This document shows positions 1-64,000 of a stretch of 64,000 bases of DNA, piece by piece. The stretch spans positions 124,001 through 188,000 of the forward strand of contig JAUSMV010000030.1 in the NCBI GenBank assembly GCA_030645235.1, read 5' to 3'. The notes below the pieces were generated by a model. That model worked only from the letters and a program-made list of their open reading frames with translations. It did no database searches and had not been told where the DNA came from. The stretch is from Parvibaculum sp. (lineage in GTDB: Bacteria; Pseudomonadota; Alphaproteobacteria; Parvibaculales; Parvibaculaceae). Every line of letters begins with the position of its first letter. The first letter of the stretch is position 1. A program made the translations under genes and the position numbers.

Positions 1-75
1 CGCAAAGAAAGTCAGCAACTTATGACTACGCTCGGCACCGCGTCTATCTTCATCGGCTGACGGCAAGATTGGCAT
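1..75 (-). CDS. Possible 5' end of an unidentified gene, cut by the window edge
   Basis: An ATG at 75 opens a frame with no stop down to base 1, reading MPILPSADEDRRGAERSHK and onward for 25 codons. A GGAG sequence lies a few bases upstream of the ATG and could be its ribosome binding site. The piece is too short to assign to a family, and a chance open frame of this length is easily possible. No homologue is recognised. Confidence 0.35.
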   Translation of the reverse strand, partial: MPILPSADEDRRGAERSHKLLTFFA

Positions 76-140
76 AGCACTCCCACTAAATCGTTGAAGC
101 TTAACCGATACAGAAGTCAAATTTTCGGGGGCGCTGCTGC

Positions 141-710
141 TTAGTTCACTTTCGTTTCCGCGACGCGACCGCGTTCGATGAGGGTCAGTTTTTTGCCATC
201 GGTTTCGAAGGTTGTCACTGAACAATTGTCGGGATGAAAAGAGAGAACACGGTCGTCATTTGTGGCAGCGCTTGTGGCGGCGTTGATGGCAACGAAATGG
301 CTGAAGATCACCGTGTCTTCCCTGAGTTCGACAAGCGCTTCGGCAACGCCGTTGCGCCATGCGGTGAGATCGAGATGACCCTGCGTTTTGATACCTTCGG
401 CCCAAGTGCCGGACATGAAGGTGCGGAGCCATGCACCGCGCGCTTTCAGGTCTTCGATGGGCGACGGAATTTCGCCGACGCGCGGGTCGATGCGGGCGGT
501 GGCACTCCATAGCTTTGCGAGCGGTTCACCTGTCTCGCGACACCGACGCAGAGGCGATGAGATAAGCGGGAGTTTGCGACCAACGCGCGTTTCTATTTCG
601 CGGGCGACGGCTTCTGATTGTGTGCGGCCTTTATCTGACAATCCCGGATCGGTGTCGGCATCCCAACCGGAAGCGGCTTCGCCGTGGCGGATCATGTAGA
701 GTTTAGGCAT
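141..710 (-). CDS. Histidine phosphatase family protein (phosphoglycerate mutase-like)
   Basis: A 189-residue soluble protein beginning MPKLYMIRHGEA. The RHGEA sequence near residues 8-12 is the phosphohistidine motif of the phosphoglycerate mutase-like phosphatases. A second conserved segment, SSPLRRCRETGEPL, carries the arginine expected in the phosphate pocket, and SHFVAIN near residue 140 supplies the second catalytic histidine. The frame stays open 25 codons upstream, but that stretch reads MAGLDPAI, the translation of the palindromic repeat at 758-790, so the ATG at 710 is preferred. The substrate cannot be inferred from the sequence; small broad-specificity members act on phosphosugars or phosphoproteins. 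Confidence 0.85.
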   Translation of the reverse strand: MPKLYMIRHGEAASGWDADTDPGLSDKGRTQSEAVAREIETRVGRKLPLISSPLRRCRETGEPLAKLWSATARIDPRVGEIPSPIEDLKARGAWLRTFMSGTWAEGIKTQGHLDLTAWRNGVAEALVELREDTVIFSHFVAINAATSAATNDDRVLSFHPDNCSVTTFETDGKKLTLIERGRVAETKVN

Positions 711-757
711 GGGACGTCTTTCTGACTGTATGAATTTTGATGAGACAGTTAGTAAGA

Positions 758-790
758 CGTAGATGGCCGGGTCAAGCCCGGCCACGACGA
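758..790. repeat. Type-1 palindromic repeat (GGCCGGG / CCCGGCC)
   Basis: The arms GGCCGGG (765-771) and CCCGGCC (777-783) are perfect complements around a TCAAG loop. Related copies, usually within a longer 'gtggatggccgggtcaag' context, lie near 12374, 18739, 51272, 53152, 53244 and 53590. Here it sits between the stop of the PagL-like gene and the phosphatase start and may also act as a transcript end. Confidence 0.8.
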
Positions 791-796
791 TTTGGA

Positions 797-1351
797 TTAA
801 AAACTGTAACCCAAGCGAACACCGACATTCGTCAGCCCTTCATTATAAGAACACAGAGACGCGTTCGACATGTGCTCGATAGTCGCCATGACCGCCACTT
901 CCTTGGTGAAGCGATAACCTATCGAGATGTTCTCGTGGAAATTGACGCGGCAACCGTAACGGTTTTCGTCGTTGTTGACGGAGGCACCGTCAAGACGTCC
1001 GTCATGGATGGCGCCGCCAAAGCCAAAATCAAAATAGACCGCGTCGGTCAAATTTACCGTCCAGTTAAGATCCGTATAGATCAGGCTGGTGCCGTGTTTG
1101 GAGATTGTGGTGCCGATCTGAGGGCGCGGCGAGGCGAGCCATGACAACCAATCGGGACTGTCGAATAAAACTTCGGCGTTGAAGTCCAACTCCGTATCTT
1201 CACGCGCGTGGGGCGCGGCAACCCTTAAACCGTGATAGTAGCCGCCTGCACGAATCTCCGTGGCATTGACGCTTGATGCGAGCATGGAAACGGCAGCAGC
1301 CGTCATCGCAAGGCCGGACAGGCCTCGTACATAGTTCATATGCATAGGCAT
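797..1351 (-). CDS. Acyloxyacyl hydrolase / lipid A 3-O-deacylase (PagL-like) outer membrane protein
   Basis: A 184-residue protein with an N-terminal signal peptide ending near VNA-TEI at residue 30, followed by alternating beta-strand-like sequence and a terminal aromatic residue (LGYSF), as in an outer membrane barrel. The C-terminal segment IEHMSNASLCSYNEG matches the PagL signature: His160 and Ser162 are the expected catalytic pair and Glu171 is a candidate third member. PagL enzymes remove the 3-O acyl chain of lipid A in the outer leaflet. The start could also be a methionine 3 or 5 codons downstream. Family assignment is good; activity on this organism's lipid A is inferred. Confidence 0.75.
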   Translation of the reverse strand: MPMHMNYVRGLSGLAMTAAAVSMLASSVNATEIRAGGYYHGLRVAAPHAREDTELDFNAEVLFDSPDWLSWLASPRPQIGTTISKHGTSLIYTDLNWTVNLTDAVYFDFGFGGAIHDGRLDGASVNNDENRYGCRVNFHENISIGYRFTKEVAVMATIEHMSNASLCSYNEGLTNVGVRLGYSF

Positions 1352-1430
1352 TCCCCTTCACTTGGTGCGCGCCCGGGCCTCCCCGCCCCCCTCAACGTAA
1401 CACGTTCAAAGGTCAGGTCAGTGAACAACG

Positions 1431-1470
1431 CTCCGTTAACGACATATCACAGATGTCGTTAGTGACGGAG
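1431..1470 (-). terminator. Strong stem-loop downstream of the thiolase-like gene
   Basis: CTCCGT plus TAACGACAT (1431-1445) pairs with ATGTCGTTA and ACGGAG (1453-1470), interrupted only by a three-base GTG bulge. It follows the stop of the thiolase-like gene at 1481 on the minus strand. There is no clear T-run, so it may be a transcript-stabilising hairpin rather than an intrinsic terminator. Confidence 0.5.
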
Positions 1471-1480
1471 AAATCTGTCC

Positions 1481-3034
1481 TCAATGTGGCGTGAATATGT
1501 TGACGTCTTTGCCCGGTTCGGCCGCAGGCGTCACTTCACCGACACGACCAAGCTGGTCATGCGTCATCATTTCGTCAAGCGTTGCCTTGTCGGAGGGCGT
1601 ATGCGCGACGAAGCGTGAACCGTCTTCGAGGCGACCGAATAGGATTGAAAATTCCGGACCTTCGCGACCGTTCACAACCGCGTAAGTCTCAATCTTCGCG
1701 CGGCCCTTGGGTTGTTCATTCACGACGGGGTGCTTTTCATTGTCCACAATTGCCTGATAGGACGAAGGTGCTTCGCGCTTCCACTTGCCCGCGACGGGAT
1801 CGGTCGAATAGATACCTAACCCATGCTTTGTCACGTACCAACCATTGGATGTGACGAGACCTTTGGAGCCGCGTTTGGCGCGGAGCTTTTCGATCATGGT
1901 CACGATGGAGAGCATGACATAGGCGTTACCGGCGCCACCGAAGTAAGGCAGGCCGCCTGTGACGGTCAGCGCGCGCGGATCGTTGGCGGGTATGCCCAAT
2001 GCATCGCGACCGATCTGCACGGCGGAGGGGAAGCAGGAATAGAGATCGAAATAGTCGATGTCTTTGATTGACCAGCCGGACATGCCGAACGCCTTCTCGC
2101 CCATCATTTTGATGGCGGGCGACGAGTAATAGTTCACGCGTTCGGTCGGGTACCAGATGTCATTGCAATCGGCGCAGCCGTGGAGATAAACCCATTTGTC
2201 TTCCGGCACGCCTAGCTCGCGCGCTTTGGCGACCGACATCATGATGACGGCACCGGCCTGATCGACCTGCATGACGGCATTCATATATTTCGTGTACGGA
2301 TAACCGACATAGCGATTGTTCTCGGAAGGCGTCGCGATTTCTTCCGGCGTGCGCGCGGTCGGGAACCAGCTTTGCGGATGCTTTGCGGCGATCTCTGTAA
2401 ACGGCGCCATGAGCTTGCCGATTTCGAGCTGATGCTGCGCGACGGTGAGGCCCTTTTGACCGCGAATGGCATTTTCAAAGAGCGGGTAGATGTTCACCGG
2501 ATATTGCAGCTTATGCGCTTTTTCAACTTCGGTGACGCCTTCGCGCTCATAGCCGATGTTGATGCGCTCACCGCCCGGCTCATCATGCCATGGCAGCATC
2601 TTGCCCTGCCCCAGCGCCTTCATCATCGTGGCGAAGGCTTCGGCACCGGCGACGAGCGCGATGTCGGTCTCGCCGTTCGCGATCAATTCGGCGGTGTGGT
2701 TCACCAGCATTTGCGGCGTGTTGCCGCCGGTAGGTCCGTAGCAATTTTTGGATGCGTTGGCACCGAGCATGTTGCCCAATGATTTCGGCGCATTGTCATA
2801 ACGACCGAAGGGGAGACGGCGTGAATCCGGGCTGTCGGTGATGAAGCGGACAACGGTGATGTTGTCAACGAGCGGCCAGAGTTTGTCGCCGAGACCTGTA
2901 TCCGCTGCGGCGAGGCGGGCGGCATCTTCGAGAAGGTGGAGCGGCGATTTTGCCTTCTCGACATCCTTCTCTTTTTGCACGAGCTGGCCGACACCGACAA
3001 GGACGGGGGTGCGATTTTCGGGTGTGACGGCCAT
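1481..3034 (-). CDS. Acetyl-CoA acetyltransferase-like protein (thiolase / SCP-x type)
   Basis: A 517-residue cytoplasmic protein starting MAVTPENRTPVLVGVGQ behind a GGAG ribosome binding site. It is longer than classical thiolases (about 390-410 residues) and carries the extra C-terminal domain of the SCP-x-like acetyl-CoA acetyltransferase family (NGWYVTKHGLGIYS onward). The middle segment YFDLYSCFPSAVQIGRDALG and the glycine-rich GGLPYFGGAGNAY belong to the thiolase fold. Such proteins take part in side-chain or sterol and fatty acyl-CoA degradation, but the exact substrate is unknown. It stands alone, with repeats on its upstream side. Confidence 0.8.
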   Translation of the reverse strand: MAVTPENRTPVLVGVGQLVQKEKDVEKAKSPLHLLEDAARLAAADTGLGDKLWPLVDNITVVRFITDSPDSRRLPFGRYDNAPKSLGNMLGANASKNCYGPTGGNTPQMLVNHTAELIANGETDIALVAGAEAFATMMKALGQGKMLPWHDEPGGERINIGYEREGVTEVEKAHKLQYPVNIYPLFENAIRGQKGLTVAQHQLEIGKLMAPFTEIAAKHPQSWFPTARTPEEIATPSENNRYVGYPYTKYMNAVMQVDQAGAVIMMSVAKARELGVPEDKWVYLHGCADCNDIWYPTERVNYYSSPAIKMMGEKAFGMSGWSIKDIDYFDLYSCFPSAVQIGRDALGIPANDPRALTVTGGLPYFGGAGNAYVMLSIVTMIEKLRAKRGSKGLVTSNGWYVTKHGLGIYSTDPVAGKWKREAPSSYQAIVDNEKHPVVNEQPKGRAKIETYAVVNGREGPEFSILFGRLEDGSRFVAHTPSDKATLDEMMTHDQLGRVGEVTPAAEPGKDVNIFTPH

Positions 3035-3151
3035 GATGTTTCTCCCAGTTGCCGGTTCTTGTTGGCGGGAGAATACGTCTTAGCAGAGGGATGTCCAGTC
3101 GGGGATTGGTTGACGTCGGGGAAGGCGCGAAACACTCGAAACAGTCAACAA

Positions 3152-3290
3152 TTCTTGCAAGAGATCGAGTGTTTCCATGCAGAGATCGTTAGTCAGTTCG
3201 TCGAGTGTGTTGGCGGCGCGCGCAAACGGCAATCCCCGGCTGAGGATAGGGGTCTAGGGTGAGTGAAAATTAAGTTATGCGCGGGGTTGC
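3152..3290 (-). repeat. Dispersed 'METLDLLQE' repeat, copy A
   Basis: The first 61 bases (3152-3212) match 26836-26896 with a single mismatch. Similarity continues in patches: aatcctcaggtggggatag-like at 3231-3249 and a gaaaattaagtt-like block near 3265. Read on the minus strand, the core encodes GLPFARAANTLDELTND followed by LCMETLDLLQELL. Shorter relatives lie near 18923 (opposite orientation) and 47430. No terminal inverted repeats or target duplications are obvious. Confidence 0.75.
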
Positions 3291-3347
3291 GGGGTTAAAG
3301 AGAAAAAATCAGACAAAGAAATCCCCGCTGTTGAGGAAGCCCCTCAC

Positions 3348-3423
3348 CCGTCGGCGGGACATTGGTCCACCGGACCAATGTCTATTCCGCCTCCGCCTCT
3401 CCCGCAAGCGGGAGAGGACTAGG
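3348..3423. repeat. Type-2 composite palindromic repeat with hairpin cassette alpha
   Basis: An outer CT-rich element (CCCTCACCC ... CCTCTCCCGCAAGCGGGAGAGG) encloses a perfect inner hairpin: arms GACATTGGTCC (3358-3368) and GGACCAATGTC (3372-3382) around ACC. It lies directly after the asd stop codon, where the distal GGGAGAGG palindrome could end the transcript. Two other cassette-alpha copies occur near 6596 and 53496. Confidence 0.85.
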
Positions 3424-3433
3424 AAGGAAGGGT

Positions 3434-4483
3434 TCAGGCTAAGGCCGGAACTTTGACGAGGCGTTCGGCGATCTGAACGGCGTTGAGGGCGGCGCCCTTC
3501 AGGAGCTGGTCGCCGGCTGTGAAGAGTGTGACCGAGCGGCCTGACGGGTCGGAGAGGTCCTGACGGATGCGGCCCACCAGAATGTCGTCCTGACCGGAGG
3601 CGTCTTTCGGCATCGGGAAATAATTGTTTTCCCAATCATCGACGAGGCGGACGCCCGGAGCGGTCTTCATCATGTCGCGGACGTCGGCGGCGCTGATCGG
3701 ATTTTCACATTCAAATGTGAGCGCCACGGAATGGGCGCGCAGCACGGGGACGCGGACGCAGGTGGCGGAGACGGCGATACGGTCGTCACCGAAAATCTTT
3801 TTCGTCTCCGCGATCACCTTCATCTCTTCGTCATTATAGCCTGTCGCCGGATCGATCCTGGTGTTGTGACTAAAGAGGTTGAAGGCATAAGGGTGCGGCA
3901 GAACCGTGTTCTGATACTCGCGGCCGTCGAGATAGGCGCGTGTGGATTCTGACAGTTCTTCCATCGCAGCGGCACCGGCACCGGACGCGGCCTGATAGGT
4001 CGAGACGATCAGGCGCTTAATGCGGTTCTTCTGATGCACCGGCCAGAGCGGCGTGATCGAAATGATGGCGGCGCAATTGGGGTTGGCGATGATGCCCTTG
4101 TGGTTGGCGATTTCGCCTGCGTTAATTTCCGGTACGACGAGCGGCACGTTGGGGTCCATGCGGAAGGCGGACGAATTGTCCACCACGATGCCGCCGTCGC
4201 GCACGACGATGGGCGCATATTCGCGCGACACGGCACCGGACGCCGAGAAAAGCGCGATGTCCACATCCTTGAAGCTCTGGTCTGAGAGCGGCTGGACGGT
4301 GAGTTCCTCATTTTTGAACTTCATCTTGCGACCGGCGGAGCGCGGCGAGGCAAGGAGCTTCAAACGCGACAAGGGGAAGTTGCGTTGCTCAAGGCAATGG
4401 ATCATCTCGACGCCGACGGCTCCGGTGGCGCCGACGATTGCGACGACGGGGAGATGGGCGGCGTTCTGATTTGCATTTGTCAT
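3434..4483 (-). CDS. asd: Aspartate-semialdehyde dehydrogenase
   Basis: A 349-residue enzyme that reduces aspartyl phosphate to aspartate semialdehyde with NADPH, feeding lysine, threonine, methionine and diaminopimelate synthesis. The N-terminal GATGAVG near residues 18-24 is the NADP-binding loop, and ANPNCAAI places the catalytic cysteine at residue 137. The family substrate-binding segments (FNLFSHNT, RVPVLRAHS) are present and the length is typical. It appears monocistronic: a hairpin at 4542-4567 separates it from cbpM, and a palindromic repeat follows its stop. Confidence 0.95.
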   Translation of the reverse strand: MTNANQNAAHLPVVAIVGATGAVGVEMIHCLEQRNFPLSRLKLLASPRSAGRKMKFKNEELTVQPLSDQSFKDVDIALFSASGAVSREYAPIVVRDGGIVVDNSSAFRMDPNVPLVVPEINAGEIANHKGIIANPNCAAIISITPLWPVHQKNRIKRLIVSTYQAASGAGAAAMEELSESTRAYLDGREYQNTVLPHPYAFNLFSHNTRIDPATGYNDEEMKVIAETKKIFGDDRIAVSATCVRVPVLRAHSVALTFECENPISAADVRDMMKTAPGVRLVDDWENNYFPMPKDASGQDDILVGRIRQDLSDPSGRSVTLFTAGDQLLKGAALNAVQIAERLVKVPALA

Positions 4484-4541
4484 GGTCTTCTCTTTCGTCT
4501 CTCATTCGGCCTTCGCAAAACGGGCGGGCCAGAATAGCGAA

Positions 4542-4567
4542 AGGCCCCGTCCGGTTTGGCGGGGCCT
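4542..4567 (-). terminator. GC hairpin between cbpM and asd
   Basis: AGGCCCCG (4542-4549) and CGGGGCCT (4560-4567) are perfect complements around a ten-base loop. On the minus strand it follows the cbpA-cbpM unit and is trailed by only three T residues, so it could be a weak terminator or a leader hairpin of asd. Confidence 0.4.
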
Positions 4568-4737
4568 GTCAAAGTTCGCTGTGCTGATGTCAGTTCAGAC
4601 GCAAGCCTTCGACGCCCCGTAAGGAGTCGCGGTGGTTTTGCATTTTTTCGACATCTGGTTCATGGGGCGGGAACATATAGGAGGGTTTTGGGGGTGTAAA
4701 GGCGATGGATTGCCGCGGGTTCTGAGCCTGCGGCTTC

Positions 4738-4790
4738 CCCCCTCCCTACCCTCCCCCTCAAGGGGGGAGGAGAAGAAAGAGGAGGGAGAG
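4738..4790. repeat. Type-2 palindromic repeat without inner cassette
   Basis: The palindrome CTCCCCCTCAAGGGGGGAG (near 4750-4768) follows a CCTCCCTACC block, with no inner hairpin between them. The AAGAAAGAGGAGGGAG tail runs up to the stop of cbpM. The same palindrome recurs near 53440 and 53806. Confidence 0.75.
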
Positions 4791-4793
4791 GAC

Positions 4794-5123
4794 TTAGTGA
4801 TGGTCGTTTCGGATGATCGCCAAAATCTGGTCGCGGAGTTCGGGCGGGTGGTCTTCGATGGCGGTGCTGACGGCGCTCAGTTTGCGGCGGAGATCGTAAA
4901 GCTGGTCGAGCAGCGAGAGCATCATCGGCAATGTGTCTTCCGGCACGTCGAGATTGCGGCGGAGGTCGTAGATCAACCGGACGCGGGCGATGTCGATGTC
5001 GTGGAAGGTCCAGACATCAGGATTATCATGCTGCGGGCGGACCCAGCGATGTTCGATCCATGTTGTGAGTTCGATCACATCAAGGTCAGGGAACAAGGCG
5101 GTGATGGCTTCGAGCTTCATCAT
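4794..5123 (-). CDS. cbpM: Chaperone modulator CbpM (MerR-like)
   Basis: A 109-residue protein resembling CbpM, the small modulator that binds the J-domain of CbpA and limits its co-chaperone activity. The segment VIELTTWIEHRWVRP and the following IDIARVRLIYDLRRNL look like the MerR-type helical fold, and the C-terminal half is helical (LLDQLYDLRRKLSAV). Its ATG overlaps the TGA of cbpA in an ATGA arrangement, so the two are translationally coupled, as expected for an inhibitor-partner pair. The name rests on family resemblance plus position. Confidence 0.8.
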   Translation of the reverse strand: MMKLEAITALFPDLDVIELTTWIEHRWVRPQHDNPDVWTFHDIDIARVRLIYDLRRNLDVPEDTLPMMLSLLDQLYDLRRKLSAVSTAIEDHPPELRDQILAIIRNDHH

Positions 5124-6028
5124 TTGCCTCCCATATGTTTGCGCGGATCAAAGGCGTGGTGCGGTGTCCAGTTTTTCAGAAACTCTGTGAGTTCCGCTTC
5201 ATTGTCGGTCGGCAGCATGACTTTCAGTTCCACGAATTGATTGCCGCCTTTGATGCCGCGCCCTTTGAGGCGGAGCTTTGTGCCCGAGGTTGAATTGGCG
5301 GGGATGGTCAGATGCACGGGACCGCTGATGGTCGGCACTTCGACTTTGGCACCCAGCACCGCTTCCTTGAGCGTCACGGGCAATTCCAAATGGATGTCTT
5401 TGCCGTCGCGGCGGAAGAAGGCGTGCGGCTCCACCGAGACTTCGATGAGTGCGTCGCCTGCCCCGCCTTTGCCATGGCCCGGCATGCCTTTACCTGCGAG
5501 GCGGAGAACCTGACCGCTCTGGAGACCGGCGGGAATATTGACATCGAGCGACTGGCCGTCCGGCAATGTGAGGCGGCGCTTGGCGCCGAGGGCGGCGTCG
5601 AGGAAGCTGACGCTCAGGGCGTAACGTGCGTCAGCGCCATGCGCATCGAAGCTGCCGCCCGCACCCGCCGCCCCGCGCTGGCGGAAGACCTGTTCAAAAA
5701 TACTGCTGAAATCGTCGGGATCAAACTGCGCACCCGCATTATACTTCTGGCCGCCCGGTGCGTCGCCGAAATCACGATAGAACGGACGTTCAGGCGGACG
5801 CTCGGCCCCTGAAGCGTCAATCTCGCCGCGATCAAAGCGTGCGCGCTTTTCCGGATCGGACAGAAGATCATTGGCGGCTGAGACCGCCTTGAAACGATCT
5901 TCGGCCTCTTTCTTGCCGGGGTTCAGATCGGGGTGATGCAATTTTGCGAGTTTGCGATAGGCGGAGCGGATTTCTTCCGCTGTCGCATCGCGCTTGACGC
6001 CTAATATATCGTAAGGATCATCCATCAA
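5120..6028 (-). CDS. cbpA: DnaJ-family co-chaperone CbpA-like (curved-DNA-binding protein type)
   Basis: A 302-residue J-domain protein. Residues 5-70 form the J domain with the HPD motif at about 32-34, needed to stimulate DnaK ATPase. There is no zinc-finger domain. The C-terminal part (RRLTLPDGQSLDVNIPAG and HLELPVTLKEAVLGAKVEVPT) is the double beta-barrel substrate-binding region of DnaJ/CbpA proteins. Length matches CbpA rather than full DnaJ. The start may be the first or second of two consecutive methionines. It is cotranscribed with cbpM. Confidence 0.9.
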   Translation of the reverse strand: MMDDPYDILGVKRDATAEEIRSAYRKLAKLHHPDLNPGKKEAEDRFKAVSAANDLLSDPEKRARFDRGEIDASGAERPPERPFYRDFGDAPGGQKYNAGAQFDPDDFSSIFEQVFRQRGAAGAGGSFDAHGADARYALSVSFLDAALGAKRRLTLPDGQSLDVNIPAGLQSGQVLRLAGKGMPGHGKGGAGDALIEVSVEPHAFFRRDGKDIHLELPVTLKEAVLGAKVEVPTISGPVHLTIPANSTSGTKLRLKGRGIKGGNQFVELKVMLPTDNEAELTEFLKNWTPHHAFDPRKHMGGK

Positions 6029-6138
6029 CGGAGCCTAGCACATGTGAGTTATCTTGCCTCGACAACAATATAGGGGCAGGCTTGATGTCAGGGACAGAGG
6101 AATAAGAAAATGAAAACCTTCCTTTTTGATTGCGCGCA

Positions 6139-6549
6139 ATGACATCTCACATTCATTCAGAACCGATCCTGCAATCGCTTGAACTCGTGGCCGAACGGGT
6201 CGGTGATCCGACGCCTCTCGTTTATGCCGAACTCTTCCGGCAGCAGCCGGAGATGGAGGCGATGTTTGTCAATGACAGGGATGGCGCGGTGCGCGGGCAT
6301 ATGCTGTCGGAAGCTCTCGACGGGATCTTGGATTTTGTGGATGAGCGGAAATATGCCGACAACATGATCCGCGCCGAGATTGTGAACCATGAGAATCTGG
6401 GCGTGCCGCCGGATGTGTTTGCGGCCTTCTTCGCGGTGATACGGGATGCGTTTCGGGATGCGCTGGGACGTGAGTGGACGAAGGAGATGGAGGAGGCGTG
6501 GAAAGAACTTCTCGTTGCACTTTCGGAGACTTTGCCTGCACACGCTTGA
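6139..6549 (+). CDS. Globin-like heme protein
   Basis: A 136-residue protein with the spacing of single-domain bacterial globins: a VGDPTPLVYAELFRQQPEM segment, a FVDERKYADNM helix, then VNHENLGVPPDVFAAFF and WTKEMEEAWKELL. The histidine of NHENLGV falls where the proximal heme ligand (F8) sits in the family. A TTG three codons upstream could also start it, but the ATG at 6139 is more natural. Such proteins bind oxygen or nitric oxide, or act as sensors; no partner domain is present. It is followed by a gene-free stretch made up entirely of a composite repeat. Confidence 0.65.
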   Translation: MTSHIHSEPILQSLELVAERVGDPTPLVYAELFRQQPEMEAMFVNDRDGAVRGHMLSEALDGILDFVDERKYADNMIRAEIVNHENLGVPPDVFAAFFAVIRDAFRDALGREWTKEMEEAWKELLVALSETLPAHA

Positions 6550-6553
6550 GCCA

Positions 6554-6660
6554 GCCCCCCACCCAAAAATCTAAGTAGATTTTTGGCTCCGGCGGGAAAT
6601 TGGTCCACCGGACCAATTTCTATTCCGCCTACGACCCCTCAAGGGGGAGGTAGAGAACTA
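6554..6660. repeat. Type-2 composite repeat carrying two hairpin cassettes (beta then alpha)
   Basis: This fills the gap between the globin stop and the GNAT start. CCAAAAATCTA (6563-6573) pairs with TAGATTTTTGG (6576-6586), cassette beta. GAAATTGGTCC (6596-6606) pairs with GGACCAATTTC (6610-6620), cassette alpha. The distal CCCCTCAAGGGGG palindrome follows, and its GGGGGAGG end is the only Shine-Dalgarno-like sequence before the GNAT gene. Confidence 0.85.
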
Positions 6661-6662
6661 GA

Positions 6663-7274
6663 ATGATGGAAATTAGAAACGTCACCAACGATGATCTTAA
6701 TGCGCTTTACGATATTGCCCTGAAGACGGGGGATGCGGGGCAGGACGCAACGCATCTGCACAAAGACCCGAAACTGATCGGGCATATTTATGCGGCTCCT
6801 TACGCGATCTTTGAGCCGGAGTCGGGTTTTGTCGTTGAGGATGACGAAGGCGTCGCGGGGTATATTGTCGGCACGCATAATACGCTTGCCTTTGATGACC
6901 TTCTCGAAAACGAATGGTGGCCGCTCTTACGCAAGAATTATGCGGACCCGTCCGACATTCCGTTTGATGAATGGAGCGCGGATCAGCTGCGCGCGTTTCT
7001 GATCCATCATCCTTTCAAAGTGCCGCAGCGGATTGTGGACACCTACCCTTCTCATCTGCATATCAATCTGTTGCCGCGCCTGCAGGGCAAGGGCGTCGGT
7101 GTGCAGTTGATTGACCGCTGGTTGCAGGCGATGGACATGGCGGGATCGCGCGGCGTGCATCTGGGTGTCAGCCCCAGCAATGAGCGGGCGCTTTATTTTT
7201 ACCGCAATTACGGGTTTAAAGAACAGCCGATGGGGAAGAACGCACAGACGATCTGGTTCACGATGGTTTTGTAA
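6663..7274 (+). CDS. GNAT family N-acetyltransferase
   Basis: A 203-residue acetyltransferase. The acetyl-CoA-binding loop is visible as LQGKGVGVQLIDRWL (about residues 140-154), followed by the SNERALYFYRNYGFKE segment that closes the GNAT fold. The long insertion before the loop (about residues 60-130, WWPLLRKNYADPSDIPF) is a feature of some GNATs related to O-GlcNAcase-type acetyltransferases. The substrate is unknown. Two consecutive ATG codons are possible starts, and the only upstream GGAGG is donated by the neighbouring repeat. Confidence 0.85.
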   Translation: MMEIRNVTNDDLNALYDIALKTGDAGQDATHLHKDPKLIGHIYAAPYAIFEPESGFVVEDDEGVAGYIVGTHNTLAFDDLLENEWWPLLRKNYADPSDIPFDEWSADQLRAFLIHHPFKVPQRIVDTYPSHLHINLLPRLQGKGVGVQLIDRWLQAMDMAGSRGVHLGVSPSNERALYFYRNYGFKEQPMGKNAQTIWFTMVL

Positions 7275-7323
7275 GTTTGGGATTCTTTAAGTTTGGGGCT
7301 CTTAAATAATAGCGGGGGGTATT

Positions 7324-8568
7324 ATGGGTGCGACGCAGGCGACGGACGATTTTCAGCCGGACCTTTATGATTATGAATTTGAAAATGCGCCGGTCGATGT
7401 GCTCAACCGTTTGCGCGCCGAGGACCCTGTGCATTGGTCGCGACACGGATTTTGGTTCCTCACGCGCTATGCCGATGTGGTGACGGTGCTGCAGGACCCG
7501 TCACGGTTTTCCAGCGCGGCGGCGGGATGGGGCACGACCAATCCGCTGGCGAAGAAAGACGGCGCGAATGATGAAGAGAATAAAGCGCTGAGCAAGAGTT
7601 TTGCGACATCGTTCAACCAGATGGATGCGCCGAACCATACGCGCGTGCGCTCGCTGGTGCATCGCGCCTTCTCGCGCAAGTCCGTTGAGGAGCGCCGTCC
7701 GCGCATTGTCGAAGTGGTCAACGGGCTGCTCGATGCGGCGGCGGCGAAGGGCACGTTTGATCTGGTGCATGATTTTGCCTTTCATGTGCCGATCATTGTC
7801 GCGAGCGAGATTATCGGCATTCCGACGGATGCGCGCGAGGACTTCCGCAAGGCGTTCGAGAACAGTGCCAATCTGATGCAGCCCAAGCGCGACGAGGAAA
7901 GCTGGGCCGAGGGTATCAAGTCCGCAAAGTGGATCGGGCGCTATATCAAAGATCTCATCGCCGAGCGGCGCGCCAATCCACAAGATGATCTCATCACCGG
8001 TCTCATCCGCGCGGAAGAAGACGGCGAGAAGCTGAACGAGACAGAAATGTCATCGGCCATCAGCACGATTTACACGGCGGCGGGCACGACGACGGAGCGG
8101 TTTATTTCGAGCGGGCTTTATATTCTGATGAAGCATCCCGAACAGTGGCAGGCGCTGGTCAACGACAAAACATTGATGGACGGGGCGATTGAAGAAATCC
8201 TGCGCTATCACCATCCGACGCAATCAACATCGACCAACCGGCGCTGCACGGTCGATACGATGCTGGGCGATAAGCTGATCAAAGAAGGCGACACGATCCG
8301 CGTGGGGCTTGGGGCGGCGAACCGCGATCCGGCGGTGTTCAGCGATCCCGACACATTCAACATCCGCCGCAAGATGGAAGCGTCACCCTTGTCATTCGGC
8401 ACAGGTCCGCATTTCTGCATCGGCGCGGCGCTGGCGCGCTATGAAGCGCGCATTGCAATTGAAGCAGTGATCGCGCGCTGGCCGGAGCTGAGGCTCGCAA
8501 CGGCAGCGCCGGTGAAGGACCCCAAGCGGCATGACAGATATCTGGAAGTGCTGGTGGCGACGCGGTGA
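7324..8568 (+). CDS. Cytochrome P450
   Basis: A 414-residue soluble bacterial P450. The heme-ligand signature FGTGPHFCIGAALAR places the axial cysteine at residue 365. The I-helix oxygen-activation motif appears as TAAGTTTER and the ExxR helix as EEILRYHHP. Size and motifs match class I bacterial P450s that use separate ferredoxin partners; no ferredoxin or reductase gene is adjacent. The substrate is unknown; hydroxylation of fatty acids, terpenes or sterols is typical of such enzymes. Confidence 0.93.
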   Translation: MGATQATDDFQPDLYDYEFENAPVDVLNRLRAEDPVHWSRHGFWFLTRYADVVTVLQDPSRFSSAAAGWGTTNPLAKKDGANDEENKALSKSFATSFNQMDAPNHTRVRSLVHRAFSRKSVEERRPRIVEVVNGLLDAAAAKGTFDLVHDFAFHVPIIVASEIIGIPTDAREDFRKAFENSANLMQPKRDEESWAEGIKSAKWIGRYIKDLIAERRANPQDDLITGLIRAEEDGEKLNETEMSSAISTIYTAAGTTTERFISSGLYILMKHPEQWQALVNDKTLMDGAIEEILRYHHPTQSTSTNRRCTVDTMLGDKLIKEGDTIRVGLGAANRDPAVFSDPDTFNIRRKMEASPLSFGTGPHFCIGAALARYEARIAIEAVIARWPELRLATAAPVKDPKRHDRYLEVLVATR

Positions 8569-8575
8569 GGTTGCA

Positions 8576-9427
8576 CTATTGCGGGAACTCTTTGGGATAG
8601 ACCCAACTGAGCGTTACAGCGTCGGGTGAATTGGCCGGAAAGGCGGGAAACTGTCCGGCGAGCAACAAACCCTGCAACACCAGCAGATCAAACTCTTTTA
8701 GCCCTGAACTTTGAACGAGCCTCGCGCTGCGCATCATGCCACGCCGGTCGATTGTATAACTCACGATGGCGCTGCGCTTGATGTGCAGGAGATAGTCTCC
8801 CGGGATTCGTGTGGCTGCGTTGATCTGGGCCGTGATACGGTTAGTATATTCATCCCCTGCCCCGTCACCTTCACGCATGTCGGCCGAATTGTTTTCGCGA
8901 TAGCCGCGGTCGGCGCGGCGCGAGGACGCCTTTGGCGCGGGAATGTCATAACCGCTTGTTTCGGTTTTCATCCAGTCGGGAAGATTCACTTCATCCTGCT
9001 TCGGCGCATCCGGTGTTGGCTTTTCGGCCTTCTTTTCCGGTTTGTCTTTCGACTTATCTGCTTTCACAGCGGGCGCGCGACCGGCCTTGTCCTTCTCCAC
9101 ATCGCCGGAGCCTTTGAACTCATAGGGTTTGTTTTTTTCAGGCTCGGGCTCGGGTACCGGCTGCGGCTGAATCTGCGGTGGCGGCGGTGCCTGATCCTGC
9201 TGCACCAATTCAACCGGAATCGCTTCCGGCTCCTGCGACAATGGCGGCAGCGTGTAGGCGACGCCTAAAAACAGGAACACGAATAAGGCAACATTGAAGA
9301 GGAGTGAAACGGTGAAAGGCCCCGAACGCTGGACAAGCGTCAAGGGCTTCGCCGGTTCGACCAGATGCTCGACGGTGAAGTCAGAAAGCGCGTGCGGCGC
9401 GTCGGGAGACGCGTCGGGACCCGGCAT
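8576..9427 (-). CDS. TonB-like energy-transducing envelope protein
   Basis: A protein of about 283 residues with one N-terminal membrane segment (about residues 38-60, VSLLFNVALFVFLFLGVAYTL), a proline- and lysine-rich periplasmic spacer (PPPPQIQPQPVPEPEPEK and following), and a C-terminal TonB/TolA-type globular domain (LLHIKRSAIVSYTIDRRGMMRSARLVQSSG). TonB proteins carry proton-motive energy from ExbBD to outer membrane transporters; no exbB or exbD lies nearby. An in-frame GTG at 9496 would add 23 residues; neither start has a convincing ribosome binding site. Confidence 0.75.
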   Translation of the reverse strand: MPGPDASPDAPHALSDFTVEHLVEPAKPLTLVQRSGPFTVSLLFNVALFVFLFLGVAYTLPPLSQEPEAIPVELVQQDQAPPPPQIQPQPVPEPEPEKNKPYEFKGSGDVEKDKAGRAPAVKADKSKDKPEKKAEKPTPDAPKQDEVNLPDWMKTETSGYDIPAPKASSRRADRGYRENNSADMREGDGAGDEYTNRITAQINAATRIPGDYLLHIKRSAIVSYTIDRRGMMRSARLVQSSGLKEFDLLVLQGLLLAGQFPAFPANSPDAVTLSWVYPKEFPQ

Positions 9428-9626
9428 TGAACCGTACACGTCTGCCGATGAACTCACTGTTTCCGCACCTATAGTCACGCGCCAACGGCCCGTCACGCTA
9501 TGTGGCAGGCCGATGCGCTTAATCTATACGGATTGACGGGCGGAAACCGTCGAAATTTTCAAAAATACCGGGGAATTCGGGGCGCGATGAGGGGCATGGG
9601 CGTACATCCGGCCCTATGCATCCCTC

Positions 9627-9684
9627 GCGGACGTTTTGGTTTTCTTACTCAGAAATCCCACCTTTTAAAGTGAACAACGTCCGC
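9627..9684. repeat. Spaced inverted repeat in a 300-base intergenic gap
   Basis: GCGGACGTT (9627-9635) and AACGTCCGC (9676-9684) are perfect complements 40 bases apart, in the gap between the TonB-like start and the DUF3147 stop. Nothing else is recognisable in 9428-9739. Confidence 0.45.
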
Positions 9685-9739
9685 TGTTCGCGTTGAAATG
9701 AATATGGGGGAGCAATATGGCCGTTTCAAGACGGGTGCA

Positions 9740-10090
9740 TCAAAGATTTACGCCAAAGCGGGCGGCAAGCCAGACCGTGCCGAGATAGAGCACGAAGGTG
9801 AGAAGGCAGGACGCAGCAAGCGCAAGCCAAAAACCGGTGCCGTGACGCAGCAGCGCGGGCAGCACGAGGAACATGGGGAGTGTCGGCAGGACATACCAGA
9901 AGGTCGCCTCAGCATGGGCGGCGATGCGCTCGCTGTCACCTGTGTCGCGCCAGAGCCAGATGATGGCCAGTACCGAAACAAGCGGGAGCGAGGCCACAAG
10001 CGCGCCGAGGCCCGGACTGCGTTTGGCGATTTCGGAGACGGCCATGATGATGATGCCCGACAGGAGCGCTTTAGCGACCAAGAAAAGCAT
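9740..10090 (-). CDS. DUF3147 family small membrane protein
   Basis: A 116-residue very hydrophobic protein with about four membrane segments (MLFLVAKALLSGIIIMAV; LGALVASLPLVSVLAIIWLW; FWYVLPTLPMFLVLPALL; LALAASCLLTFVLYLGTVWL). It matches the DUF3147 pattern; function is unknown. Its ATG shares a base with the TAA of the upstream esterase gene, so it is the last member of a tetR-esterase-DUF3147 unit. Confidence 0.75.
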   Translation of the reverse strand: MLFLVAKALLSGIIIMAVSEIAKRSPGLGALVASLPLVSVLAIIWLWRDTGDSERIAAHAEATFWYVLPTLPMFLVLPALLRHGTGFWLALAASCLLTFVLYLGTVWLAARFGVNL

Positions 10091-10755
10091 TATTGCGGTA
10101 CTCCGTGTTTGGCGCGGTAGGCGAAGGCGGAGAGCAGAAAGCGCGCGCCGATGATGAGCGCGTCGGCATCAACGCTGTGGGCGAGATTGGGGAGCGCCTG
10201 CCCTGCTGCAACGACGCCGACTTCGGCCAGCGCCTTCACAGAGACATGCATGCCATAGACGGGGGCGAGTTCGTCCAACTCGCCGTTGATGAGCATGACG
10301 GGCGGGCGGCAGGTGATGTCGGCGGCGAGATGCTCGCGCCCGATGAGACCACCGGCATAACCGAGCACGGCGGCAGGCGCGACGGGCTGGCGCAGACCGA
10401 GATGCAGCGACATGAGCGTGCCCTGACTGAAGCCGACAAGGGCGAGGCGCGAGGCATCGAGATTGAGGCGCGCGAGTTCAGCGGCGATGAAAGCATCGAT
10501 CACGGGCTGGACGGCGACGGCATCATCATAAAGTTTCGGATCGGTGCCCGGATGTTTGCCCACCCATTGATGGCCGCCGTCTTTGGTCGCCGTCGGACCA
10601 TCGGGCGCGACAAAGGCGACATCGGGCATGGACGCCTGCCAATAATCGGCAAAGGCCATGAGGTCGTCCCCCGACGAGCCGTAGCCGTGGAGAAAGACGA
10701 CGAGCCATTCAGCGGCTTGCGCGGGATCGCGGCGGAGGGCGGTGAGATTTGTCAT
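10090..10755 (-). CDS. Phospholipase/carboxylesterase family alpha/beta hydrolase
   Basis: A 221-residue hydrolase of the small carboxylesterase family. FLHGYGSSGDD (residues 21-31) forms the oxyanion region, VGFSQGTLMSL contains the nucleophile serine, and the catalytic histidine is probably in LPNLAHSVDADAL near the C-terminus. The start overlaps the stop of the upstream TetR gene by four bases (ATGA), indicating translational coupling and control by that regulator. The ester substrate is unknown. Confidence 0.88.
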   Translation of the reverse strand: MTNLTALRRDPAQAAEWLVVFLHGYGSSGDDLMAFADYWQASMPDVAFVAPDGPTATKDGGHQWVGKHPGTDPKLYDDAVAVQPVIDAFIAAELARLNLDASRLALVGFSQGTLMSLHLGLRQPVAPAAVLGYAGGLIGREHLAADITCRPPVMLINGELDELAPVYGMHVSVKALAEVGVVAAGQALPNLAHSVDADALIIGARFLLSAFAYRAKHGVPQ

Positions 10756-11381
10756 GGGCGGAGTTTGCGCGGGCGCTTTCCGGGCCAGGCGTCCATCGCG
10801 ACATCGACCATCGCATCGAGTTTGGCCCGTGACGCGCCGTCGAGCGCCTGAATGGACATGCCCTGCACCATCGCGGTGTAGAAGCGCGCCAGCGCGTCAA
10901 TGTCGGTTCCGGCAGGAAGTTCGCCCGACTTCTGCGCCCGCTTCAGTCGCGCCAAGAACCCGTCAAACCCCTTGGCGCGAAACGCCGCCGCCGCTTTCCT
11001 CGCCGCTTCGTTTTCCGGCGCGCAACGCAACGAGCCGATGGAGATCATGCAGCCTGCGGGCTTCGACGGATCGGTGAAAACGTGCGCCGCTTCACGAAGA
11101 AAACTCTCAAGCCCGGCACGGGCTGACGTTTCATCTGATATAACGCCCACGCTGGGAGTTCCCTCGCTCTTGCGGTGATGCGCCAGCGCCTCACGGTACA
11201 GCTCTTCCTTGGAACCGAAAGCGGCATAAAGCGTGGGCGGCGTAACACCCATCGCCTTTGTAAGATCAGCGATAGACGTGCCTTCATAGCCATAGCGCCA
11301 GAAAAGCTGCATTGCGGCATGCAGGGCCGCAGTCCGCTCGAAAGTGCGCGGACGTCCGCGTTGTCTGACTTGCTCACTCAT
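10752..11381 (-). CDS. TetR family transcriptional regulator
   Basis: A 209-residue regulator. The N-terminal helix-turn-helix reads GRPRTFERTAALHAAMQLFWRYGYEGTSIADLTKAMGVTPPTLYAAFGSKEELYREAL, the classical TetR signature, followed by a helical ligand-binding domain. It is divergent from an SDR gene starting at 11470, and palindromic sites lie in the gap. It is coupled to the downstream esterase. It probably represses both directions until it binds an unknown ligand. Confidence 0.92.
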   Translation of the reverse strand: MSEQVRQRGRPRTFERTAALHAAMQLFWRYGYEGTSIADLTKAMGVTPPTLYAAFGSKEELYREALAHHRKSEGTPSVGVISDETSARAGLESFLREAAHVFTDPSKPAGCMISIGSLRCAPENEAARKAAAAFRAKGFDGFLARLKRAQKSGELPAGTDIDALARFYTAMVQGMSIQALDGASRAKLDAMVDVAMDAWPGKRPRKLRP

Positions 11382-11386
11382 TTAAC

Positions 11387-11444
11387 TATCGATCACTAGA
11401 TAATAATTGACGCTTCGCCGGAATCATTTATATAGCGATCTATA
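11387..11444. promoter_or_regulatory. Two palindromic candidate operators between tetR and the SDR gene
   Basis: TATAG-CGAT-CTATA (11431-11444) is a perfect short palindrome in the probable SDR promoter. A second imperfect one, TATC-N8-GATA (11387-11402), lies beside the regulator start. Position in the divergent gap supports TetR binding; this is inferred. Confidence 0.5.
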
Positions 11445-11469
11445 AAATAAATCCAGACAGGGGCGTGGC

Positions 11470-12312
11470 ATGAACCGATTTGAAGGTAAAACGGCACTGG
11501 TGACAGGTGCGCGCACCGGCGTCGGATATGAGTTAACGAAAAAGCTGCTGGCAGAAGGCTGGCAGGTGGCCGCCCTCAATCGCTCGGACATGGTGGCGGG
11601 CGATCCGCTGATTGATGCGGCGCTCAGGGACGGACGCATGCGCGTTTACAAAGGCGATCTTGCTGATTTCAAAAGCCTCAAAGCCGTGATTGCTGCAATC
11701 AAAGCAGGCGAGGAAAAGATCGACGTGTTTTTCAACAATGCGGGCGTCGGAACCGACGGCATCTTCTTTTCGCCGCAGGGACGCGAAATGCATTTTGAGG
11801 TGAACAGCGTTGCGCCTTACATCATTTTGCAGGAGCTGAAGGCGCTGGTGGCCGCGGGAGACGACAAGATCGTCATCAATACGTCCTCAAATTCACTTTT
11901 GTTTCTGAAGGCGTTTGATCCGGCATTGCTGGAACGTCCGACGGTTTTCAAAAAACTCTTCGGGCCTTATGCGACTTCCAAAATGGCCCTGTCGCTCTGG
12001 ACGCAGGAAATCGCAGGCGCGATGAGCGCAGAGGGTATCAACATTCGCAGCGCCTGCCCCGGCCCCAACAAGACACCGATGACAGAACAACCGGCCATGC
12101 CCTGGTGGCTGAAGCCGTTTGTGAAATTCGTCTTTCCCCTGCCGACCAAAGGCGCGGGCCTGCTTTACAAAGCGGCCTTCGGAAAGCATCGCGGGACGAG
12201 CGGCGTTTTCCTGAACAAAAACGAAGTGACGCCGCTGAAGTTCAGCGCGCAGGGTCCGCGCGTTTTTCAGCTGGTGGACGGCATTTACCGGCGCGAGTTT
12301 TTGGGCGTCTAG
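11470..12312 (+). CDS. SDR family NAD(P)-dependent oxidoreductase
   Basis: A 280-residue short-chain dehydrogenase. The cofactor motif TGARTGVG is at residues 13-20, NNAG follows near residue 90, and the catalytic YxxxK appears as YATSK near residue 169. Length is slightly above the 250 typical of the family, with a C-terminal extension (KFVFPLPTKGAGLLYKAAF). It starts soon after the palindromic gap shared with the TetR gene and is probably its target. The substrate is unknown. Confidence 0.9.
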   Translation: MNRFEGKTALVTGARTGVGYELTKKLLAEGWQVAALNRSDMVAGDPLIDAALRDGRMRVYKGDLADFKSLKAVIAAIKAGEEKIDVFFNNAGVGTDGIFFSPQGREMHFEVNSVAPYIILQELKALVAAGDDKIVINTSSNSLLFLKAFDPALLERPTVFKKLFGPYATSKMALSLWTQEIAGAMSAEGINIRSACPGPNKTPMTEQPAMPWWLKPFVKFVFPLPTKGAGLLYKAAFGKHRGTSGVFLNKNEVTPLKFSAQGPRVFQLVDGIYRREFLGV

Positions 12313-12373
12313 GCGCTGTCGCTTTGTACAGAGCGGTAAGCATGGGCGTGGATTTTTTGCATAGAAAGCAAGA

Positions 12374-12458
12374 CGTGGATGGGCGGGTCAAGTCCGGTCA
12401 TGACGAGAATTGCCGGATGCCAACATCACTCTGTCATTACCGGACCTAATCCGGCAAT
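12374..12458. repeat. Type-1 palindromic repeat plus a second inverted repeat
   Basis: A degenerate type-1 unit (gtggatgggcgggtcaagtc) is followed by perfect arms ATTGCCGGAT (12409-12418) and ATCCGGCAAT (12449-12458). It lies between the SDR stop and the start of a small membrane protein gene. Confidence 0.7.
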
Positions 12459-12480
12459 CTAAGGCGACACATTCGGGGGG

Positions 12481-13104
12481 ATGATGGAACCAACACCGGA
12501 AAATGAGCCGCCACACAAACGCTGGCGTCCGTTCTATTCCATGCGCAGCGAGCCGTGGGAATTTACGTCCTCGCTCACGCCGAACGAATTGCTTGCCCGC
12601 TTGAGATCGAGGTGGGCAAAGCCTTACCGCGTTTATGGCAAAGGCCTGCGTGAGTACCACATAAGCGCCACGCTGCATCCGAACAATTGGGTCTATGTGC
12701 GCACCAAAGTACCCGAACCTGAATCCGGCACTCTCCTCAGCGCGTTTTCCGGGGCATGGGGCCAGTGCTTCGTGGGGCAAATTGAACAGACAGAAACTGG
12801 TTCTCGGCTAACGGGCCTCGTCGGACTGAAACCGCCAAGCTATCCGTTCTACCTTCTGATGAGCTTTGCTGTGACGTTTCTGTTCTTCGGATATTCACCG
12901 TTCGGCCTCCTTCTTTACGCCACGCTCCTTACCCCCTTAGCCGTTCCCGAAGGGTTTCGCGCAAAATGGCGACGGCGCGCGATCTGGAAATTTCTCAATG
13001 CGGCAACACAGACGCCGAAGGGCGAACCCATGCTTGATGACATTGATAAGGGAATGCGCGATCTCCGCCAGAAATGGGCAGAGGCACGCTCAAGCGAAGC
13101 ATAG
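12481..13104 (+). CDS. Hypothetical membrane protein
   Basis: A 207-residue protein not recognised as any family. The N-terminal 115 residues are polar with WEFTSSLTPNELLARLR and a beta-rich stretch. Residues about 121-155 (YPFYLLMSFAVTFLFFGYSPFG onward) form one or two membrane segments. The basic C-terminal tail continues with KWRRRAIWKFLNAATQ. Either of two consecutive methionines may be the start, and a GGGGGG run lies just upstream. It stands alone between an SDR gene and a convergent aminotransferase. Confidence 0.7.
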   Translation: MMEPTPENEPPHKRWRPFYSMRSEPWEFTSSLTPNELLARLRSRWAKPYRVYGKGLREYHISATLHPNNWVYVRTKVPEPESGTLLSAFSGAWGQCFVGQIEQTETGSRLTGLVGLKPPSYPFYLLMSFAVTFLFFGYSPFGLLLYATLLTPLAVPEGFRAKWRRRAIWKFLNAATQTPKGEPMLDDIDKGMRDLRQKWAEARSSEA

Positions 13105-13120
13105 GTTATCCAATCAGTTC

Positions 13121-14287
13121 TTACTTCTTTCCGTATTCCAGCAACCGCTTGCTGCTCTCAATCAGGATCTCATCCTGTTTGCAGAAGCAAAACCGTGCCA
13201 GATGTCGCGGGGCTGTTGACAGGTCAGCGAAGAAAGCCGAGAGCGGAATGGCCGCGACTTTCGCCTTCACCGTGATGTCGCGGCAAAATTCTTCGTCGGT
13301 ACCGTTGAAACCAAGCGGGCGGAAGTCGGCGCTGATGAAGTAAGTGCCGTCTGTCGGCAGCACGTCGAAGCCTGCCTCCTTTAATCCGCGCGCGAGGATG
13401 TCGCGTTTGGCTTCGAGCGATGAGGCGAGGCTTTCGAAATAGCTGTCGTCTTTGCCGAGGCCGAAGGCAATCGCCGTTTGCGTTGCGGGGGCCGTGGTGA
13501 AGGTCACAAACTGATGCGCCTTCATGATCGGTGTCATCAGATGTTCGGGGCCGGTGATGTAGCCGATCTTCCAGCCGGTGAGCGAGAAGGTTTTACCCGC
13601 CGAGCCGATGCGGACGCAGCGCTCGTACATGCCCGGCAATGTCATTAGCGGGATATGCGTGTGGCCGGAAAAGACGAGATGCTCATAGACTTCATCGCAG
13701 ACGGCATAGGCATCGTGTTTGATCACCAATCCGGCGATGAGTTGCAACTCGTCGCGCGTGAAGACCTTGCCGGTCGGGTTCATCGGCGTATTGAGCAAGA
13801 TCAACTTTGTCTTCGATGAAAACGCAGCCGCGAGACGTTCGGCGGGCAGCGTCCAATGCGGCGGCTCAAGCGGCACGGAAATACATTTCGCGCCCATCGC
13901 TTCGATGATGGGTTTGTAACAATCGTAAGCGGGCTCAAGGATGATGGCTTCGTCGCCGGGGTTTAAGAGACCCATCAGGCTGTCAGTCAAAGCTTCGGTT
14001 GCGCCTGACGTGACCAGCACTTGTTTTTGCCAATCCACATCGAGACCGTAGAAGCGTTTGTTGGAGGCGGCCACCGCCTGACGCAAGGCTGGCAGACCCG
14101 GCATGGGCGGATATTGGTTCGGTCCGTCGATGATCGCTTTCGCCGCGACGGCGCGGACATCGTCCGGCCCTTCATCATCGGGGAAGCCCTGCCCCAGATT
14201 GATCGCGCCATGCTCTGTCGCCAGCGCCGACATGACGGTGAAGATGGTTGTTCCGAGATTGGCGAAAACCTGATTGGCGGGCCGCAT
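13121..14287 (-). CDS. Pyridoxal-phosphate-dependent class I/II aminotransferase
   Basis: A 388-residue aminotransferase close to the methionine / kynurenine aminotransferase group: LGTTIFTVMSALA at the N-terminus, INLGQGFPDDEGP, NTPMNPTGKVF for the cofactor pocket, and SAGKTFSLTGWKIGY holding the Schiff-base lysine. The start at 14287 is preferred because of GAGGAAAA seven bases upstream and because family members begin near here; an ATG at 14317 with its own AGGG is also possible. Likely role: deamination of methionine, aromatic or kynurenine-type amino acids. Confidence 0.88.
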   Translation of the reverse strand: MRPANQVFANLGTTIFTVMSALATEHGAINLGQGFPDDEGPDDVRAVAAKAIIDGPNQYPPMPGLPALRQAVAASNKRFYGLDVDWQKQVLVTSGATEALTDSLMGLLNPGDEAIILEPAYDCYKPIIEAMGAKCISVPLEPPHWTLPAERLAAAFSSKTKLILLNTPMNPTGKVFTRDELQLIAGLVIKHDAYAVCDEVYEHLVFSGHTHIPLMTLPGMYERCVRIGSAGKTFSLTGWKIGYITGPEHLMTPIMKAHQFVTFTTAPATQTAIAFGLGKDDSYFESLASSLEAKRDILARGLKEAGFDVLPTDGTYFISADFRPLGFNGTDEEFCRDITVKAKVAAIPLSAFFADLSTAPRHLARFCFCKQDEILIESSKRLLEYGKK

Positions 14288-14481
14288 CCACTTTTCCTCG
14301 TTCAATATGCGTTTCACCCTCTTGACCGGAGGGCGCCTCTCCTGTCAAGCAATGCGCTGTCCGCTTTGGCAATGCGCCGTCCGCTCCGGCTGCCTGAGAC
14401 TTTTATTGCGCAAGGCTTGGGCGGGTAAAAACAGGTCTGCTTTGTTTTTGTGCTAAATGCCTGTTTTATGAGCAATTATTT

Positions 14482-14498
14482 TGCACAGGAACCGCGCA
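14482..14498. promoter_or_regulatory. NtrC-type enhancer site upstream of glnB
   Basis: TGCAC-AGGAACC-GCGCA fits the NtrC consensus TGCAC-N7-GTGCA with one mismatch. It lies about 60 bases upstream of a sigma-54-type promoter, the normal arrangement for nitrogen-regulated glnBA. Confidence 0.6.
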
Positions 14499-14556
14499 GA
14501 ACTTGTCCACAGGCACTAAGACTTTGATTCATAATAAGGATTTGCCAAAGGCCAAG

Positions 14557-14572
14557 TGGCACGACCCATGCT
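14557..14572 (+). promoter_or_regulatory. Sigma-54 promoter of glnB-glnA
   Basis: TGGCAC-GACCC-ATGCT matches the -24/-12 consensus TGGCAC-N5-TTGCW, with GG and GC separated by exactly ten bases. The predicted transcript start is about 40 bases before the glnB ATG. Confidence 0.65.
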
Positions 14573-14574
14573 AA

Positions 14575-14964
<390 letters not shown>

Positions 14965-15051
14965 TCCGGTACGCGTCGCGGGGACGCGTATTGAACACTC
15001 ACTACAAAAACAGTTTCCACCTCAGACCTATCCAGAACAGGGAATGACGAC

Positions 15052-16458
15052 ATGGCTGATTACGCCTCCATTCAGCAGCTGATTAAAGACAAGGACATCA
15101 AGTACATCGATCTGCGCTTCTCCGATCCGCGCGGCAAGATGCAGCATGTGACTTTCGATATCGGCTTCTGCGACGAAGACTTCTTCTCCGAAGGCACGAT
15201 GTTCGACGGTTCGTCGATCGCTGGCTGGAAGGCCATCAACGAATCCGACATGGTGCTCCTGCCGGATCTTTCGACAGCCGTTGTCGATCCGTTCTACGCC
15301 CAGAACACACTCGCCATCATCTGCGACATCACCGAGCCTTCCGGCGAACTCTATGACCGCGATCCGCGCTCGACAGCCAAACGCGCTGAAGCCTATGTGA
15401 AGTCCGGTGGTTTCGGTGACTCAATCGTTTTCGGCCCTGAAGCCGAATTCTTCATTTTCGACGACGTGAAATTCTCAGTCACGCCCTACAAGACGGGCTT
15501 TGAAGTGGACAGCGTCGAGTTGCCGACCAATGCCGACACGCATTATGAAACCGGCAATATGGGCCATCGCGTTCGCACCAAGGGCGGCTATTTCCCTGTG
15601 AACCCGATCGACTCGGCGCAAGACCTGCGCGGCGAAATGCTGACAGTCATGGAAGAGATGGGCCTTTCGATTGAAAAGCACCATCACGAAGTGGCGTCTG
15701 CCCAGCATGAGCTCGGAACAAAGTTCCAGACGCTGACAACCGCTGCCGACCACATGCAGATCTATAAGTATGTGATCCACAACGTCGCCAATGCCTATGG
15801 CAAGACGGCGACCTTCATGCCGAAGCCTGTGTTTGGTGACAACGGCTCGGGCATGCATTGCCATCAGTCGATCTGGAAAGCGGGCAAGCCCCTTTTCGCC
15901 GGCAACAAATATGCCGACCTGTCGCAGGAATGCCTTTGGTACATCGGCGGTATTCTGAAGCACGCGAAAGCGCTCAACGCCTTCACAAACCCCTCGACCA
16001 ACTCCTATAAGCGTCTGGTCCCCGGCTACGAAGCCCCCGTGCTGCTCGCCTATTCCGCGCGCAACCGTTCGGCCTCCTGCCGTATTCCGCACGGCACGTC
16101 GCCGAAGTCGAAGCGTATCGAAATCCGCTTCCCTGATCCGACGGCCAACCCCTATCTCGCCTTCGCCGCGATGGCGATGGCCGGTCTTGACGGTATCGAA
16201 AACAAGATCGATCCGGGCGCACCGATGGACAAGGATCTCTACCACTTGCCGCCGGAAGAACTGAAGCAGATCCCGACAGTTTGCGGCTCACTCCGTGAAG
16301 CCCTGCTTTCGGTCGAAGCGGACCATGCCTTCCTGCTCAAGGGCGGCGTGTTCTCCAAGGAACAGATCGACGCCTATGTCGAGCTGAAGTGGGAAGAATG
16401 CCTGCGTTACGAAATGACGCCGCATCCGGTCGAATACGACATGTATTTCAGCGTGTAA
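15052..16458 (+). CDS. glnA: Type I glutamine synthetase
   Basis: A 468-residue enzyme that joins ammonia to glutamate using ATP, acting as a dodecamer in the cytoplasm. Visible signatures are the metal-binding [10 protein letters not shown], the ATP-binding [15 protein letters not shown] segment, and the adenylylation region [12 protein letters not shown], in which the tyrosine is residue 397, the same number as in Escherichia coli. It is cotranscribed with glnB and ends at an intrinsic terminator. Control is expected by NtrC/sigma-54 and by GlnE-type adenylylation. Confidence 0.98.
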
Positions 16459-16483
16459 TTTTTACGCGATTGATTGCGGAAAA

Positions 16484-16510
16484 GGCCGGAGCAATGCTCC
16501 GGCCTTTTTT
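16484..16510 (+). terminator. Intrinsic terminator of glnBA
   Basis: GGCCGGAGC-AAT-GCTCCGGCC followed by six T residues, 25 bases after the glnA stop. Confidence 0.93.
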
Positions 16511-16527
16511 GTTTTAATGCGATCGCG

Positions 16528-17119
<592 letters not shown>

Positions 17120-17121
<2 letters not shown>

Positions 17122-17200
17122 ACAGATTTGAATATCATAATTTTTAAGATCGATAAATGAGGCTTGTTTAGTTGTAAAATTTGATATACCGATCTGTATA
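17120..17200. promoter_or_regulatory. Pair of TetR-type operators between divergent genes
   Basis: TATAC-CGATCT-GTATA (17185-17200) is a perfect short palindrome. On the opposite strand 17120-17136 reads GATATTCAAATCTGTAT, which matches GATAT-N4-ATCTGTAT of the first site. Two sites of one pattern, one at each gene start, suggest double repression. Confidence 0.6.
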
Positions 17201-17223
17201 CTATAACTTAAAATTAAGCGAGT

Positions 17224-18285
17224 ATGAGAATGGAACAGCTGAACAACCTGGCCTCATCGTTCAAGACACGCCGGTTTCGTATCCCGATGGGTCTTGCCGC
17301 CCTCATTGTCGCAGGCAGCGTTATATTTTACTGGGGGGCTCCCAATAGTCTGCTCACGGTCACGCAAGCCGCACAGCGAGCCGGTGCGGGCCTGTCAAAA
17401 GAAGTCGTTGATGTCAACGGTGCGCCGGTGACTTATCTGAAAGGCGGCGACGGTGAGGCTGTTATTCTTCTGCATGGCATCTATGCCGAGAAAGATCACT
17501 GGGATCAGGTCGCGGGACAGCTAACCGATGACTTCCTCGTTATCGCGCCTGACATTCCCGGATTTGGTGAGAGCGGAATGCCGGAGGGTGGCAGCTATTC
17601 GTACGATCAACAGGTCGGGCGGCTGCATGACTTTCTGCGCGCATTGAAACTCAGCCGCTATCACCTCGTCGGAAATTCCATGGGTGGTGCCATTGCCGGT
17701 GCGATGGCCGCGCGCTGGCCGGAAGAAACATTATCCCTAAGCTTCTTCGGTGGTGCACCGCGCGTACCGGGCGCGAAGCCCGGCGACATGGAGCGCATCA
17801 TAGCGAGCGGCGGACCATCACCAATGGTTGTGACCAGCGAAGCGGAATATTTCCAACGCTTTGATTTTATCTTTCACGAGATGCCTTTCATCCCAACCCC
17901 CATTCTCAATCTGTGGGCTGCTCGCGATGCCGCCGATCCTGAGAAGAACCGGCGCATCTGGCACGAAGTCGGCAACGAACATGCCGCCGACTTTCCCAAT
18001 TCCATTCCGCGCATTTCAACACCAACACTCATCTTATGGGGAGATATGGACAGAGTGTTCGACGTATCGGGCGCATCGGCACTTCAAAAACAAATCCAGC
18101 ATTCGCAAATTCACATTCTTGAAGAGACCGGCCACCTCCCCATGCTCGAGCGGCCAAGCGAAAGCGGCGCGTTTCTGCGGCGTTTTCTGCTGGAGCATAA
18201 ACAGAAAAGCACTGCTGATCCGAAAGCCGGTGTTTCATCTCGCGCAGGATCTGATCCGTCGGCGAATTTCCTTTCAGGATTTTAA
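17224..18285 (+). CDS. Membrane-anchored or secreted alpha/beta hydrolase
   Basis: A 353-residue alpha/beta hydrolase. Residues about 20-40 (IPMGLAALIVAGSVIFYWGA) form a signal anchor, so the enzyme is probably periplasmic or membrane-bound. ILLHGIYAEKDHWDQV forms the oxyanion region, VGNSMGGAIAGAMAARWP contains the nucleophile serine, the acid is probably in WGDMDRVF, and EETGHLPMLERP supplies the histidine. The C-terminal 30 residues are polar and probably disordered. A second ATG three codons in could be the start. It is divergent from a TetR gene that probably controls it. Confidence 0.88.
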   Translation: MRMEQLNNLASSFKTRRFRIPMGLAALIVAGSVIFYWGAPNSLLTVTQAAQRAGAGLSKEVVDVNGAPVTYLKGGDGEAVILLHGIYAEKDHWDQVAGQLTDDFLVIAPDIPGFGESGMPEGGSYSYDQQVGRLHDFLRALKLSRYHLVGNSMGGAIAGAMAARWPEETLSLSFFGGAPRVPGAKPGDMERIIASGGPSPMVVTSEAEYFQRFDFIFHEMPFIPTPILNLWAARDAADPEKNRRIWHEVGNEHAADFPNSIPRISTPTLILWGDMDRVFDVSGASALQKQIQHSQIHILEETGHLPMLERPSESGAFLRRFLLEHKQKSTADPKAGVSSRAGSDPSANFLSGF

Positions 18286-18389
18286 TCTGTACACGTACAA
18301 AAATTAAGTCAATCCCGTTGACTCATTCCATCCACATATAATTTTATATTTCTGTTGCGCTCCGATTCTCTTAGGCCTAGCATTTTCTT

Positions 18390-18560
18390 GTCTCAACAAC
18401 GGGGAGGTTCTGAAGATGGCTCCACCGACGCAGGCAGGGTCCTGAAATATCAGGCGACCTGCATTTCATAGCCAAGCCACCGCGTTCTTCATGCGTGACC
18501 GGTCAGTGAACCGTTTAGGCCATAGAGCGCAACATATACCTGACGTCCGGGTTGCTCACA
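18390..18560. other. Non-coding stretch with stable hairpins
   Basis: No gene is seen here. GCAGG and CCTGC enclose an inner CCTGA-AATA-TCAGG hairpin (18430-18462). On the plus strand a TTGCGC-N17-TAGCAT promoter-like pair precedes it near 18355-18383. The long-range complement GCCAC/GTGGC links it to the candidate small RNA downstream. Whether it is transcribed is unknown. Confidence 0.35.
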
Positions 18561-18587
18561 TTGAGTGCGAAGGCGAGAAGGCAATGG

Positions 18588-18695
18588 AAAAAGCCCGGCT
18601 TAATAGCCAGGGCGAGTGCGAGACGCACATCCAATAGCAGCCCCACGAGGGAACGCCCGACAGGATCATCCGGGGCTTCCGCTTGAGTGGGGTTG
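18588..18695 (-). ncRNA. Candidate small RNA with three hairpins and intrinsic terminator
   Basis: On the minus strand a promoter-like pair CTGACA-N17-TTAAAC (18730-18702) is followed by three hairpins. Hairpin 1 is closed by CCCCAC/GTGGGG (18692-18641) with inner GGAAGCCC/GGGCGTTCC pairing. Hairpin 2 is GTGCG-TCT-CGCAC (18628-18616). Hairpin 3 is GCCC-T-GGCT-ATTA-AGCC-GGGC followed by TTTTT (18613-18588), a good terminator. There is no open frame of note. It does not match RNase P, tmRNA, SRP or riboswitch cores that I know. It lies between convergent protein genes. Confidence 0.5.
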
Positions 18696-18738
18696 CGTGG
18701 CGTTTAAAGCGCCGAAGATTTCTATGTCAGTTTTTAAT

Positions 18739-18775
18739 TTACCGTCATGGCCCGACTTGATCCGGCCATCCACGT
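18739..18775. repeat. Type-1 palindromic repeat (inverted copy)
   Basis: The sequence tggcccgacttgatccggcca is a slightly diverged type-1 element in the reverse orientation, just upstream of the candidate small RNA promoter. Confidence 0.65.
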
Positions 18776-18789
18776 CTTTGCTGCATAAC

Positions 18790-19015
18790 ATTTATTTTGC
18801 GGGATAGCGCCCTATCCCCGCCTGAGGATTATTTTTTGCGGGATAAGTACCCGAAAATAAACTTACTCCCGCTTTTCCGAAAAAATTGCGTGAGGCATCA
18901 ACGAACCAAGCAACGATCTCGACATGGAAACGCTCGATCTCTTGCATGAAATGCTAAGTGTCACGAGCTTGCGTTGGTCGCTTTATCCCCGAAAATAAAT
19001 GTTATCCTCGGGGGC
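18790..19015 (+). repeat. Dispersed 'METLDLLQE' repeat, copy D
   Basis: The shared core at 18923-18950 differs from copies A-C at a few bases and lies in the opposite orientation. The block cctatccccgcctgaggatt (18811-18830) also occurs in copy B, and TTTATTTT/AAAATAAA blocks flank the core. An ATG at 18924 opens 24 codons, METLDLLHEMLSVTSL and onward, to TAA at 18996. Treated as a repeat rather than a gene. Confidence 0.65.
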
Positions 19016-19024
19016 TCGCGGGGC

Positions 19025-20329
19025 CTATCGCACCAACGCTGCGGCTGTCTTCGCTTCGTTTTTGGCGTAATCGCGAAAGGCTTTGAAGACGCCGAGTTTG
19101 GGGTCGGGGTCGAGACCTGCGCCCATACGCAAGAGCTGCAGGCAGAACCAGCCTTGCTGGCCCCAACCGTTCAGGGCCTTCACGAGATTGAAACGGCTAT
19201 GCGGACCTAAAATGCCGGGTCCGATTTTTAAAGTTTTTTCAAACGCGGGAATGCTCCGTGTGCTGCCGCTAAGGAGCCGCGCGGGCGCTGACGGATCAAC
19301 GCACATGGGGCGCGCGATGCCGACAACATCCATCGTGTTGCTTGCGAGCGCGGCGTTCATGCCATCGACCGTGCGGAAGCCACCCGTCACCATGAGCGGC
19401 ATGGTCGTCGCGGCGCGGATGTCTTTGGCGTATTCAAGGAAGTAGGCTTCGCGCGCGATGGTGCTTTCTTTGCGCGTTTCGGATTTTTCCGGATGCAAGG
19501 TCAGATCATCAAGACCGACGAGGCGCGGCTGCTCATACGTGCCGCCGGAAATTTCGAGGAGGTCGAGACCTTCGGCATTGAGCCACGACGCCACGCGGAT
19601 CGCATCCATATGCGAGAAGCCGCCACGCTGAAAATCGGCGGAATTGAGCTTCACGGAAATCGGGAAATCGCTGCCCACCGCTTTGCGTACGGCACGGACT
19701 GTTTCGAGCAACAGGCGCGCGCGGTTTTCGAGTGAGCCGCCCCACTCGTCGGTGCGGGTATTGACGTCGGGCGAGAGAAATTCGGAAATGAGATAACCGT
19801 GTGCGCCGTGGATTTGCACGCCGGTGAAACCGGTATCGCGCGCGATAGTGGCTGTGTGGGCGAAGCGACGGATGACGTCTTCGATCTCGGCGGTGGTGGC
19901 GGCGCGCGGTTTACCGAATTGAGCGCCCGGCATGTCGAGCGGGATGTCGGACGGGGCGAGCGGTTCTTTGCTGACCGAGATCGGCGTCTGGCGACCGGCG
20001 TGGCTGATCTGCATCCAGAGATGGGTGTTGTTGATCGTGCCTGCCTGCGCATAGGCACGGAGCGCGGCGATGGCTTCGTTAGACTGCTGGCCGTCGATGG
20101 CGACATTGCCGGGGCGTTCCATATAGCGCCGGTCGATCTGTACATTGCCGGTGAGCAGCACGCCCGCGCCGCCCTCGGCCCAGCGCTTGTAAAGACGCTG
20201 ATGGCCTTCGGTCGCACGGTTCTGCGCGTCGCCAAGGCCTTCGGTCATCGCGCCCTTGATGATGCGGTTTTTGATCGTGACGCCGCAAGGCAGCGTCAAC
20301 GGCGAAGCAATGGTGATCTTGTCGGTCAT
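19025..20329 (-). CDS. NADH:flavin oxidoreductase, Old Yellow Enzyme family
   Basis: A 434-residue FMN-dependent oxidoreductase. The barrel signatures are TLPCGVTIKNRIIKGAMTEGL at the N-terminus, QISHAGRQT, FTGVQIHGAHGYLISEFLSPDVNTRTDEWGGS (the flavin- and substrate-binding strand with the His-Gly-Ala-His pair), and PLMVTGGFRT. A C-terminal extension follows the barrel. Such enzymes reduce activated double bonds or open nitro groups. It is the second gene of a unit with a DUF1330 gene, and the divergent TetR upstream probably controls it. Confidence 0.9.
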   Translation of the reverse strand: MTDKITIASPLTLPCGVTIKNRIIKGAMTEGLGDAQNRATEGHQRLYKRWAEGGAGVLLTGNVQIDRRYMERPGNVAIDGQQSNEAIAALRAYAQAGTINNTHLWMQISHAGRQTPISVSKEPLAPSDIPLDMPGAQFGKPRAATTAEIEDVIRRFAHTATIARDTGFTGVQIHGAHGYLISEFLSPDVNTRTDEWGGSLENRARLLLETVRAVRKAVGSDFPISVKLNSADFQRGGFSHMDAIRVASWLNAEGLDLLEISGGTYEQPRLVGLDDLTLHPEKSETRKESTIAREAYFLEYAKDIRAATTMPLMVTGGFRTVDGMNAALASNTMDVVGIARPMCVDPSAPARLLSGSTRSIPAFEKTLKIGPGILGPHSRFNLVKALNGWGQQGWFCLQLLRMGAGLDPDPKLGVFKAFRDYAKNEAKTAAALVR

Positions 20330-20389
20330 GTGGTCCCCCGAAATTTCTTTCGGGGGATCGTGCCACAGATGTCCGCCCGAACAAATGCC

Positions 20390-20845
20390 TCAGGCGTTGC
20401 AGATCAATGTCTTTTGGCGCTCACATGCCGCAACGCGATGCGCGAAAGCTATTTGATAGTCCGGCATTTCAAAGAGGGCAAAGACAGCGGCGAGATTTGG
20501 GTATGAGCCGATGGCAACAAAGTCCCAATCTTCGACGGCGCCAATCAAACTTGCTCCGAATGGTGCCAGTAAAATGAATTTGCCACCAACTTTATCGAGT
20601 CCCGGTGCACTCACGGCAGCGTAACGGGAGAAAGCTTCCTGCCCCGTGCACGGCGTCGCGACGGTCCCTTTGGCATAGAGCGCCTCGCCACGCAGTTTAA
20701 AGAAGTTGATGAGCGTCACCGGCGCTTCGGCGGGACGGGAAGCCAGCGATGTCCATTGTGCAGGTGTGGGACCCGACGTGTTGTCGCCTTTGCCGAAAAC
20801 GTCGATCAAACGGGTGAGGCGAGCGTTCTGGTTATCAATTGTCAT
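20390..20845 (-). CDS. DUF1330-like small protein
   Basis: A 151-residue protein resembling the ferredoxin-like DUF1330 group: PVTLINFFKLRGEALYA followed by FSRYAAVSAPGLDKVGGKFILLAPFGASLIG and WDFVAIGSYPNLAAVFALFEMPDY. Such proteins belong to the dimeric alpha-beta barrel superfamily of small monooxygenases and related folds. It lies 60 bases upstream of the Old Yellow Enzyme gene on the same strand and is divergent from a TetR gene. Function is unknown. Confidence 0.75.
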   Translation of the reverse strand: MTIDNQNARLTRLIDVFGKGDNTSGPTPAQWTSLASRPAEAPVTLINFFKLRGEALYAKGTVATPCTGQEAFSRYAAVSAPGLDKVGGKFILLAPFGASLIGAVEDWDFVAIGSYPNLAAVFALFEMPDYQIAFAHRVAACERQKTLICNA

Positions 20846-20879
20846 GGGTCTCTTTCTTTCCGCGCGGCGGTATGATATT

Positions 20880-20895
20880 TTTTACATGTGTAAAA
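20880..20895. promoter_or_regulatory. Perfect palindrome TTTTACA-TG-TGTAAAA, candidate TetR operator
   Basis: Seven-base arms are perfectly complementary around TG, in the 67-base gap between the DUF1330 gene and the TetR gene. A half-site-like TTACAGGTGT follows at the regulator start. Confidence 0.65.
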
Positions 20896-20912
20896 TAACA
20901 TAAATATTACAG

Positions 20913-21515
20913 GTGTCAAAAATTAAAAAATCCGCGCGCACACGAAATGAGATTTTGGACACGGCATGGAATCTGCTCGCCGAGCAAGGTGCAGAGATTT
21001 CACTAAACGCAATCGCCGAAGCAGTGGGTATGACCCGGCAATCAATCTATGTGCATTTTGGTTCGCGTGGCGGGTTGCTCGTTGCGCTGGTCAGGCGCGC
21101 CGATGAGCGAGCCGACATTGAGCGGAAATTTGAAAAGGCACTGACAACCGAGACGGCGGAAGCACGGCTTGCAGCTTTTCTTGATGTCTGGTTCCGCTTC
21201 GTGCCTGAGATTTATCCTGTGGCCAAAGACCTCGTCAGACTAAGGTCAACCGATGCTGAAGCCTTTGCGGCATGGGAAGATCGGATGACTGACCTGCGCC
21301 GCGCCTTTGCGGCCCTGGCGAAGAGCTTACGGGATGATGATGCATTGGCGGCTCACTGGACTGCCGCGCGCGCTGCTGAATTTATGTGGGTCAATTCATC
21401 TGTCGAAAGTTGGGGATTACTGACCGTTGATTGCGGCTGGAGCGCCGGTCAGACGGCAAGTGCCATCAAGCAATCATTGGCGCGCGCTATCTTGGTTCAG
21501 AGCGGTTCACGCTAG
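20913..21515 (+). CDS. TetR family transcriptional regulator
   Basis: A 200-residue regulator starting with GTG. The helix-turn-helix spans ILDTAWNLLAEQGAEISLNAIAEAVGMTRQSIYVHFGSRGGLLVAL. The rest is helical, with FLDVWFRFVPEIYPVAKDLVRL. It is divergent from the DUF1330-Old Yellow Enzyme pair, with a perfect palindrome between them, so it is probably their repressor. Confidence 0.9.
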   Translation: MSKIKKSARTRNEILDTAWNLLAEQGAEISLNAIAEAVGMTRQSIYVHFGSRGGLLVALVRRADERADIERKFEKALTTETAEARLAAFLDVWFRFVPEIYPVAKDLVRLRSTDAEAFAAWEDRMTDLRRAFAALAKSLRDDDALAAHWTAARAAEFMWVNSSVESWGLLTVDCGWSAGQTASAIKQSLARAILVQSGSR

Positions 21516-21589
21516 GCGTTTGCCCCACCCTCCCTCCCCGACCTACAATCGGGCTCGATTCGTTCCCCTTATGCCGACCCAGAGTATTC

Positions 21590-23617
21590 ATGGCCGCCAA
21601 ACGCCCCAGTAAACCTGCCGTAGATGATCTTTTTGCCGCTGTGGCCAAGCCTGCGGCGGCCAAAGCTCCATCCAAGCTCTCCAAAGAAACTGAGGCCTAT
21701 TCGGCCAAGGACATTGAGGTGCTTGAGGGGCTCGAGCCTGTGCGTCGTCGGCCCGGCATGTATATCGGCGGGACGGACGAGAAGGCGCTGCATCATCTCT
21801 TTGCCGAAGCGCTCGACAACTCGATGGACGAAGCGGTTGCGGGCCATGCGAACTGGATCGATGTGCGGCTGCATGAAGACGGCAGCCTGACGGTCGATGA
21901 TAACGGTCGCGGCATTCCGATTGACGTGCATCCGAAATACAAACCGAAATCGGCACTGGAAGTGATCTTCACGACGCTGCATTCGGGCGGCAAGTTTGAC
22001 GGCAAAGCTTACGAGACGTCGGGCGGCTTGCACGGCGTCGGCATCTCGGTGGTCAACGCGCTGTCGGACCGGCTTGAGGTGGAAGTCGCGCGCGATCAGG
22101 AGCTTTATACGCAGAGCTATTCGCGCGGCGCGCCGCTGACAAAGCTCGTCCATAAAGGCCGCGTGCAGAACCGGCGCGGCACGCGCATCACGTTTCATCC
22201 TGACGAGAAGATTTTCGGCAAGGGCAATGTCTTCCTCCCTGCCCGCCTGCATCGCATGGCGCGGTCGAAGGCTTACCTGTTTGGTGGTGTTGAAATCCGC
22301 TGGCATTGCGCGCCGTCGCTCATCACTGACAAGACGACGCCTGCTGAAGATGTGCTGCATTTTCCCGGCGGGCTCGTTGATTTCTTACGCGCTGAAATCG
22401 GCAATACGCCAACCGTCACTAACGAGCCTTTCCACGGCAAGGTGTCGAAAGCGGGCAGCCATGGTTCGGTTGAATGGGCGATCGGCTGGTACAACGATGA
22501 CGGTTTTGTGCATTCCTATTGCAACACCGTGCCGACGACCGAAGGCGGCACGCACGAAGCCGGTTTGCGCGCGGCACTGACCAAGGGCCTCAAGAATTAC
22601 GCCGACATGACCGGCAACAAAAAGGCCGGACAGATACAGGCTGAAGATGTGCTGGGCACGGCGGGTGCGCTCATCTCGGTCTTTATTCGCGAGCCGGAAT
22701 TTCAGGGCCAGACGAAAGAGAAGCTCGCGACGCCAGCGGCACAGAAGCTTGTTGAAAAAGCCATCGGCGATCATTTCGACCATTGGCTGACGGCAAGTCC
22801 GCAGCAGGCAACGAAACTTCTCGACTGGGTGATTGACCGCTCCGAAGAACGCCTCAAACGCCGTCAGGACAAAGACGTGGCGCGCAAGAGCGCGACGCGG
22901 CGGTTGCGTCTGCCCGGCAAGCTCGCTGACTGCGCGCAGGCGGGTGCTGCGGGGTCTGAACTCTTCATCGTCGAAGGCGACAGCGCCGGCGGCTCGGCGA
23001 AACAAGCGCGGGACCGCGCCACGCAGGCGATCCTGCCGCTACGTGGCAAGATTCTCAATGTCGCCTCGGCGAGCGGCGCGAAACTGCAGGCGAACCAGCA
23101 AATCTCCGATCTCATTCAGGCGCTCGGCGTGCGCACCGGATCGCATTACCGCGACAGTGAACTCCGCTACGAGAAGGTCATCATCATGACCGACGCCGAC
23201 GTGGACGGGGCGCATATTGCCTCGCTGCTCATCACCTTTTTCTATCAGGAAATGCCGGAGCTGATTGACAAGGGGCATCTCTATCTCGCGGTGCCGCCGC
23301 TTTATAAACTGACGCAAGGCGGCAAGACGGCTTATGCGCGCAATGACGCGCATAAAGACGAGCTGATGAAAAAGGATTTCCGGGGCAACGGCAAAATTGA
23401 GATCAGCCGCTTTAAAGGCCTTGGCGAAATGCTGCCCGCACAACTGAAAGAAACAACGATGACGCGCAGCAAGCGCACATTGTTGCGCGTCATGGTGCCG
23501 GATGATGACGTGAAAGAGACACGTAGTTCAATTGATCGGTTGATGGGCAATAAGCCGGAAATGCGCTTTCAGTTTATTCAGGAACGCGCAGCATTTGCTG
23601 TTGATCTGGATATCTGA
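21590..23617 (+). CDS. parE: DNA topoisomerase IV subunit B
   Basis: A 675-residue type II topoisomerase subunit. It begins MAAKRPSKPAVDDLF and carries the GHKL ATPase domain (DIEVLEGLEPVRRRPGMYIGG, then SGGLHGVGISVVNALS), the transducer, and a TOPRIM domain with EGDSAGGSAKQARDR and DADVDGAHIASLL. The C-terminal MRFQFIQERAAF is the usual end of ParE/GyrB. The frame is open further upstream, but the ATG at 21590 matches the family's usual start. It works with ParC to unlink daughter chromosomes; parC is not in the window. Its last 40 bases overlap the tail of the convergent kinase gene. Confidence 0.95.
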   Translation: MAAKRPSKPAVDDLFAAVAKPAAAKAPSKLSKETEAYSAKDIEVLEGLEPVRRRPGMYIGGTDEKALHHLFAEALDNSMDEAVAGHANWIDVRLHEDGSLTVDDNGRGIPIDVHPKYKPKSALEVIFTTLHSGGKFDGKAYETSGGLHGVGISVVNALSDRLEVEVARDQELYTQSYSRGAPLTKLVHKGRVQNRRGTRITFHPDEKIFGKGNVFLPARLHRMARSKAYLFGGVEIRWHCAPSLITDKTTPAEDVLHFPGGLVDFLRAEIGNTPTVTNEPFHGKVSKAGSHGSVEWAIGWYNDDGFVHSYCNTVPTTEGGTHEAGLRAALTKGLKNYADMTGNKKAGQIQAEDVLGTAGALISVFIREPEFQGQTKEKLATPAAQKLVEKAIGDHFDHWLTASPQQATKLLDWVIDRSEERLKRRQDKDVARKSATRRLRLPGKLADCAQAGAAGSELFIVEGDSAGGSAKQARDRATQAILPLRGKILNVASASGAKLQANQQISDLIQALGVRTGSHYRDSELRYEKVIIMTDADVDGAHIASLLITFFYQEMPELIDKGHLYLAVPPLYKLTQGGKTAYARNDAHKDELMKKDFRGNGKIEISRFKGLGEMLPAQLKETTMTRSKRTLLRVMVPDDDVKETRSSIDRLMGNKPEMRFQFIQERAAFAVDLDI

Positions 23618-24759
23618 GGTCCTTGACGAACGGGCTCTGACGGCTGATCGCCGAGCACGGGCAAGTCTCCAAAAGACACGCGCGATGCCGGGAAACTCAG
23701 TGATACGGTTGTGCCGCGGCCCGGCTGGCTACGCATGATAAGCGCGCCGTCATGCATTTCCATCATGGCTTTAGCGAGGGGCAGACCGAGACCTGTGCCG
23801 GTGTGTTTGCCACTCAACTGACTGTTGACCTGACCGAAAGGCGACATGGCGATCTTCATTTCTTCCTGCGTCATGCCGATGCCCGTATCTTTCACCGTGA
23901 TGATGAAATCTCCATTCAACCGACGCTCAAAGCTCAAGCGCACGGTGCCTTCGTCGTCCGTATATTTGATGGCGTTGGAGAGAATGTTGATGAGGACCTG
24001 ACGGACCATGCGCTCGACGGCATGAAGCATCACGGTAAAGTCGGGAACATCAATGCTGAGTGACACGTTCTGGCGCGCGGCCAGCGGGCGCAGCATGGTG
24101 CAGGACACTTCGATCGCCGACATGGCATCAAAATATGTTTCGTCTTCGATTGTGGCTTCACCGCTCTCGATCTTCGCCAGATCCAGAATGTCATTGATGA
24201 TACCAAGCAGATGGATGCCGCTGGAATTGATATCCTTGGCATAGTCAACATAGCGCGGATTGCTAATCGGACCGAAACGCTGAAACGCCATGATGTCGGA
24301 AAAGCCGATAACGGCATTGAGCGGTGTTCGCAATTCGTGACTCATATTGGCGAGGAAGCGCGATTTGGCTTCGTTGGCCTGCTCAGCATTGTGAAACGAC
24401 AAAGCAAGCTTTTCGGTCATGCGCGCCAAAGCGCGGCGCGAGGCGGCGACTTCGCGGAAATTTCCCATCGTGATGTAGATGATCGGCGTTGCAGTCAGGA
24501 CGGTGACGATAGTTGTTGCCACAATGATCCTAAAATCGAAAACAATCAGGCCCGTTTCACTCAAGAGCCAAATGAGAGATAGAGCAAGACAGACCGCCAA
24601 GCCCGTCAAACAAGCCGTCGCGCCCATCATGTTCATATGACCCAGACCACGGAAGATGCGATAGCCCAAACCAAGGCGGCGGCGCTCGACGCGCGCGTCG
24701 CTTCCCTCTCCTATGCCGGAGGTGGGCACTTTCGCCGACGCTGCCGGAGTGCTGATCAT
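23578..24759 (-). CDS. Membrane-bound sensor histidine kinase
   Basis: A kinase of about 393 residues with two membrane segments (LTGLAVCLALSLIWLL and IIVATTIVTVLTATPIIYI) separated by a very short loop, so it probably senses a membrane or cytoplasmic signal. The H box NMSHELRTPLNAVIGFSDIM, the N box NILSNAIKYTD, and the G boxes DTGIGM and GTGLGL follow. The H box resembles the PleC/DivJ/PdhS group of alphaproteobacterial cell-cycle kinases. The ATG at 24759 has AGGA five bases upstream; a TTG at 24789 is also in frame. No cognate regulator gene is adjacent. Confidence 0.88.
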   Translation of the reverse strand: MISTPAASAKVPTSGIGEGSDARVERRRLGLGYRIFRGLGHMNMMGATACLTGLAVCLALSLIWLLSETGLIVFDFRIIVATTIVTVLTATPIIYITMGNFREVAASRRALARMTEKLALSFHNAEQANEAKSRFLANMSHELRTPLNAVIGFSDIMAFQRFGPISNPRYVDYAKDINSSGIHLLGIINDILDLAKIESGEATIEDETYFDAMSAIEVSCTMLRPLAARQNVSLSIDVPDFTVMLHAVERMVRQVLINILSNAIKYTDDEGTVRLSFERRLNGDFIITVKDTGIGMTQEEMKIAMSPFGQVNSQLSGKHTGTGLGLPLAKAMMEMHDGALIMRSQPGRGTTVSLSFPASRVSFGDLPVLGDQPSEPVRQGPQISRSTANAARS

Positions 24760-24935
24760 ATGAGTCCTGCTCATCATTTGAGGGCTCAAAGATGCTCCGG
24801 AAAAGTTAATAACCGGAGAAAAGCACGGAGTTTGCGATTAACCCGAAAACGGGGTGTTTGAGCCACAAAGCTTTAAAATCAACGGAAAACCCTCACAAAT
24901 TTCCTGCGGCATAGCGACCGAGGGGACGTGTTGCG

Positions 24936-24963
24936 TTGACAATGGCCCTACAATCCCTATGTT
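24936..24963 (+). promoter_or_regulatory. Promoter of the DEAD-box helicase gene
   Basis: TTGACA-N16-TATGTT (24936-24941, 24958-24963) implies a leader of about 115 bases before the helicase ATG. The leader contains the hairpins CCGCGCA/TGCGCGG and GGCCC/GGGCC. Confidence 0.6.
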
Positions 24964-25086
24964 TCCGCGCAGATTGCGGATATGCGCGGCCGCAGAACAA
25001 CGCGCAAAAAGCTGCCCAAAATTCCGTCCACGGCCCCTCGAAGTGGGCCACCACGGCAGCGTTACATGGTGCAATAGGGCTTCTAT

Positions 25087-26748
25087 ATGACATTTGACGA
25101 ACTCGGCCTCGGAGCCGAGGTGCTGAAAGCGGTTGCTGAAACCGGCTACACCGAACCCACACCCATTCAGGCGCAAGCCATTCCCCACGTGCTGAACAAG
25201 CGTGACGTGCTGGGGATCGCGCAGACGGGCACGGGCAAGACAGCCTCCTTCACGCTGCCGATGATTGACCTGCTGTCACGCGGTCGCGCCAAAGCGCGCA
25301 TGCCGCGCTCGCTCATCCTGGAGCCGACGCGCGAACTGGCCGCACAGGTCGCCGAAAATTTCGAAACCTACGGCAAGTACAACAAGCTCTCGATGGCCCT
25401 CCTCATCGGCGGCGTGAGCTTTGGGGACCAGGAAAAGAAACTGGATCGCGGTGTGGACGTGCTGATCGCGACACCCGGTCGTCTGCTCGACCATTGCGCA
25501 CGCGGCAAGGTGCTGCTGACCGGCGTGCAGATCCTCGTCATCGACGAAGCTGACCGCATGCTCGATATGGGTTTCATTCCCGACATTGAAGAAATCTGCA
25601 AGAAGATCCCTCCCCTCACGCGCCAGACGCTTTTCTTCTCGGCCACGATGCCGCCGGAAATTCAGCGCCTGACGGAAACCTTCCTGCATAATCCCGCCCG
25701 TATCGAAGTCTCGCGTCCGGCATCTGCCAGCGCCACGATCACGCAAGGCCTGATCAAGACGACGCGCGAGAAGAAGCGCGACACGCTGCTGGAAGTGCTC
25801 GAAGGCGAAGACGTGAAGAACGCGATCATCTTCTGCAATCGCAAGCGCGACATCGGTGCGGTTCACAAGACACTCGAAAAGCACGGATTGCCCGTCGGTT
25901 CGCTGCATGGCGATCTCGACCAGTCCACACGCACGAAGACGTTAGAAGGCTTCCGCAGCGGCACTATTCGTTTGCTTGTCGCGAGCGACGTGGCCGCGCG
26001 CGGTCTCGATATTCCTGACGTGAGCCATGTCATCAATTTTGACGTGCCGACACATGCGGAAGACTATGTCCACCGTATCGGCCGCACGGGCCGCGCGGGA
26101 CGTCTGGGTTTTGCCTTTACGCTGATGACGCGCGAAGACGGCAAGTACCTCGCCGGCATTGAGAAGCTGATCGGCACAACCATTCCCGAACGCGCCATCA
26201 GCGTGACGGCCAAAGCAAAAGACGAAACCGTTGTCGTTGCTGAAGCTGCTGCTGATGATGATGTCGCTAAGGTGATTGAAACGGTTGAAGCGGATGCCGT
26301 GGCAAGCGATGTCACGAGCGAAGTGACGAGCGAAGAAACAACCGAGCGCAAGCCGCGTGAGCGTCGCGCGCGTGGCGGTCGTGGCCGCAAGAAACCTGCT
26401 TCAGGTGAAGTTGCGGCGGATGCCGCTGCAGCAGAAGATGCGCCGCAGCCGGAGACGCCGGTTGATGTGCCGGAGTTTGTGGCAGCCGTTGCTGAGCCGC
26501 GTGCGCGTGAAAACAATCGCGACAATAACCGCAACAACAATCAACCGCGTCGTGATCGCACTGATCGCAATAGCAATGATCGTCCGCGTGGCCGCAATCG
26601 CGATGATGATGACGGTCCGCGCGTTGTGGGTCTCGGCGACCATGTGCCGGCCTTCATGCTACGCGCTGTGAAGCTGCCGAAGCGTCGTCCCGATGATGCG
26701 GAAGATGCTGACATTGAGATTGAAGAAGTCGAGTCCGAGGAGGCGTGA
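25087..26748 (+). CDS. DEAD/DEAH-box RNA helicase (RhlE-like)
   Basis: A 553-residue ATP-dependent RNA helicase. The Q motif (PTPIQAQAIP), AQTGTGKT (residues 45-52), PTRELAAQ, DEADRMLDMGF, SATMP, and the HRIGRTGRAGR of motif VI are all present. The last 160 residues form a low-complexity tail rich in Arg, Asn and Asp (NNRDNNRNNNQPRRDR) preceded by an acidic alanine-rich stretch, as in RNA-degradosome-associated RhlE-type helicases. A long structured leader and its own terminator suggest an independent, possibly cold-responsive transcript. Confidence 0.93.
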   Translation: MTFDELGLGAEVLKAVAETGYTEPTPIQAQAIPHVLNKRDVLGIAQTGTGKTASFTLPMIDLLSRGRAKARMPRSLILEPTRELAAQVAENFETYGKYNKLSMALLIGGVSFGDQEKKLDRGVDVLIATPGRLLDHCARGKVLLTGVQILVIDEADRMLDMGFIPDIEEICKKIPPLTRQTLFFSATMPPEIQRLTETFLHNPARIEVSRPASASATITQGLIKTTREKKRDTLLEVLEGEDVKNAIIFCNRKRDIGAVHKTLEKHGLPVGSLHGDLDQSTRTKTLEGFRSGTIRLLVASDVAARGLDIPDVSHVINFDVPTHAEDYVHRIGRTGRAGRLGFAFTLMTREDGKYLAGIEKLIGTTIPERAISVTAKAKDETVVVAEAAADDDVAKVIETVEADAVASDVTSEVTSEETTERKPRERRARGGRGRKKPASGEVAADAAAAEDAPQPETPVDVPEFVAAVAEPRARENNRDNNRNNNQPRRDRTDRNSNDRPRGRNRDDDDGPRVVGLGDHVPAFMLRAVKLPKRRPDDAEDADIEIEEVESEEA

Positions 26749-26771
26749 GCTTCCGGAATGGTCTGAGAAAA

Positions 26772-26797
26772 GGCGGTCCTTTGGGACCGCCTTTTTT
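26772..26797 (+). terminator. Intrinsic terminator of the helicase gene
   Basis: GGCGGTCC-TTTG-GGACCGCC followed by six T residues, starting about 24 bases after the helicase stop. Confidence 0.93.
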
Positions 26798-26835
26798 GTC
26801 TTTCAGGCTCGAAAGAAGCTCTATTCAGTTCGCAT

Positions 26836-27050
26836 TTCTTGCAAGAGATCGAGTGTTTCCATGCAGAGATTGTTAGTCAGTTCGTCGAGTGTGTTGAGCG
26901 GAGGCGCGAACGGCAATCCTCAGGTGGGGATAGACGTGATTTCAGATGAAAATAAAGTTGTGCCCGGGGTAGAGCCACAGATTCTCATCGCAAAGTTATT
27001 CGCGCTTTTTCGATGGGGATGACTGAAAATAAAGTTGCGCACGGGTTTTT
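26836..27050 (-). repeat. Dispersed 'METLDLLQE' repeat, copy B
   Basis: Bases 26836-26896 match copy A with one mismatch. On the minus strand the core reads GLPFAPPLNTLDELTNNLC then METLDLLQEMRTE and stop. Upstream in that orientation lie two copies of an AACTTTATTTTCA block about 70 bases apart, each followed by ATCCCC. The block aatcctcaggtggggatag is shared with copy D. Confidence 0.75.
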
Positions 27051-27102
27051 GGAGCACAGTTTGTCAAAAAAGTTATCCCCTCATTTTTGAAGAATAGCTT
27101 TT

Positions 27103-27257
27103 ACCCAACCCTCCCCTTGAGGGAGGGTCAAACGGTGCCTTCGCCGTTTGGGGAGGGGGAACGAAGTTCAATGCGGGGCCGTGCTCTGACGATAGACCAT
27201 GACCCCGCCCCAAAAAATCTAAAGAAGATTTTTTGACCCTCCCTCAAGGGGAGGGTT
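27103..27257. repeat. Two adjacent type-2 composite repeats with different cassettes
   Basis: The first (27103-27160) holds CAAACGG (27130-27136) pairing with CCGTTTG (27145-27151). The second (27200-27257) holds cassette beta, CAAAAAATCT (27211-27220) pairing with AGATTTTTTG (27226-27235). Both are bounded by CCCTCCCC-type arms. They fill the gap before the stop of the sugar dehydrogenase gene. Confidence 0.8.
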
Positions 27258-27268
27258 GAAACGTAGAA

Positions 27269-28579
27269 CTACTCCGTCGGAACAACGCGCCAGATGGTGT
27301 TGCTGACGTCGTCGGCGACGAGGAGGGCGCCGGTGCTGTCCACGACGACACCAACGGGACGGCCATTGGCGTTGCCGTCGGCGTCGAGGAAGCCGGTGAG
27401 CACATCTTCAGCGGGGCCGGAAGGAATACCATCCGTAAACGGAACAAATATGACCTTGTAGCCGCTCAGCGGATCGCGGTTCCATGAGCCGTGCTGGCCG
27501 ATGAAAGCGCCGCCCGCATATTTGGACGGGAGAAGCGAGGCTTCATAGAAGGCAAGGCCGAGAGAGGCTGTGTGCGAACCGAGGGCGTAGTCGGGTTTAA
27601 TGGCGCTCGCCACGAGTTCGGGGTTTTGCGGTTCGATGCGCGTATCCACATGCTGGCCGTAATAGCTATAGGGCCAGCCATAGAAGGCGCCGTCTTTCAC
27701 AGAGGTCATGTAATCGGGCACGAGGTCCGGTCCGATTTCGTCGCGCTCATTCACTGTCGTCCAGAGCGCACCTGTGACGGGTGCCCAGGCCAGGCCATTG
27801 GGATTGCGCAACCCGCTCGCGAAGATGCGCGACTTGCCGTTGGCGAGATCAAGCTCGTGAATAGCGGCGCGGCCTGTTTCCATCTCCATGCCGTTTTCGC
27901 CGACATTGCTGTTGGAGCCGACTGTTGCGTAGAGCTTCGTGCCGTCACGGCTGGCGATAATGTTCTTCGTCCAATGGTGATTGAGCGGACCGCCCGGCAG
28001 GTCCATGATTTTCTTGCCTTCGGCGGTGATCTTTGTTTCGCCTGCCACATAGGGGAAGGCGACGATGGCATCGGCATTGGCGACATAGAATGTGTCACCA
28101 ATGAGGGCCATGCCGAAGGGCGAGAAGAGATTTTCGAGGAAGGGTTCTTTCACTTCGGCAACACCGTCATGATCGACGTCGCGCAGAAGCGTGATGCGGT
28201 TTGCTGTTTCGGCCCCTGCCCCCGCTTTGCGCATGATGAATTTTTCAGCCAGACCACGCAGACCGCCGCCGTCTTTGGGCGGGCTGTTTGTTTCGGCAAC
28301 GAGCACGTCACCATTGGGTAGCACATAAAGCCAACGCGGATGCGCGAGGCCGGCGGCGAAGGCGTTGACGGCGAGTCCTTCGGCGGCTGCCGGCTTTCCG
28401 TCGCCCGTAAATGGTACCGCTGAAGCGATATTGATCGACGGGATGGCTGATGATTGCGGTTCGGGCAATACGGGATTTGGCCCCATGCCCTGCTCGATGG
28501 GCTGCGTTGACTGATTGCCGCAACCTGCAAGCGCGATGAGCGCCAATGTGCTGACGAGGGGGAGAAGGGGTGAGCGCAT
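27269..28579 (-). CDS. PQQ-dependent sugar (sorbosone) dehydrogenase family lipoprotein
   Basis: A 436-residue protein. The start at 28579 gives a lipoprotein signal [20 protein letters not shown] whose lipobox LAGC predicts lipidation at Cys20, so it is anchored in the periplasm. The mature part is a six-bladed beta-propeller of the soluble glucose / sorbosone dehydrogenase family: [57 protein letters not shown], and [10 protein letters not shown] near the C-terminus. Such proteins oxidise sugars with PQQ, though many members have unknown substrates. The frame is open upstream of 28579, but that part reads through a repeat. Confidence 0.88.
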
Positions 28580-28671
28580 GGGGTCGTCTCCGGTTGGTGA
28601 TGAGGTGGCGTGAATGTGGGCTCTTTGCGGGTAAAGTTCAACGTAAGGCCGCGCATTTGCGGCAGACCGTG

Positions 28672-28732
28672 ACCCCCACCCAAAAAATTCCAAGTGAATT
28701 TTTTGACCTCCCCACAAGGGGGAGGTGAGGAA
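28672..28732. repeat. Type-2 composite repeat with cassette beta
   Basis: CAAAAAATTC (28681-28690) pairs with GAATTTTTTG (28696-28705), followed by the CCTCCCCACAAGGGGGAGG palindrome. The pairing bases differ from the copy at 27211 at two positions on both arms. Confidence 0.8.
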
Positions 28733-28747
28733 GATAGAATGACGAAT

Positions 28748-28780
28748 AAAAAAAGTCCCGAAGGCGGACCTTCGGGACTT
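28748..28780 (-). terminator. Intrinsic terminator of the aldehyde dehydrogenase gene
   Basis: On the minus strand GTCCCGAAGG and CCTTCGGGAC (28778-28755) form a ten-base-pair hairpin followed by a run of seven T residues. Confidence 0.92.
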
Positions 28781-28802
28781 ATCGTGTCAGCGCTATGACA
28801 TC

Positions 28803-30266
28803 TTACTTCTTGATCATCGAAGCAAGGGTCTTGCGGGTTTTTTCGCCGTAGGGCGCGCGGAACATTTCGGCGACCATTTTGGCTTTGGCTTGCACGTAAA
28901 CCGCTTTGGCATGGCTGAAGGTGCGGAAGCCGTCTTTGCCGTGATAGGCACCCATGCCGCTCGGGCCGACGCCGCCGAAGGGCAGGTCTTCCATCGAGAC
29001 GTGCATGATGACGTCATTGACCGTGACGCCGCCTGATGTGGTGCGGTCGAGCACGGTACGCTCTTCCGTTGCATCATCGCCGAAATAGTAGAGGCCGAGC
29101 GGGCGGGCGTGATCGTTCACATAACCCAGCACTTCGGAAATGTTCTTATAGGTTTTGATCGGCAGGACGGGGCCGAAGATTTCGTCCTGCATGACTTTCA
29201 TGTCTTCAGTCGGGTTAACGATCAGCGTCGGCGCGATCTTGTGAGCCTGCTGCTGCGACATGTCTTCATTGGCCGGATTGATCTCGACGATCTTCGCGCC
29301 CTTGGCACGCGCATCCTCGACATAGCCGTTGATGCGATCGAAATGGCGCTGGTTGATGATCGAGGTGTAGTCCGGATTGTCTTTCAGCGTCGGGAACATT
29401 TTCTTCACCGACTTCGTGGCTTCGGCCACAAACTCGTCCACGCGGCCTTCCGGTACGAAGACATAGTCAGGCGCGAGGCAGATCTGACCGGCATTGAGCG
29501 TCTTGCCCGTCATGACCTTGGCGGCGGCATCGTCCATCTTGGCGGATTTGGAAATGATGACGGGTGACTTGCCGCCAAGCTCCAATGTCAGCGGCACGAG
29601 GTTTTCAGCGGCTGCACGCATGACGTGATAGGCAATCGAGGTCGCGCCCGTGAAGAGAAGATGATCGAAGGGCTGGCGCGAGAAGGCTTCGCCGACAGCG
29701 GGGCCACCTGTGACAACGGCGACTTCGGTTTCATCGTAGGCCGAGCGGATCATGCGGGCCATCAGTTCTGAAGTGGCGGGCGTAAATTCCGACGGTTTGA
29801 TGATGGCGCGATTGCCGGCCGAGAAGACACCGGCAAGCGGCGTCCATGTGAGATTGATCGGGAAGTTCCACGGGCTGATGATGCCGACAACGCCGAGCGG
29901 CTGAAACTCAACACGGGCTTTGGCCCCCAGCAGATTGAGCGGGAACTGCACCTTGCGCTTTTCCGGCTTCATCCACTGATGCAGATGCTTCTTGGCGTGC
30001 TTCAAAGGTCCGATGGAGCCCATGACGTCGGTAAGCAATGTCTGCTCGTGGCTGCGATGGCCAAAGTCTGAGGCGAGAGCCTCGGCGATTTCTTTCTGAT
30101 TATCGACGACCAGCGCAATGGCGCGGTCGATCCAGTCGATACGTTTGGCGGCGCTCGGCGCCCCCTCTTTAATGTGGGCCGCTTTCTGGCGATCCACGAT
30201 GCTGCGGATCGATTTCGAGATTGCGTCTCCGTCTGCTTCGCGCAGATTTGATTCAGCCAGGCTCAT
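28803..30266 (-). CDS. Coniferyl-aldehyde dehydrogenase-type aldehyde dehydrogenase
   Basis: A 487-residue NAD(P)-dependent aldehyde dehydrogenase. It starts MSLAESNLREADGDAI behind AGGGAG. IISPWNFPINLTWTPL and ELGGKSPVIISKSAKM are the cofactor and catalytic-Glu segments, and the nucleophile cysteine is in NAGQICLAPDYVFVP. The C-terminal GVTVNDVIMHVSMEDLPFGGVG is typical of the coniferyl-aldehyde dehydrogenase group, which lacks some ends of classical ALDHs. An upstream in-frame ATG at 30338 lacks a ribosome site. It has its own terminator and is divergent from a diguanylate cyclase gene. Confidence 0.92.
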   Translation of the reverse strand: MSLAESNLREADGDAISKSIRSIVDRQKAAHIKEGAPSAAKRIDWIDRAIALVVDNQKEIAEALASDFGHRSHEQTLLTDVMGSIGPLKHAKKHLHQWMKPEKRKVQFPLNLLGAKARVEFQPLGVVGIISPWNFPINLTWTPLAGVFSAGNRAIIKPSEFTPATSELMARMIRSAYDETEVAVVTGGPAVGEAFSRQPFDHLLFTGATSIAYHVMRAAAENLVPLTLELGGKSPVIISKSAKMDDAAAKVMTGKTLNAGQICLAPDYVFVPEGRVDEFVAEATKSVKKMFPTLKDNPDYTSIINQRHFDRINGYVEDARAKGAKIVEINPANEDMSQQQAHKIAPTLIVNPTEDMKVMQDEIFGPVLPIKTYKNISEVLGYVNDHARPLGLYYFGDDATEERTVLDRTTSGGVTVNDVIMHVSMEDLPFGGVGPSGMGAYHGKDGFRTFSHAKAVYVQAKAKMVAEMFRAPYGEKTRKTLASMIKK

Positions 30267-30545
30267 TTTTATTTCTCCCTTGCACCCCGGACCGGGGAGG
30301 CCGTCCGACAGGTCATTGCGGAAAAATATACATGACAAAATTCAGATGAGTCTGCTTTGAAGGTACAAAAGCGCAGATTTCCTCACAAAATTAGAGTGTT
30401 GCGGGCAAAGGCACAGCTTTGTCTAAAATTATCGGAAAATGGCGGAATTCTGCCAAGTTTACTGCAGTGTAACGAAGTTCGGCTAACGTCTGCTCACGGG
30501 GAAGAAATCACCCGGCTTAAAAAACACTCCAATGAGGACATTCGC

Positions 30546-31604
30546 GTGAGCACCTTTACGGACGATCTGACCGTGGCGAACGAATGGAGCATGAAGGCTT
30601 TGGCCTTGATGACCCACAATAAGATCGTGCCTGTGCCCGCCAATTATGAAGTCTGGTTCCGCTACGCATCGGGTCAGGCGGTTGACCTCACTGAAGAAAT
30701 CGACCGCCGGTTGCGCGAAGGCAAGCCCGTTGACGCGGAAGTCACGTCCGAATTGCATCAGCGCTATGTCAGCCAGACCGCCCTTGCCGATGCGGCGATG
30801 GAAACCGGCGACAAATTGGGCACCGAGATCGACAAGATTTTGAAATTGGTGCAATCGGCTGCCGGTGACAATTCTGCACTCGGCTCATCCGTCCGCGCCG
30901 CCAGTGAAGGCCTGACCAATAAATCCAGCCCGACCGATGTGCGCCGCGTTGTTGAAGCGATTATGAGCGCGTCTGTTGAAATGGAAAGCCGCTCGAAAGC
31001 ACTTGAGCTGCGCCTCACGGAAACGAAATCCGAACTGAGCGCCTTGCAGACCAATCTGAGCAAGGCCCGCAACGAAGCGCGCACTGACGGCCTCACAGGC
31101 GTCAATAACCGCAAGGCGTTTGACGAATTGCTGGCGCAGGAAATTGCGCATGCGGGTGCAGAGGGCACACAGCTCTGCCTTATCATGGGCGATATCGACC
31201 ATTTCAAAGCTTTCAATGACACATGGGGGCATCGCACCGGCGACCAGGTGTTGCGCCTTGTCGCGAGCTGCCTCAAAGGCGGCGCGCGCGAAGTCGATCA
31301 TGTCGCGCGCTATGGCGGCGAAGAATTTGCCGTGATCATGCCCGGCATCTCAACGGAACGTGCCGAGAAGCTTGCCAACAGCATTCGCGAAGCGGTGCAG
31401 GCGCGTGAACTCGTGAAACGCTCGACCGGCGAAACACTGGGTCGTGTCACCATGTCGCTCGGCATCTCGCATTTCCGCGCCGGTGACAATGCAGGCTCAC
31501 TGATCGAACGTGCTGACGGTTGCCTCTATACCGCCAAACGCAGCGGTCGCAACCGCGTGATCAGCGAAGACAGCAAAGTCGCGCCGGTCGCCAAAGCGAG
31601 CTGA
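30546..31604 (+). CDS. GGDEF diguanylate cyclase
   Basis: A 352-residue cytoplasmic protein that makes cyclic di-GMP from two GTP. The start is GTG at 30546 with TGAGGA seven bases upstream. The N-terminal 190 residues are helical with a conserved VPVPANYEVWFRYASGQ segment and a coiled-coil (RSKALELRLTETKSELSALQTN), so it probably dimerises. The catalytic loop is RYGGEEFAVIMPG, and REVD five residues before it is the product-inhibition I-site RxxD. DGLTGVNNRKAFDELL opens the domain. No sensory domain is recognised. Confidence 0.93.
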   Translation: MSTFTDDLTVANEWSMKALALMTHNKIVPVPANYEVWFRYASGQAVDLTEEIDRRLREGKPVDAEVTSELHQRYVSQTALADAAMETGDKLGTEIDKILKLVQSAAGDNSALGSSVRAASEGLTNKSSPTDVRRVVEAIMSASVEMESRSKALELRLTETKSELSALQTNLSKARNEARTDGLTGVNNRKAFDELLAQEIAHAGAEGTQLCLIMGDIDHFKAFNDTWGHRTGDQVLRLVASCLKGGAREVDHVARYGGEEFAVIMPGISTERAEKLANSIREAVQARELVKRSTGETLGRVTMSLGISHFRAGDNAGSLIERADGCLYTAKRSGRNRVISEDSKVAPVAKAS

Positions 31605-31770
31605 TTGCTCCTGACTTTCTGAAAAAAGCAGCCTTTTGACGCAGCGTCGCCGCGTTGATTTCGCTCATCTTTTTTCGGGCCTTTCGCCCGCCCGCTGCCA
31701 TGTCTATGCTCGCCCCAAATCACGAAATAAGTGAGCGGGCCAGAGGGCCCAGACATTCGGGGGCGCGACC

Positions 31771-32568
31771 ATGACTTCTTTCACCACCATCAAACTTGAC
31801 ATCAAAGACAGCATTGCCGTCCTCACTCTCAATCGTCCGGAGGTGCTGAACAGCATCAACACGGCGATGATCGCGGATATTCGCGCGGCTGTGGCAGAGG
31901 TTGCCGCCGACGCGTCGGCGCGCGTGTTGCTGATCACCGGCGAAGGGCGTGGATTTTGCGCAGGCGCAGACCTTGCCGCGCAGGGCCAACGCACAGAAGG
32001 CATGAGCGTCGGTCAAGGCGTGGCTCATGGCATGAAGATCGGCTTCAACCCGATGATGCGCGAACTCTATGCGCTGGAAAAGCCGATCATCTCCGCCATC
32101 AACGGCACGACGGCGGGCGGCGGCGTGGGCCTTGCGCTCGTTGCCGATATTGTGATCGCCGCAAAATCGGCGAGCTTTATTTCCGTCTTCGCGCCGAAGC
32201 TCGGCCTCATCCCCGATCTTGGTGTCACATGGCACCTGCCCCGCCTTGTCGGTCGCGCCCGCGCCATGGGCATGGCGATGACGGGCGATAAAATTCCCGC
32301 CGAGACGGCAGCCGATTGGGGCCTCATCTGGAAATGCGTGGACGACGACGCGCTGATGACAGAGGCGATGGCGATTGCCACCAAAATGTCCAATGGTCCG
32401 GCCAATGCCTTTACCGAAGTGCGCCGCGCGCTCGACACGGCACCCGACCGCACCTATGACGCGCAGCTCGAATATGAGCGCCTGACACAGGGCGTTCTCG
32501 GCGACCATCCGAATTTTGCGGAAGGTGTCGTGGCCTTCCTGAAAAAACGGCCAGCCAATTTCAAATAA
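31771..32568 (+). CDS. Enoyl-CoA hydratase/isomerase family protein (PaaG-type)
   Basis: A 265-residue crotonase-fold enzyme. The oxyanion-hole segments are CAGADLAAQGQRTE and INGTTAGGGVGLALVADIVIAA. The two catalytic glutamates of classical enoyl-CoA hydratase are not conserved: the first falls on Gly in GGGVGLAL. Instead LGLIPDLGVTWHLPRLVG has the Asp of the PaaG/isomerase subgroup. So it is better read as an acyl-CoA isomerase or related enzyme. A second homologue lies 48 bases downstream, and the two are probably one unit. Confidence 0.88.
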   Translation: MTSFTTIKLDIKDSIAVLTLNRPEVLNSINTAMIADIRAAVAEVAADASARVLLITGEGRGFCAGADLAAQGQRTEGMSVGQGVAHGMKIGFNPMMRELYALEKPIISAINGTTAGGGVGLALVADIVIAAKSASFISVFAPKLGLIPDLGVTWHLPRLVGRARAMGMAMTGDKIPAETAADWGLIWKCVDDDALMTEAMAIATKMSNGPANAFTEVRRALDTAPDRTYDAQLEYERLTQGVLGDHPNFAEGVVAFLKKRPANFK

Positions 32569-32615
32569 GAAGTGCCAATTTCAAATAACAAAACTGAAAA
32601 ACCGGGAGACGAGAT

Positions 32616-33407
32616 ATGGATTTTGAACGCGCAAGACTGGACATTGACGGCCATGTGGCCACGCTGACGCTGAACCATCCGGAAGTGATGAACGCGGTGT
32701 CGATGGAGATGCTCGGCGGGTTGATGCTCGCCATGGATCAGGTTGAAGACCCCAAGAACGGCATCCGCGCGCTCATTATGACGGGCGAAGGCCGCGGCTT
32801 CTGCACCGGCGCGAACCTGCAGGGGCGCGGCGACAATAGCGGCGCACGTCCCGATGCGGGCGCGGCACTTGAGCAATCCTATCACCCGTTCCTGCGCCGG
32901 TTGCGCAATCTGAAAATGCCGTTCATCACAGCGGTCAACGGCCCGGCCGCGGGCGTCGGCATGAGCTTTGCCATGATGGGTGATCTCATTTTGTGCGCGA
33001 AGTCATCATATTTCCTGCAGGCCTTCCGTCGCATCGGTCTCGTGCCGGATGGCGGTTCGACATGGATATTGCCGCGTCTTGTCGGCAAGGCGCGCGCGAT
33101 GGAACTGTCACTGCTCGGCGAAAAGCTGCCTGCCGAAACGGCGCTGCAATGGGGGCTTGTTAATCGCGTCTATGAGGATGCGAACCTCATCGAAGAAGCC
33201 AAGAAGCTGGCGCTTGATCTCGCCAATGGTCCGACGGTGTCGCTGAGCCTCATCCGTCAGCTCTATTGGGAGAGCACGGACAACACCTATGAAGAGCAAT
33301 TGAACCTTGAGCGTCAGTTGCAACGCACAGCGGGCAATAGCGAAGACTTCAAAGAAGGCGTCAAAGCCTTTCTCGGCAAGCGCCCTGCTCAGTTTAAAGG
33401 CGAATAA
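32616..33407 (+). CDS. Enoyl-CoA hydratase/isomerase family protein (PaaG-type), second copy
   Basis: A 263-residue crotonase-fold protein, a paralogue of the preceding gene by its motifs (MTGEGRGFCTGANLQG, AVNGPAAGVGMSFAMMGDLILCA, IGLVPDGGSTWILPRLVGKARAMELSLLGEKLPAETALQWGLV). As in the first copy the catalytic Asp in VPDGGS replaces the second Glu of hydratases. A GGGAG ribosome site precedes the ATG. It is followed after two bases by an NTF2-like gene, so the three form an operon. Confidence 0.88.
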   Translation: MDFERARLDIDGHVATLTLNHPEVMNAVSMEMLGGLMLAMDQVEDPKNGIRALIMTGEGRGFCTGANLQGRGDNSGARPDAGAALEQSYHPFLRRLRNLKMPFITAVNGPAAGVGMSFAMMGDLILCAKSSYFLQAFRRIGLVPDGGSTWILPRLVGKARAMELSLLGEKLPAETALQWGLVNRVYEDANLIEEAKKLALDLANGPTVSLSLIRQLYWESTDNTYEEQLNLERQLQRTAGNSEDFKEGVKAFLGKRPAQFKGE

Positions 33408-33409
33408 TC

Positions 33410-33805
33410 ATGCATGCACGGGCGATTGAACAATGGCACGCTTATGCAACGTCGCGCGACACGTCGATCCTCGACCGGCTGCTGGCTGATGATGTTATTT
33501 TTCAGTCGCCCGTGGTGCATACGCCGCAAAAGGGTAAAGCGATCACCAAGCTTTACCTCACAGCGGCGCTGGAGACGCTGGGGAATGACAAATTCAAATA
33601 TGTCGGTGAATGGTTCGGACCTTCATCCGCCATTCTCGAATTTGAGACGGTGATTGACGGGATCTCGATCAACGGCATCGATATGATCGGCTGGAACGCA
33701 GCCGGTCAGATCACCAGCTTCAAGGTGATGGTGCGCCCGCTCAAGGCGATGAACATGCTGCATGCGAAGATGGGCGAGATGCTGGCCGCGATGGCGCCGA
33801 AGTAA
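33410..33805 (+). CDS. NTF2/SnoaL-like small protein
   Basis: A 131-residue protein with the cone-shaped NTF2-like fold pattern: MHARAIEQWHAYATSRD, LADDVIFQSPVVHTPQKGKAI, LEFETVIDGISINGIDMIGWN, and a C-terminal helix (MNMLHAKMGEMLAAM). Such proteins include SnoaL-type cyclases and ketosteroid isomerase relatives. It starts two bases after the stop of the second isomerase gene and is probably translated with it. The exact activity is unknown. Confidence 0.75.
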   Translation: MHARAIEQWHAYATSRDTSILDRLLADDVIFQSPVVHTPQKGKAITKLYLTAALETLGNDKFKYVGEWFGPSSAILEFETVIDGISINGIDMIGWNAAGQITSFKVMVRPLKAMNMLHAKMGEMLAAMAPK

Positions 33806-33808
33806 GGA

Positions 33809-34246
33809 TTAGTCCTTCTTTGCCGGCTTCTTGGCCAGTTTCTTCGCGACCTTCTTTTTCGGGCCGGCTTTGGCTTTGCGTTCGAGAACCTTTGCGGCTT
33901 TCGCGCGCTTTTCAGCTTGTACGTCCATCATAACCTCCAGTGATTTGCGCGCCCATTGTACGAGTTCGTCAGGATCATCATAGAGGCGTTCGGGGACTTC
34001 GTAATATTTGAGTGAGCCGACATCGCCGTTCTTCATCTCAAAGGTGAAGGGGCCCATGTCCTCGGCTTCATAGTCAGCACGGTTGCGGTCATCGACTTTG
34101 AAATAGAGCGTCTCGCCGAAGATGACGCCGAACATCAGATCGTCGAGATAGACGCCGGAGCCGCCGAACATGCCGCGCATGCGCACGGGGCCGAGGCGCT
34201 CCAGTTGCTCCAGGATAAATTCTTTATATTCCGCGCTGACGGCCAT
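33809..34246 (-). CDS. TfoX/Sxy N-terminal domain protein with basic tail
   Basis: A 145-residue protein whose residues 1-105 match the TfoX N-terminal domain (LGPVRMRGMFGGSGVYLDDLMFGVIFGETLYFKVDD). The last 35 residues are almost all Lys and Ala (RAKAAKVLERKAKAGPKKK and beyond), a disordered nucleic-acid-binding type tail. TfoX domains are linked to competence regulation in gammaproteobacteria, but single-domain forms in alphaproteobacteria are of unknown function. It follows the aminotransferase gene by three bases on the same strand. Confidence 0.85.
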   Translation of the reverse strand: MAVSAEYKEFILEQLERLGPVRMRGMFGGSGVYLDDLMFGVIFGETLYFKVDDRNRADYEAEDMGPFTFEMKNGDVGSLKYYEVPERLYDDPDELVQWARKSLEVMMDVQAEKRAKAAKVLERKAKAGPKKKVAKKLAKKPAKKD

Positions 34247-34249
34247 GGC

Positions 34250-35452
34250 TTATGCCAACCATTGTTTGAGACGGGAGGCGGCTTCAGCCATGTCGGCGGT
34301 CGCGCCTGCAAAGGAGAAGCGCACGGTTTGGCCTCCGCGCAGGGGATCAAAGTCGAGACCCGGTGTCGCGGCGACGCCTGCCTCGTGCAGCATGCGGTGG
34401 CAAAAGGCGACGCTGTCGGCGTTTGAGCCTTTGGCGAGCAGCGCACTCACATCGGCATAGAGATAGAACGCGCCGTCGGCGGGGGCGAAATTGTCGAGGC
34501 CTGCATCAGGGAGCGCGTCGAGCAGGAGATCGCGGTTGGCGGCATAGACGGCGACATTGGTGTCGAGTTCGTCAGTGGCGTCGAAGGCGGCGACGGCTGC
34601 TTCCTGCGCGATGGCGGGCGGCGAGATGAAGAGGTTTTGTGCCAAACATTCCAGCGGGCGCACGAGGCGGTCGGGCACCACCAGCCAGCCGAGACGCCAG
34701 CCGGTCATGCTGTAATATTTGGAGAAGCTGTTGGCGACGATGGCGTCAGGCGATGACATCAAGGCGGTGGCCTCGCTCATGCCGTAGCTGATGCCGTGAT
34801 AGATTTCGTCGGAGATGAACCAGCGGCCTCTCGCGGCGCATGAGGCGGTGAGCGCGGCAAGCGCCTCCGGCGTCAGCATGGTGCCGGTGGGGTTGGCGGG
34901 ACTTGCGACCAGCACACCGGCGATGGGGCCATGGGTGCGTTCGGCGGCGTCGATCAGGTCCGGTGTCATGGACCAGCGCGTGGCGGGACCGACGGGGATG
35001 CCGACGGGGACGAGGCCGAGCGCTGTCAGGATATTGCGATAAGCGGGATAGCCCGGCTCGGAAATCGCAACGCGGGCGCCGACATCGAAGCAGGCGAGAA
35101 ACGCCAGCACGAAACCGCCCGACGAGCCGGAGGTCACGACGATGCGTTCGGCGCTCACATCGACATTGTGGCGATCACGATAATGCTGCGCGATACGGGT
35201 GCGGAGTTTGGGCAGGCCGAGCGCGTCGGTATAGCCCAGGCGTTCATGAATGAGCGCATGGGCCGCGGCATCGCGCACGCGGCGTGGTGCAGGCGTCGAG
35301 GGTTGCCCCACTTCGAGATGGATGATGCGGCGCTTGTTTGCAGGATCGCGCTCCATAGCGGTGGCGTCACGCATGACATCCATCGCGATGAAGGGCGAGA
35401 CGCCGCTTCGTTTGGAAATAGTGGGGCGTTTGGAAATCTCAGGTGCGGGCAT
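34250..35452 (-). CDS. Class I/II aminotransferase
   Basis: A 400-residue PLP enzyme. Recognisable parts are VGQPSTPAPRRVRDAAAHAL, LGYTDALGLPKLRTRIAQHY, ASPANPTGTMLTPE in the cofactor pocket, and ANSFSKYYSMTGWRLGWLV with the Schiff-base lysine. It resembles the aspartate/tyrosine/aromatic aminotransferase group. It lies 11 bases after the gamma-glutamyltransferase-like gene and three bases before the TfoX gene, so these three are probably cotranscribed. The substrate is unknown. Confidence 0.9.
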   Translation of the reverse strand: MPAPEISKRPTISKRSGVSPFIAMDVMRDATAMERDPANKRRIIHLEVGQPSTPAPRRVRDAAAHALIHERLGYTDALGLPKLRTRIAQHYRDRHNVDVSAERIVVTSGSSGGFVLAFLACFDVGARVAISEPGYPAYRNILTALGLVPVGIPVGPATRWSMTPDLIDAAERTHGPIAGVLVASPANPTGTMLTPEALAALTASCAARGRWFISDEIYHGISYGMSEATALMSSPDAIVANSFSKYYSMTGWRLGWLVVPDRLVRPLECLAQNLFISPPAIAQEAAVAAFDATDELDTNVAVYAANRDLLLDALPDAGLDNFAPADGAFYLYADVSALLAKGSNADSVAFCHRMLHEAGVAATPGLDFDPLRGGQTVRFSFAGATADMAEAASRLKQWLA

Positions 35453-35463
35453 AGATTAAAACT

Positions 35464-36906
35464 CTAGGAGCCAGCGGCGCTGAAGCCGACGCCTGCCCCT
35501 TTGGGATTCACGTTGATGGTGCAGGTGCCGCGCGGCAGGCCCTTGGCACAGACAATCGCATTGGCTGTTGATTGCGCGTCGGCAGGGCTTGCGGCCAGCG
35601 CACGCGCCTCGGCCCCTTCTTCACCTGTCAGAGCACCGGCGACAATACTTTCAACGGCGGCCACGGCTTTCGGCGCACCCGCACCGGCGGCTGACGCATA
35701 AAGACTGTTCTGCGCATTTTCGCGCACGAGGATGACAGGTGCGAGATATTTCGCGGCGGCACCTTTGACGGCGGAAGCCGGTGTCGCCGCAAAGATGATA
35801 CCGCTGCCGGTGGCGGCGCGGCCAAGGCCGAATGCGCCGTTCATGGTGACAGCGCAGGCAACCGCCCCGCCCGTTCCGTCAACAGTGACGAAAGATGTGG
35901 AACCGTAATCAGCATCCGCCGCTGCGCCTGAGACGCCTGCCAACTGATTGGCGGCGTCAGCAAGTGCAGCGGTGCCATTGAGGTTCTGAACTTTGGACCA
36001 GAGCGCGGCAGCAAAGGTGCCTGCTTCGGTATTTGCGGCGGGCAGCATCAATGTCAACTCACCTGCGGCAATGCCCTGAGCCGGTTCGTCATCGACGCGG
36101 TAATTGGTGAGATCTTCCTGTGTCAGCGCGCCGCCATTGAGGGTTGATTGTGCGACCAGCAGATCTGCCGTGTCACCCTGATAGAAGCCGCCGACGCCCG
36201 AAGCGCGGATGCGGCCAAGCGATCCGGCAAGGCCCGGCAATGTCATGTGTTCGGCTTCGCCATAGGGCATGCCCTGGGCATTGAGATAGAGCGCTTTGAG
36301 GGCCGGCGAACTGCCGATCATTGTGGCGTTTTTGGTGAGCTGATTTGTCGTGGCGCGCGAGACCTGAAAGCCGGTAGCGGCAAGGCGCTCGGACGGCGCG
36401 ACTGTTTGCGACCATGACAGCGAACCGAAGCTCGCCTGCAGATAAGCCATGCCGCGCACATTGCCGGGCACCGCGATGGAACCGCCTGCTTTGGGTGCAA
36501 CCGGCAGGAAAGAAATGGAACGCACTTCACGCTTCACACCGTCACGCGCGAGGCAGACGCCGCCGCCGCCGAGGCCAGCGGCTGCCGGATAGGTGGCGGA
36601 CAGGGCAAAATAAACAGCCGTTGCCGCATCGGCAGCGGTGCCGCCTTTTTCCAGCATGTCGCGCCCGATAAGGGCTGCTGTCGGTTCGTCCGCAATCACG
36701 ATGCCGCCGAGCGAGTTGCCGGAGGCCTGAGCGGCGAGTTTTTTCTCGCCAAGCGCATCACGCTCTGCCTTTGTTTCAAGGCTGCTTGAGACTGTCGTGC
36801 CGAGCGGGGTTTGTTTCCCGTCGCCGGAACACCCGCCCAAATGAGCGACCAAGACCAGGGCCATAACCGATCCGACTGCCTTCAAAGCACTATCCCGCAA
36901 AATCAT
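35464..36906 (-). CDS. Gamma-glutamyltransferase-like lipoprotein, catalytic residues altered
   Basis: A 480-residue protein with a lipoprotein signal (SVMALVLVAHLGGC, lipobox LGGC). The body follows the GGT fold: GNSLGGIVIADEPTAALIGRDML, GGTAADAATAVYFALSATYP, GLGGGGVCLARDG. In GGTs the nucleophile is the first Thr of a TTHYSVVD-type segment; here the aligned part reads STSFVTVD, putting Ser336 in that place, though the following TMNGAFGLG is kept. The substrate-binding Arg and the SSM Ser pair are not evident, and the protein is about 90 residues shorter than usual. It may be inactive or differently specialised. Confidence 0.75.
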   Translation of the reverse strand: MILRDSALKAVGSVMALVLVAHLGGCSGDGKQTPLGTTVSSSLETKAERDALGEKKLAAQASGNSLGGIVIADEPTAALIGRDMLEKGGTAADAATAVYFALSATYPAAAGLGGGGVCLARDGVKREVRSISFLPVAPKAGGSIAVPGNVRGMAYLQASFGSLSWSQTVAPSERLAATGFQVSRATTNQLTKNATMIGSSPALKALYLNAQGMPYGEAEHMTLPGLAGSLGRIRASGVGGFYQGDTADLLVAQSTLNGGALTQEDLTNYRVDDEPAQGIAAGELTLMLPAANTEAGTFAAALWSKVQNLNGTAALADAANQLAGVSGAAADADYGSTSFVTVDGTGGAVACAVTMNGAFGLGRAATGSGIIFAATPASAVKGAAAKYLAPVILVRENAQNSLYASAAGAGAPKAVAAVESIVAGALTGEEGAEARALAASPADAQSTANAIVCAKGLPRGTCTINVNPKGAGVGFSAAGS

Positions 36907-37201
36907 CTCTCCCGCTTTCCACCAAAGACCCTGTGAGCGCGCTGCCGAACCGGAGCGGCCTGCCTCTAAATGCCACGACTGGGCCGAATCCACAATTCGG
37001 CCTCGTTTTTTAGCCAGTTTACACAAAGCCGCTAGTCAGAGCCGCGATTTGGAGCGCCAGACGCCGGAAATGGTCCGACTGACCGTTCGTTATGTGATCG
37101 GATTGACGTAATATGCGGGCACACATACCGTCTGGCCCCATACCTGCCTGAGGCCGACAAACGCATGAAGAAAGTAGTGAGGAGTGAGGGTTTTGTTTCC
37201 A

Positions 37202-38560
37202 ATGCCTAAGGCGTTCCGTAAGGCCCGCCATGCCGGTATCGTGTTTTTGGCATCTCTGATTGCTTTTGCTCCCATAACACCGGCGCAAGCCAGAGGCATC
37301 TCGCTCATTCGCGACGCTGAGACCGAAAAACTGCTGCGGGATTACTCGACCCCCATTTGGCGGGCGGCAGGCATGAACCCCAATGCCGTGAAGCTGCATC
37401 TGGTGAACGACCCCAATATCAACGCTTTCGTGGCGGCGGGTCAGCGCATGTTCCTCAATACGGGCCTGATTTTAGAATCTGAAGAACCGATGGTTTTGAT
37501 CGGCGTGATCGCGCATGAAACCGGCCATATGGCCGGCGGACATTTATCGCGCAGCAGCGACATCATCGAGAAAGCGACGCTGGCGCAATATGTCGCACTG
37601 ATTGCAGGTGTCGGTGCCATTGCAGCAGGTGCGGGCGATGCCGGTATGGCGATGATCACCGGTGGCAGCCATCTGGCGCAGCGCTCGTTCCTTTCCTATT
37701 CGCGTATGGAAGAAGGCAGCGCCGACCAGGCCGGTGCGAAATATCTGAAAACCGCGAAGCAATCCGGCCGCGGTATGTTGTTGCTGTTTGAACAATTCCG
37801 TGATCAGGAAGCCCTGAGCTCCGCCTCGCAAGATCCCTTCATCCGCAGCCATCCGATTTCTGAAGAGCGACTTGCCGCGCTGGAAGAAACCGTGAAGGCC
37901 TCACCCTATTACGATGTGCCCGATACGCCGGAGAGCGTTCATCGCTTCAAGATGGTGCAGGCCAAGCTGCATGGCTATCTCGACTCGACGGAAAGCACGT
38001 TCCGCAACTATCCGCTATCTGACCAGAGTGACTACGCGCATTACGCGCGCTCCGTCGCCTATCACAAGATGGGGGACCATCAGAAAGCCCATGCCGAAGT
38101 CGACATACTGATTAAAAAGATGCCGAAGAACCCGTATTTTTGGGAGCTTAAGGGTCAGATCGATTTCGAGTCCGGCAATATTGCCCCATCGATCCCCAGC
38201 TATCGCCAAGCCCATGCGCTTGATCCTTCCGAGCCGCAATTTGAACTGGCTTTGGGACAATCATTGCTGGCAACTGACAAGAAGGAACACGCGCCGGAAG
38301 CTATGAATCTGCTGAAGGACGTTGTTGAGCGCGATCCTGAAATGCCATTTGCCTATTATCAATTGTCAATCGCCTATGGCCGACTTGACCAGATCGGCAT
38401 GGCGGAACTTTCAACTGCCAAATATTACGAGACCGTCGGCTCGCGCAGAGACGCGCTGGGCCATGCCCTCAAGGCGATGTCGCTTCTGAAGGAAGGCTCA
38501 CCGGAATGGTTGCGCGCGCAGGATATTGCGATTGCCAACAAAGCAAAGAGAGATCAGTAG
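37202..38560 (+). CDS. Periplasmic M48 family metalloprotease with TPR repeats (BepA-like)
   Basis: A 452-residue protein with a signal peptide (KARHAGIVFLASLIAFAPITPAQA). The zinc motif HETGHMAGGH lies near residues 105-114, and the third ligand is probably the Glu in RMEEGSADQAGAKYL. The C-terminal half contains tetratricopeptide-like helices (AHYARSVAYHKMGDHQKAH; YYQLSIAYGRLDQIG), giving the BepA/YfgC domain order. Such proteases check outer membrane protein assembly. A GTG at 37184 could add six residues. A one-base overlap couples it to the DsbA-like gene. Confidence 0.92.
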   Translation: MPKAFRKARHAGIVFLASLIAFAPITPAQARGISLIRDAETEKLLRDYSTPIWRAAGMNPNAVKLHLVNDPNINAFVAAGQRMFLNTGLILESEEPMVLIGVIAHETGHMAGGHLSRSSDIIEKATLAQYVALIAGVGAIAAGAGDAGMAMITGGSHLAQRSFLSYSRMEEGSADQAGAKYLKTAKQSGRGMLLLFEQFRDQEALSSASQDPFIRSHPISEERLAALEETVKASPYYDVPDTPESVHRFKMVQAKLHGYLDSTESTFRNYPLSDQSDYAHYARSVAYHKMGDHQKAHAEVDILIKKMPKNPYFWELKGQIDFESGNIAPSIPSYRQAHALDPSEPQFELALGQSLLATDKKEHAPEAMNLLKDVVERDPEMPFAYYQLSIAYGRLDQIGMAELSTAKYYETVGSRRDALGHALKAMSLLKEGSPEWLRAQDIAIANKAKRDQ

Positions 38561-39306
38561 TGCATAAATTTTTGAGATGGGTTTCAGCTGGCACGCTGGC
38601 CTTCGGCCTTGCCTGCGGCGCAAGCGCGGGACAGGCAGCGGAATTCAATAAAACTCAGACGAAGGCGATTGAACAAATCGTGCGCGATTACATTGTCGCG
38701 CATCCTGAAGTGCTGATTGAAGCGATGACGTCTCTTGATGCCAAGGAAGCGGCCGCTAAAAAGAAGGTGCAAGACAGCGCGATCAGCAAAAACCGTGACG
38801 CAATCTTCAATGATCCGACATCTTTCGTCGCGGGCAATCCCAAGGGCGATGTCACGATTGTTGAGTTCTTTGACTATAATTGTGGCTATTGCAAACGCGC
38901 TGTCCAGCCGCTGCTCGACACCGTTGCCAAGGACGGCAAGGTGCGCCTCGTGCTGAAGGAACTGCCCATTCTCGGCCCCTCCTCCGTGACGGCAAGTCAT
39001 GCGGCGCTGGCGGCGCACCGCCAGGGCAAATATATGGAGCTCTACAAGGCGCTTTATGCGCACAAAGGCCCGCTCGACGATGAAGCTGTCTTCAACATTG
39101 CTGCGGACATCGGTCTCGATATAAAGCAGTTGTCGAAAGACATGATGGATCCTGCAATTGCCAAGATCATCGCGAAGAACGAAAAACTTGCCGAGGCCCT
39201 TAGTATCAGCGGCACACCGTCTTTCGTCATCGGCGACAGGTTCTATCCCGGTGTACAAGACACTGATCAGCTTGTGGCGGCGATCAAACTCGAACGCGCC
39301 AAATAA
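38560..39306 (+). CDS. Periplasmic DsbA-family thiol:disulfide oxidoreductase
   Basis: A 248-residue protein starting with GTG that overlaps the preceding TAG. A signal peptide ends near GQAAEFN. The thioredoxin-like domain holds the CxxC site in FFDYNCGYCKRAVQP and the cis-proline region in SISGTPSFVIGDRFYPG. The N-terminal helix (AIEQIVRDYIVAHPEVLIEAM) is typical of the ScsC/27-kDa family, which often acts as an oxidase or isomerase. Coupling to the protease suggests a shared envelope quality-control role. Confidence 0.9.
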   Translation: MHKFLRWVSAGTLAFGLACGASAGQAAEFNKTQTKAIEQIVRDYIVAHPEVLIEAMTSLDAKEAAAKKKVQDSAISKNRDAIFNDPTSFVAGNPKGDVTIVEFFDYNCGYCKRAVQPLLDTVAKDGKVRLVLKELPILGPSSVTASHAALAAHRQGKYMELYKALYAHKGPLDDEAVFNIAADIGLDIKQLSKDMMDPAIAKIIAKNEKLAEALSISGTPSFVIGDRFYPGVQDTDQLVAAIKLERAK

Positions 39307-39312
39307 TAATCG

Positions 39313-40110
39313 TCAGATCAATCCGGCAAGCGGCGATGAGGGGTCGGCGTAGAGGCGCTTTTTCATGCGCCCTGCGAGATAGGCAAGACGGCCTGACTCA
39401 ACAGCCAACTTCATCGCACGCGCCATGATGAGCGGGTGCTTAGCCTCAGCAATCGCCGTGTTCATCAGCACGCCGTCGCAGCCAAGCTCCATGGCAATGG
39501 CAGCGTCTGACGCAGTGCCAACACCGGCATCGACCAGCACCGGCACTTTTGATTGCTCGATGATCAAACGAATGTTGATCGGGTTCTGGATGCCGAGGCC
39601 CGAGCCGATGGGCGCGGCCAATGGCATGATCGCACAGCAACCCATATCTTCGAGGCGTTTCGCCATGATCGGATCGTCGGAACAATAGACCATCACGTCG
39701 AAGCCTTCTTTCAAGAGGACTTCGGCGGCTTTGAGCGTCTCGACCATATCGGGATAAAGCGTCTTCTGATCGCCCAACACTTCGAGCTTCACGAGTTTCC
39801 AGCCACCCGCTTCACGCGCAAGGCGCAATGTGCGCAGCGCATCGTCGGCGGTGTAGCAACCGGCGGTGTTGGGCAGATACATGACCTTCTTGGGGTCGAT
39901 GTAATCAACGAGCATCGGCTCTTTCGGGTTCGTCACGTTCACGCGGCGAACGGCGACAGTCACGATCTCGGCACCTGCCGCTTCGACAGCGGCGGCATTT
40001 TCGGCAAGGTCTTTATATTTGCCCGTGCCCACAATCAGACGCGAGCGATAGGCTTTGCCCGCGATCATGAACTGATCGTCTGCACCTGTTGCCGGAACTG
40101 TATCAACCAC
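39313..40110 (-). CDS. thiG: Thiazole synthase
   Basis: A 265-residue TIM-barrel enzyme that makes the thiazole phosphate of thiamin from deoxyxylulose phosphate, dehydroglycine and ThiS thiocarboxylate. It starts GTG with GGAG overlapping the ThiS stop. The lysine of [10 protein letters not shown] forms the substrate imine, and [16 protein letters not shown] and [22 protein letters not shown] are the phosphate-binding loops. It is translated with thiS 11 bases upstream. Its partner enzymes (thiC, thiO, thiE, thiF) are not in the window. Confidence 0.96.
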
Positions 40111-40121
40111 TCTTAGTACTC

Positions 40122-40322
40122 CTAGCCGCCGCCGACAAAATGCACGATCTCCAGTCGGTCGCCCTCGCCCAATTGCGTCTCGGCATAGACCGAGCGCGGG
40201 ACGATTTCGAGATTGCGCTCGATGGCCACTTTGCGCGGCTCCAGACCGAAATGCTCAATCAGGCCCAACAGGCTGATCGGGGCCGGAAGTGTGTGGCTCT
40301 CGCCGTTGACTGTGAGTTGCAT
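40122..40322 (-). CDS. thiS: Sulfur carrier protein ThiS
   Basis: A 66-residue ubiquitin-fold carrier, [18 protein letters not shown], ending in the diglycine HFVGGG needed for adenylation by ThiF and thiocarboxylation. Position directly before thiG supports the call. No thiamin riboswitch core is visible in the 250 bases upstream. Confidence 0.93.
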
Positions 40323-40569
40323 GAAAATTGCTCAAAACCTGGGGCCAAAGGCCCGTCTGAGCGGGATAATGGGTGAGCAAGCCTCTCGTTTCAAGCCAAA
40401 GCTCGTTTGATTCAAGCTTAAGACCGGAAGGCTGGCGCAGGGGCAGGCTTGCGCTCCTAAAAGGGGTAAAACGCAAGCAGGTTAAAGGCTTTCGCGGCCC
40501 TGAGGACTTGCGTATAACTGGACCGCCTCGAATCGGGGCGGTTCAATAAGTTCAGGACTTTGACGGCGA

Positions 40570-41124
40570 ATGGCCAGAAAAGCAGTCACAAAAGCGAAAG
40601 CTACGAAGACGGGTCCGGCCACCAAAGCCGCCAAACCTGTTTTGTCAAAAGGGAAGCCCGTTTTGTCAAAAGGGAAGACTGGGATCGTGAAGCCGGTCTA
40701 TGTCCTTAACGGGCCGAACCTCAATCTGCTGGGTCTGCGCGAGCCGGAGATTTATGGCAGCACGTCGCTTTCCGATATTGAGAAACTAGTGGCGAACCAC
40801 GCCAAGACGCAAGGCGTCAATGTTCTGTGTCTGCAGAGCAACCATGAAGGCGATCTGGTGACATGGATTCAGGAAGCCCGCACGATGGCGTCCGGACTCA
40901 TCATCAACCCCGCCGCGTATTCACACACATCCATCGCCATCCATGATGCGCTGGCGATGCTCGATATTCCCACCGTTGAAGTGCATATCTCCAATGTGCA
41001 CAAGCGCGAGGAATTTCGTCACTACTCATATGTGTCGTCAGTGGTCTCAGGCGTGATCTGCGGCCTTGGCGTCAAAGGTTACACATTGGCGCTTGATGCC
41101 ATCATCGCCGACCTCACGAAATAG
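40570..41124 (+). CDS. aroQ: Type II 3-dehydroquinate dehydratase with Lys/Pro-rich N-terminal extension
   Basis: The catalytic domain of about 146 residues ([66 protein letters not shown]) is a complete AroQ, which removes water from 3-dehydroquinate in aromatic biosynthesis. Ahead of it lies a 38-residue basic stretch with a perfect tandem [18 protein letters not shown] at 40687 would give a protein of normal length (about 145 residues) starting at KPVYVLNG, so the extension may not be translated. It is followed by accB and accC, a common alphaproteobacterial arrangement. Confidence 0.93.
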
Positions 41125-41242
41125 AACAGGAATTGAGACATTGTCCTCAAAGCCAACACCGCCTTCGAAACCAAGTACTCCGGCGAAACCAAGTACTCCG
41201 GCTAAATCCGGCAGCCCAAAAGCAGGGAATGATAAAAGCGCG

Positions 41243-41692
41243 ATGAGCAAATCAGGCGTAGACCAGGACTTGATCCGGCAACTCGCGGCTCTCCTTAAAG
41301 AGACCGATCTGAGCGAAATTGAAGTTGAAACCGAGCAGGTGCGCCTGCGCGTTGCGCGTCAGGTCGGCGGCAGCTTTGTCTCCGTGGCCGCACCAAGCCA
41401 TGCGCCTGCGGCTGCATCCGCCGCTGCGCCAGCTGCGACCGTCAGCGACGCGGCCCATCCCGGCGCCCTGACATCGCCGATGGTCGGCACGACTTATCTC
41501 GCCGCTGAACCCGGCGCTGCGCCCTTCGTCACCGTCGGTGCGAAAGTCAGCGTCGGCCAGACCGTTCTCATCATCGAAGCGATGAAGACGATGAACCATA
41601 TTCCGGCGACGAAGTCCGGCACGGTGGTGAAAATCCTCGTTGAAGACGGCCAGCCGGTCGAATTCGGCGAGCCGCTCATCATCGTCGAATAA
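41243..41692 (+). CDS. accB: Acetyl-CoA carboxylase biotin carboxyl carrier protein
   Basis: A 149-residue subunit of acetyl-CoA carboxylase. The start [22 protein letters not shown] fits the family. A flexible Ala/Pro linker precedes the biotinyl domain, in which EAMKTMN contains the biotinylated lysine. A TTG at 41141 with AGGA upstream would add 34 residues containing a tandem [12 protein letters not shown], like the extension on aroQ. It lies between aroQ and accC, 12 bases before accC. Confidence 0.93.
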
Positions 41693-41704
41693 GGCCACAG
41701 GGCC

Positions 41705-43048
41705 ATGTTCGAAAAAGTACTCATCGCAAACCGTGGCGAAATCGCGCTGCGCATCCATCGCGCCTGCCGCGAAATGGGCATCAAAACCGTCGCTGTGCAT
41801 TCCACGGCTGACAGCAACGCGATGCATGTGCGCCTTGCCGATGAAAGCGTTTGCATCGGCCCCGCCCCCGCCAGCGAAAGCTATCTGAATATCCCCGCGA
41901 TCATTTCGGCCTGCGAAATCACCGGCGCGGACGCTGTGCATCCGGGCTACGGGTTCCTGTCTGAGAATGCACGCTTTGCCGATATTCTGGCCGCGCATGG
42001 CATCACCTTCATCGGACCTTCGGGCGATCATATTCGTCTGATGGGTGATAAAATTCAGGCGAAAGTCACCGCACGCTCACTCGGCATTCCCTGTGTGCCC
42101 GGCTCCGATGGCGCGGTCACGACAGACGAAGAGGCCTATAAGGTTGCCGAAGAGACGGGCTATCCTGTTCTCGTCAAAGCGGCCGCAGGCGGCGGCGGGC
42201 GCGGCATGAAGGTCGCGCGTTCGCGCGAGGAAATGTCGAGCGCTCTTTCGACCGCGCGGGCGGAAGCGAAAGCCGCTTTTGGCGACGACGCGCTCTACAT
42301 GGAAAAATATCTCGGCACACCGCGTCACATCGAATTGCAGATCATTGCCGACGCGCATGGCAATGTCGCGCATCTCGGCGAACGCGATTGCTCGTTGCAG
42401 CGTCGTCACCAGAAGATGCTGGAAGAAAGCCCGTCCCCTGCCCTCAACGACGAACAGCGCGCCAAGATCGGCGACATTGTGCGCAACGCCATTGCCAAGC
42501 TCGGCTATCTCGGCGTCGGCACGATTGAGTTCCTTTATGAGAACGGCGAATTCTATTTCATTGAAATGAATACGCGTTTGCAGGTTGAGCATCCGATCAC
42601 CGAAGCTGTCACCGGCATCGACATTGTGCGCGAGCAAATCCGCATCGCGGCGGGGCTTGAAATGAGCTTCCGCCAGGAGGACGTGACATTTCAGGGTCAC
42701 GCCATCGAATGCCGCATCAATGCCGAAGACGCACGCACCTTCACGCCCTCGCCCGGCACGATCAAAGACTTCCACACACCGGGCGGTCTCGGCGTGCGCG
42801 TCGATAGCGCGGCTTATTCGGGCTACAAAATCCCGCCCTATTACGACAGCCTGATCGGCAAGCTCGTGGTGCATGGACGCAACCGCAATGAGTGTCTGAT
42901 GCGTCTGCGCCGCTCATTGCACGAGTTCGTGATCGACGGGATTAAAACGACGATTCCGCTGTTTCAGGATCTCGTCAATGAGCCTGATTTCATCAATGGC
43001 GAATACAATATCCATTGGCTTGAAAATTACCTCAAAGCCAAAGGCTGA
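41705..43048 (+). CDS. accC: Acetyl-CoA carboxylase biotin carboxylase subunit
   Basis: A 447-residue ATP-grasp enzyme that carboxylates biotin on AccB, the first step of fatty acid synthesis. The start MFEKVLIANRGEIALRIHRACREMGI is typical. The ATP-grasp segments VKAAAGGGGRGMKVAR and RHQKMLEESPSPALN, FYFIEMNTRLQVEHPITEAV and the C-terminal VDSAAYSGYKIPPYYDSLIGKL are all present. It forms a unit with aroQ and accB. Confidence 0.97.
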   Translation: MFEKVLIANRGEIALRIHRACREMGIKTVAVHSTADSNAMHVRLADESVCIGPAPASESYLNIPAIISACEITGADAVHPGYGFLSENARFADILAAHGITFIGPSGDHIRLMGDKIQAKVTARSLGIPCVPGSDGAVTTDEEAYKVAEETGYPVLVKAAAGGGGRGMKVARSREEMSSALSTARAEAKAAFGDDALYMEKYLGTPRHIELQIIADAHGNVAHLGERDCSLQRRHQKMLEESPSPALNDEQRAKIGDIVRNAIAKLGYLGVGTIEFLYENGEFYFIEMNTRLQVEHPITEAVTGIDIVREQIRIAAGLEMSFRQEDVTFQGHAIECRINAEDARTFTPSPGTIKDFHTPGGLGVRVDSAAYSGYKIPPYYDSLIGKLVVHGRNRNECLMRLRRSLHEFVIDGIKTTIPLFQDLVNEPDFINGEYNIHWLENYLKAKG

Positions 43049-43243
43049 GGCGTTGCGCTCCAAATAAAATGTAGCGCGTCAGTAGGACGCGTCGCGAAAA
43101 GAGCCGTTCCGTTGCGTCACCCTTTATAGGGTGCCGTGCGATTGCACATGCAAGGCGGCCAAGATGGTTTAGAATAGCGTCCAAATAATCAGGAAGAGAT
43201 CGCCGTCAAAAGCGACAGACAATAGCAGGAAAGGTCCAAGACC

Positions 43244-44485
43244 ATGGCAGAAGCATTCATCATTGACGCCGTCCGCACACCGCGCGGCGTTGGCAAAGTC
43301 GGCAAGGGCGCACTCGCCCATCTTCACCCGCAGCACCTCGCCTCGACGGTTCTGAAGGCGCTGGCCGAACGCAACAAAGTCAACACAGCCGAAGTTGACG
43401 ACGTTATCTGGGGCACGTCCTCACAGCGCGGCGCACAGGGCGGCGACATGGGCCGCATGGCGGCCCTCGATGCCGGTTTCGACATCCGCGCCTCGGGCGT
43501 GACACTCGACCGTTTCTGCGGTTCGGGCATCACCACTGTCAGCCTTGCCACAGCGCAGATCATGTCCGGCATGGAAGATCTCATCATCGCAGGCGGCTGT
43601 GAAATGATGAGCTACACATCATCGACCGCCGATCCGAAGACACCGCCGATGATGGACGCCGGCAATCTGCATCTGCGCTCAATCCATCCGCAGTCGCAGC
43701 AAGGCGTTTGCGCCGACGCGATCGCGACACTCGAAGGCATTGACCGTGACGCCGTTGACCAGCTCGCGCTCGTCTCGCAGCAGCGCGCCGCGCAGGCCAT
43801 CAAAGAAAACCGTTTCGCCAAGTCGCTCATCACCGTGAAGAACCTCGACGGCACGGTCGCGCTTGACCACGAAGAATTCCCGCGCCCGTCGACAACGATC
43901 GAAGGTCTCGGCGCGTTGAAGCCGGTCTTCCCCGTGTTCATGAACATTCCCGTTGACGATCTGGGCAACACCTACGGCAACCTCATTCAGCGCGTCTATC
44001 CGCAACTGAAAGAGTTCAACCACATCCATCACGCCGGCAACTCATCGGGCGTTGTGGACGGTGCCGCCGCCATCCTGCTCGCCTCTGAATCCTACACGAA
44101 GAAGCACAACCTGAAACCGCGTGGACGCGTCGTTGCCACAGCGAATATGGGCGATTGCCCGACGCTGATGCTCAATGCCCCGGTGCCTGCAGCCCGCAAG
44201 GTTCTGGAAAAGGCCGGTCTCACGGTTGACGATATCGACCTGTGGGAAATCAACGAAGCCTTTGCCGTCGTCGCTGAAAAGTTCATCCGCGATCTGAAGC
44301 TCGACCGCTCGAAGGTCAACGTCAATGGCGGCGCGATGGCCCTTGGTCATCCGATCGGCGCCACGGGTTCGATCCTCATCGGCACGATCCTCGATGAACT
44401 CGAACGCACAGGCAAGAAGCGCGGCCTCGTGACCATGTGCGCCGCCGGCGGCATGGCCCCTGCCATCATCATCGAACGCCTCTAA
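43244..44485 (+). CDS. Acetyl-CoA C-acyltransferase (thiolase)
   Basis: A 413-residue thiolase. The nucleophile is Cys92 in LDRFCGSGITTVSLA, the general base histidine is in GGAMALGHPIGATGSI, and the second cysteine is in VTMCAAGGMAPAI near the C-terminus, so all three catalytic residues are present. It cleaves or forms acetoacetyl- or 3-ketoacyl-CoA. It has its own terminator and a 195-base leader, so it is probably transcribed alone. Confidence 0.95.
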   Translation: MAEAFIIDAVRTPRGVGKVGKGALAHLHPQHLASTVLKALAERNKVNTAEVDDVIWGTSSQRGAQGGDMGRMAALDAGFDIRASGVTLDRFCGSGITTVSLATAQIMSGMEDLIIAGGCEMMSYTSSTADPKTPPMMDAGNLHLRSIHPQSQQGVCADAIATLEGIDRDAVDQLALVSQQRAAQAIKENRFAKSLITVKNLDGTVALDHEEFPRPSTTIEGLGALKPVFPVFMNIPVDDLGNTYGNLIQRVYPQLKEFNHIHHAGNSSGVVDGAAAILLASESYTKKHNLKPRGRVVATANMGDCPTLMLNAPVPAARKVLEKAGLTVDDIDLWEINEAFAVVAEKFIRDLKLDRSKVNVNGGAMALGHPIGATGSILIGTILDELERTGKKRGLVTMCAAGGMAPAIIIERL

Positions 44486-44503
44486 GCGGTTCGATTGCAA
44501 TTC

Positions 44504-44536
44504 AGCCCGGCACCGGAAACGGTGCCGGGCTTTTTT
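44504..44536 (+). terminator. Intrinsic terminator of the thiolase gene
   Basis: AGCCCGGCACC and GGTGCCGGGCT form an eleven-base-pair hairpin around GGAAAC, followed by T residues. Confidence 0.94.
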
Positions 44537-44617
44537 GTTTGGGCGCTATCACTCGCACGCGCGCTCGGCTAGATTGGTTGCGTAGGCTTCGGGGCACGGG
44601 CTTCACTTGGAGGCAGA

Positions 44618-45283
44618 ATGAGCAACCGGACATTGAGCAATATCGACAGCGATGTGCTCTTGCGCGCCTATGCATTCGGCGTGTTCCCCATGGCGGAAGC
44701 GCGCGACGATCCGCAGCTTTACTGGATCGACCCGGAGCGGCGCGGGATTTTACCACTCGACAAATTTCACCTGCCCCGCCGGTTGAAACGCACGGTCAAA
44801 GCGGAACCTTTTGAGGTTCGCATCAACACAAGTTTTCGTCAGGTGATGCTGGGCTGCGCGGAGAGCGGCGCGGACCGCGAAGGCACGTGGATCAACGATC
44901 AGATCATGGAGCTTTACGGCGAACTCTTTGCGCGCGGGCATGCGCACTCGGTTGAGTGCTGGCAAAGCGGGCGGCTGGTGGGCGGGCTATACGGCGTGTC
45001 GCTTGGCGCGGCATTCTTTGGTGAGAGCATGTTCAGCCGCGAAACGGACGCGAGCAAAGTGGCGCTTGTCTATCTCGTCGCGCGGCTCATCTATGGCGGG
45101 TTCAAACTGCTCGACACGCAATTTGTGACGGCGCATCTCGGTCAATTTGGTACGACTGAAATTTCGCGCGACGCGTATCGCGTGCGTCTGCATGAAGCGA
45201 CGATGGAGAGTGCTGACTTTCGCAGGATGCCGGAAGATTACGGCTCGATAGCGGTGTTGCAGGTCTTGAGCCAGACGTCATAG
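44618..45283 (+). CDS. aat: Leucyl/phenylalanyl-tRNA--protein transferase
   Basis: A 221-residue enzyme that adds Leu or Phe to N-terminal Arg or Lys of proteins, tagging them for ClpAP (N-end rule). The sequence [35 protein letters not shown] is the family signature, followed by the acetyltransferase-like core [36 protein letters not shown] lies just before the ATG. Its 3' end overlaps the tail of the DUF2155 gene on the other strand by 46 bases. Confidence 0.96.
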
Positions 45284-45636
45284 ACGGGATGCTCAAGGCC
45301 GTTGAGGCCGGGGCTTTCGGCAAACATCCAGCCTTTGAAAATCGGTGCGGGGTCAACACTGTTGTCTTCTTCGTTGACCTGACGGATTTCAACATAGGCG
45401 GCGGTTTGCGGGGTCTCTTCCGGCGGGCGCATGTCGCAGGCGCGGACGGTCAGCTCCAAAGCGCCAAAGCGCGTGGGCTGATCTTTGTCCGCAACGAATT
45501 TTGAAACATTGGCTGTGATTTTATCAAGGCCACCGAAGACGGCTTGCGCATAAGGCGCAGCGTTGGCCGCGCTCGCGCTCATACAGAAAGCCGTAACGCA
45601 AAGAAGATGTTTGATTGTGATGCCGAATTTCATCAC
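45238..45636 (-). CDS. DUF2155 domain periplasmic protein
   Basis: A 132-residue protein with a signal peptide ending SAANAAPY and the DUF2155 core ([55 protein letters not shown]). Its ATG overlaps the stop of mlaD by four bases, so it is the third member of the NDUFA12-mlaD-DUF2155 unit that recurs next to aat in alphaproteobacteria. Function is unknown; a link to envelope lipid transport is suggested only by position. Confidence 0.9.
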
Positions 45637-46109
45637 GGGGCTTTGCCTTCGCTGTCTTCTTTTTTGCCGCCTGTTGTCGAGAACACGGCCTGACCGATCA
45701 GACTCATCAGATCGATGGAGCCTTGCGTGAAGCTGATCTCTCCACCTTCGGCAAGATAGGTCTCACTGCCGCCGGGTGTAAGCGCGATGTAGTTGGACCC
45801 AAGCAGGCCTTCGCTGGTGATTTTGGCGCTGCTGTCGTCAGGAATTTTGACGTCCGTGGCGAGGTTCATTTTCACGACGGCTTTGTAATTTGTCTGGTCG
45901 ATAGTCTGAGCGACAATGGTGCCGACCTTGATGCCGGAGAGGCGCACGTCACTGCCATTGGCGAGACCGTCAACGCGGTCGAACTCCGCCGTGACTTTGT
46001 AGCCGCTGGCGCTGCGCATGCCGGAATTTGAATAGCCATAAAACAGAAAGACACCGGCGACGATGACGACGATGGCGCCGATCAGCGTTTCGACGAAGTT
46101 GCTTTGCAT
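45633..46109 (-). CDS. mlaD: Outer membrane lipid asymmetry protein MlaD
   Basis: A 158-residue MCE-domain protein. Residues 8-27 (TLIGAIVVIVAGVFLFYGYS) anchor it in the inner membrane, and the periplasmic MCE domain follows (YKVTAEFDRVDGLANGSDVRLSGIKVGTI, SAKITSEGLLGSNYIALTPGG). MlaD is the hexameric periplasmic lipid carrier of the MlaFEDB complex that keeps phospholipids out of the outer leaflet. The other mla genes are not adjacent, as is usual in this group. Confidence 0.93.
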   Translation of the reverse strand: MQSNFVETLIGAIVVIVAGVFLFYGYSNSGMRSASGYKVTAEFDRVDGLANGSDVRLSGIKVGTIVAQTIDQTNYKAVVKMNLATDVKIPDDSSAKITSEGLLGSNYIALTPGGSETYLAEGGEISFTQGSIDLMSLIGQAVFSTTGGKKEDSEGKAP

Positions 46110-46169
46110 TGATATCCCCGGAGCGTCGGCGTTGAAGCGGTTAGAAAAATACGGCGGTTACGGCTTCGA

Positions 46170-46565
46170 TTATGGCTTCCAGGCCTCGTAGTCGCCGGTG
46201 GCTTTGGCGCGCGCACCGCTGCCCATGATGCTGCCCTTCGGATGATAGGCGCTCGATGTGCCGGTGGCGTTTTGCGTATGCGGAAGCTGCCATGGTTTGG
46301 CGATATAGTTTTCCTCCGTAGGCGGAGTAGGCACTGTGTTGTGGAGCCAGCCGTGCCATTCGGGCGGCACGCGCGAAGCGTCGGCATACCCATTGTAGAG
46401 CACCCAGCGGCGCGGATAGCCGGCGAGCTTTTCGCCCTTGGCGGATTCAAAGTAGCGGTTGCCCTGATCGTCGTTGCCGACAAATTTGCCGTACTTCCAT
46501 GTGTAGAAGCGCGTGCCCATTGTCTGGCCGTGCCACCAGATGAAAATTTCGGAGAAAAGGCTCAT
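46170..46565 (-). CDS. NADH:ubiquinone oxidoreductase subunit NDUFA12 (B17.2)
   Basis: A 131-residue accessory subunit of respiratory complex I found in alphaproteobacteria and mitochondria. The start MSLFSEIFIWWHGQTMGTRF at 46565 is preferred over an ATG eight codons upstream. The signature YGKFVGNDDQGNRYFE and RRWVLYNGYADASRVPPEWHGWLH are clear. It lies first in the unit with mlaD and the DUF2155 gene. It is a strong marker of alphaproteobacterial origin. Confidence 0.94.
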   Translation of the reverse strand: MSLFSEIFIWWHGQTMGTRFYTWKYGKFVGNDDQGNRYFESAKGEKLAGYPRRWVLYNGYADASRVPPEWHGWLHNTVPTPPTEENYIAKPWQLPHTQNATGTSSAYHPKGSIMGSGARAKATGDYEAWKP

Positions 46566-46691
46566 TGGACCACCGTTACCAAGCCTCAAAACGAGGCCAC
46601 AAATGCGATTCTATCACCCGCAGGAGAGGTGGGAATATGGCATTGCAGGAGGGGATGGTCCAGTGGCGGGCGTACCGAAATGGCGGAAAGA

Positions 46692-47222
46692 CTAGTCTAA
46701 CGACCATGTATCCGCGGCTTTTGAGGATCGTTCGGTCGAGAGTTTGGCCGCTTTGGGCAAACGCATTTCCTGACGGTAGATATCGCCGGCCTTTACGAAG
46801 GGACGATCATCTTCCAGCACCCATGAAATGCGCTGAAGGAGGTTCGCGGGCGTCACCGGTTTCACCAGAAGCTGGGTGGCGCCGGAGGCGAAGGCGGTCT
46901 CGATCAGGGGGCGCGAGGCATGGGCTGTGAGCACAATAATCGGCACAAAACATAGGGGTTCGCGGCCCACGCGGCGCACGGCGCGGATGAAATCCAAGCC
47001 GTTCATGGGGGCCATTTCCCAATCGGAGATGATCAGATCGGGAACCCGGCGCTCCAATTCGGCCAAAGCGGTGGTGCCGTCGCGGGCCTGGCGGGCATCC
47101 TGCATGCCGAAGCTGCGCAGAATCGTGCGGACCAGCAGGCGCATGTTGGCATTGTCATCGACGATCAAAATATCAAGATCTTTCAATGACTTGCCTAAAG
47201 CTGTGCTGGTCTGGTTCAACAT
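46692..47222 (-). CDS. Single-domain CheY-like response regulator
   Basis: A 176-residue protein with a receiver domain and a short C-terminal tail. ILIVDDN gives the acidic pocket, LIISDWEMAPMNG holds the phospho-acceptor Asp, VLTAHA the switch Thr, and LVKPV the conserved Lys. There is no DNA-binding or output domain; the 35-residue tail is basic. No kinase gene is adjacent, although an orphan kinase lies at 23578-24759. Its partner and role are unknown. Confidence 0.92.
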   Translation of the reverse strand: MLNQTSTALGKSLKDLDILIVDDNANMRLLVRTILRSFGMQDARQARDGTTALAELERRVPDLIISDWEMAPMNGLDFIRAVRRVGREPLCFVPIIVLTAHASRPLIETAFASGATQLLVKPVTPANLLQRISWVLEDDRPFVKAGDIYRQEMRLPKAAKLSTERSSKAADTWSLD

Positions 47223-47429
47223 ATTCTGAAAGGCTCCACCTCATCCGGAACGGCCATACTGCCCTTAAAACCGTTATTTTTTGGCTAATCCCCTAAATTT
47301 ATTCGGACTTTCGATGTCGATTCGCGCCTGCCTAGGCCCAAAAAGCCCGCCTAGATATGGCGTCTTTATTGAGTAAAACCACCATGGCTTGACAAGGCAG
47401 GGGTCGAGCGACGCAATGCTTCATTGAGT

Positions 47430-47475
47430 TTCTTGCAAGAGATCGAGTGTTTCCATGTCGAGATCGAGTGCGGAC
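47430..47475 (-). repeat. Dispersed 'METLDLLQE' repeat, copy C (short)
   Basis: The core ttcttgcaagagatcgagtg and its continuation match copies A and B. On the minus strand it reads HVSALDLDMETLDLLQETQ then stop. It lies in the leader of nrdJ, 30 bases before the ATG. Confidence 0.7.
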
Positions 47476-47505
47476 ACGTGAGCGAAAAAGAGAGCCGGGG
47501 GTCGG

Positions 47506-50500
47506 ATGCGTATTCAGCGTTGTTTCACGAGTGAGGGTCTGTCCCCGTATGAGGGTATCGCGTTCAAATCGACCCTGAGCGAGATCAAAAATCCCGACGG
47601 CTCAACCGTGGGTCGCGCTGTCGAATTGCTTGTCCCCGCAAACTGGTCGGGCGTCGCGGCCGATATCCTCGCCCAAAAATATTTCCGCCGCGCGGGCGTC
47701 GCTGCGGCGCTGAAAAAGATTCCGCAAAAAGATGTCCCCGCGTTTTTATGGGCGCATGAACCCGACCATGACGCGCTCGCGGCCCTGCCCCCGGAAGAGC
47801 GTTTCACCGGTGAGACGGATGCGCGGCAAGTTTTCGACCGCCTCGCGGGCACATGGACCTATTGGGGCTGGACCGGCGGCTATTTCGACACGGAAGCCGA
47901 CGCGCTGACCTATCGCGACGAGATGGCCTATATGCTGGCAGCCCAGATGGCGGCCCCCAACAGCCCGCAATGGTTCAACACGGGCCTCCACTGGGCCTAT
48001 GGCATTGACGGTCCCGCGCAGGGTCACTTCTATGTGGACCCCAAAAGCGGCGAGACGGTCGCGTCCACCAGCGCCTATGAACACCCGCAGCCGCATGCCT
48101 GCTTCATTCAGAGCGTCAACGACGACCTTGTGAATGAAAACGGCATCATGGACCTCTGGGTGCGTGAAGCGCGCCTCTTCAAATACGGTTCCGGCACGGG
48201 GTCCAATTTCTCGAACCTGCGCGGCGAGGACGAAGGGCTGACCGGCGGCGGGCAATCGTCCGGCCTGATGAGCTTCCTCAAAATCGGCGACCGCGCGGCG
48301 GGCGCAATCAAATCGGGCGGCACGACGCGGCGCGCGGCCAAGATGGTGATCGTGGACGCGGACCATCCCGATATTGAAGCCTTTATCAACTGGAAGGTGA
48401 TCGAAGAGCAGAAGGTGGCCGCCCTCGTCACCGGCTCGAAGATCAACCAGAAGCATCTTTCCGCGATCATGCGCGCCTGCGTCAATTGCGAAGGCTCGAA
48501 TGATGATTGCTTCGACCCGAAAAAGAACACGGCGCTGAAGCGCGAAATCATTGCCGCGCGCAAAATGCATGTGCCGGAAAACTATGTGCAGCGCGTGATC
48601 CAGTTTGCGCGTCAGGGCTATTCGGACATCAAGTTTGATACTTATGACACGGACTGGGACGGCGAGGCCTATCGCACTGTTTCAGGCCAGAACTCCAACA
48701 ACACGGTGCGCCTGACCGATGATTTCCTGCGCGCTGTTGAAAATGACGAGGACTGGGAGCTGATCCGCCGCACCGACGGCAAAGTGTCCAAAACGCTGAA
48801 GGCTACCGAACTCTGGGACCAGATCGGCCAGGCGGCATGGGCCTCGGCTGATCCGGGACTGCAATTCCACACCACGATCAATGACTGGCACACCTGCCCT
48901 GCTTCGGGCGACATCCGCGCCAGCAATCCGTGCTCGGAATATATGTTCCTTGACGATACGGCCTGCAATCTTGCCTCGCTGAACCTGATGACATTCCGCG
49001 AAGCTTCGACCGCGACCAGCAAAGGCGGACGCTTTGACGTTGAAGCCTTTGAACAGGCCGTGAAGCTCTGGACTGTGACGCTCGAAATCTCCGTGCTGAT
49101 GGCGCAGTTTCCGAGCCGCGCCATTGCCGAACGCTCATTCCGCTATCGCACGCTGGGACTTGGCTTTGCCAATATCGGCGGGCTTTTGATGGCGTCCGGT
49201 ATTCCCTATGACAGCGCCGAAGCGCGCAGCCTCTGCGCTGCGATCAGCGCCATTATGACAGGCGTGTCCTATGCGACCTCGGCTCAGATGGCCAAAGAGC
49301 TTGGTGCCTTCGCGGGCTTTGCGGACAATCGCGAGCATATGCTGCGCGTGATGCGCAATCATGCACGCGCCGCGCATGGCGACGCCACGGGCTATGAAGC
49401 GTTGAGCCTTGCACCTGTGCCGCTGGACGCGGCGAACTGCCCGCAGCGTGATCTCGTTGATCACGCGCGCGCCGCCTGGGACGTTGCTGTCGCTATGGGC
49501 GAGAAATACGGCTATCGCAATGCGCAGGCGAGCGTTGTTGCGCCGACCGGCACGATCGGCCTTGTAATGGATTGCGACACGACGGGCATTGAGCCTGATT
49601 TCGCGCTCGTCAAATTCAAGAAGCTTGCGGGCGGCGGCTATTTCAAAATCATCAATCGCGCTGTGCCGCAGGCGCTGCATGCACTCGGCTATTCGACGCG
49701 CGAAATCGAAGACATTATTGATTATGCCGTTGGTCTCGGCGCACTCGAACATGCGCCGGGCGTGAACCATGCGGCACTCGTCGCCAAGGGTTTCACCAAA
49801 GCGAAGATCGACGCGGTGGAAGCGGCGCTGGGCACGGCTTTCGACATTCGCTTCGTGTTCAACAAATGGACGCTGGGCGAAGATTTCTGCGTCGATGTGC
49901 TGAAGCTTGATGCCGACGCGATGGACGATCTTGATTTTGATTTGCTGGGGGCCATCGGCTTCAGCAAGCGCGACATTGATGCGGCGAACATTTACGTTTG
50001 CGGCGCGATGACGGTAGAAGGCGCACCGCATCTGAAAGACGCACATTTGGCCGTCTTCGATTGTGCCAATCCCTGCGGGCGCACGGGCAAACGCTTCCTG
50101 TCAGTTGAAAGCCATATCCGCATGATGGCGGCGTCGCAGCCTTTCATCTCCGGTGCGATTTCCAAGACGATCAATATGCCGAATGCGGCAAGCGTCGAAG
50201 ACTGCAAAGAAAGCTATATGCTGTCGTGGAAGCTCGCGCTGAAAGCCAATGCGCTTTACCGCGACGGCTCGAAACTGTCGCAGCCGCTTAATTCGCAAAT
50301 CCTTGAAGATGAAGTGTTTGACGAGGATGTGGCGGATGATGAATTGGTGGCGATGAGCGAGACGGTGGCCGAGCGGGTCGCTGCCCTGCCCCAGCCCGAA
50401 CGCGCAAAGCTCGTTGCCGAAAAATTTGTCGAGCGTCTTGTTGATCGCGCCAAGGACCGCCAGAAGCTGCCGGATCGCCGCAAGGGCTATACGCAGAAGG

Positions 50501-51240
50501 CGCTGGTGGGCGGGCACAAGGTTTACCTCCGCACGGGCGAATATGAAGACGGGACCATCGGCGAAATCTTCATCGACATGCACAAAGAAGGCGCGGCCTT
50601 CCGCTCACTGATGAATAATTTTGCCATCGCGATTTCGCTTGGCCTGCAATATGGCGTGCCGCTGGAAGAATATGTCGAGGCGTTCACGTTCACGCGGTTT
50701 GAGCCTGCCGGTATGGTGCAGGGCAATGACCGGATCAAGAACGCAACCTCGATCCTCGACTATGTGTTCCGCGAACTCGCTGTGTCTTATCTCGGCCGCG
50801 CGGATCTCGGCCATGTGGACCCCAAAGACATTGCCTTTGACGCGATGGGATCGGGCGCTGACGAAGGGAAACTCCCCGCCTCCAGCGTGGTGAGCCCCGG
50901 CTTCACGCGCAATGCGCAGATGGGCAATCTCTATATCGTGCGCGGCGGTGCGCTGCGCGCGGCGGTGGCCAGCTCATCGGCGACAAAGGCGATTTTGGAT
51001 GCGTCCGAACATGCCGAAGAGATGATCGTCAATTCGCAGACGTTACGCGATGAGGGCGCGATAAGCGGTGGCATCGGGAATGGTGGCGGGGGCACGCATG
51101 GCGGCTTCAACCGTTTGGCCGAAGCGCGCATGAAGGGCTATGAGGGCGAGGCCTGCAGCGAATGCGGGAATTTTACGATGGTCCGCAACGGGACTTGCCT
51201 CAAATGCGAGACATGCGGGGGCACGAGCGGGTGTAGTTGA
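47506..51240 (+). CDS. nrdJ: Vitamin B12-dependent (class II) ribonucleotide reductase
   Basis: A 1244-residue enzyme that reduces ribonucleotides with adenosylcobalamin and needs no oxygen or metal radical. The start [18 protein letters not shown] fits the family. [12 protein letters not shown] holds one redox cysteine, NPCSE at residues 474-478 contains the thiyl-radical cysteine and its Asn and Glu partners, and [16 protein letters not shown] is a substrate loop. The C-terminus [23 protein letters not shown] is the zinc-binding tail with the shuttle cysteines. The length is typical of alphaproteobacterial NrdJ. No cobalamin riboswitch or NrdR box was found upstream. Confidence 0.97.
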
Positions 51241-51271
51241 GGCATCCCCTCGGACAGTTTGAATACCTAGA

Positions 51272-51293
51272 TGGCCGGACTTGATCCGGCCAT
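51272..51293. repeat. Type-1 palindromic repeat after nrdJ
   Basis: GGCCGGA-CTTGA-TCCGGCC followed by ATTT lies 34 bases after the nrdJ stop and may end its transcript. Confidence 0.75.
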
Positions 51294-51488
51294 TTCGTTA
51301 TTTTGGAAAGCTATTGACCCTGTCGTACCCAAGATTTTACTTCTCTGCGCTCATCAGTTCTTATCGTCCGTACAAAAATGTTTGTTTGGCTATTAGAAGC
51401 CCACTTCATCCAATTCTTTAAATCTTTGCTTTGGCTACACACGGACTACAATGATTGGGGAATACACTAAACAACTGGGGGGACGGGA

Positions 51489-53084
51489 ATGGCAACTAAC
51501 GTAGTAAACTTAGACGCGCTTATTCCGCGTGAAGACTTTGCCGTAAGCGAAAAAGGCAACGACTTTAAACGAGGCGATACATTTCGTATTACCGATCTTC
51601 TGCCTGGCGCTTTCACTTATGCCGCGCTCCGAAAGCCCGACTTTCAACGGGAAACTGCAAATTGGTCACCTCAAAAAATTCAGGACTTTGTCCTTACATA
51701 TTTGTCAGGCGACCTAGTTCCGGCAATTATTTTGTGGGGAGCTGGAGGCCAAGTATTTGTGATTGATGGAGCCCATCGGCTGAGCGCATTAATTGCGTGG
51801 GTACATGATGACTACGGCGATGGAAAGTTGTCACGAGAATTCTTTAGCAACGACATTCCACCAGAACAGTTGAGAGCGGCAGAAAGAACTAGAAATTTAA
51901 TAAAAAAATCTATCGGCACGTATGTTGAGCATGACCTTGCTGCCAAGCCAAACAACAAAGCAAGCACTGAAGTTGCCGAACGCGCACAACGCCTATCCAG
52001 CCTCGCACTGCAATTACAATGGGTCCCATCTACCGACTCCAAAAGAGCAGAGGCTTCATTTTTCAGAATCAACCAAGCATTTACTGAAATCGACCCAACT
52101 GAGTTGCGCATCCTCAGTGCACGAACTCAGCCTAATGCGGTTGCGGCTAGGGCGATTGTTCGAAACGCGACCGGGCACAAATATTGGTCGGCATTCCCGG
52201 AAGAGGTACAAGTCGAAATAGAAGATGTGGCGAAAGATATTTATTCAACTCTATTTACTCCCCCACTAGATACACCAATCAAAACAATGGACGTTCCGGT
52301 AGCAGGTAGAGGGTATAGCGCATACACACTTCCATTGATGTTTGAGCTTGTGAATCTCGCGAACAACATCCCCATTATCGACGCGTCTAAGAAACGAAGA
52401 AAGGGCGATGAGGACACGAGAGAATTACCCGATGATGGGACAAAAACGCTCCAATTTTTAAAAAACACTCGTAGACTCGTATACCGAATTAGTGGCACTC
52501 AACCATCGTCACTGGGGTTACATCCGCTTGTGTACTTCTACAGTCTAACTGGTCGTTATCAACCGACCGCATTTCTAGCCGGCGCGGCTTTCATACGTGA
52601 TCTAGATGAGAAGAAGAAGTTTTCTGATTTTACTAGTGTCAGAAGCCAATTTGAAGATTTTTTTATCAAGCACAAAAACTTCAACAACCAGATCGTTCTT
52701 AAATTTGGGAGTATGGCCAAAGGATATGGACACATAAAAGATCTTTACACGTTTGTTATGACCTCCCTACTTGAACGAAAGACCGAGGGAGAAATAGTTT
52801 CTCTCTTAAAAAATGACACCCGATTTAATTATCTTTTGACGGTAAATCCCGAGAGCGTCACCAACGCCAAAGAAGGTGCTGCCTTTAGCAAGGACACAAA
52901 ATCTGCGGCATACCTTCGCGAAGCGCTCGGCAATCCCCCAGTAAAGTGTAATGTCTGCGGCGGCTTCATGCACAAGAATTCAATTCACATCGATCACGAA
53001 AAACGAAAACGTGATGGAGGGAGTAACGCCTTAAACAATGCCAAATTGGCGCATCCATATTGCGATAGCACGGAAAAGAATTAG
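51489..53084 (+). CDS. DUF262 (GmrSD-like/ParB-fold) protein with C-terminal HNH nuclease domain
   Basis: A 531-residue protein of two recognised ends. Residues about 33-105 are a DUF262-type domain (PDFQRE at 50-55; VIDGAHRLSAL at 91-101, close to the DGQQR motif). The C-terminal 45 residues are an HNH nuclease: CNVC at 487-490, HIDH at 500-503, an Asn pair near 516, His522 and Cys525. The middle (residues 110-480) is helical and unassigned. The gene is much richer in A+T than its neighbours and uses codons such as AAA and TTA freely, so it was probably acquired. DUF262 with an HNH domain recalls type IV (GmrSD) restriction. It stands alone, with repeats on both sides. Confidence 0.75.
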   Translation: MATNVVNLDALIPREDFAVSEKGNDFKRGDTFRITDLLPGAFTYAALRKPDFQRETANWSPQKIQDFVLTYLSGDLVPAIILWGAGGQVFVIDGAHRLSALIAWVHDDYGDGKLSREFFSNDIPPEQLRAAERTRNLIKKSIGTYVEHDLAAKPNNKASTEVAERAQRLSSLALQLQWVPSTDSKRAEASFFRINQAFTEIDPTELRILSARTQPNAVAARAIVRNATGHKYWSAFPEEVQVEIEDVAKDIYSTLFTPPLDTPIKTMDVPVAGRGYSAYTLPLMFELVNLANNIPIIDASKKRRKGDEDTRELPDDGTKTLQFLKNTRRLVYRISGTQPSSLGLHPLVYFYSLTGRYQPTAFLAGAAFIRDLDEKKKFSDFTSVRSQFEDFFIKHKNFNNQIVLKFGSMAKGYGHIKDLYTFVMTSLLERKTEGEIVSLLKNDTRFNYLLTVNPESVTNAKEGAAFSKDTKSAAYLREALGNPPVKCNVCGGFMHKNSIHIDHEKRKRDGGSNALNNAKLAHPYCDSTEKN

Positions 53085-53151
53085 ACCAGCTTGTAATAAA
53101 AATTGAGATTAACCAAGCAAGACTAATTCGAAAATCGACAAGAACGATAAA

Positions 53152-53332
53152 GTGGATACGGGGATCGAGCCCGCGCATGACAGAAGTAAGTGAAGAAAGA
53201 CCCTCACCCACCCCTCTCCCAGAGGGAGAGGACTAAGAAAGACGTGGATACGCGGGTCAAGCCAGCGCATGACGGAAGTAAGGGGAGAAAGACCCTCACC
53301 CAACCCTCTCCCAGAGGGAGAGGACTAAGAAG
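53152..53332. repeat. Tandem pair of a combined type-1/type-2 repeat unit
   Basis: A unit of about 90 bases (type-1 element then CCCTCACCC...CCTCTCCCAGAGGGAGAGG) occurs at 53152-53240 and again at 53244-53332, with about ten substitutions. Two similar units directly repeated suggest local duplication. There is no gene in 53085-53908. Confidence 0.8.
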
Positions 53333-53399
53333 CCTGATTAAGTCGGGCGAAGGCGGTGTGTTATTGATCATTGTGAGGAAGGGCAGCAGGTGCGGCGTT

Positions 53400-53560
53400 T
53401 GTGGCTTACCCCCCTCCCTCCGCGCATAAGAATGCGCTCCGCCCTCCCCCTCAAGGGGGGAGGGGAAAGTAAGGAAGACCCTCACCCGTCGTCGGGCAAT
53501 TGATCCACCGGATCAATTGCTATTCCTCCTCCGCCTCTCCCAGAGGGAGAGGACTAAGAA
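53400..53560. repeat. Two type-2 composite repeats with different cassettes
   Basis: One holds the hairpin GCGCAT-AAGA-ATGCGC (near 53421-53436), then the CTCCCCCTCAAGGGGGGAG palindrome. The next holds cassette alpha, GCAATTGATCC (53496-53506) pairing with GGATCAATTGC (53510-53520), and ends CCTCTCCCAGAGGGAGAGG. Confidence 0.8.
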
Positions 53561-53589
53561 ACCAAGCATTCAACTTCTACAGCGGTTGA

Positions 53590-53890
53590 GGCAAAGATGG
53601 ATCGCCCGATCAAGTCGGGCGAAGGCGGTTTTTTGGAGGTTGGTCCATTTGTTCGTCATAGCGAGCGGAGCGGCACCATACATCTTTCTTTGCCGGGGTA
53701 GACCGGGTTGCCGCGTCGGCCAAGGGGCCTCCTCGCAATGACGGAAGTATATGATGGGTACGGAGGGTGTGGCTCACCCCCCTCCCGATCAGCTTCGCTG
53801 ATCTGCCTCCCCCTCAAGGGGGGAGGAGAAGATAAGAAAGTCGCGCTCTCAATTTCCATTCCGTCTCCACCCTTAAGGGGAAGAGAAAAA
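53590..53890. repeat. Further diverged palindromic repeats
   Basis: This stretch contains GCCCGA-tcaag-TCGGGC near 53599, a degenerate type-1 unit near 53693-53748, and a type-2 element whose cassette is GATCAGC-TTC-GCTGATC (near 53784-53800) before CTCCCCCTCAAGGGGGGAG. It runs almost to the sulfotransferase stop. Confidence 0.7.
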
Positions 53891-53908
53891 GCCCGTCTGC
53901 TGTCTCAC

Positions 53909-54535
53909 TTATTTTGTCAGGTGGGCGCCGAATTCTTCGCGTGAATTGGTGCGGGGGAAGTCGGCGGCGGGGACCGGCACGTTCATGAATTTACTCAAAG
54001 GTTCCCAGCCTTCGCTGACCTCATAGACGAGGAGGCGTTCCGGCGGGATCGTCCGTTTCACGGTTGCGATGTGATCATTATAAACTTTGAGAATATGGGC
54101 TTTGTCCAGATTGCCGGAAAACGTCTTTTCACGGACGATAAGGCCTGCCATTTCACCGACTGCCATCAGGGCCGGATCGACGACGCCTTTGGGTGCGGAG
54201 CCGGTGATGACCTTCATGATCGTGTCGGCAAAACTCGAAAACCATTTTTCCGGATCGCGGACGGTGAGCAGGACTTTCGCATCGGGAAAGCGCAAGGCGA
54301 GTTCGCGCCAGAAATGGCAGCTCGGCCAATCAATCGTCGCGGTGTAACCCGTCAGTAGTTTTTCCCAGTCAACGGGTTCGCCACGAGCCGCTGCCGTCCA
54401 AGTGGGCGCCTGCTTCGGGTTGCCGAAGACTTCGATCATGTGGTGACACGGGCCGAGACCCAGCGTTTCCAATGCCGCTTTGAGCGACAGAGTGCCGGTG
54501 CGGCCAAAGCCGGCACCGATGAGTTTGAGCGACAT
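53909..54535 (-). CDS. Sulfotransferase family protein
   Basis: A 208-residue protein with the PAPS-binding P-loop GAGFGRTGTLSLKAALETLG at the N-terminus and the second motif in VLLTVRDPEKWFSSFADTI. These are the two nucleotide-binding signatures of the P-loop sulfotransferases of the 'sulfotransferase_4' type. The start at 54535 puts the P-loop at residues 7-20; the frame is open 59 codons further upstream, but that part has no family match. The acceptor substrate is unknown. Confidence 0.85.
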   Translation of the reverse strand: MSLKLIGAGFGRTGTLSLKAALETLGLGPCHHMIEVFGNPKQAPTWTAAARGEPVDWEKLLTGYTATIDWPSCHFWRELALRFPDAKVLLTVRDPEKWFSSFADTIMKVITGSAPKGVVDPALMAVGEMAGLIVREKTFSGNLDKAHILKVYNDHIATVKRTIPPERLLVYEVSEGWEPLSKFMNVPVPAADFPRTNSREEFGAHLTK

Positions 54536-54820
54536 GGTTCCCCCCAGAAATGCGCACCGTTCCTGACATATGTAGGGGTATTCCTTGTCATTGTACCAAC
54601 AATTTCGAGTCTTATTCACTTTCGCAAATTGTTCAGTGCCAGAATTTTTTTGCACTGCGCAATGAATGCATTTCCCATGTAAAGCGGGTTTTAACTGTGT
54701 GAAATTTGTCATCCCTGAAATGAAAGTTCCAATCTAGCCGAATGACTTATTGACCACACACAGGAGCAACCGACAGGATTGTACGTCGACTGATTATTGT
54801 TTAGTACCTGGGGGGAAACT

Positions 54821-55444
54821 ATGAACACAACAAAATTACTTCTCGCAACTGCGATGGTTTGCGCTTTGTCAGCGCCTGCTTATGCAGATGAAGCGACGTC
54901 GGGGAACGTCTATGCGAGCCTGTCCGGTGGCGTGATTGCGCCGGAAGATATTGACGTGACAGCCGGCCCGACCGTGACGTTTTCGTTCGATACCGGTTAC
55001 ACCGTGTCGGGCGCGATCGGCACATGGGTCTCGGACAATGTGACGGTTGAAGGCGAACTCACCTATCTGTCGGCTGATTTCGACGAAGGTGAAACATTGG
55101 GCGTGGCCGTGCCGGTCGAAGGCGATTTTGCTTCGACACTTTTGCTCGCCAATGCTGCCTATCATTTCGGCGGCAAGAATGCCTCGTTCGATCCTTATCT
55201 CGGCGCGGGCGTGGGCATCGCGGATAGCGATCTTGAAGTCACGTCCATCGGTGGCGTTCCGACCAATATCGAAGATTCAGCGACCGATTTTGCGACGCAA
55301 GTCTCGGCCGGTCTCAATCTGAACCTCACATCGGGCGTGTCGGTGGGGGCGGAATACCGCTTCCTCTATATCGATTCCGGCGGAGATGACTCGGATGGCT
55401 TTTCGGGTCACAACCTGACGGCCAATGTAACGCTGGCTTTCTGA
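54821..55444 (+). CDS. Outer membrane beta-barrel protein
   Basis: A 207-residue protein with a signal peptide (NTTKLLLATAMVCALSAPAYA) followed by alternating strands (GNVYASLSGGVIAPED, GYTVSGAIGTWVSDNVTVEGELTYLSADF) and a terminal aromatic residue (LTANVTLAF). This matches small porin-like or OmpA-barrel-like proteins with eight strands. It is preceded by GGGGGG and a 285-base gene-free leader and is followed by a terminator, so it is expressed alone. Function is unknown; a structural or adhesin-like surface role is likely. Confidence 0.85.
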   Translation: MNTTKLLLATAMVCALSAPAYADEATSGNVYASLSGGVIAPEDIDVTAGPTVTFSFDTGYTVSGAIGTWVSDNVTVEGELTYLSADFDEGETLGVAVPVEGDFASTLLLANAAYHFGGKNASFDPYLGAGVGIADSDLEVTSIGGVPTNIEDSATDFATQVSAGLNLNLTSGVSVGAEYRFLYIDSGGDDSDGFSGHNLTANVTLAF

Positions 55445-55475
55445 GTTCAGGCGTTTTCGACTTTTCGGCATTTGG

Positions 55476-55502
55476 GGGGAGCGCTGCGGCGCTCCCCTTT
55501 TT
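55476..55502 (+). terminator. Intrinsic terminator of the beta-barrel gene
   Basis: GGGGAGCGC-TGCG-GCGCTCCCC followed by five T residues, 30 bases after the stop. Confidence 0.93.
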
Positions 55503-55589
55503 GCGTCTGCGGCCTCTTTACCGTCGCAATTCGGACCAAATGGCGGGTTAATATGCTTCAAACTTCATGTTTGAGACAGGTGATCTGAA

Positions 55590-56132
55590 ATGAAAATGAA
55601 AACGGCGATATTTGCATTGGCCGCGACGCTTTATGCGACGGGCGCGATGGCGGCGGGCAATCTCTATGAGACACTGAAGAGCGATCCGCAATTTTCGACG
55701 CTGGTGTCAATCATTGATGCGACCGGCACACGCCACAATTACACGAGCGGGACGCGCACGGTTTTCGCGCCGACCAATGCGGCCTTTGACACCGTCAAGG
55801 GCGGCTATCAGGACATGCTGAGCGGGGCGGACCGCACCAATACGCAGGCCCTGCTGCTCTATCAGATCGTGCCGGGTGTCCATACGCCGGAGAGCTTCAA
55901 GGGCAAGACCGTGACGCTCAACACGCTGCAGAAGGACCCTGTGACCATCTATGGCACGGGCGAGAAGCTGCATTTCGGTGATGCTTATGGTGCCGATCAA
56001 TCGGGCGAAGCGCTGACCGCATCAAACGGTGTGATCATTCCGGTGGACAATGTGCCGGTGCCGGTTTTTGACACGGCGGATGACGGCGTGCCGGTGCCTG
56101 CGCCTGTGATGACGCGGACGCCACTTAACTAA
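55590..56132 (+). CDS. Secreted fasciclin-domain protein
   Basis: A 180-residue protein with a signal peptide ending in GAMAAGNLY and one FAS1 domain. The H1 box is visible as RTVFAPTNAAFDTV, and the second box as LLLYQIVPGVHTPESFKGKTVTLNTL. The C-terminal NGVIIPVDNVPVPV closes the domain, and a short proline-rich end follows. Bacterial FAS1 proteins are extracellular or periplasmic and act in adhesion; a partner is not evident. It is convergent with a PACE-like gene 16 bases away. Confidence 0.88.
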   Translation: MKMKTAIFALAATLYATGAMAAGNLYETLKSDPQFSTLVSIIDATGTRHNYTSGTRTVFAPTNAAFDTVKGGYQDMLSGADRTNTQALLLYQIVPGVHTPESFKGKTVTLNTLQKDPVTIYGTGEKLHFGDAYGADQSGEALTASNGVIIPVDNVPVPVFDTADDGVPVPAPVMTRTPLN

Positions 56133-56148
56133 GTGACGGGTCGCTTTT

Positions 56149-56571
56149 TCAAGTGACAGGTCTCAGGCGGTCATACACCAGATAGAAAACATAGGTGTAG
56201 ACCGCGAAGATGAAGCTGAACCCTATGTCGGCGAGCAAGGCAATCCAGAAGGGCTTGCCGCTCATCGCCAGGATGATCGGCACGGCAAGGAAGGTCACCG
56301 TCACCTCATAAAGGATCGTGTGGAGAAGGCGCAGGCGATGCGTCTTCTCATGCGCGAGGAGGCCTGTGCGGGCATACATCGCGCGGTCGAAGATCATATT
56401 GTAGATATAGATCCAGATGATGACCGCGATGGAGATCATCAGCATGGTGGCGAAGGAATTGTCCATCGGCAGATCGAGCGCGTAGGAATAGACCGGCGTC
56501 AGAAACACCAGCGCGATGACCTCATAGAGAACGGCCTGAAACAGCCGCTCTCCCCTGCTTCGCTCTTTCAT
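56149..56571 (-). CDS. PACE-type (bacterial transmembrane pair) membrane protein
   Basis: A protein of about 140 residues with four membrane segments in two related halves: ERLFQAVLYEVIALVFLTPVYSY, IAVIIWIYIYNMIFDRA, LLHTILYEVTVTFLAVPIILAM, and IGFSFIFAVYTYVFYLVYDRL. The repeated YE and W/Y-x-Y-N-x-x-F-D pattern is the mark of the PACE (chlorhexidine efflux) family. Upstream in-frame codons at 56583 and 56598 are alternatives. It lies immediately after aspS, 27 bases from its stop, and is perhaps cotranscribed. Whether it exports a biocide or another compound is unknown. Confidence 0.82.
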   Translation of the reverse strand: MKERSRGERLFQAVLYEVIALVFLTPVYSYALDLPMDNSFATMLMISIAVIIWIYIYNMIFDRAMYARTGLLAHEKTHRLRLLHTILYEVTVTFLAVPIILAMSGKPFWIALLADIGFSFIFAVYTYVFYLVYDRLRPVT

Positions 56572-56598
56572 GCCCGCGGGCATTCCCTCAGGTGACAA

Positions 56599-58398
56599 TC
56601 AGGCCTTCTTCTCAAGTGGCGGCACAACGCGGATGTGCAACTCCTTGAGTTGTTTGGCTTCAACCTGCGAGGGTGCCTGCATCAGCAAGTCCTGCGCCTG
56701 CTGGTTCATCGGGAACATCGTGACTTCACGTAAATTCTCAACACCGGCGAGCAACATCACCATGCGGTCGATGCCCGGTGCGAGACCACCATGCGGCGGG
56801 GCGCCGAACTTGAACGCATTGAGCATGCCGCCGAATTTTTCCTCGACGACCGAGGCCGCATAGCCCGCAATTTCAAAGGCCTTGTACATGATCTCAGGCT
56901 TGTGATTACGGATCGCGCCTGAGGACAATTCGATGCCGTTGCAGACGATGTCATATTGATAGGCGTTGATGGTCAGCGGGTCCTGATTGTTCAGCGCGTC
57001 CAGGCCGCCCTGCGGCATGGAGAAGGGATTGTGTGAGAAATCAACGCGCTTCTCGTCTTCGTTATACTCAAACATCGGGAAATCGACGATCCAGCAGAAT
57101 TTGAAGATGCCCTCTTCGATGAGGTTCAGGTCCTTGCCGATGCGGGTGCGGGCGAGACCGGCGAAGGAGGCGAAGTTTTTCGGGAGGCCCGCAACGAAGA
57201 AGACAGCGTCGCCGTCTTTCAGGCCCAGCTCGGTGCGGATCTGTTCGGTGCGTTCGGGGCCGATGTTTTTGGCCAAGGGCCCCGCGCCTTCGAGCACGCC
57301 GTTTTCGCTGCGCCAGAAGATGTAGCCGAGGCCCGGCTGACCTTCGCCCTGCGCCCATGAATTCATACGGTCGCAGAATGTGCGGCTGCCGCCGCCGGGG
57401 GCGGGGATCGCCCAGACTTCGACCTTAGGGTCTTTTTCGATCATGCCCGCAAAGACCTTGAAGCCGGAGCCTGCGAAAATATGCGTGGCGTTGGACATTT
57501 CGATCGGGTTGCGGAGATCCGGCTTGTCATTGCCGTATTTGCGCATGCTGTCAGCGTAGGCGATGCGCGGGAACGGATAGGACGAGACTGTGCGGCCGTT
57601 GGCGAATTCTTCAAAGAGGCCGTGGAGCACGGGCTCAATCGCTGCAAACACATCGTCCTGATCGACAAAGCTCATCTCGACGTCGAGCTGGTAGAATTCG
57701 CCGGGCGAACGATCAGCGCGCGCGTCTTCATCGCGGAAGCACGGCGCGACCTGAAAATATTTATCGAAGCCCGCGACCATGATGAGCTGTTTGAACTGCT
57801 GGGGTGCCTGCGGCAGGGCATAGAACTTGCCGGGATGGACGCGCGAGGGCACGAGGAAGTCGCGGGCGCCTTCGGGCGATGAGGCGGTCAGGATCGGCGT
57901 CTGAAATTCGTTGAAGCCGGCATCTGTCATGCGACGACGCGCGGCGGCGATGATCTTGGAGCGCAGCAGAATGTTTTTGTGCAGCGTCTCGCGGCGCAGA
58001 TCGAGGAAGCGGTAGGTCAGGCGGGTTTCTTCGGGATAGTCCGGCTCGCCGAACACGGGCAGCGGCAGATCCTGCGCTTCGGACAGGACTTCAAGGCTCT
58101 CAACCGCGATTTCGATTTCGCCGGTGGCGAGATTCGGGTTCGTCGTGCCATCGGCGCGGGCGACGACCTTGCCATCGACTTTGATCACATATTCAGACCG
58201 CACCTTTTCAGCATGGCCGAAAGCCACCGCGCGGTCGGGGTCGAACACCAATTGCGTCAGGCCCGCATTGTCACGCAGGTCGATGAAAAGCAACCCGCCG
58301 TGATCGCGTTTGCGATGGACCCAGCCCGACAGGCGGACGGTTTCACCGATATTGGCTTTTGTCAGGGCGCCACAGGTGTGACTGCGATAGAGGTTCAT
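56599..58398 (-). CDS. aspS: Aspartyl-tRNA synthetase
   Basis: A 599-residue class II synthetase. The N-terminal OB domain begins [20 protein letters not shown] and has [17 protein letters not shown]. Motif 2 ([24 protein letters not shown]) and motif 3 ([20 protein letters not shown]) are intact. It contains the bacterial GAD insertion domain (about residues 300-420). Histidine or tyrosine position changes relevant to AspRS-ND discrimination were not examined. The upstream frame is open to 58497, but the ATG at 58398 matches the family. It is divergent from rnd. Confidence 0.97.
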
Positions 58399-58663
58399 GC
58401 TGTAAGGCCTTGAGGTGCAAGGAAGAATCTCCGCGACGCAGGGTTGCCCCGCGCACGAAACCGCTGGGAAGGTGCATCGAAGAACGGAACTTGTCAAAGC
58501 CTGTTCATTGCCCTGTCCATCTCCTTATCCGCAACGGGAAAAAAATACAAAAAATCACCGTTAAACTTACATTTTCCGCCGAATCTTTCTCTTATAGGCG
58601 CACGGGCTGAAGTGGCCATCTTGTTGAGACAGACGCGCAGAGATCGGTTATAGAACCCGCAGC

Positions 58664-59821
58664 ATGATTATCGTCACCACAACCGCCGAGCTTGAAACCG
58701 TCTGTGCGCGCCTGTCCGGCGTGGGCTTTATCACGGTTGATACCGAGTTCATGCGCGACTCGACCTTCTGGTCGAAACTCTGCCTCATTCAGATGGCCGG
58801 TCCGAATGACGAGATCGTCATCGACCCGTTGGCCCCGGGCATCGACCTCACCTCTTTCTATGATCTGATGCGCAACAAAAAGGTCGTGAAGGTTTTTCAC
58901 GCCGCGCGGCAAGACATTGAAATTTTCTGGCATGACGCGCAGACAATCCCCGACCCGTTATTTGATACGCAGGTGGCCGCGATGGTCTGCGGCTTCGGCG
59001 ACAGTGCGGGCTATGAAACGCTGGTGAACCGGCTGACCAACGGCACAGTCGATAAGTCGTCACGCTTTACCGACTGGGCAAGGCGGCCTCTGTCAGAAAA
59101 GCAAATGCAATATGCGATCGGCGACGTGACGCATTTGCGCAAAATCTATGAAGTGCTCGCCAAACGTCTGACGCAGGAAGGCCGCGCGCGCTGGGTCGCT
59201 GAAGAAATGGCAATCCTGCAAGACCCTGAGATTTACGAAGTGCGCCCCGAAGATGCCTGGAAGCGGCTGAAGACGCGCTTCAAGGGCCGCAAGGGTTTGG
59301 CTGTTCTCGTCGAAGTGGCTGCATGGCGCGAGCGGCAGGCGCAAGAGCGCAACCAACCGCGCTCGCGTATTTTAAAAGATGATGCGCTCGCTGAAATCGC
59401 CACGCAAATCCCGCGCGGGGCGGCCGATCTCGATCAGTTGCGCGCTGTGCCCAAGGGCATGTCGAATAGCCGCATGGCTGTGAGCCTGATGGAAGCGATT
59501 GAGCGCGGCATTAACATGCCTGACGATCAAATTCCCGTGATCGAACATTCAGAGCCGCTGCCGCCCGGCATCGGACCTCTCGTTGAATTGCTGAAAGTGC
59601 TGCTCTCCATGCGTTGCGAGCAACATGAAGTAGCGCAGAAGCTCATTGCCAAGGTCTCGGACCTTGAGCAGATTGCCGCTTATGATGAAGCCGATGTGCC
59701 TGCGCTGACCGGATGGCGGCGTGAAGTGTTCGGCAATGACGCGTTGCGATTGAAACGCGGCGAACTGGCGCTGGGTGCCAAGGGGCGGAAGATCATTTTG
59801 ATCGAGAGCGCGCCGAAGTAG
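58664..59821 (+). CDS. rnd: Ribonuclease D
   Basis: A 385-residue 3'-5' exoribonuclease that trims tRNA precursors. The DEDDy sites are [25 protein letters not shown] and [19 protein letters not shown]-type helical domain follows ([24 protein letters not shown]). The length matches E. coli RNase D. The gene lies between divergent aspS and convergent ppx, an order common in alphaproteobacteria. Confidence 0.96.
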
Positions 59822-59843
59822 GACTTCACCTCCTTCACCTAAA

Positions 59844-61343
59844 CTACTTCCCAACGCGCGTTTCGCCTTTGCGGTTCAAGGCGCGGGCGAGTGCTGTCAG
59901 GCGTTTTTGGACGACTTCACCAAGCAGAGGTTCGTAGCGGCGGGGCACGGTGAGCGACACAGTGGCTGCGTCAATTTCCAGTTTGGTTTTTGGCAACATG
60001 CCCGGTGTGGCTGCGCAGAGCGTGAAGGCAAGCCGGAGCGTTAACCCCAAGATCAATGCACGGAAGTTTTCCTCGTCACTGAGGAGACCTGAAAGAGAAC
60101 CGATGAGTTCCGGTTCTCCCCTGCCCTCGTGGCGGTGAAAAAGTGTGCGTGCGAGAAGCAACCGGCTCGGATGGTCGATGCCTGCGAATGGTGCCAACAG
60201 GATTTGCGTCATGGATTGATGCGCGCGGTAGTCGGGATGCACGTACCAGCCGATGTCGGCCAAGATACAAGCCGCGTGACGCAGGCGGGCCTGCGCGGGG
60301 GTTTCGCCCAACAGACCAGGCACAAAGAGAGGTGCGGTCCATGGCAGGAGTTCCGACCCGTGCTGCGGAAATCGCGCGAGGCGCTCGGCCAGATCGCGCG
60401 CACCTTCAATCAACGGGTCTTTCAACTGCTCGCGTTTGTCGAGGTGATCGAACAGGATGCCTTCGCGCAGACCGTAAGCCGAAATCACAATATCTTTCGC
60501 GCGCATTGCTTCGATGAGCTTTTCGAGGATCAGCGCGCCGATGGGCAGCGCCTCAATGCGGCGTTCGGAAATCTCCGGAATCTGCGAGAGCGATTTGGGG
60601 CCGAGGCGCTCAATAACTTTAGCAAGATCGGTCGCATCTTTGGCGGGGATCACATATTCGTGCAGGACGTGGATAGGGTAATTGCGTTGCGCCATGTGGA
60701 TGCGCGCGAGATTGCGCCAGACGCCGCCGACGACATAGAGGCGCTTGCCCTGAAATTCCTTGAAGATGTCGAGGCCTTTGAAGGCTTTGTCAACAATGGC
60801 TGTGGCATCGCTGAGCGAGCCTTTTGCCATGTCCATGATGCGCAAAGGGCCGACAGGCAGCGTGACGCCTTCGCCGAGGCGGCGACCGCCACTGACACCG
60901 ACAAGCTCCAGGCTCGCACCGCCGAGATCGCCCACGACACCGTCGGCATCGGGGATACCGGAGAGCACGCCTTGCGCGGAAAGGCGGGCCTCTTCGGCAC
61001 CGGAGACGAGCGTGATTTTGAAGCCGCAGATTTCTTCGGCACGGAGCAGAAACTCCGGTCCGTCTTCGGCATCACGCACGGCGGCGGTGGCGGCAATAAC
61101 AAGATGGTCGATACCAATTTGCTCACGCAGCGCGATGAAGCGTTGGAGGGCCGAGAGAGCACGCTCAATACCCTTGGGGTCAAGGCGGCCTGTGCTCGCG
61201 AGCGAGCGACCAAGGCCGCAAAGGATTTTTTCGTTGAAGACGAGGACAGGGCTGCGCGCGGCGGAAGCATAGACGACGAGGCGCACGGAATTGGAGCCCA
61301 GATCGACAATGCCGAACCGGCCACCGGACTTGGCGGCGCTCAC
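59844..61343 (-). CDS. ppx: Exopolyphosphatase
   Basis: A 499-residue Ppx/GppA-family phosphatase that removes phosphate from the ends of polyphosphate. The ASKHA-fold loops GIVDLGSNSVRLVVYA and GDLGGASLELVGVSGG are clear, and the catalytic region continues through VSGAEEARLSAQGVLSG. The C-terminal helical part resembles the HD-like domain of Ppx (CILADIGWYVHPDYRAHQSM). It lies 91 bases downstream of ppk on the same strand, so synthesis and breakdown of polyphosphate are encoded in one unit. Confidence 0.94.
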   Translation of the reverse strand: MSAAKSGGRFGIVDLGSNSVRLVVYASAARSPVLVFNEKILCGLGRSLASTGRLDPKGIERALSALQRFIALREQIGIDHLVIAATAAVRDAEDGPEFLLRAEEICGFKITLVSGAEEARLSAQGVLSGIPDADGVVGDLGGASLELVGVSGGRRLGEGVTLPVGPLRIMDMAKGSLSDATAIVDKAFKGLDIFKEFQGKRLYVVGGVWRNLARIHMAQRNYPIHVLHEYVIPAKDATDLAKVIERLGPKSLSQIPEISERRIEALPIGALILEKLIEAMRAKDIVISAYGLREGILFDHLDKREQLKDPLIEGARDLAERLARFPQHGSELLPWTAPLFVPGLLGETPAQARLRHAACILADIGWYVHPDYRAHQSMTQILLAPFAGIDHPSRLLLARTLFHRHEGRGEPELIGSLSGLLSDEENFRALILGLTLRLAFTLCAATPGMLPKTKLEIDAATVSLTVPRRYEPLLGEVVQKRLTALARALNRKGETRVGK

Positions 61344-61434
61344 GACGTCACCTTGATTTGCGTATCGATCTCACTTCTCCGCCGCTCGACTACAACCAGC
61401 CAAACTCTTAGCAGAAAAAATGCCGAAGGCGCAG

Positions 61435-63681
61435 CTAGTCTTTATGCTTACCCGGCTTGAAATTGGGCCTGACATCGGCTTTGAGTGACTTGCCGCGACC
61501 GGACAGGCTCGCATTGTTCATAAAGTAGGTATGCGCGTTGAAAGGCGTGCCACCATCGGGCACGGTCTGGCGGATATAGGAGCCATCAGGGTTGAGGCAC
61601 CAGCTCTGCTGATTGTCGCGCAGATTCGCCACCATGATCTGATCCATAACCTGATCGTGCACGGTGGGGTTGATGATCGGCACCAGCACTTCGACGCGGC
61701 GATCAAGATTACGCGGCATCCAATCGGCCGATGAAATATAGACCCGCGCCTTGTCGGACGGCAGGCCATGGCCATTGCCAAAGCAGATAATGCGGGAATG
61801 TTCAAGAAAACGACCAACAATACTCTTTACGCGGATGTTTTCTGACAGGCCCGGCACACCGGGGCGCAGGCAGCAGATGCCGCGGATGACCAGTTCGATT
61901 TTTACGCCCGCCTGGCTCGCGCCATAGAGCGCGTCGATGATGTCGGGATCGACGAGGGAATTGAGTTTGGCCCAGATGGCACCCGGACGGCCTGATTTGG
62001 CGTGATCAATTTCTTCTCGAATATGTTCCAGCAATTTCGGACGCAGACTGACCGGTGAGACCGAGAGGAGATTGAGGTACTTGGGCTCGGCATAGCCGGT
62101 GATGAAATTGAAGATTTGCGAGACATCAGCGGCGAGCAGCGGATCGCAGGTGAACATCGACAAGTCGGTGTAAATCTTGGCCGTGACGGGATGGTAGTTA
62201 CCCGTGCCGAAATGGACGTAAGAGCGCAGGGTGCCACCTTCGCGGCGCACAACAAGCGACAATTTGGCGTGGGTTTTCAACTCGATAAAACCGAAAACAA
62301 CCTGCACGCCTGCGCGCTCCAGATTGCGCGCCCAGACGATGTTGGCGGCTTCGTCAAAACGGGCTTTCAATTCGACAAGCGCTGTGACGGACTTGCCCGC
62401 TTCGGCGGCTTCGATGAGCGCCTGCACGATGGGGCTGTCTTTTGACGTGCGGTAGAGTGTCTGCTTAATCGCCACGACATCGGGATCGGCAGCGGCCTGA
62501 CGGATGAACTGCACCACCACGTCGAAGCTCTCGAAAGGATGGTGGACGATGATGTCTTTGGAGCGGATGGCGGCAAGGCAATCTCCGCCGTGGTCGCGGA
62601 TACGCTCCGGGAAGCGGGCATTGTAGGGCAGGAATTTTAATTCCGGACGCTCATCGACGATAAGCTGCGCGGTTTGCGCGAGTCCCAACAATCCATCGAC
62701 CAATGCAAATTCGTTTTCGCCGACACCTAGCTCACTGATGACGAGTTTGCGCAGGGACAAGGGTGTCTTGGTCTGCATCTTCAGACGAATGACGCTGCCG
62801 CGACGGCGGCGCTTTAGTGCGCTTTCAAAAAAGCGCACGAGATCTTCGGCTTCTTCTTCGATTTCAATATCGCTGTCACGCAGGAGACGGAAAGCCCCCT
62901 GCCCGATCACATCGTAACCGGGGAACAAGCGGCTCAGGAAAAGACCGATCATGTCTTCGAGTGCGATGAAATGGATGACCTTGCTGTCGTCGCGGTCGGG
63001 CAGTCGCACGAAGCGCTCGACCTGCGTGGGGATGGGGAGCAACGCATCCATCGACTTGCCATCGGTCTGGCGGCGCAGTTGCAGCGCCAGTGCAAAACCG
63101 AGATTGGGAATGAAAGGGAACGGATGGGCGGGGTCGATCGCGAGCGGCGTCAGGACCGGAAAGACCTGTTCCAGAAAACGCGTTTCGAGCCATGAAAATT
63201 CTTCGGGCGTGACTTCCTTCGCATCGAGCACGGAGATGCCGGCTTCGCGCAGTTCCGCGCTGATCGAAAGCCAGAGACGCTGCTGCTCCTGAATGAGGGC
63301 ATTGGCGCTGGCATTCACACGGTCGAGTTGCTGGCTAGGTGTGAGACCGTCCTGAGAGAGCGTATCGACACCGGCACGGACCTGACCGCGCAGGCCTGCG
63401 ACGCGGACCATGTAGAACTCATCAAGGTTCGACGCGGAGATCGACAGGAAGCGCAGACGCTCCAAAAGCGGATGATTGGGGTTGGTTGTTTCTTCGAGCA
63501 CACGGGCATTGAAGGCGAGCCATGACAATTCGCGGTTGATGAAACGCTCCGGTGCGTTTGCATTGATGGCGGGCAAGTCCGCAAGCGCGGACGTCAGAGA
63601 GGCTACGGGCGCAACAGATGTTGCAGCACCCTCATGGGGAGCGACGCTGGGTAGCGGATTAAGACGCGGGGTCGTGCTCAT
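61435..63681 (-). CDS. ppk: Polyphosphate kinase
   Basis: A 748-residue enzyme that reversibly makes polyphosphate from ATP. An extra N-terminal 35-residue tail precedes the normal core ([19 protein letters not shown]). Both catalytic histidine regions are present: [20 protein letters not shown] and [35 protein letters not shown] is the second active-site loop. It is transcribed with ppx downstream and the hdaA gene upstream, the usual alphaproteobacterial order. Confidence 0.96.
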
Positions 63682-63781
63682 CGGCTTGGCTCACAGGCGG
63701 GAGGCGGATTGGTCCAGCAATCTTGTCGCCTGACTCTATGTCAAAGATATGACTGAGTCATTTCTGAGGGATAAAAAAGCC

Positions 63782-64000
63782 TTACGAATGGCCCAAATCG
63801 TCCAGAACCTGCGCCGCGAGCGGGACCGTGATCGGTCTTTTGCCCGACAGCGAGGCGCGGTCCAAGGCTTCTACTGTGTCGCGGGCTATAGCGATGCTGC
63901 GTTCGATGCGTGATGCCAGATAGGTGATGAGGGGTTCGCCGACGCGGAGTTGGCGGTCGTCGAAAAATTTAACAAGGACGCCGGCCAAGAGCGCGTCGTC
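63782..64000 (-). CDS. hdaA: DnaA-inactivating protein HdaA, 3' part only (cut by window edge)
   Basis: The last 72 residues of a DnaA-related AAA+ protein. DDALLAGVLVKFFDDRQLRV corresponds to the sensor II region of Hda/DnaA proteins, and the sequence ends in TVPLAAQVLDDLGHS without a DNA-binding domain IV. HdaA promotes DnaA-ATP hydrolysis after initiation. The remainder lies beyond base 64000. Its position before ppk-ppx is the conserved order in alphaproteobacteria. Confidence 0.85.
   Translation of the reverse strand, partial: DDALLAGVLVKFFDDRQLRVGEPLITYLASRIERSIAIARDTVEALDRASLSGKRPITVPLAAQVLDDLGHS

Follow-up and report, generated by a model that had tools for sequence, protein, structure and literature searches.

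The window, by which we mean the whole 64,000-nucleotide stretch of Parvibaculum sp. DNA that was analysed, carries behind nrdJ a gene whose product joins an N-terminal DUF262 domain to a C-terminal HNH domain. The features of this locus, in window positions, are:

51241-51488, no strand: AT-rich intergenic stretch from nrdJ to the DUF262-HNH gene, with a terminator-like hairpin at 51269-51295
51489-53084, forward strand: lone DUF262-HNH gene, an open reading frame of 531 amino acids from ATG, matched by phrog_29172 (PHROGs) over residues 3-530
51627-52109, forward strand: GmrSD_N/DUF262 (ParB/Srx-like) domain, residues 47-207 (Pfam PF03235), with helices and strands mixed in the model
51762-51779, forward strand: codons 92-97 (IDGAHR), aligned where GmrSD, BrxU and SspE have the NTPase motif DGQQR (motif from PMC4619093, PMC9646914)
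52110-52946, forward strand: middle region (residues 208-486), made up of helices and loops, without a Pfam match or a significant PDB fold match
52947-53078, forward strand: HNH domain, residues 487-530 (Pfam PF01844), with C487, C490, D502, H503, N517, H522, C525 and D526
53152-53331, no strand: dispersed repeat, two 92-bp tandem copies, judged unrelated to the gene

The list of open reading frames and the translation place the boundaries exactly at 51489-53084 on the forward strand, with 531 codons and an ATG start, and this is a real protein-coding gene. The initial annotation had described it as a lone DUF262-HNH gene, which is borne out: Pfam finds both domains above their gathering cut-offs, GmrSD_N (DUF262) at residues 47-207 (E 1.6e-9, 38.7 bits against 33.2) and HNH PF01844 at residues 487-530 (E 6.5e-5, 23.4 bits against 21.4), and the motifs it named are present in the translation (PDFQRE, residues 50-55; VIDGAHRLSAL, 91-101; CNVC, 487-490; HIDH, 500-503; Cys 525). 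Besides these two domains, Pfam gives no match at E 1, DUF1524 (PF07510) included. The stretch free of Pfam matches, put at 370 residues in that annotation, proves to be shorter (residues 208-486, 279 amino acids). The match to phrog_29172 extends over residues 3-530 (E 2e-117). Two E. coli proteins that NCBI names 'GmrSD restriction endonuclease domain-containing protein' (WP_000146940 and WP_021293132) belong to the same family over the full length and are 36% identical to the window protein; PHROGs assigns the family no function. Matches in other collections are weak: NCBIfam returns IscB for the HNH part (E 0.0027), and PADLOC returns NsnA over residues 49-207, the DUF262 part (E 8e-5), and one further match at E 0.006. 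Around the gene, 51200-53300 contains three terminator-like sites (2.2 on average in shuffled sequences) and three promoter-like sites (2.9 in shuffles, no excess), and no RNA family reaches its gathering score in 44000-60000.

In the AlphaFold2 model, made with 34 family sequences and confident overall (pLDDT 89.2, pTM 0.88), the N-terminal part mixes alpha and beta elements, the middle consists of helices and loops, and the C-terminal end has two strands and a helix. The middle modelled alone (residues 203-466) is again built of helices and loops (pLDDT 87), and its fold has 42 matches in the PDB up to E 10, none of them significant (best E 0.93). For the whole protein, the top Foldseek matches in the PDB are BrxU (7p9k, E 0.069) and SspE (6jiv, E 0.14), followed by ParB, none of which reaches E 0.001; an HNH protein (4h9d) is matched with probability 0.98 at E 0.94. 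A viral structure library gives four matches with E values no higher than 0.001; two are named GmrSD N-terminal domain protein. The sequence profile, in its HNH part, weakly matches 6me0, 8d2k, 9lgi and 4h9d (E 0.006-0.25) in the PDB.

Full-length relatives, 35-55% identical to the window protein, are found in several phyla, in phages and on plasmids. The family match is beyond chance, because the alignment of the window protein with 23 relatives contains 54 invariant columns, which are distributed across the two domains. At E 0.01, DUF262 is found in 23 of 24 members and the PF01844 HNH in 19. The genome contig scan yields 15 loci (best-segment identity 42-55%), by title from Bradyrhizobium, Sphingomonas, Sphingobium, six actinomycetes, a planctomycete, a desulfobacterium, an acidobacterium and a verrucomicrobium. 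Two viral contig scans yield 4 and 21 loci, the 4 recurring among the 21, and the phage collection has the family in Pf8 and KL3, with two records each. Sixty plasmid records match, 54 of which are from Acinetobacter; in eight of the 60, at least 80% of the query is covered (six with 35-48% identity and two, from Acinetobacter, with 23%). With one E. coli-type relative as query, blastn detects it in 53 genomes among 5,426 from E. coli (13 full-length hits at 99% or more and 40 partial ones at 60-80%), and the proteins of E. coli ATCC 8739, SK1144 and A10 match the family profile over their full length. In a tree drawn without considering support values, the window protein groups with two Bradyrhizobium loci and one viral contig. 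The relative on a Pantoea plasmid (L026:7986-9569) is split into two annotated ORFs and lies among metabolic genes.

Residue counts refer to two alignments. The 24-row alignment (A1) omits L017 (same place as L003), the split Pantoea relative L026 and the distant L027 and L028. The 34-row alignment (A2) omits L017 and L029 (as L003), L030, L035 and L037 (repeats of L018-L020), L042 and L043 (match values equal to those of L041), L021-L028 and L050-L053; the fragments L047-L049 are included in A2 and excluded from a third alignment, A3.

DGQQR, which is similar to the DGQHR found in DndB-like domains, is present in nearly 100% of GmrSD sequences, and the domains of these proteins are frequently joined by a helical linker of 200-400 residues (PMC4619093). 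The window protein has the N-terminal DUF262 and the helical linker (residues 208-486) of these enzymes but lacks both DGQQR and DUF1524. D93, G94, H96 and R97 are invariant in all 34 rows of A2, and residue 95 is Ala (26 rows), Gly (6), Ser (1) or Val (1). The family motif is therefore DG[A/G/S/V]HR rather than DGQQR, and the pocket that it would form has more in common with the DndB-like DGQHR. Because this invariant motif differs from DGQQR, NTPase activity of the family is not assured.

At the C-terminal end, C487, C490, H503, N517, H522 and C525 are kept in all 29 rows of A2 that have a letter there, so that the CxxC zinc knuckle and the catalytic His and Asn of PF01844 are present throughout these rows. 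We take C487, C490, H522 and C525 to be the zinc ligands, H503 the general base, and N517 together with residue 526 the remaining HNH residues. Residue 502 is Asp in 23, Gly in 6 and Asn in 1 of 30 rows, and residue 526 is Asn in 27 and Asp in 2 of 29. The window protein has Asp at 526, where Asn is usual; with this one deviation, alignment and model support the metal and catalytic residues of the complete HNH that had been claimed. The substitution might mark a decayed or inactive relic, as might the isolation of a low-GC gene that has no homologues in the genus. However, the frame of 531 codons is intact and the other catalytic residues are in place, and we regard a relic as very unlikely. 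In seven of the 24 A1 rows (L011, L012, L014, L015, L018, L019 and L023), Gly replaces the Asp that precedes the catalytic His, a change that may affect how these relatives bind metal. The E. coli A10 copy (L102:8857-10428, outside A2) has Pro at the place of H522; the near-identical ATCC 8739 copy keeps the His.

The initial annotation also presented the gene as acquired, on the grounds of its base composition and a neighbouring repeat array. The composition is clearly deviant: with a GC content of 0.453 and a GC3 of 0.427, the gene is the most AT-rich of 50 window ORFs (150 amino acids or more, picked greedily by length), which average 0.579 with the gene included (sd 0.032) and of which the next lowest stands at 0.538. 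The AT-rich tract spans about 51300 to 53200. Family members elsewhere lie 0.04-0.19 below their flanks in GC at all 19 loci measured (L002-L016 and L022-L025). No match at E 1e-8 occurs in any of 26 congeners or in any of 34 further relatives; 18 of the congeners have a completeness of at least 90% and a contamination of no more than 5%. A profile search of the class finds the family in four of 385 genomes, the source genome included. The end of nrdJ is matched in 21 congeners, and the stretches behind it from 16 of them contain the gene in no case; a fasciclin-like gene (15/16) and aspS (14/16) follow downstream in conserved order. In the 15 congener intervals examined, nrdJ and the fasciclin-like gene are 0.7 to 5 kb apart (L085, L087 and L089 were closed at an OMP gene instead). 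Thus, horizontal acquisition is supported by the composition, the absence of matches in 26 congeners, the patchy occurrence across phyla and the presence on phages, plasmids and integrating elements.

The repeats contribute nothing to this. What had been called a dense repeat array comprises two 92-bp tandem copies (53152-53331) and related copies of a genome-wide repeat. Palindromic copies occur within 53152-53860; the 20-mer at their core is found 15 times without mismatch, three times here and 12 times elsewhere in the genome. Since the repeats are dispersed genome-wide, they are uninformative on acquisition and were rejected as its mark.

ARAGORN finds no tRNA in the 64-kb window. Directly behind nrdJ, three of the 15 congener intervals carry an AT-rich ORF of another kind (L086:867-1430, L090 and L095), and on this account the spot may be a recurrent insertion site. 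These three ORFs have no Pfam match and, between them, one PADLOC match (E 0.005). Other DUF262 proteins exist in the genus: PF03235 is matched in 12 of the 26 congeners, and 11 of these exceed the cut-off; in the source genome, the only PF03235 match is the gene itself.

The neighbours of the relatives were counted among 78 cellular proteins (16 loci, from 153 ORFs) and 98 viral proteins (15 loci, from 201 ORFs), hand-picked by size and distance; the counts are raw, and the family results are the best 25 of 90, of 93 and of 220 families. Among the matches listed for the cellular set are integrase (3), C5 methylase (2), Vsr (2) and Eco29kI-type endonuclease (2), and among those listed for the viral set are portal, terminase and integrase families. 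AbiEi and an integrase lie near L002, and a DUF4062-AAA gene lies just upstream of the relative in L014. In phage KL3, the relative is immediately preceded by an EcoRII methylase, Vsr and the EcoRII endonuclease. A Burkholderia glumae plasmid has genes for a DncV-like nucleotidyltransferase, ThiF and Mov34 near its relative, a group that we read as a type II CBASS set. In E. coli A10 and in ATCC 8739, a widely used laboratory strain, the relative is flanked by two TPP riboswitch features and adjoins a tyrosine recombinase; in SK1144, it lies between a VgrG-family gene and ogr, behind the tail genes of a prophage that we read as P2-like; and on an Enterobacter plasmid, Tn3 and IS26 transposases are nearby. 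The record of a Microvirga plasmid that carries a relative is unannotated. The distant Acinetobacter relative L028 has an integrase and WYL/DUF1819 genes in its vicinity, the latter presumably associated with BREX. The homologue and neighbour search that had been proposed as a check thus finds relatives on mobile elements, some of them near defence genes. Among close relatives, no copy in a housekeeping context was found, as the 26 congeners lack the gene. A role in phage defence is therefore partly supported, by this context and by analogy with GmrSD, BrxU, SspE and DndI; against it, at L004, L005, L012 and L013 the ORFs read as housekeeping genes, with no mobile or defence gene among them.

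In the filamentous phage Pf8, the relative (L021:8523-10061) lies at one end of the circular record and a tRNA at the other. Its annotation there, 'putative repressor C protein', is probably misleading. Taken at its word, it would make the family a phage regulatory protein, and ParB-like domains can indeed act in gene control; but Pfam gives the window protein no DNA-binding regulator domain and the HNH residues are conserved, and we consider this reading extremely improbable. Carriage by phages, prophages and viral contigs also fits a nuclease of inter-element competition or mobility, with which phages and plasmids would exclude rivals or aid their own spread in a homing-like manner rather than protect the cell. 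The weak matches of the HNH to IscB (NCBIfam, E 0.0027) and of the sequence profile to the maturase 6me0 (E 0.0058) point in the same direction. However, such a role leaves the DUF262 sensor unexplained, and the ORF list of 44000-60000 shows no integrase next to the gene. Defence does not preclude competition, and a role in competition or mobility instead of protection appears unlikely.

Among known enzymes, the Type IV restriction enzymes GmrSD and BrxU combine, like the window protein, an N-terminal DUF262, a helical middle and a C-terminal His-Me finger nuclease in one chain; enzymes of the GmrSD family cleave modified phage DNA and are stimulated by NTP. The window protein differs from them in the lack of DUF1524, in DGAHR for DGQQR and in an HNH of the CxxC...HxxC pattern, and BrxU, its top PDB match, stays below significance. 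The HNH had been held to be of a type different from that of GmrSD, which is true at the Pfam level (PF01844). However, the architecture is not new: single-gene proteins with DUF262 and HNH have already been described as GmrSD variants (PMC12373910). That source describes 12 single-gene groups from enterobacteria with ParB_n and HNH or DUF1524, and the ParB_n and HNH variants, likened here by their description, share the one-gene ParB_n/DUF262 and HNH layout of the window protein. When representatives of 15 groups (12 single-gene and three two-gene) were challenged with T-even phages, five proved active in addition to the known three (PMC12373910). DUF262 and HNH domains are also named in a figure legend on prophage clusters (PMC11341870), and DUF262 occurs in Menshen, Dazbog and PD-T4-2 (PMC10952713). 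In PADLOC, NsnA and PD-T4-2_A match 24 and 16 of 24 family members at E 0.01, with best E values of only 2e-9 and 7e-6. A PADLOC match to CARF9 in the middle region, present in one of 24 members (E 0.0057), was taken as chance. The literature search found no paper tied by name to the subfamily of the window protein.

It is fairly likely that the window protein is a one-protein, GmrSD-like defence nuclease regulated by NTP. It most likely works like a GmrSD enzyme although it lacks the two formal marks, DGQQR and DUF1524, and the horizontally acquired gene is probably functional as a one-gene nuclease. The N-terminal DUF262 would bind, and probably hydrolyse, nucleotide via the DGAHR pocket and sense target DNA. 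The helical middle would pass the signal to the C-terminal HNH, which would nick or cut the DNA and so restrict phages or plasmids. The gene seems to need no partner. If active, it would represent a compact, apparently partner-free defence enzyme found on a filamentous phage, P2-like phages and prophages, plasmids and integrating elements, and in several phyla; the family would then test whether the near-universal DGQQR of GmrSD enzymes is replaceable, and what the trigger is.

That trigger may be a DNA modification. Cytosine-5 methylase genes lie near three relatives, at 1.9 kb in KL3, 0.9 kb in L009 and 3.3 kb in L016 (the last distance read from the ORFs), and in the source genome PF00145 matches at two places on the contig of the window. 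A nuclease fired by any 5mC would attack hosts with such C5 methylases, which makes cytosine-5 methylation in general an improbable trigger. A more specific proposal, to which we give a low probability, is that these one-gene nucleases form a separate and widely mobile family. Its DUF262 sensor, with a DGxHR pocket and coupled to an IscB-like zinc HNH, would read a DNA mark or structure that GmrSD, SspE and BrxU enzymes are not known to read, and would spare cytosine-5 methylation.

A phosphorothioate-sensing effector like SspE or DndI, acting together with genes for DNA sulfur modification at another genomic location, would show the same domain order, DUF262 followed by an HNH-type nuclease (PMC9646914, PMC11662687). 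The source assembly does contain DndC (627 bits), which is found in none of the 26 congeners, and a phosphorothioate partner looked promising on this basis. However, the nickases SspE and DndI have DGQQR and a DUF1524 nuclease (PMC9646914, PMC11662687) and are partnered with ssp or dnd genes; the window protein has neither the motif nor the domain. Moreover, none of 18 genomes holding a family member, drafts among them, matches DndC at E 0.001. The contig with the dnd genes (C76) may itself be foreign, as an ORF read as a PEP-CTERM-like protein suggests (assembly contamination 3.31%). Because DndC is missing from these member genomes and lies on a doubtful contig in the source assembly, phosphorothioate is an unlikely trigger on sequence grounds, and an effector of the SspE or DndI kind is highly improbable. 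The dnd-like cluster on C76 (a 24-kb contig, locus L110) has DndC by profile, with neighbours that by eye resemble DndB, DndD, an SMC-like protein and a PLD-helicase.
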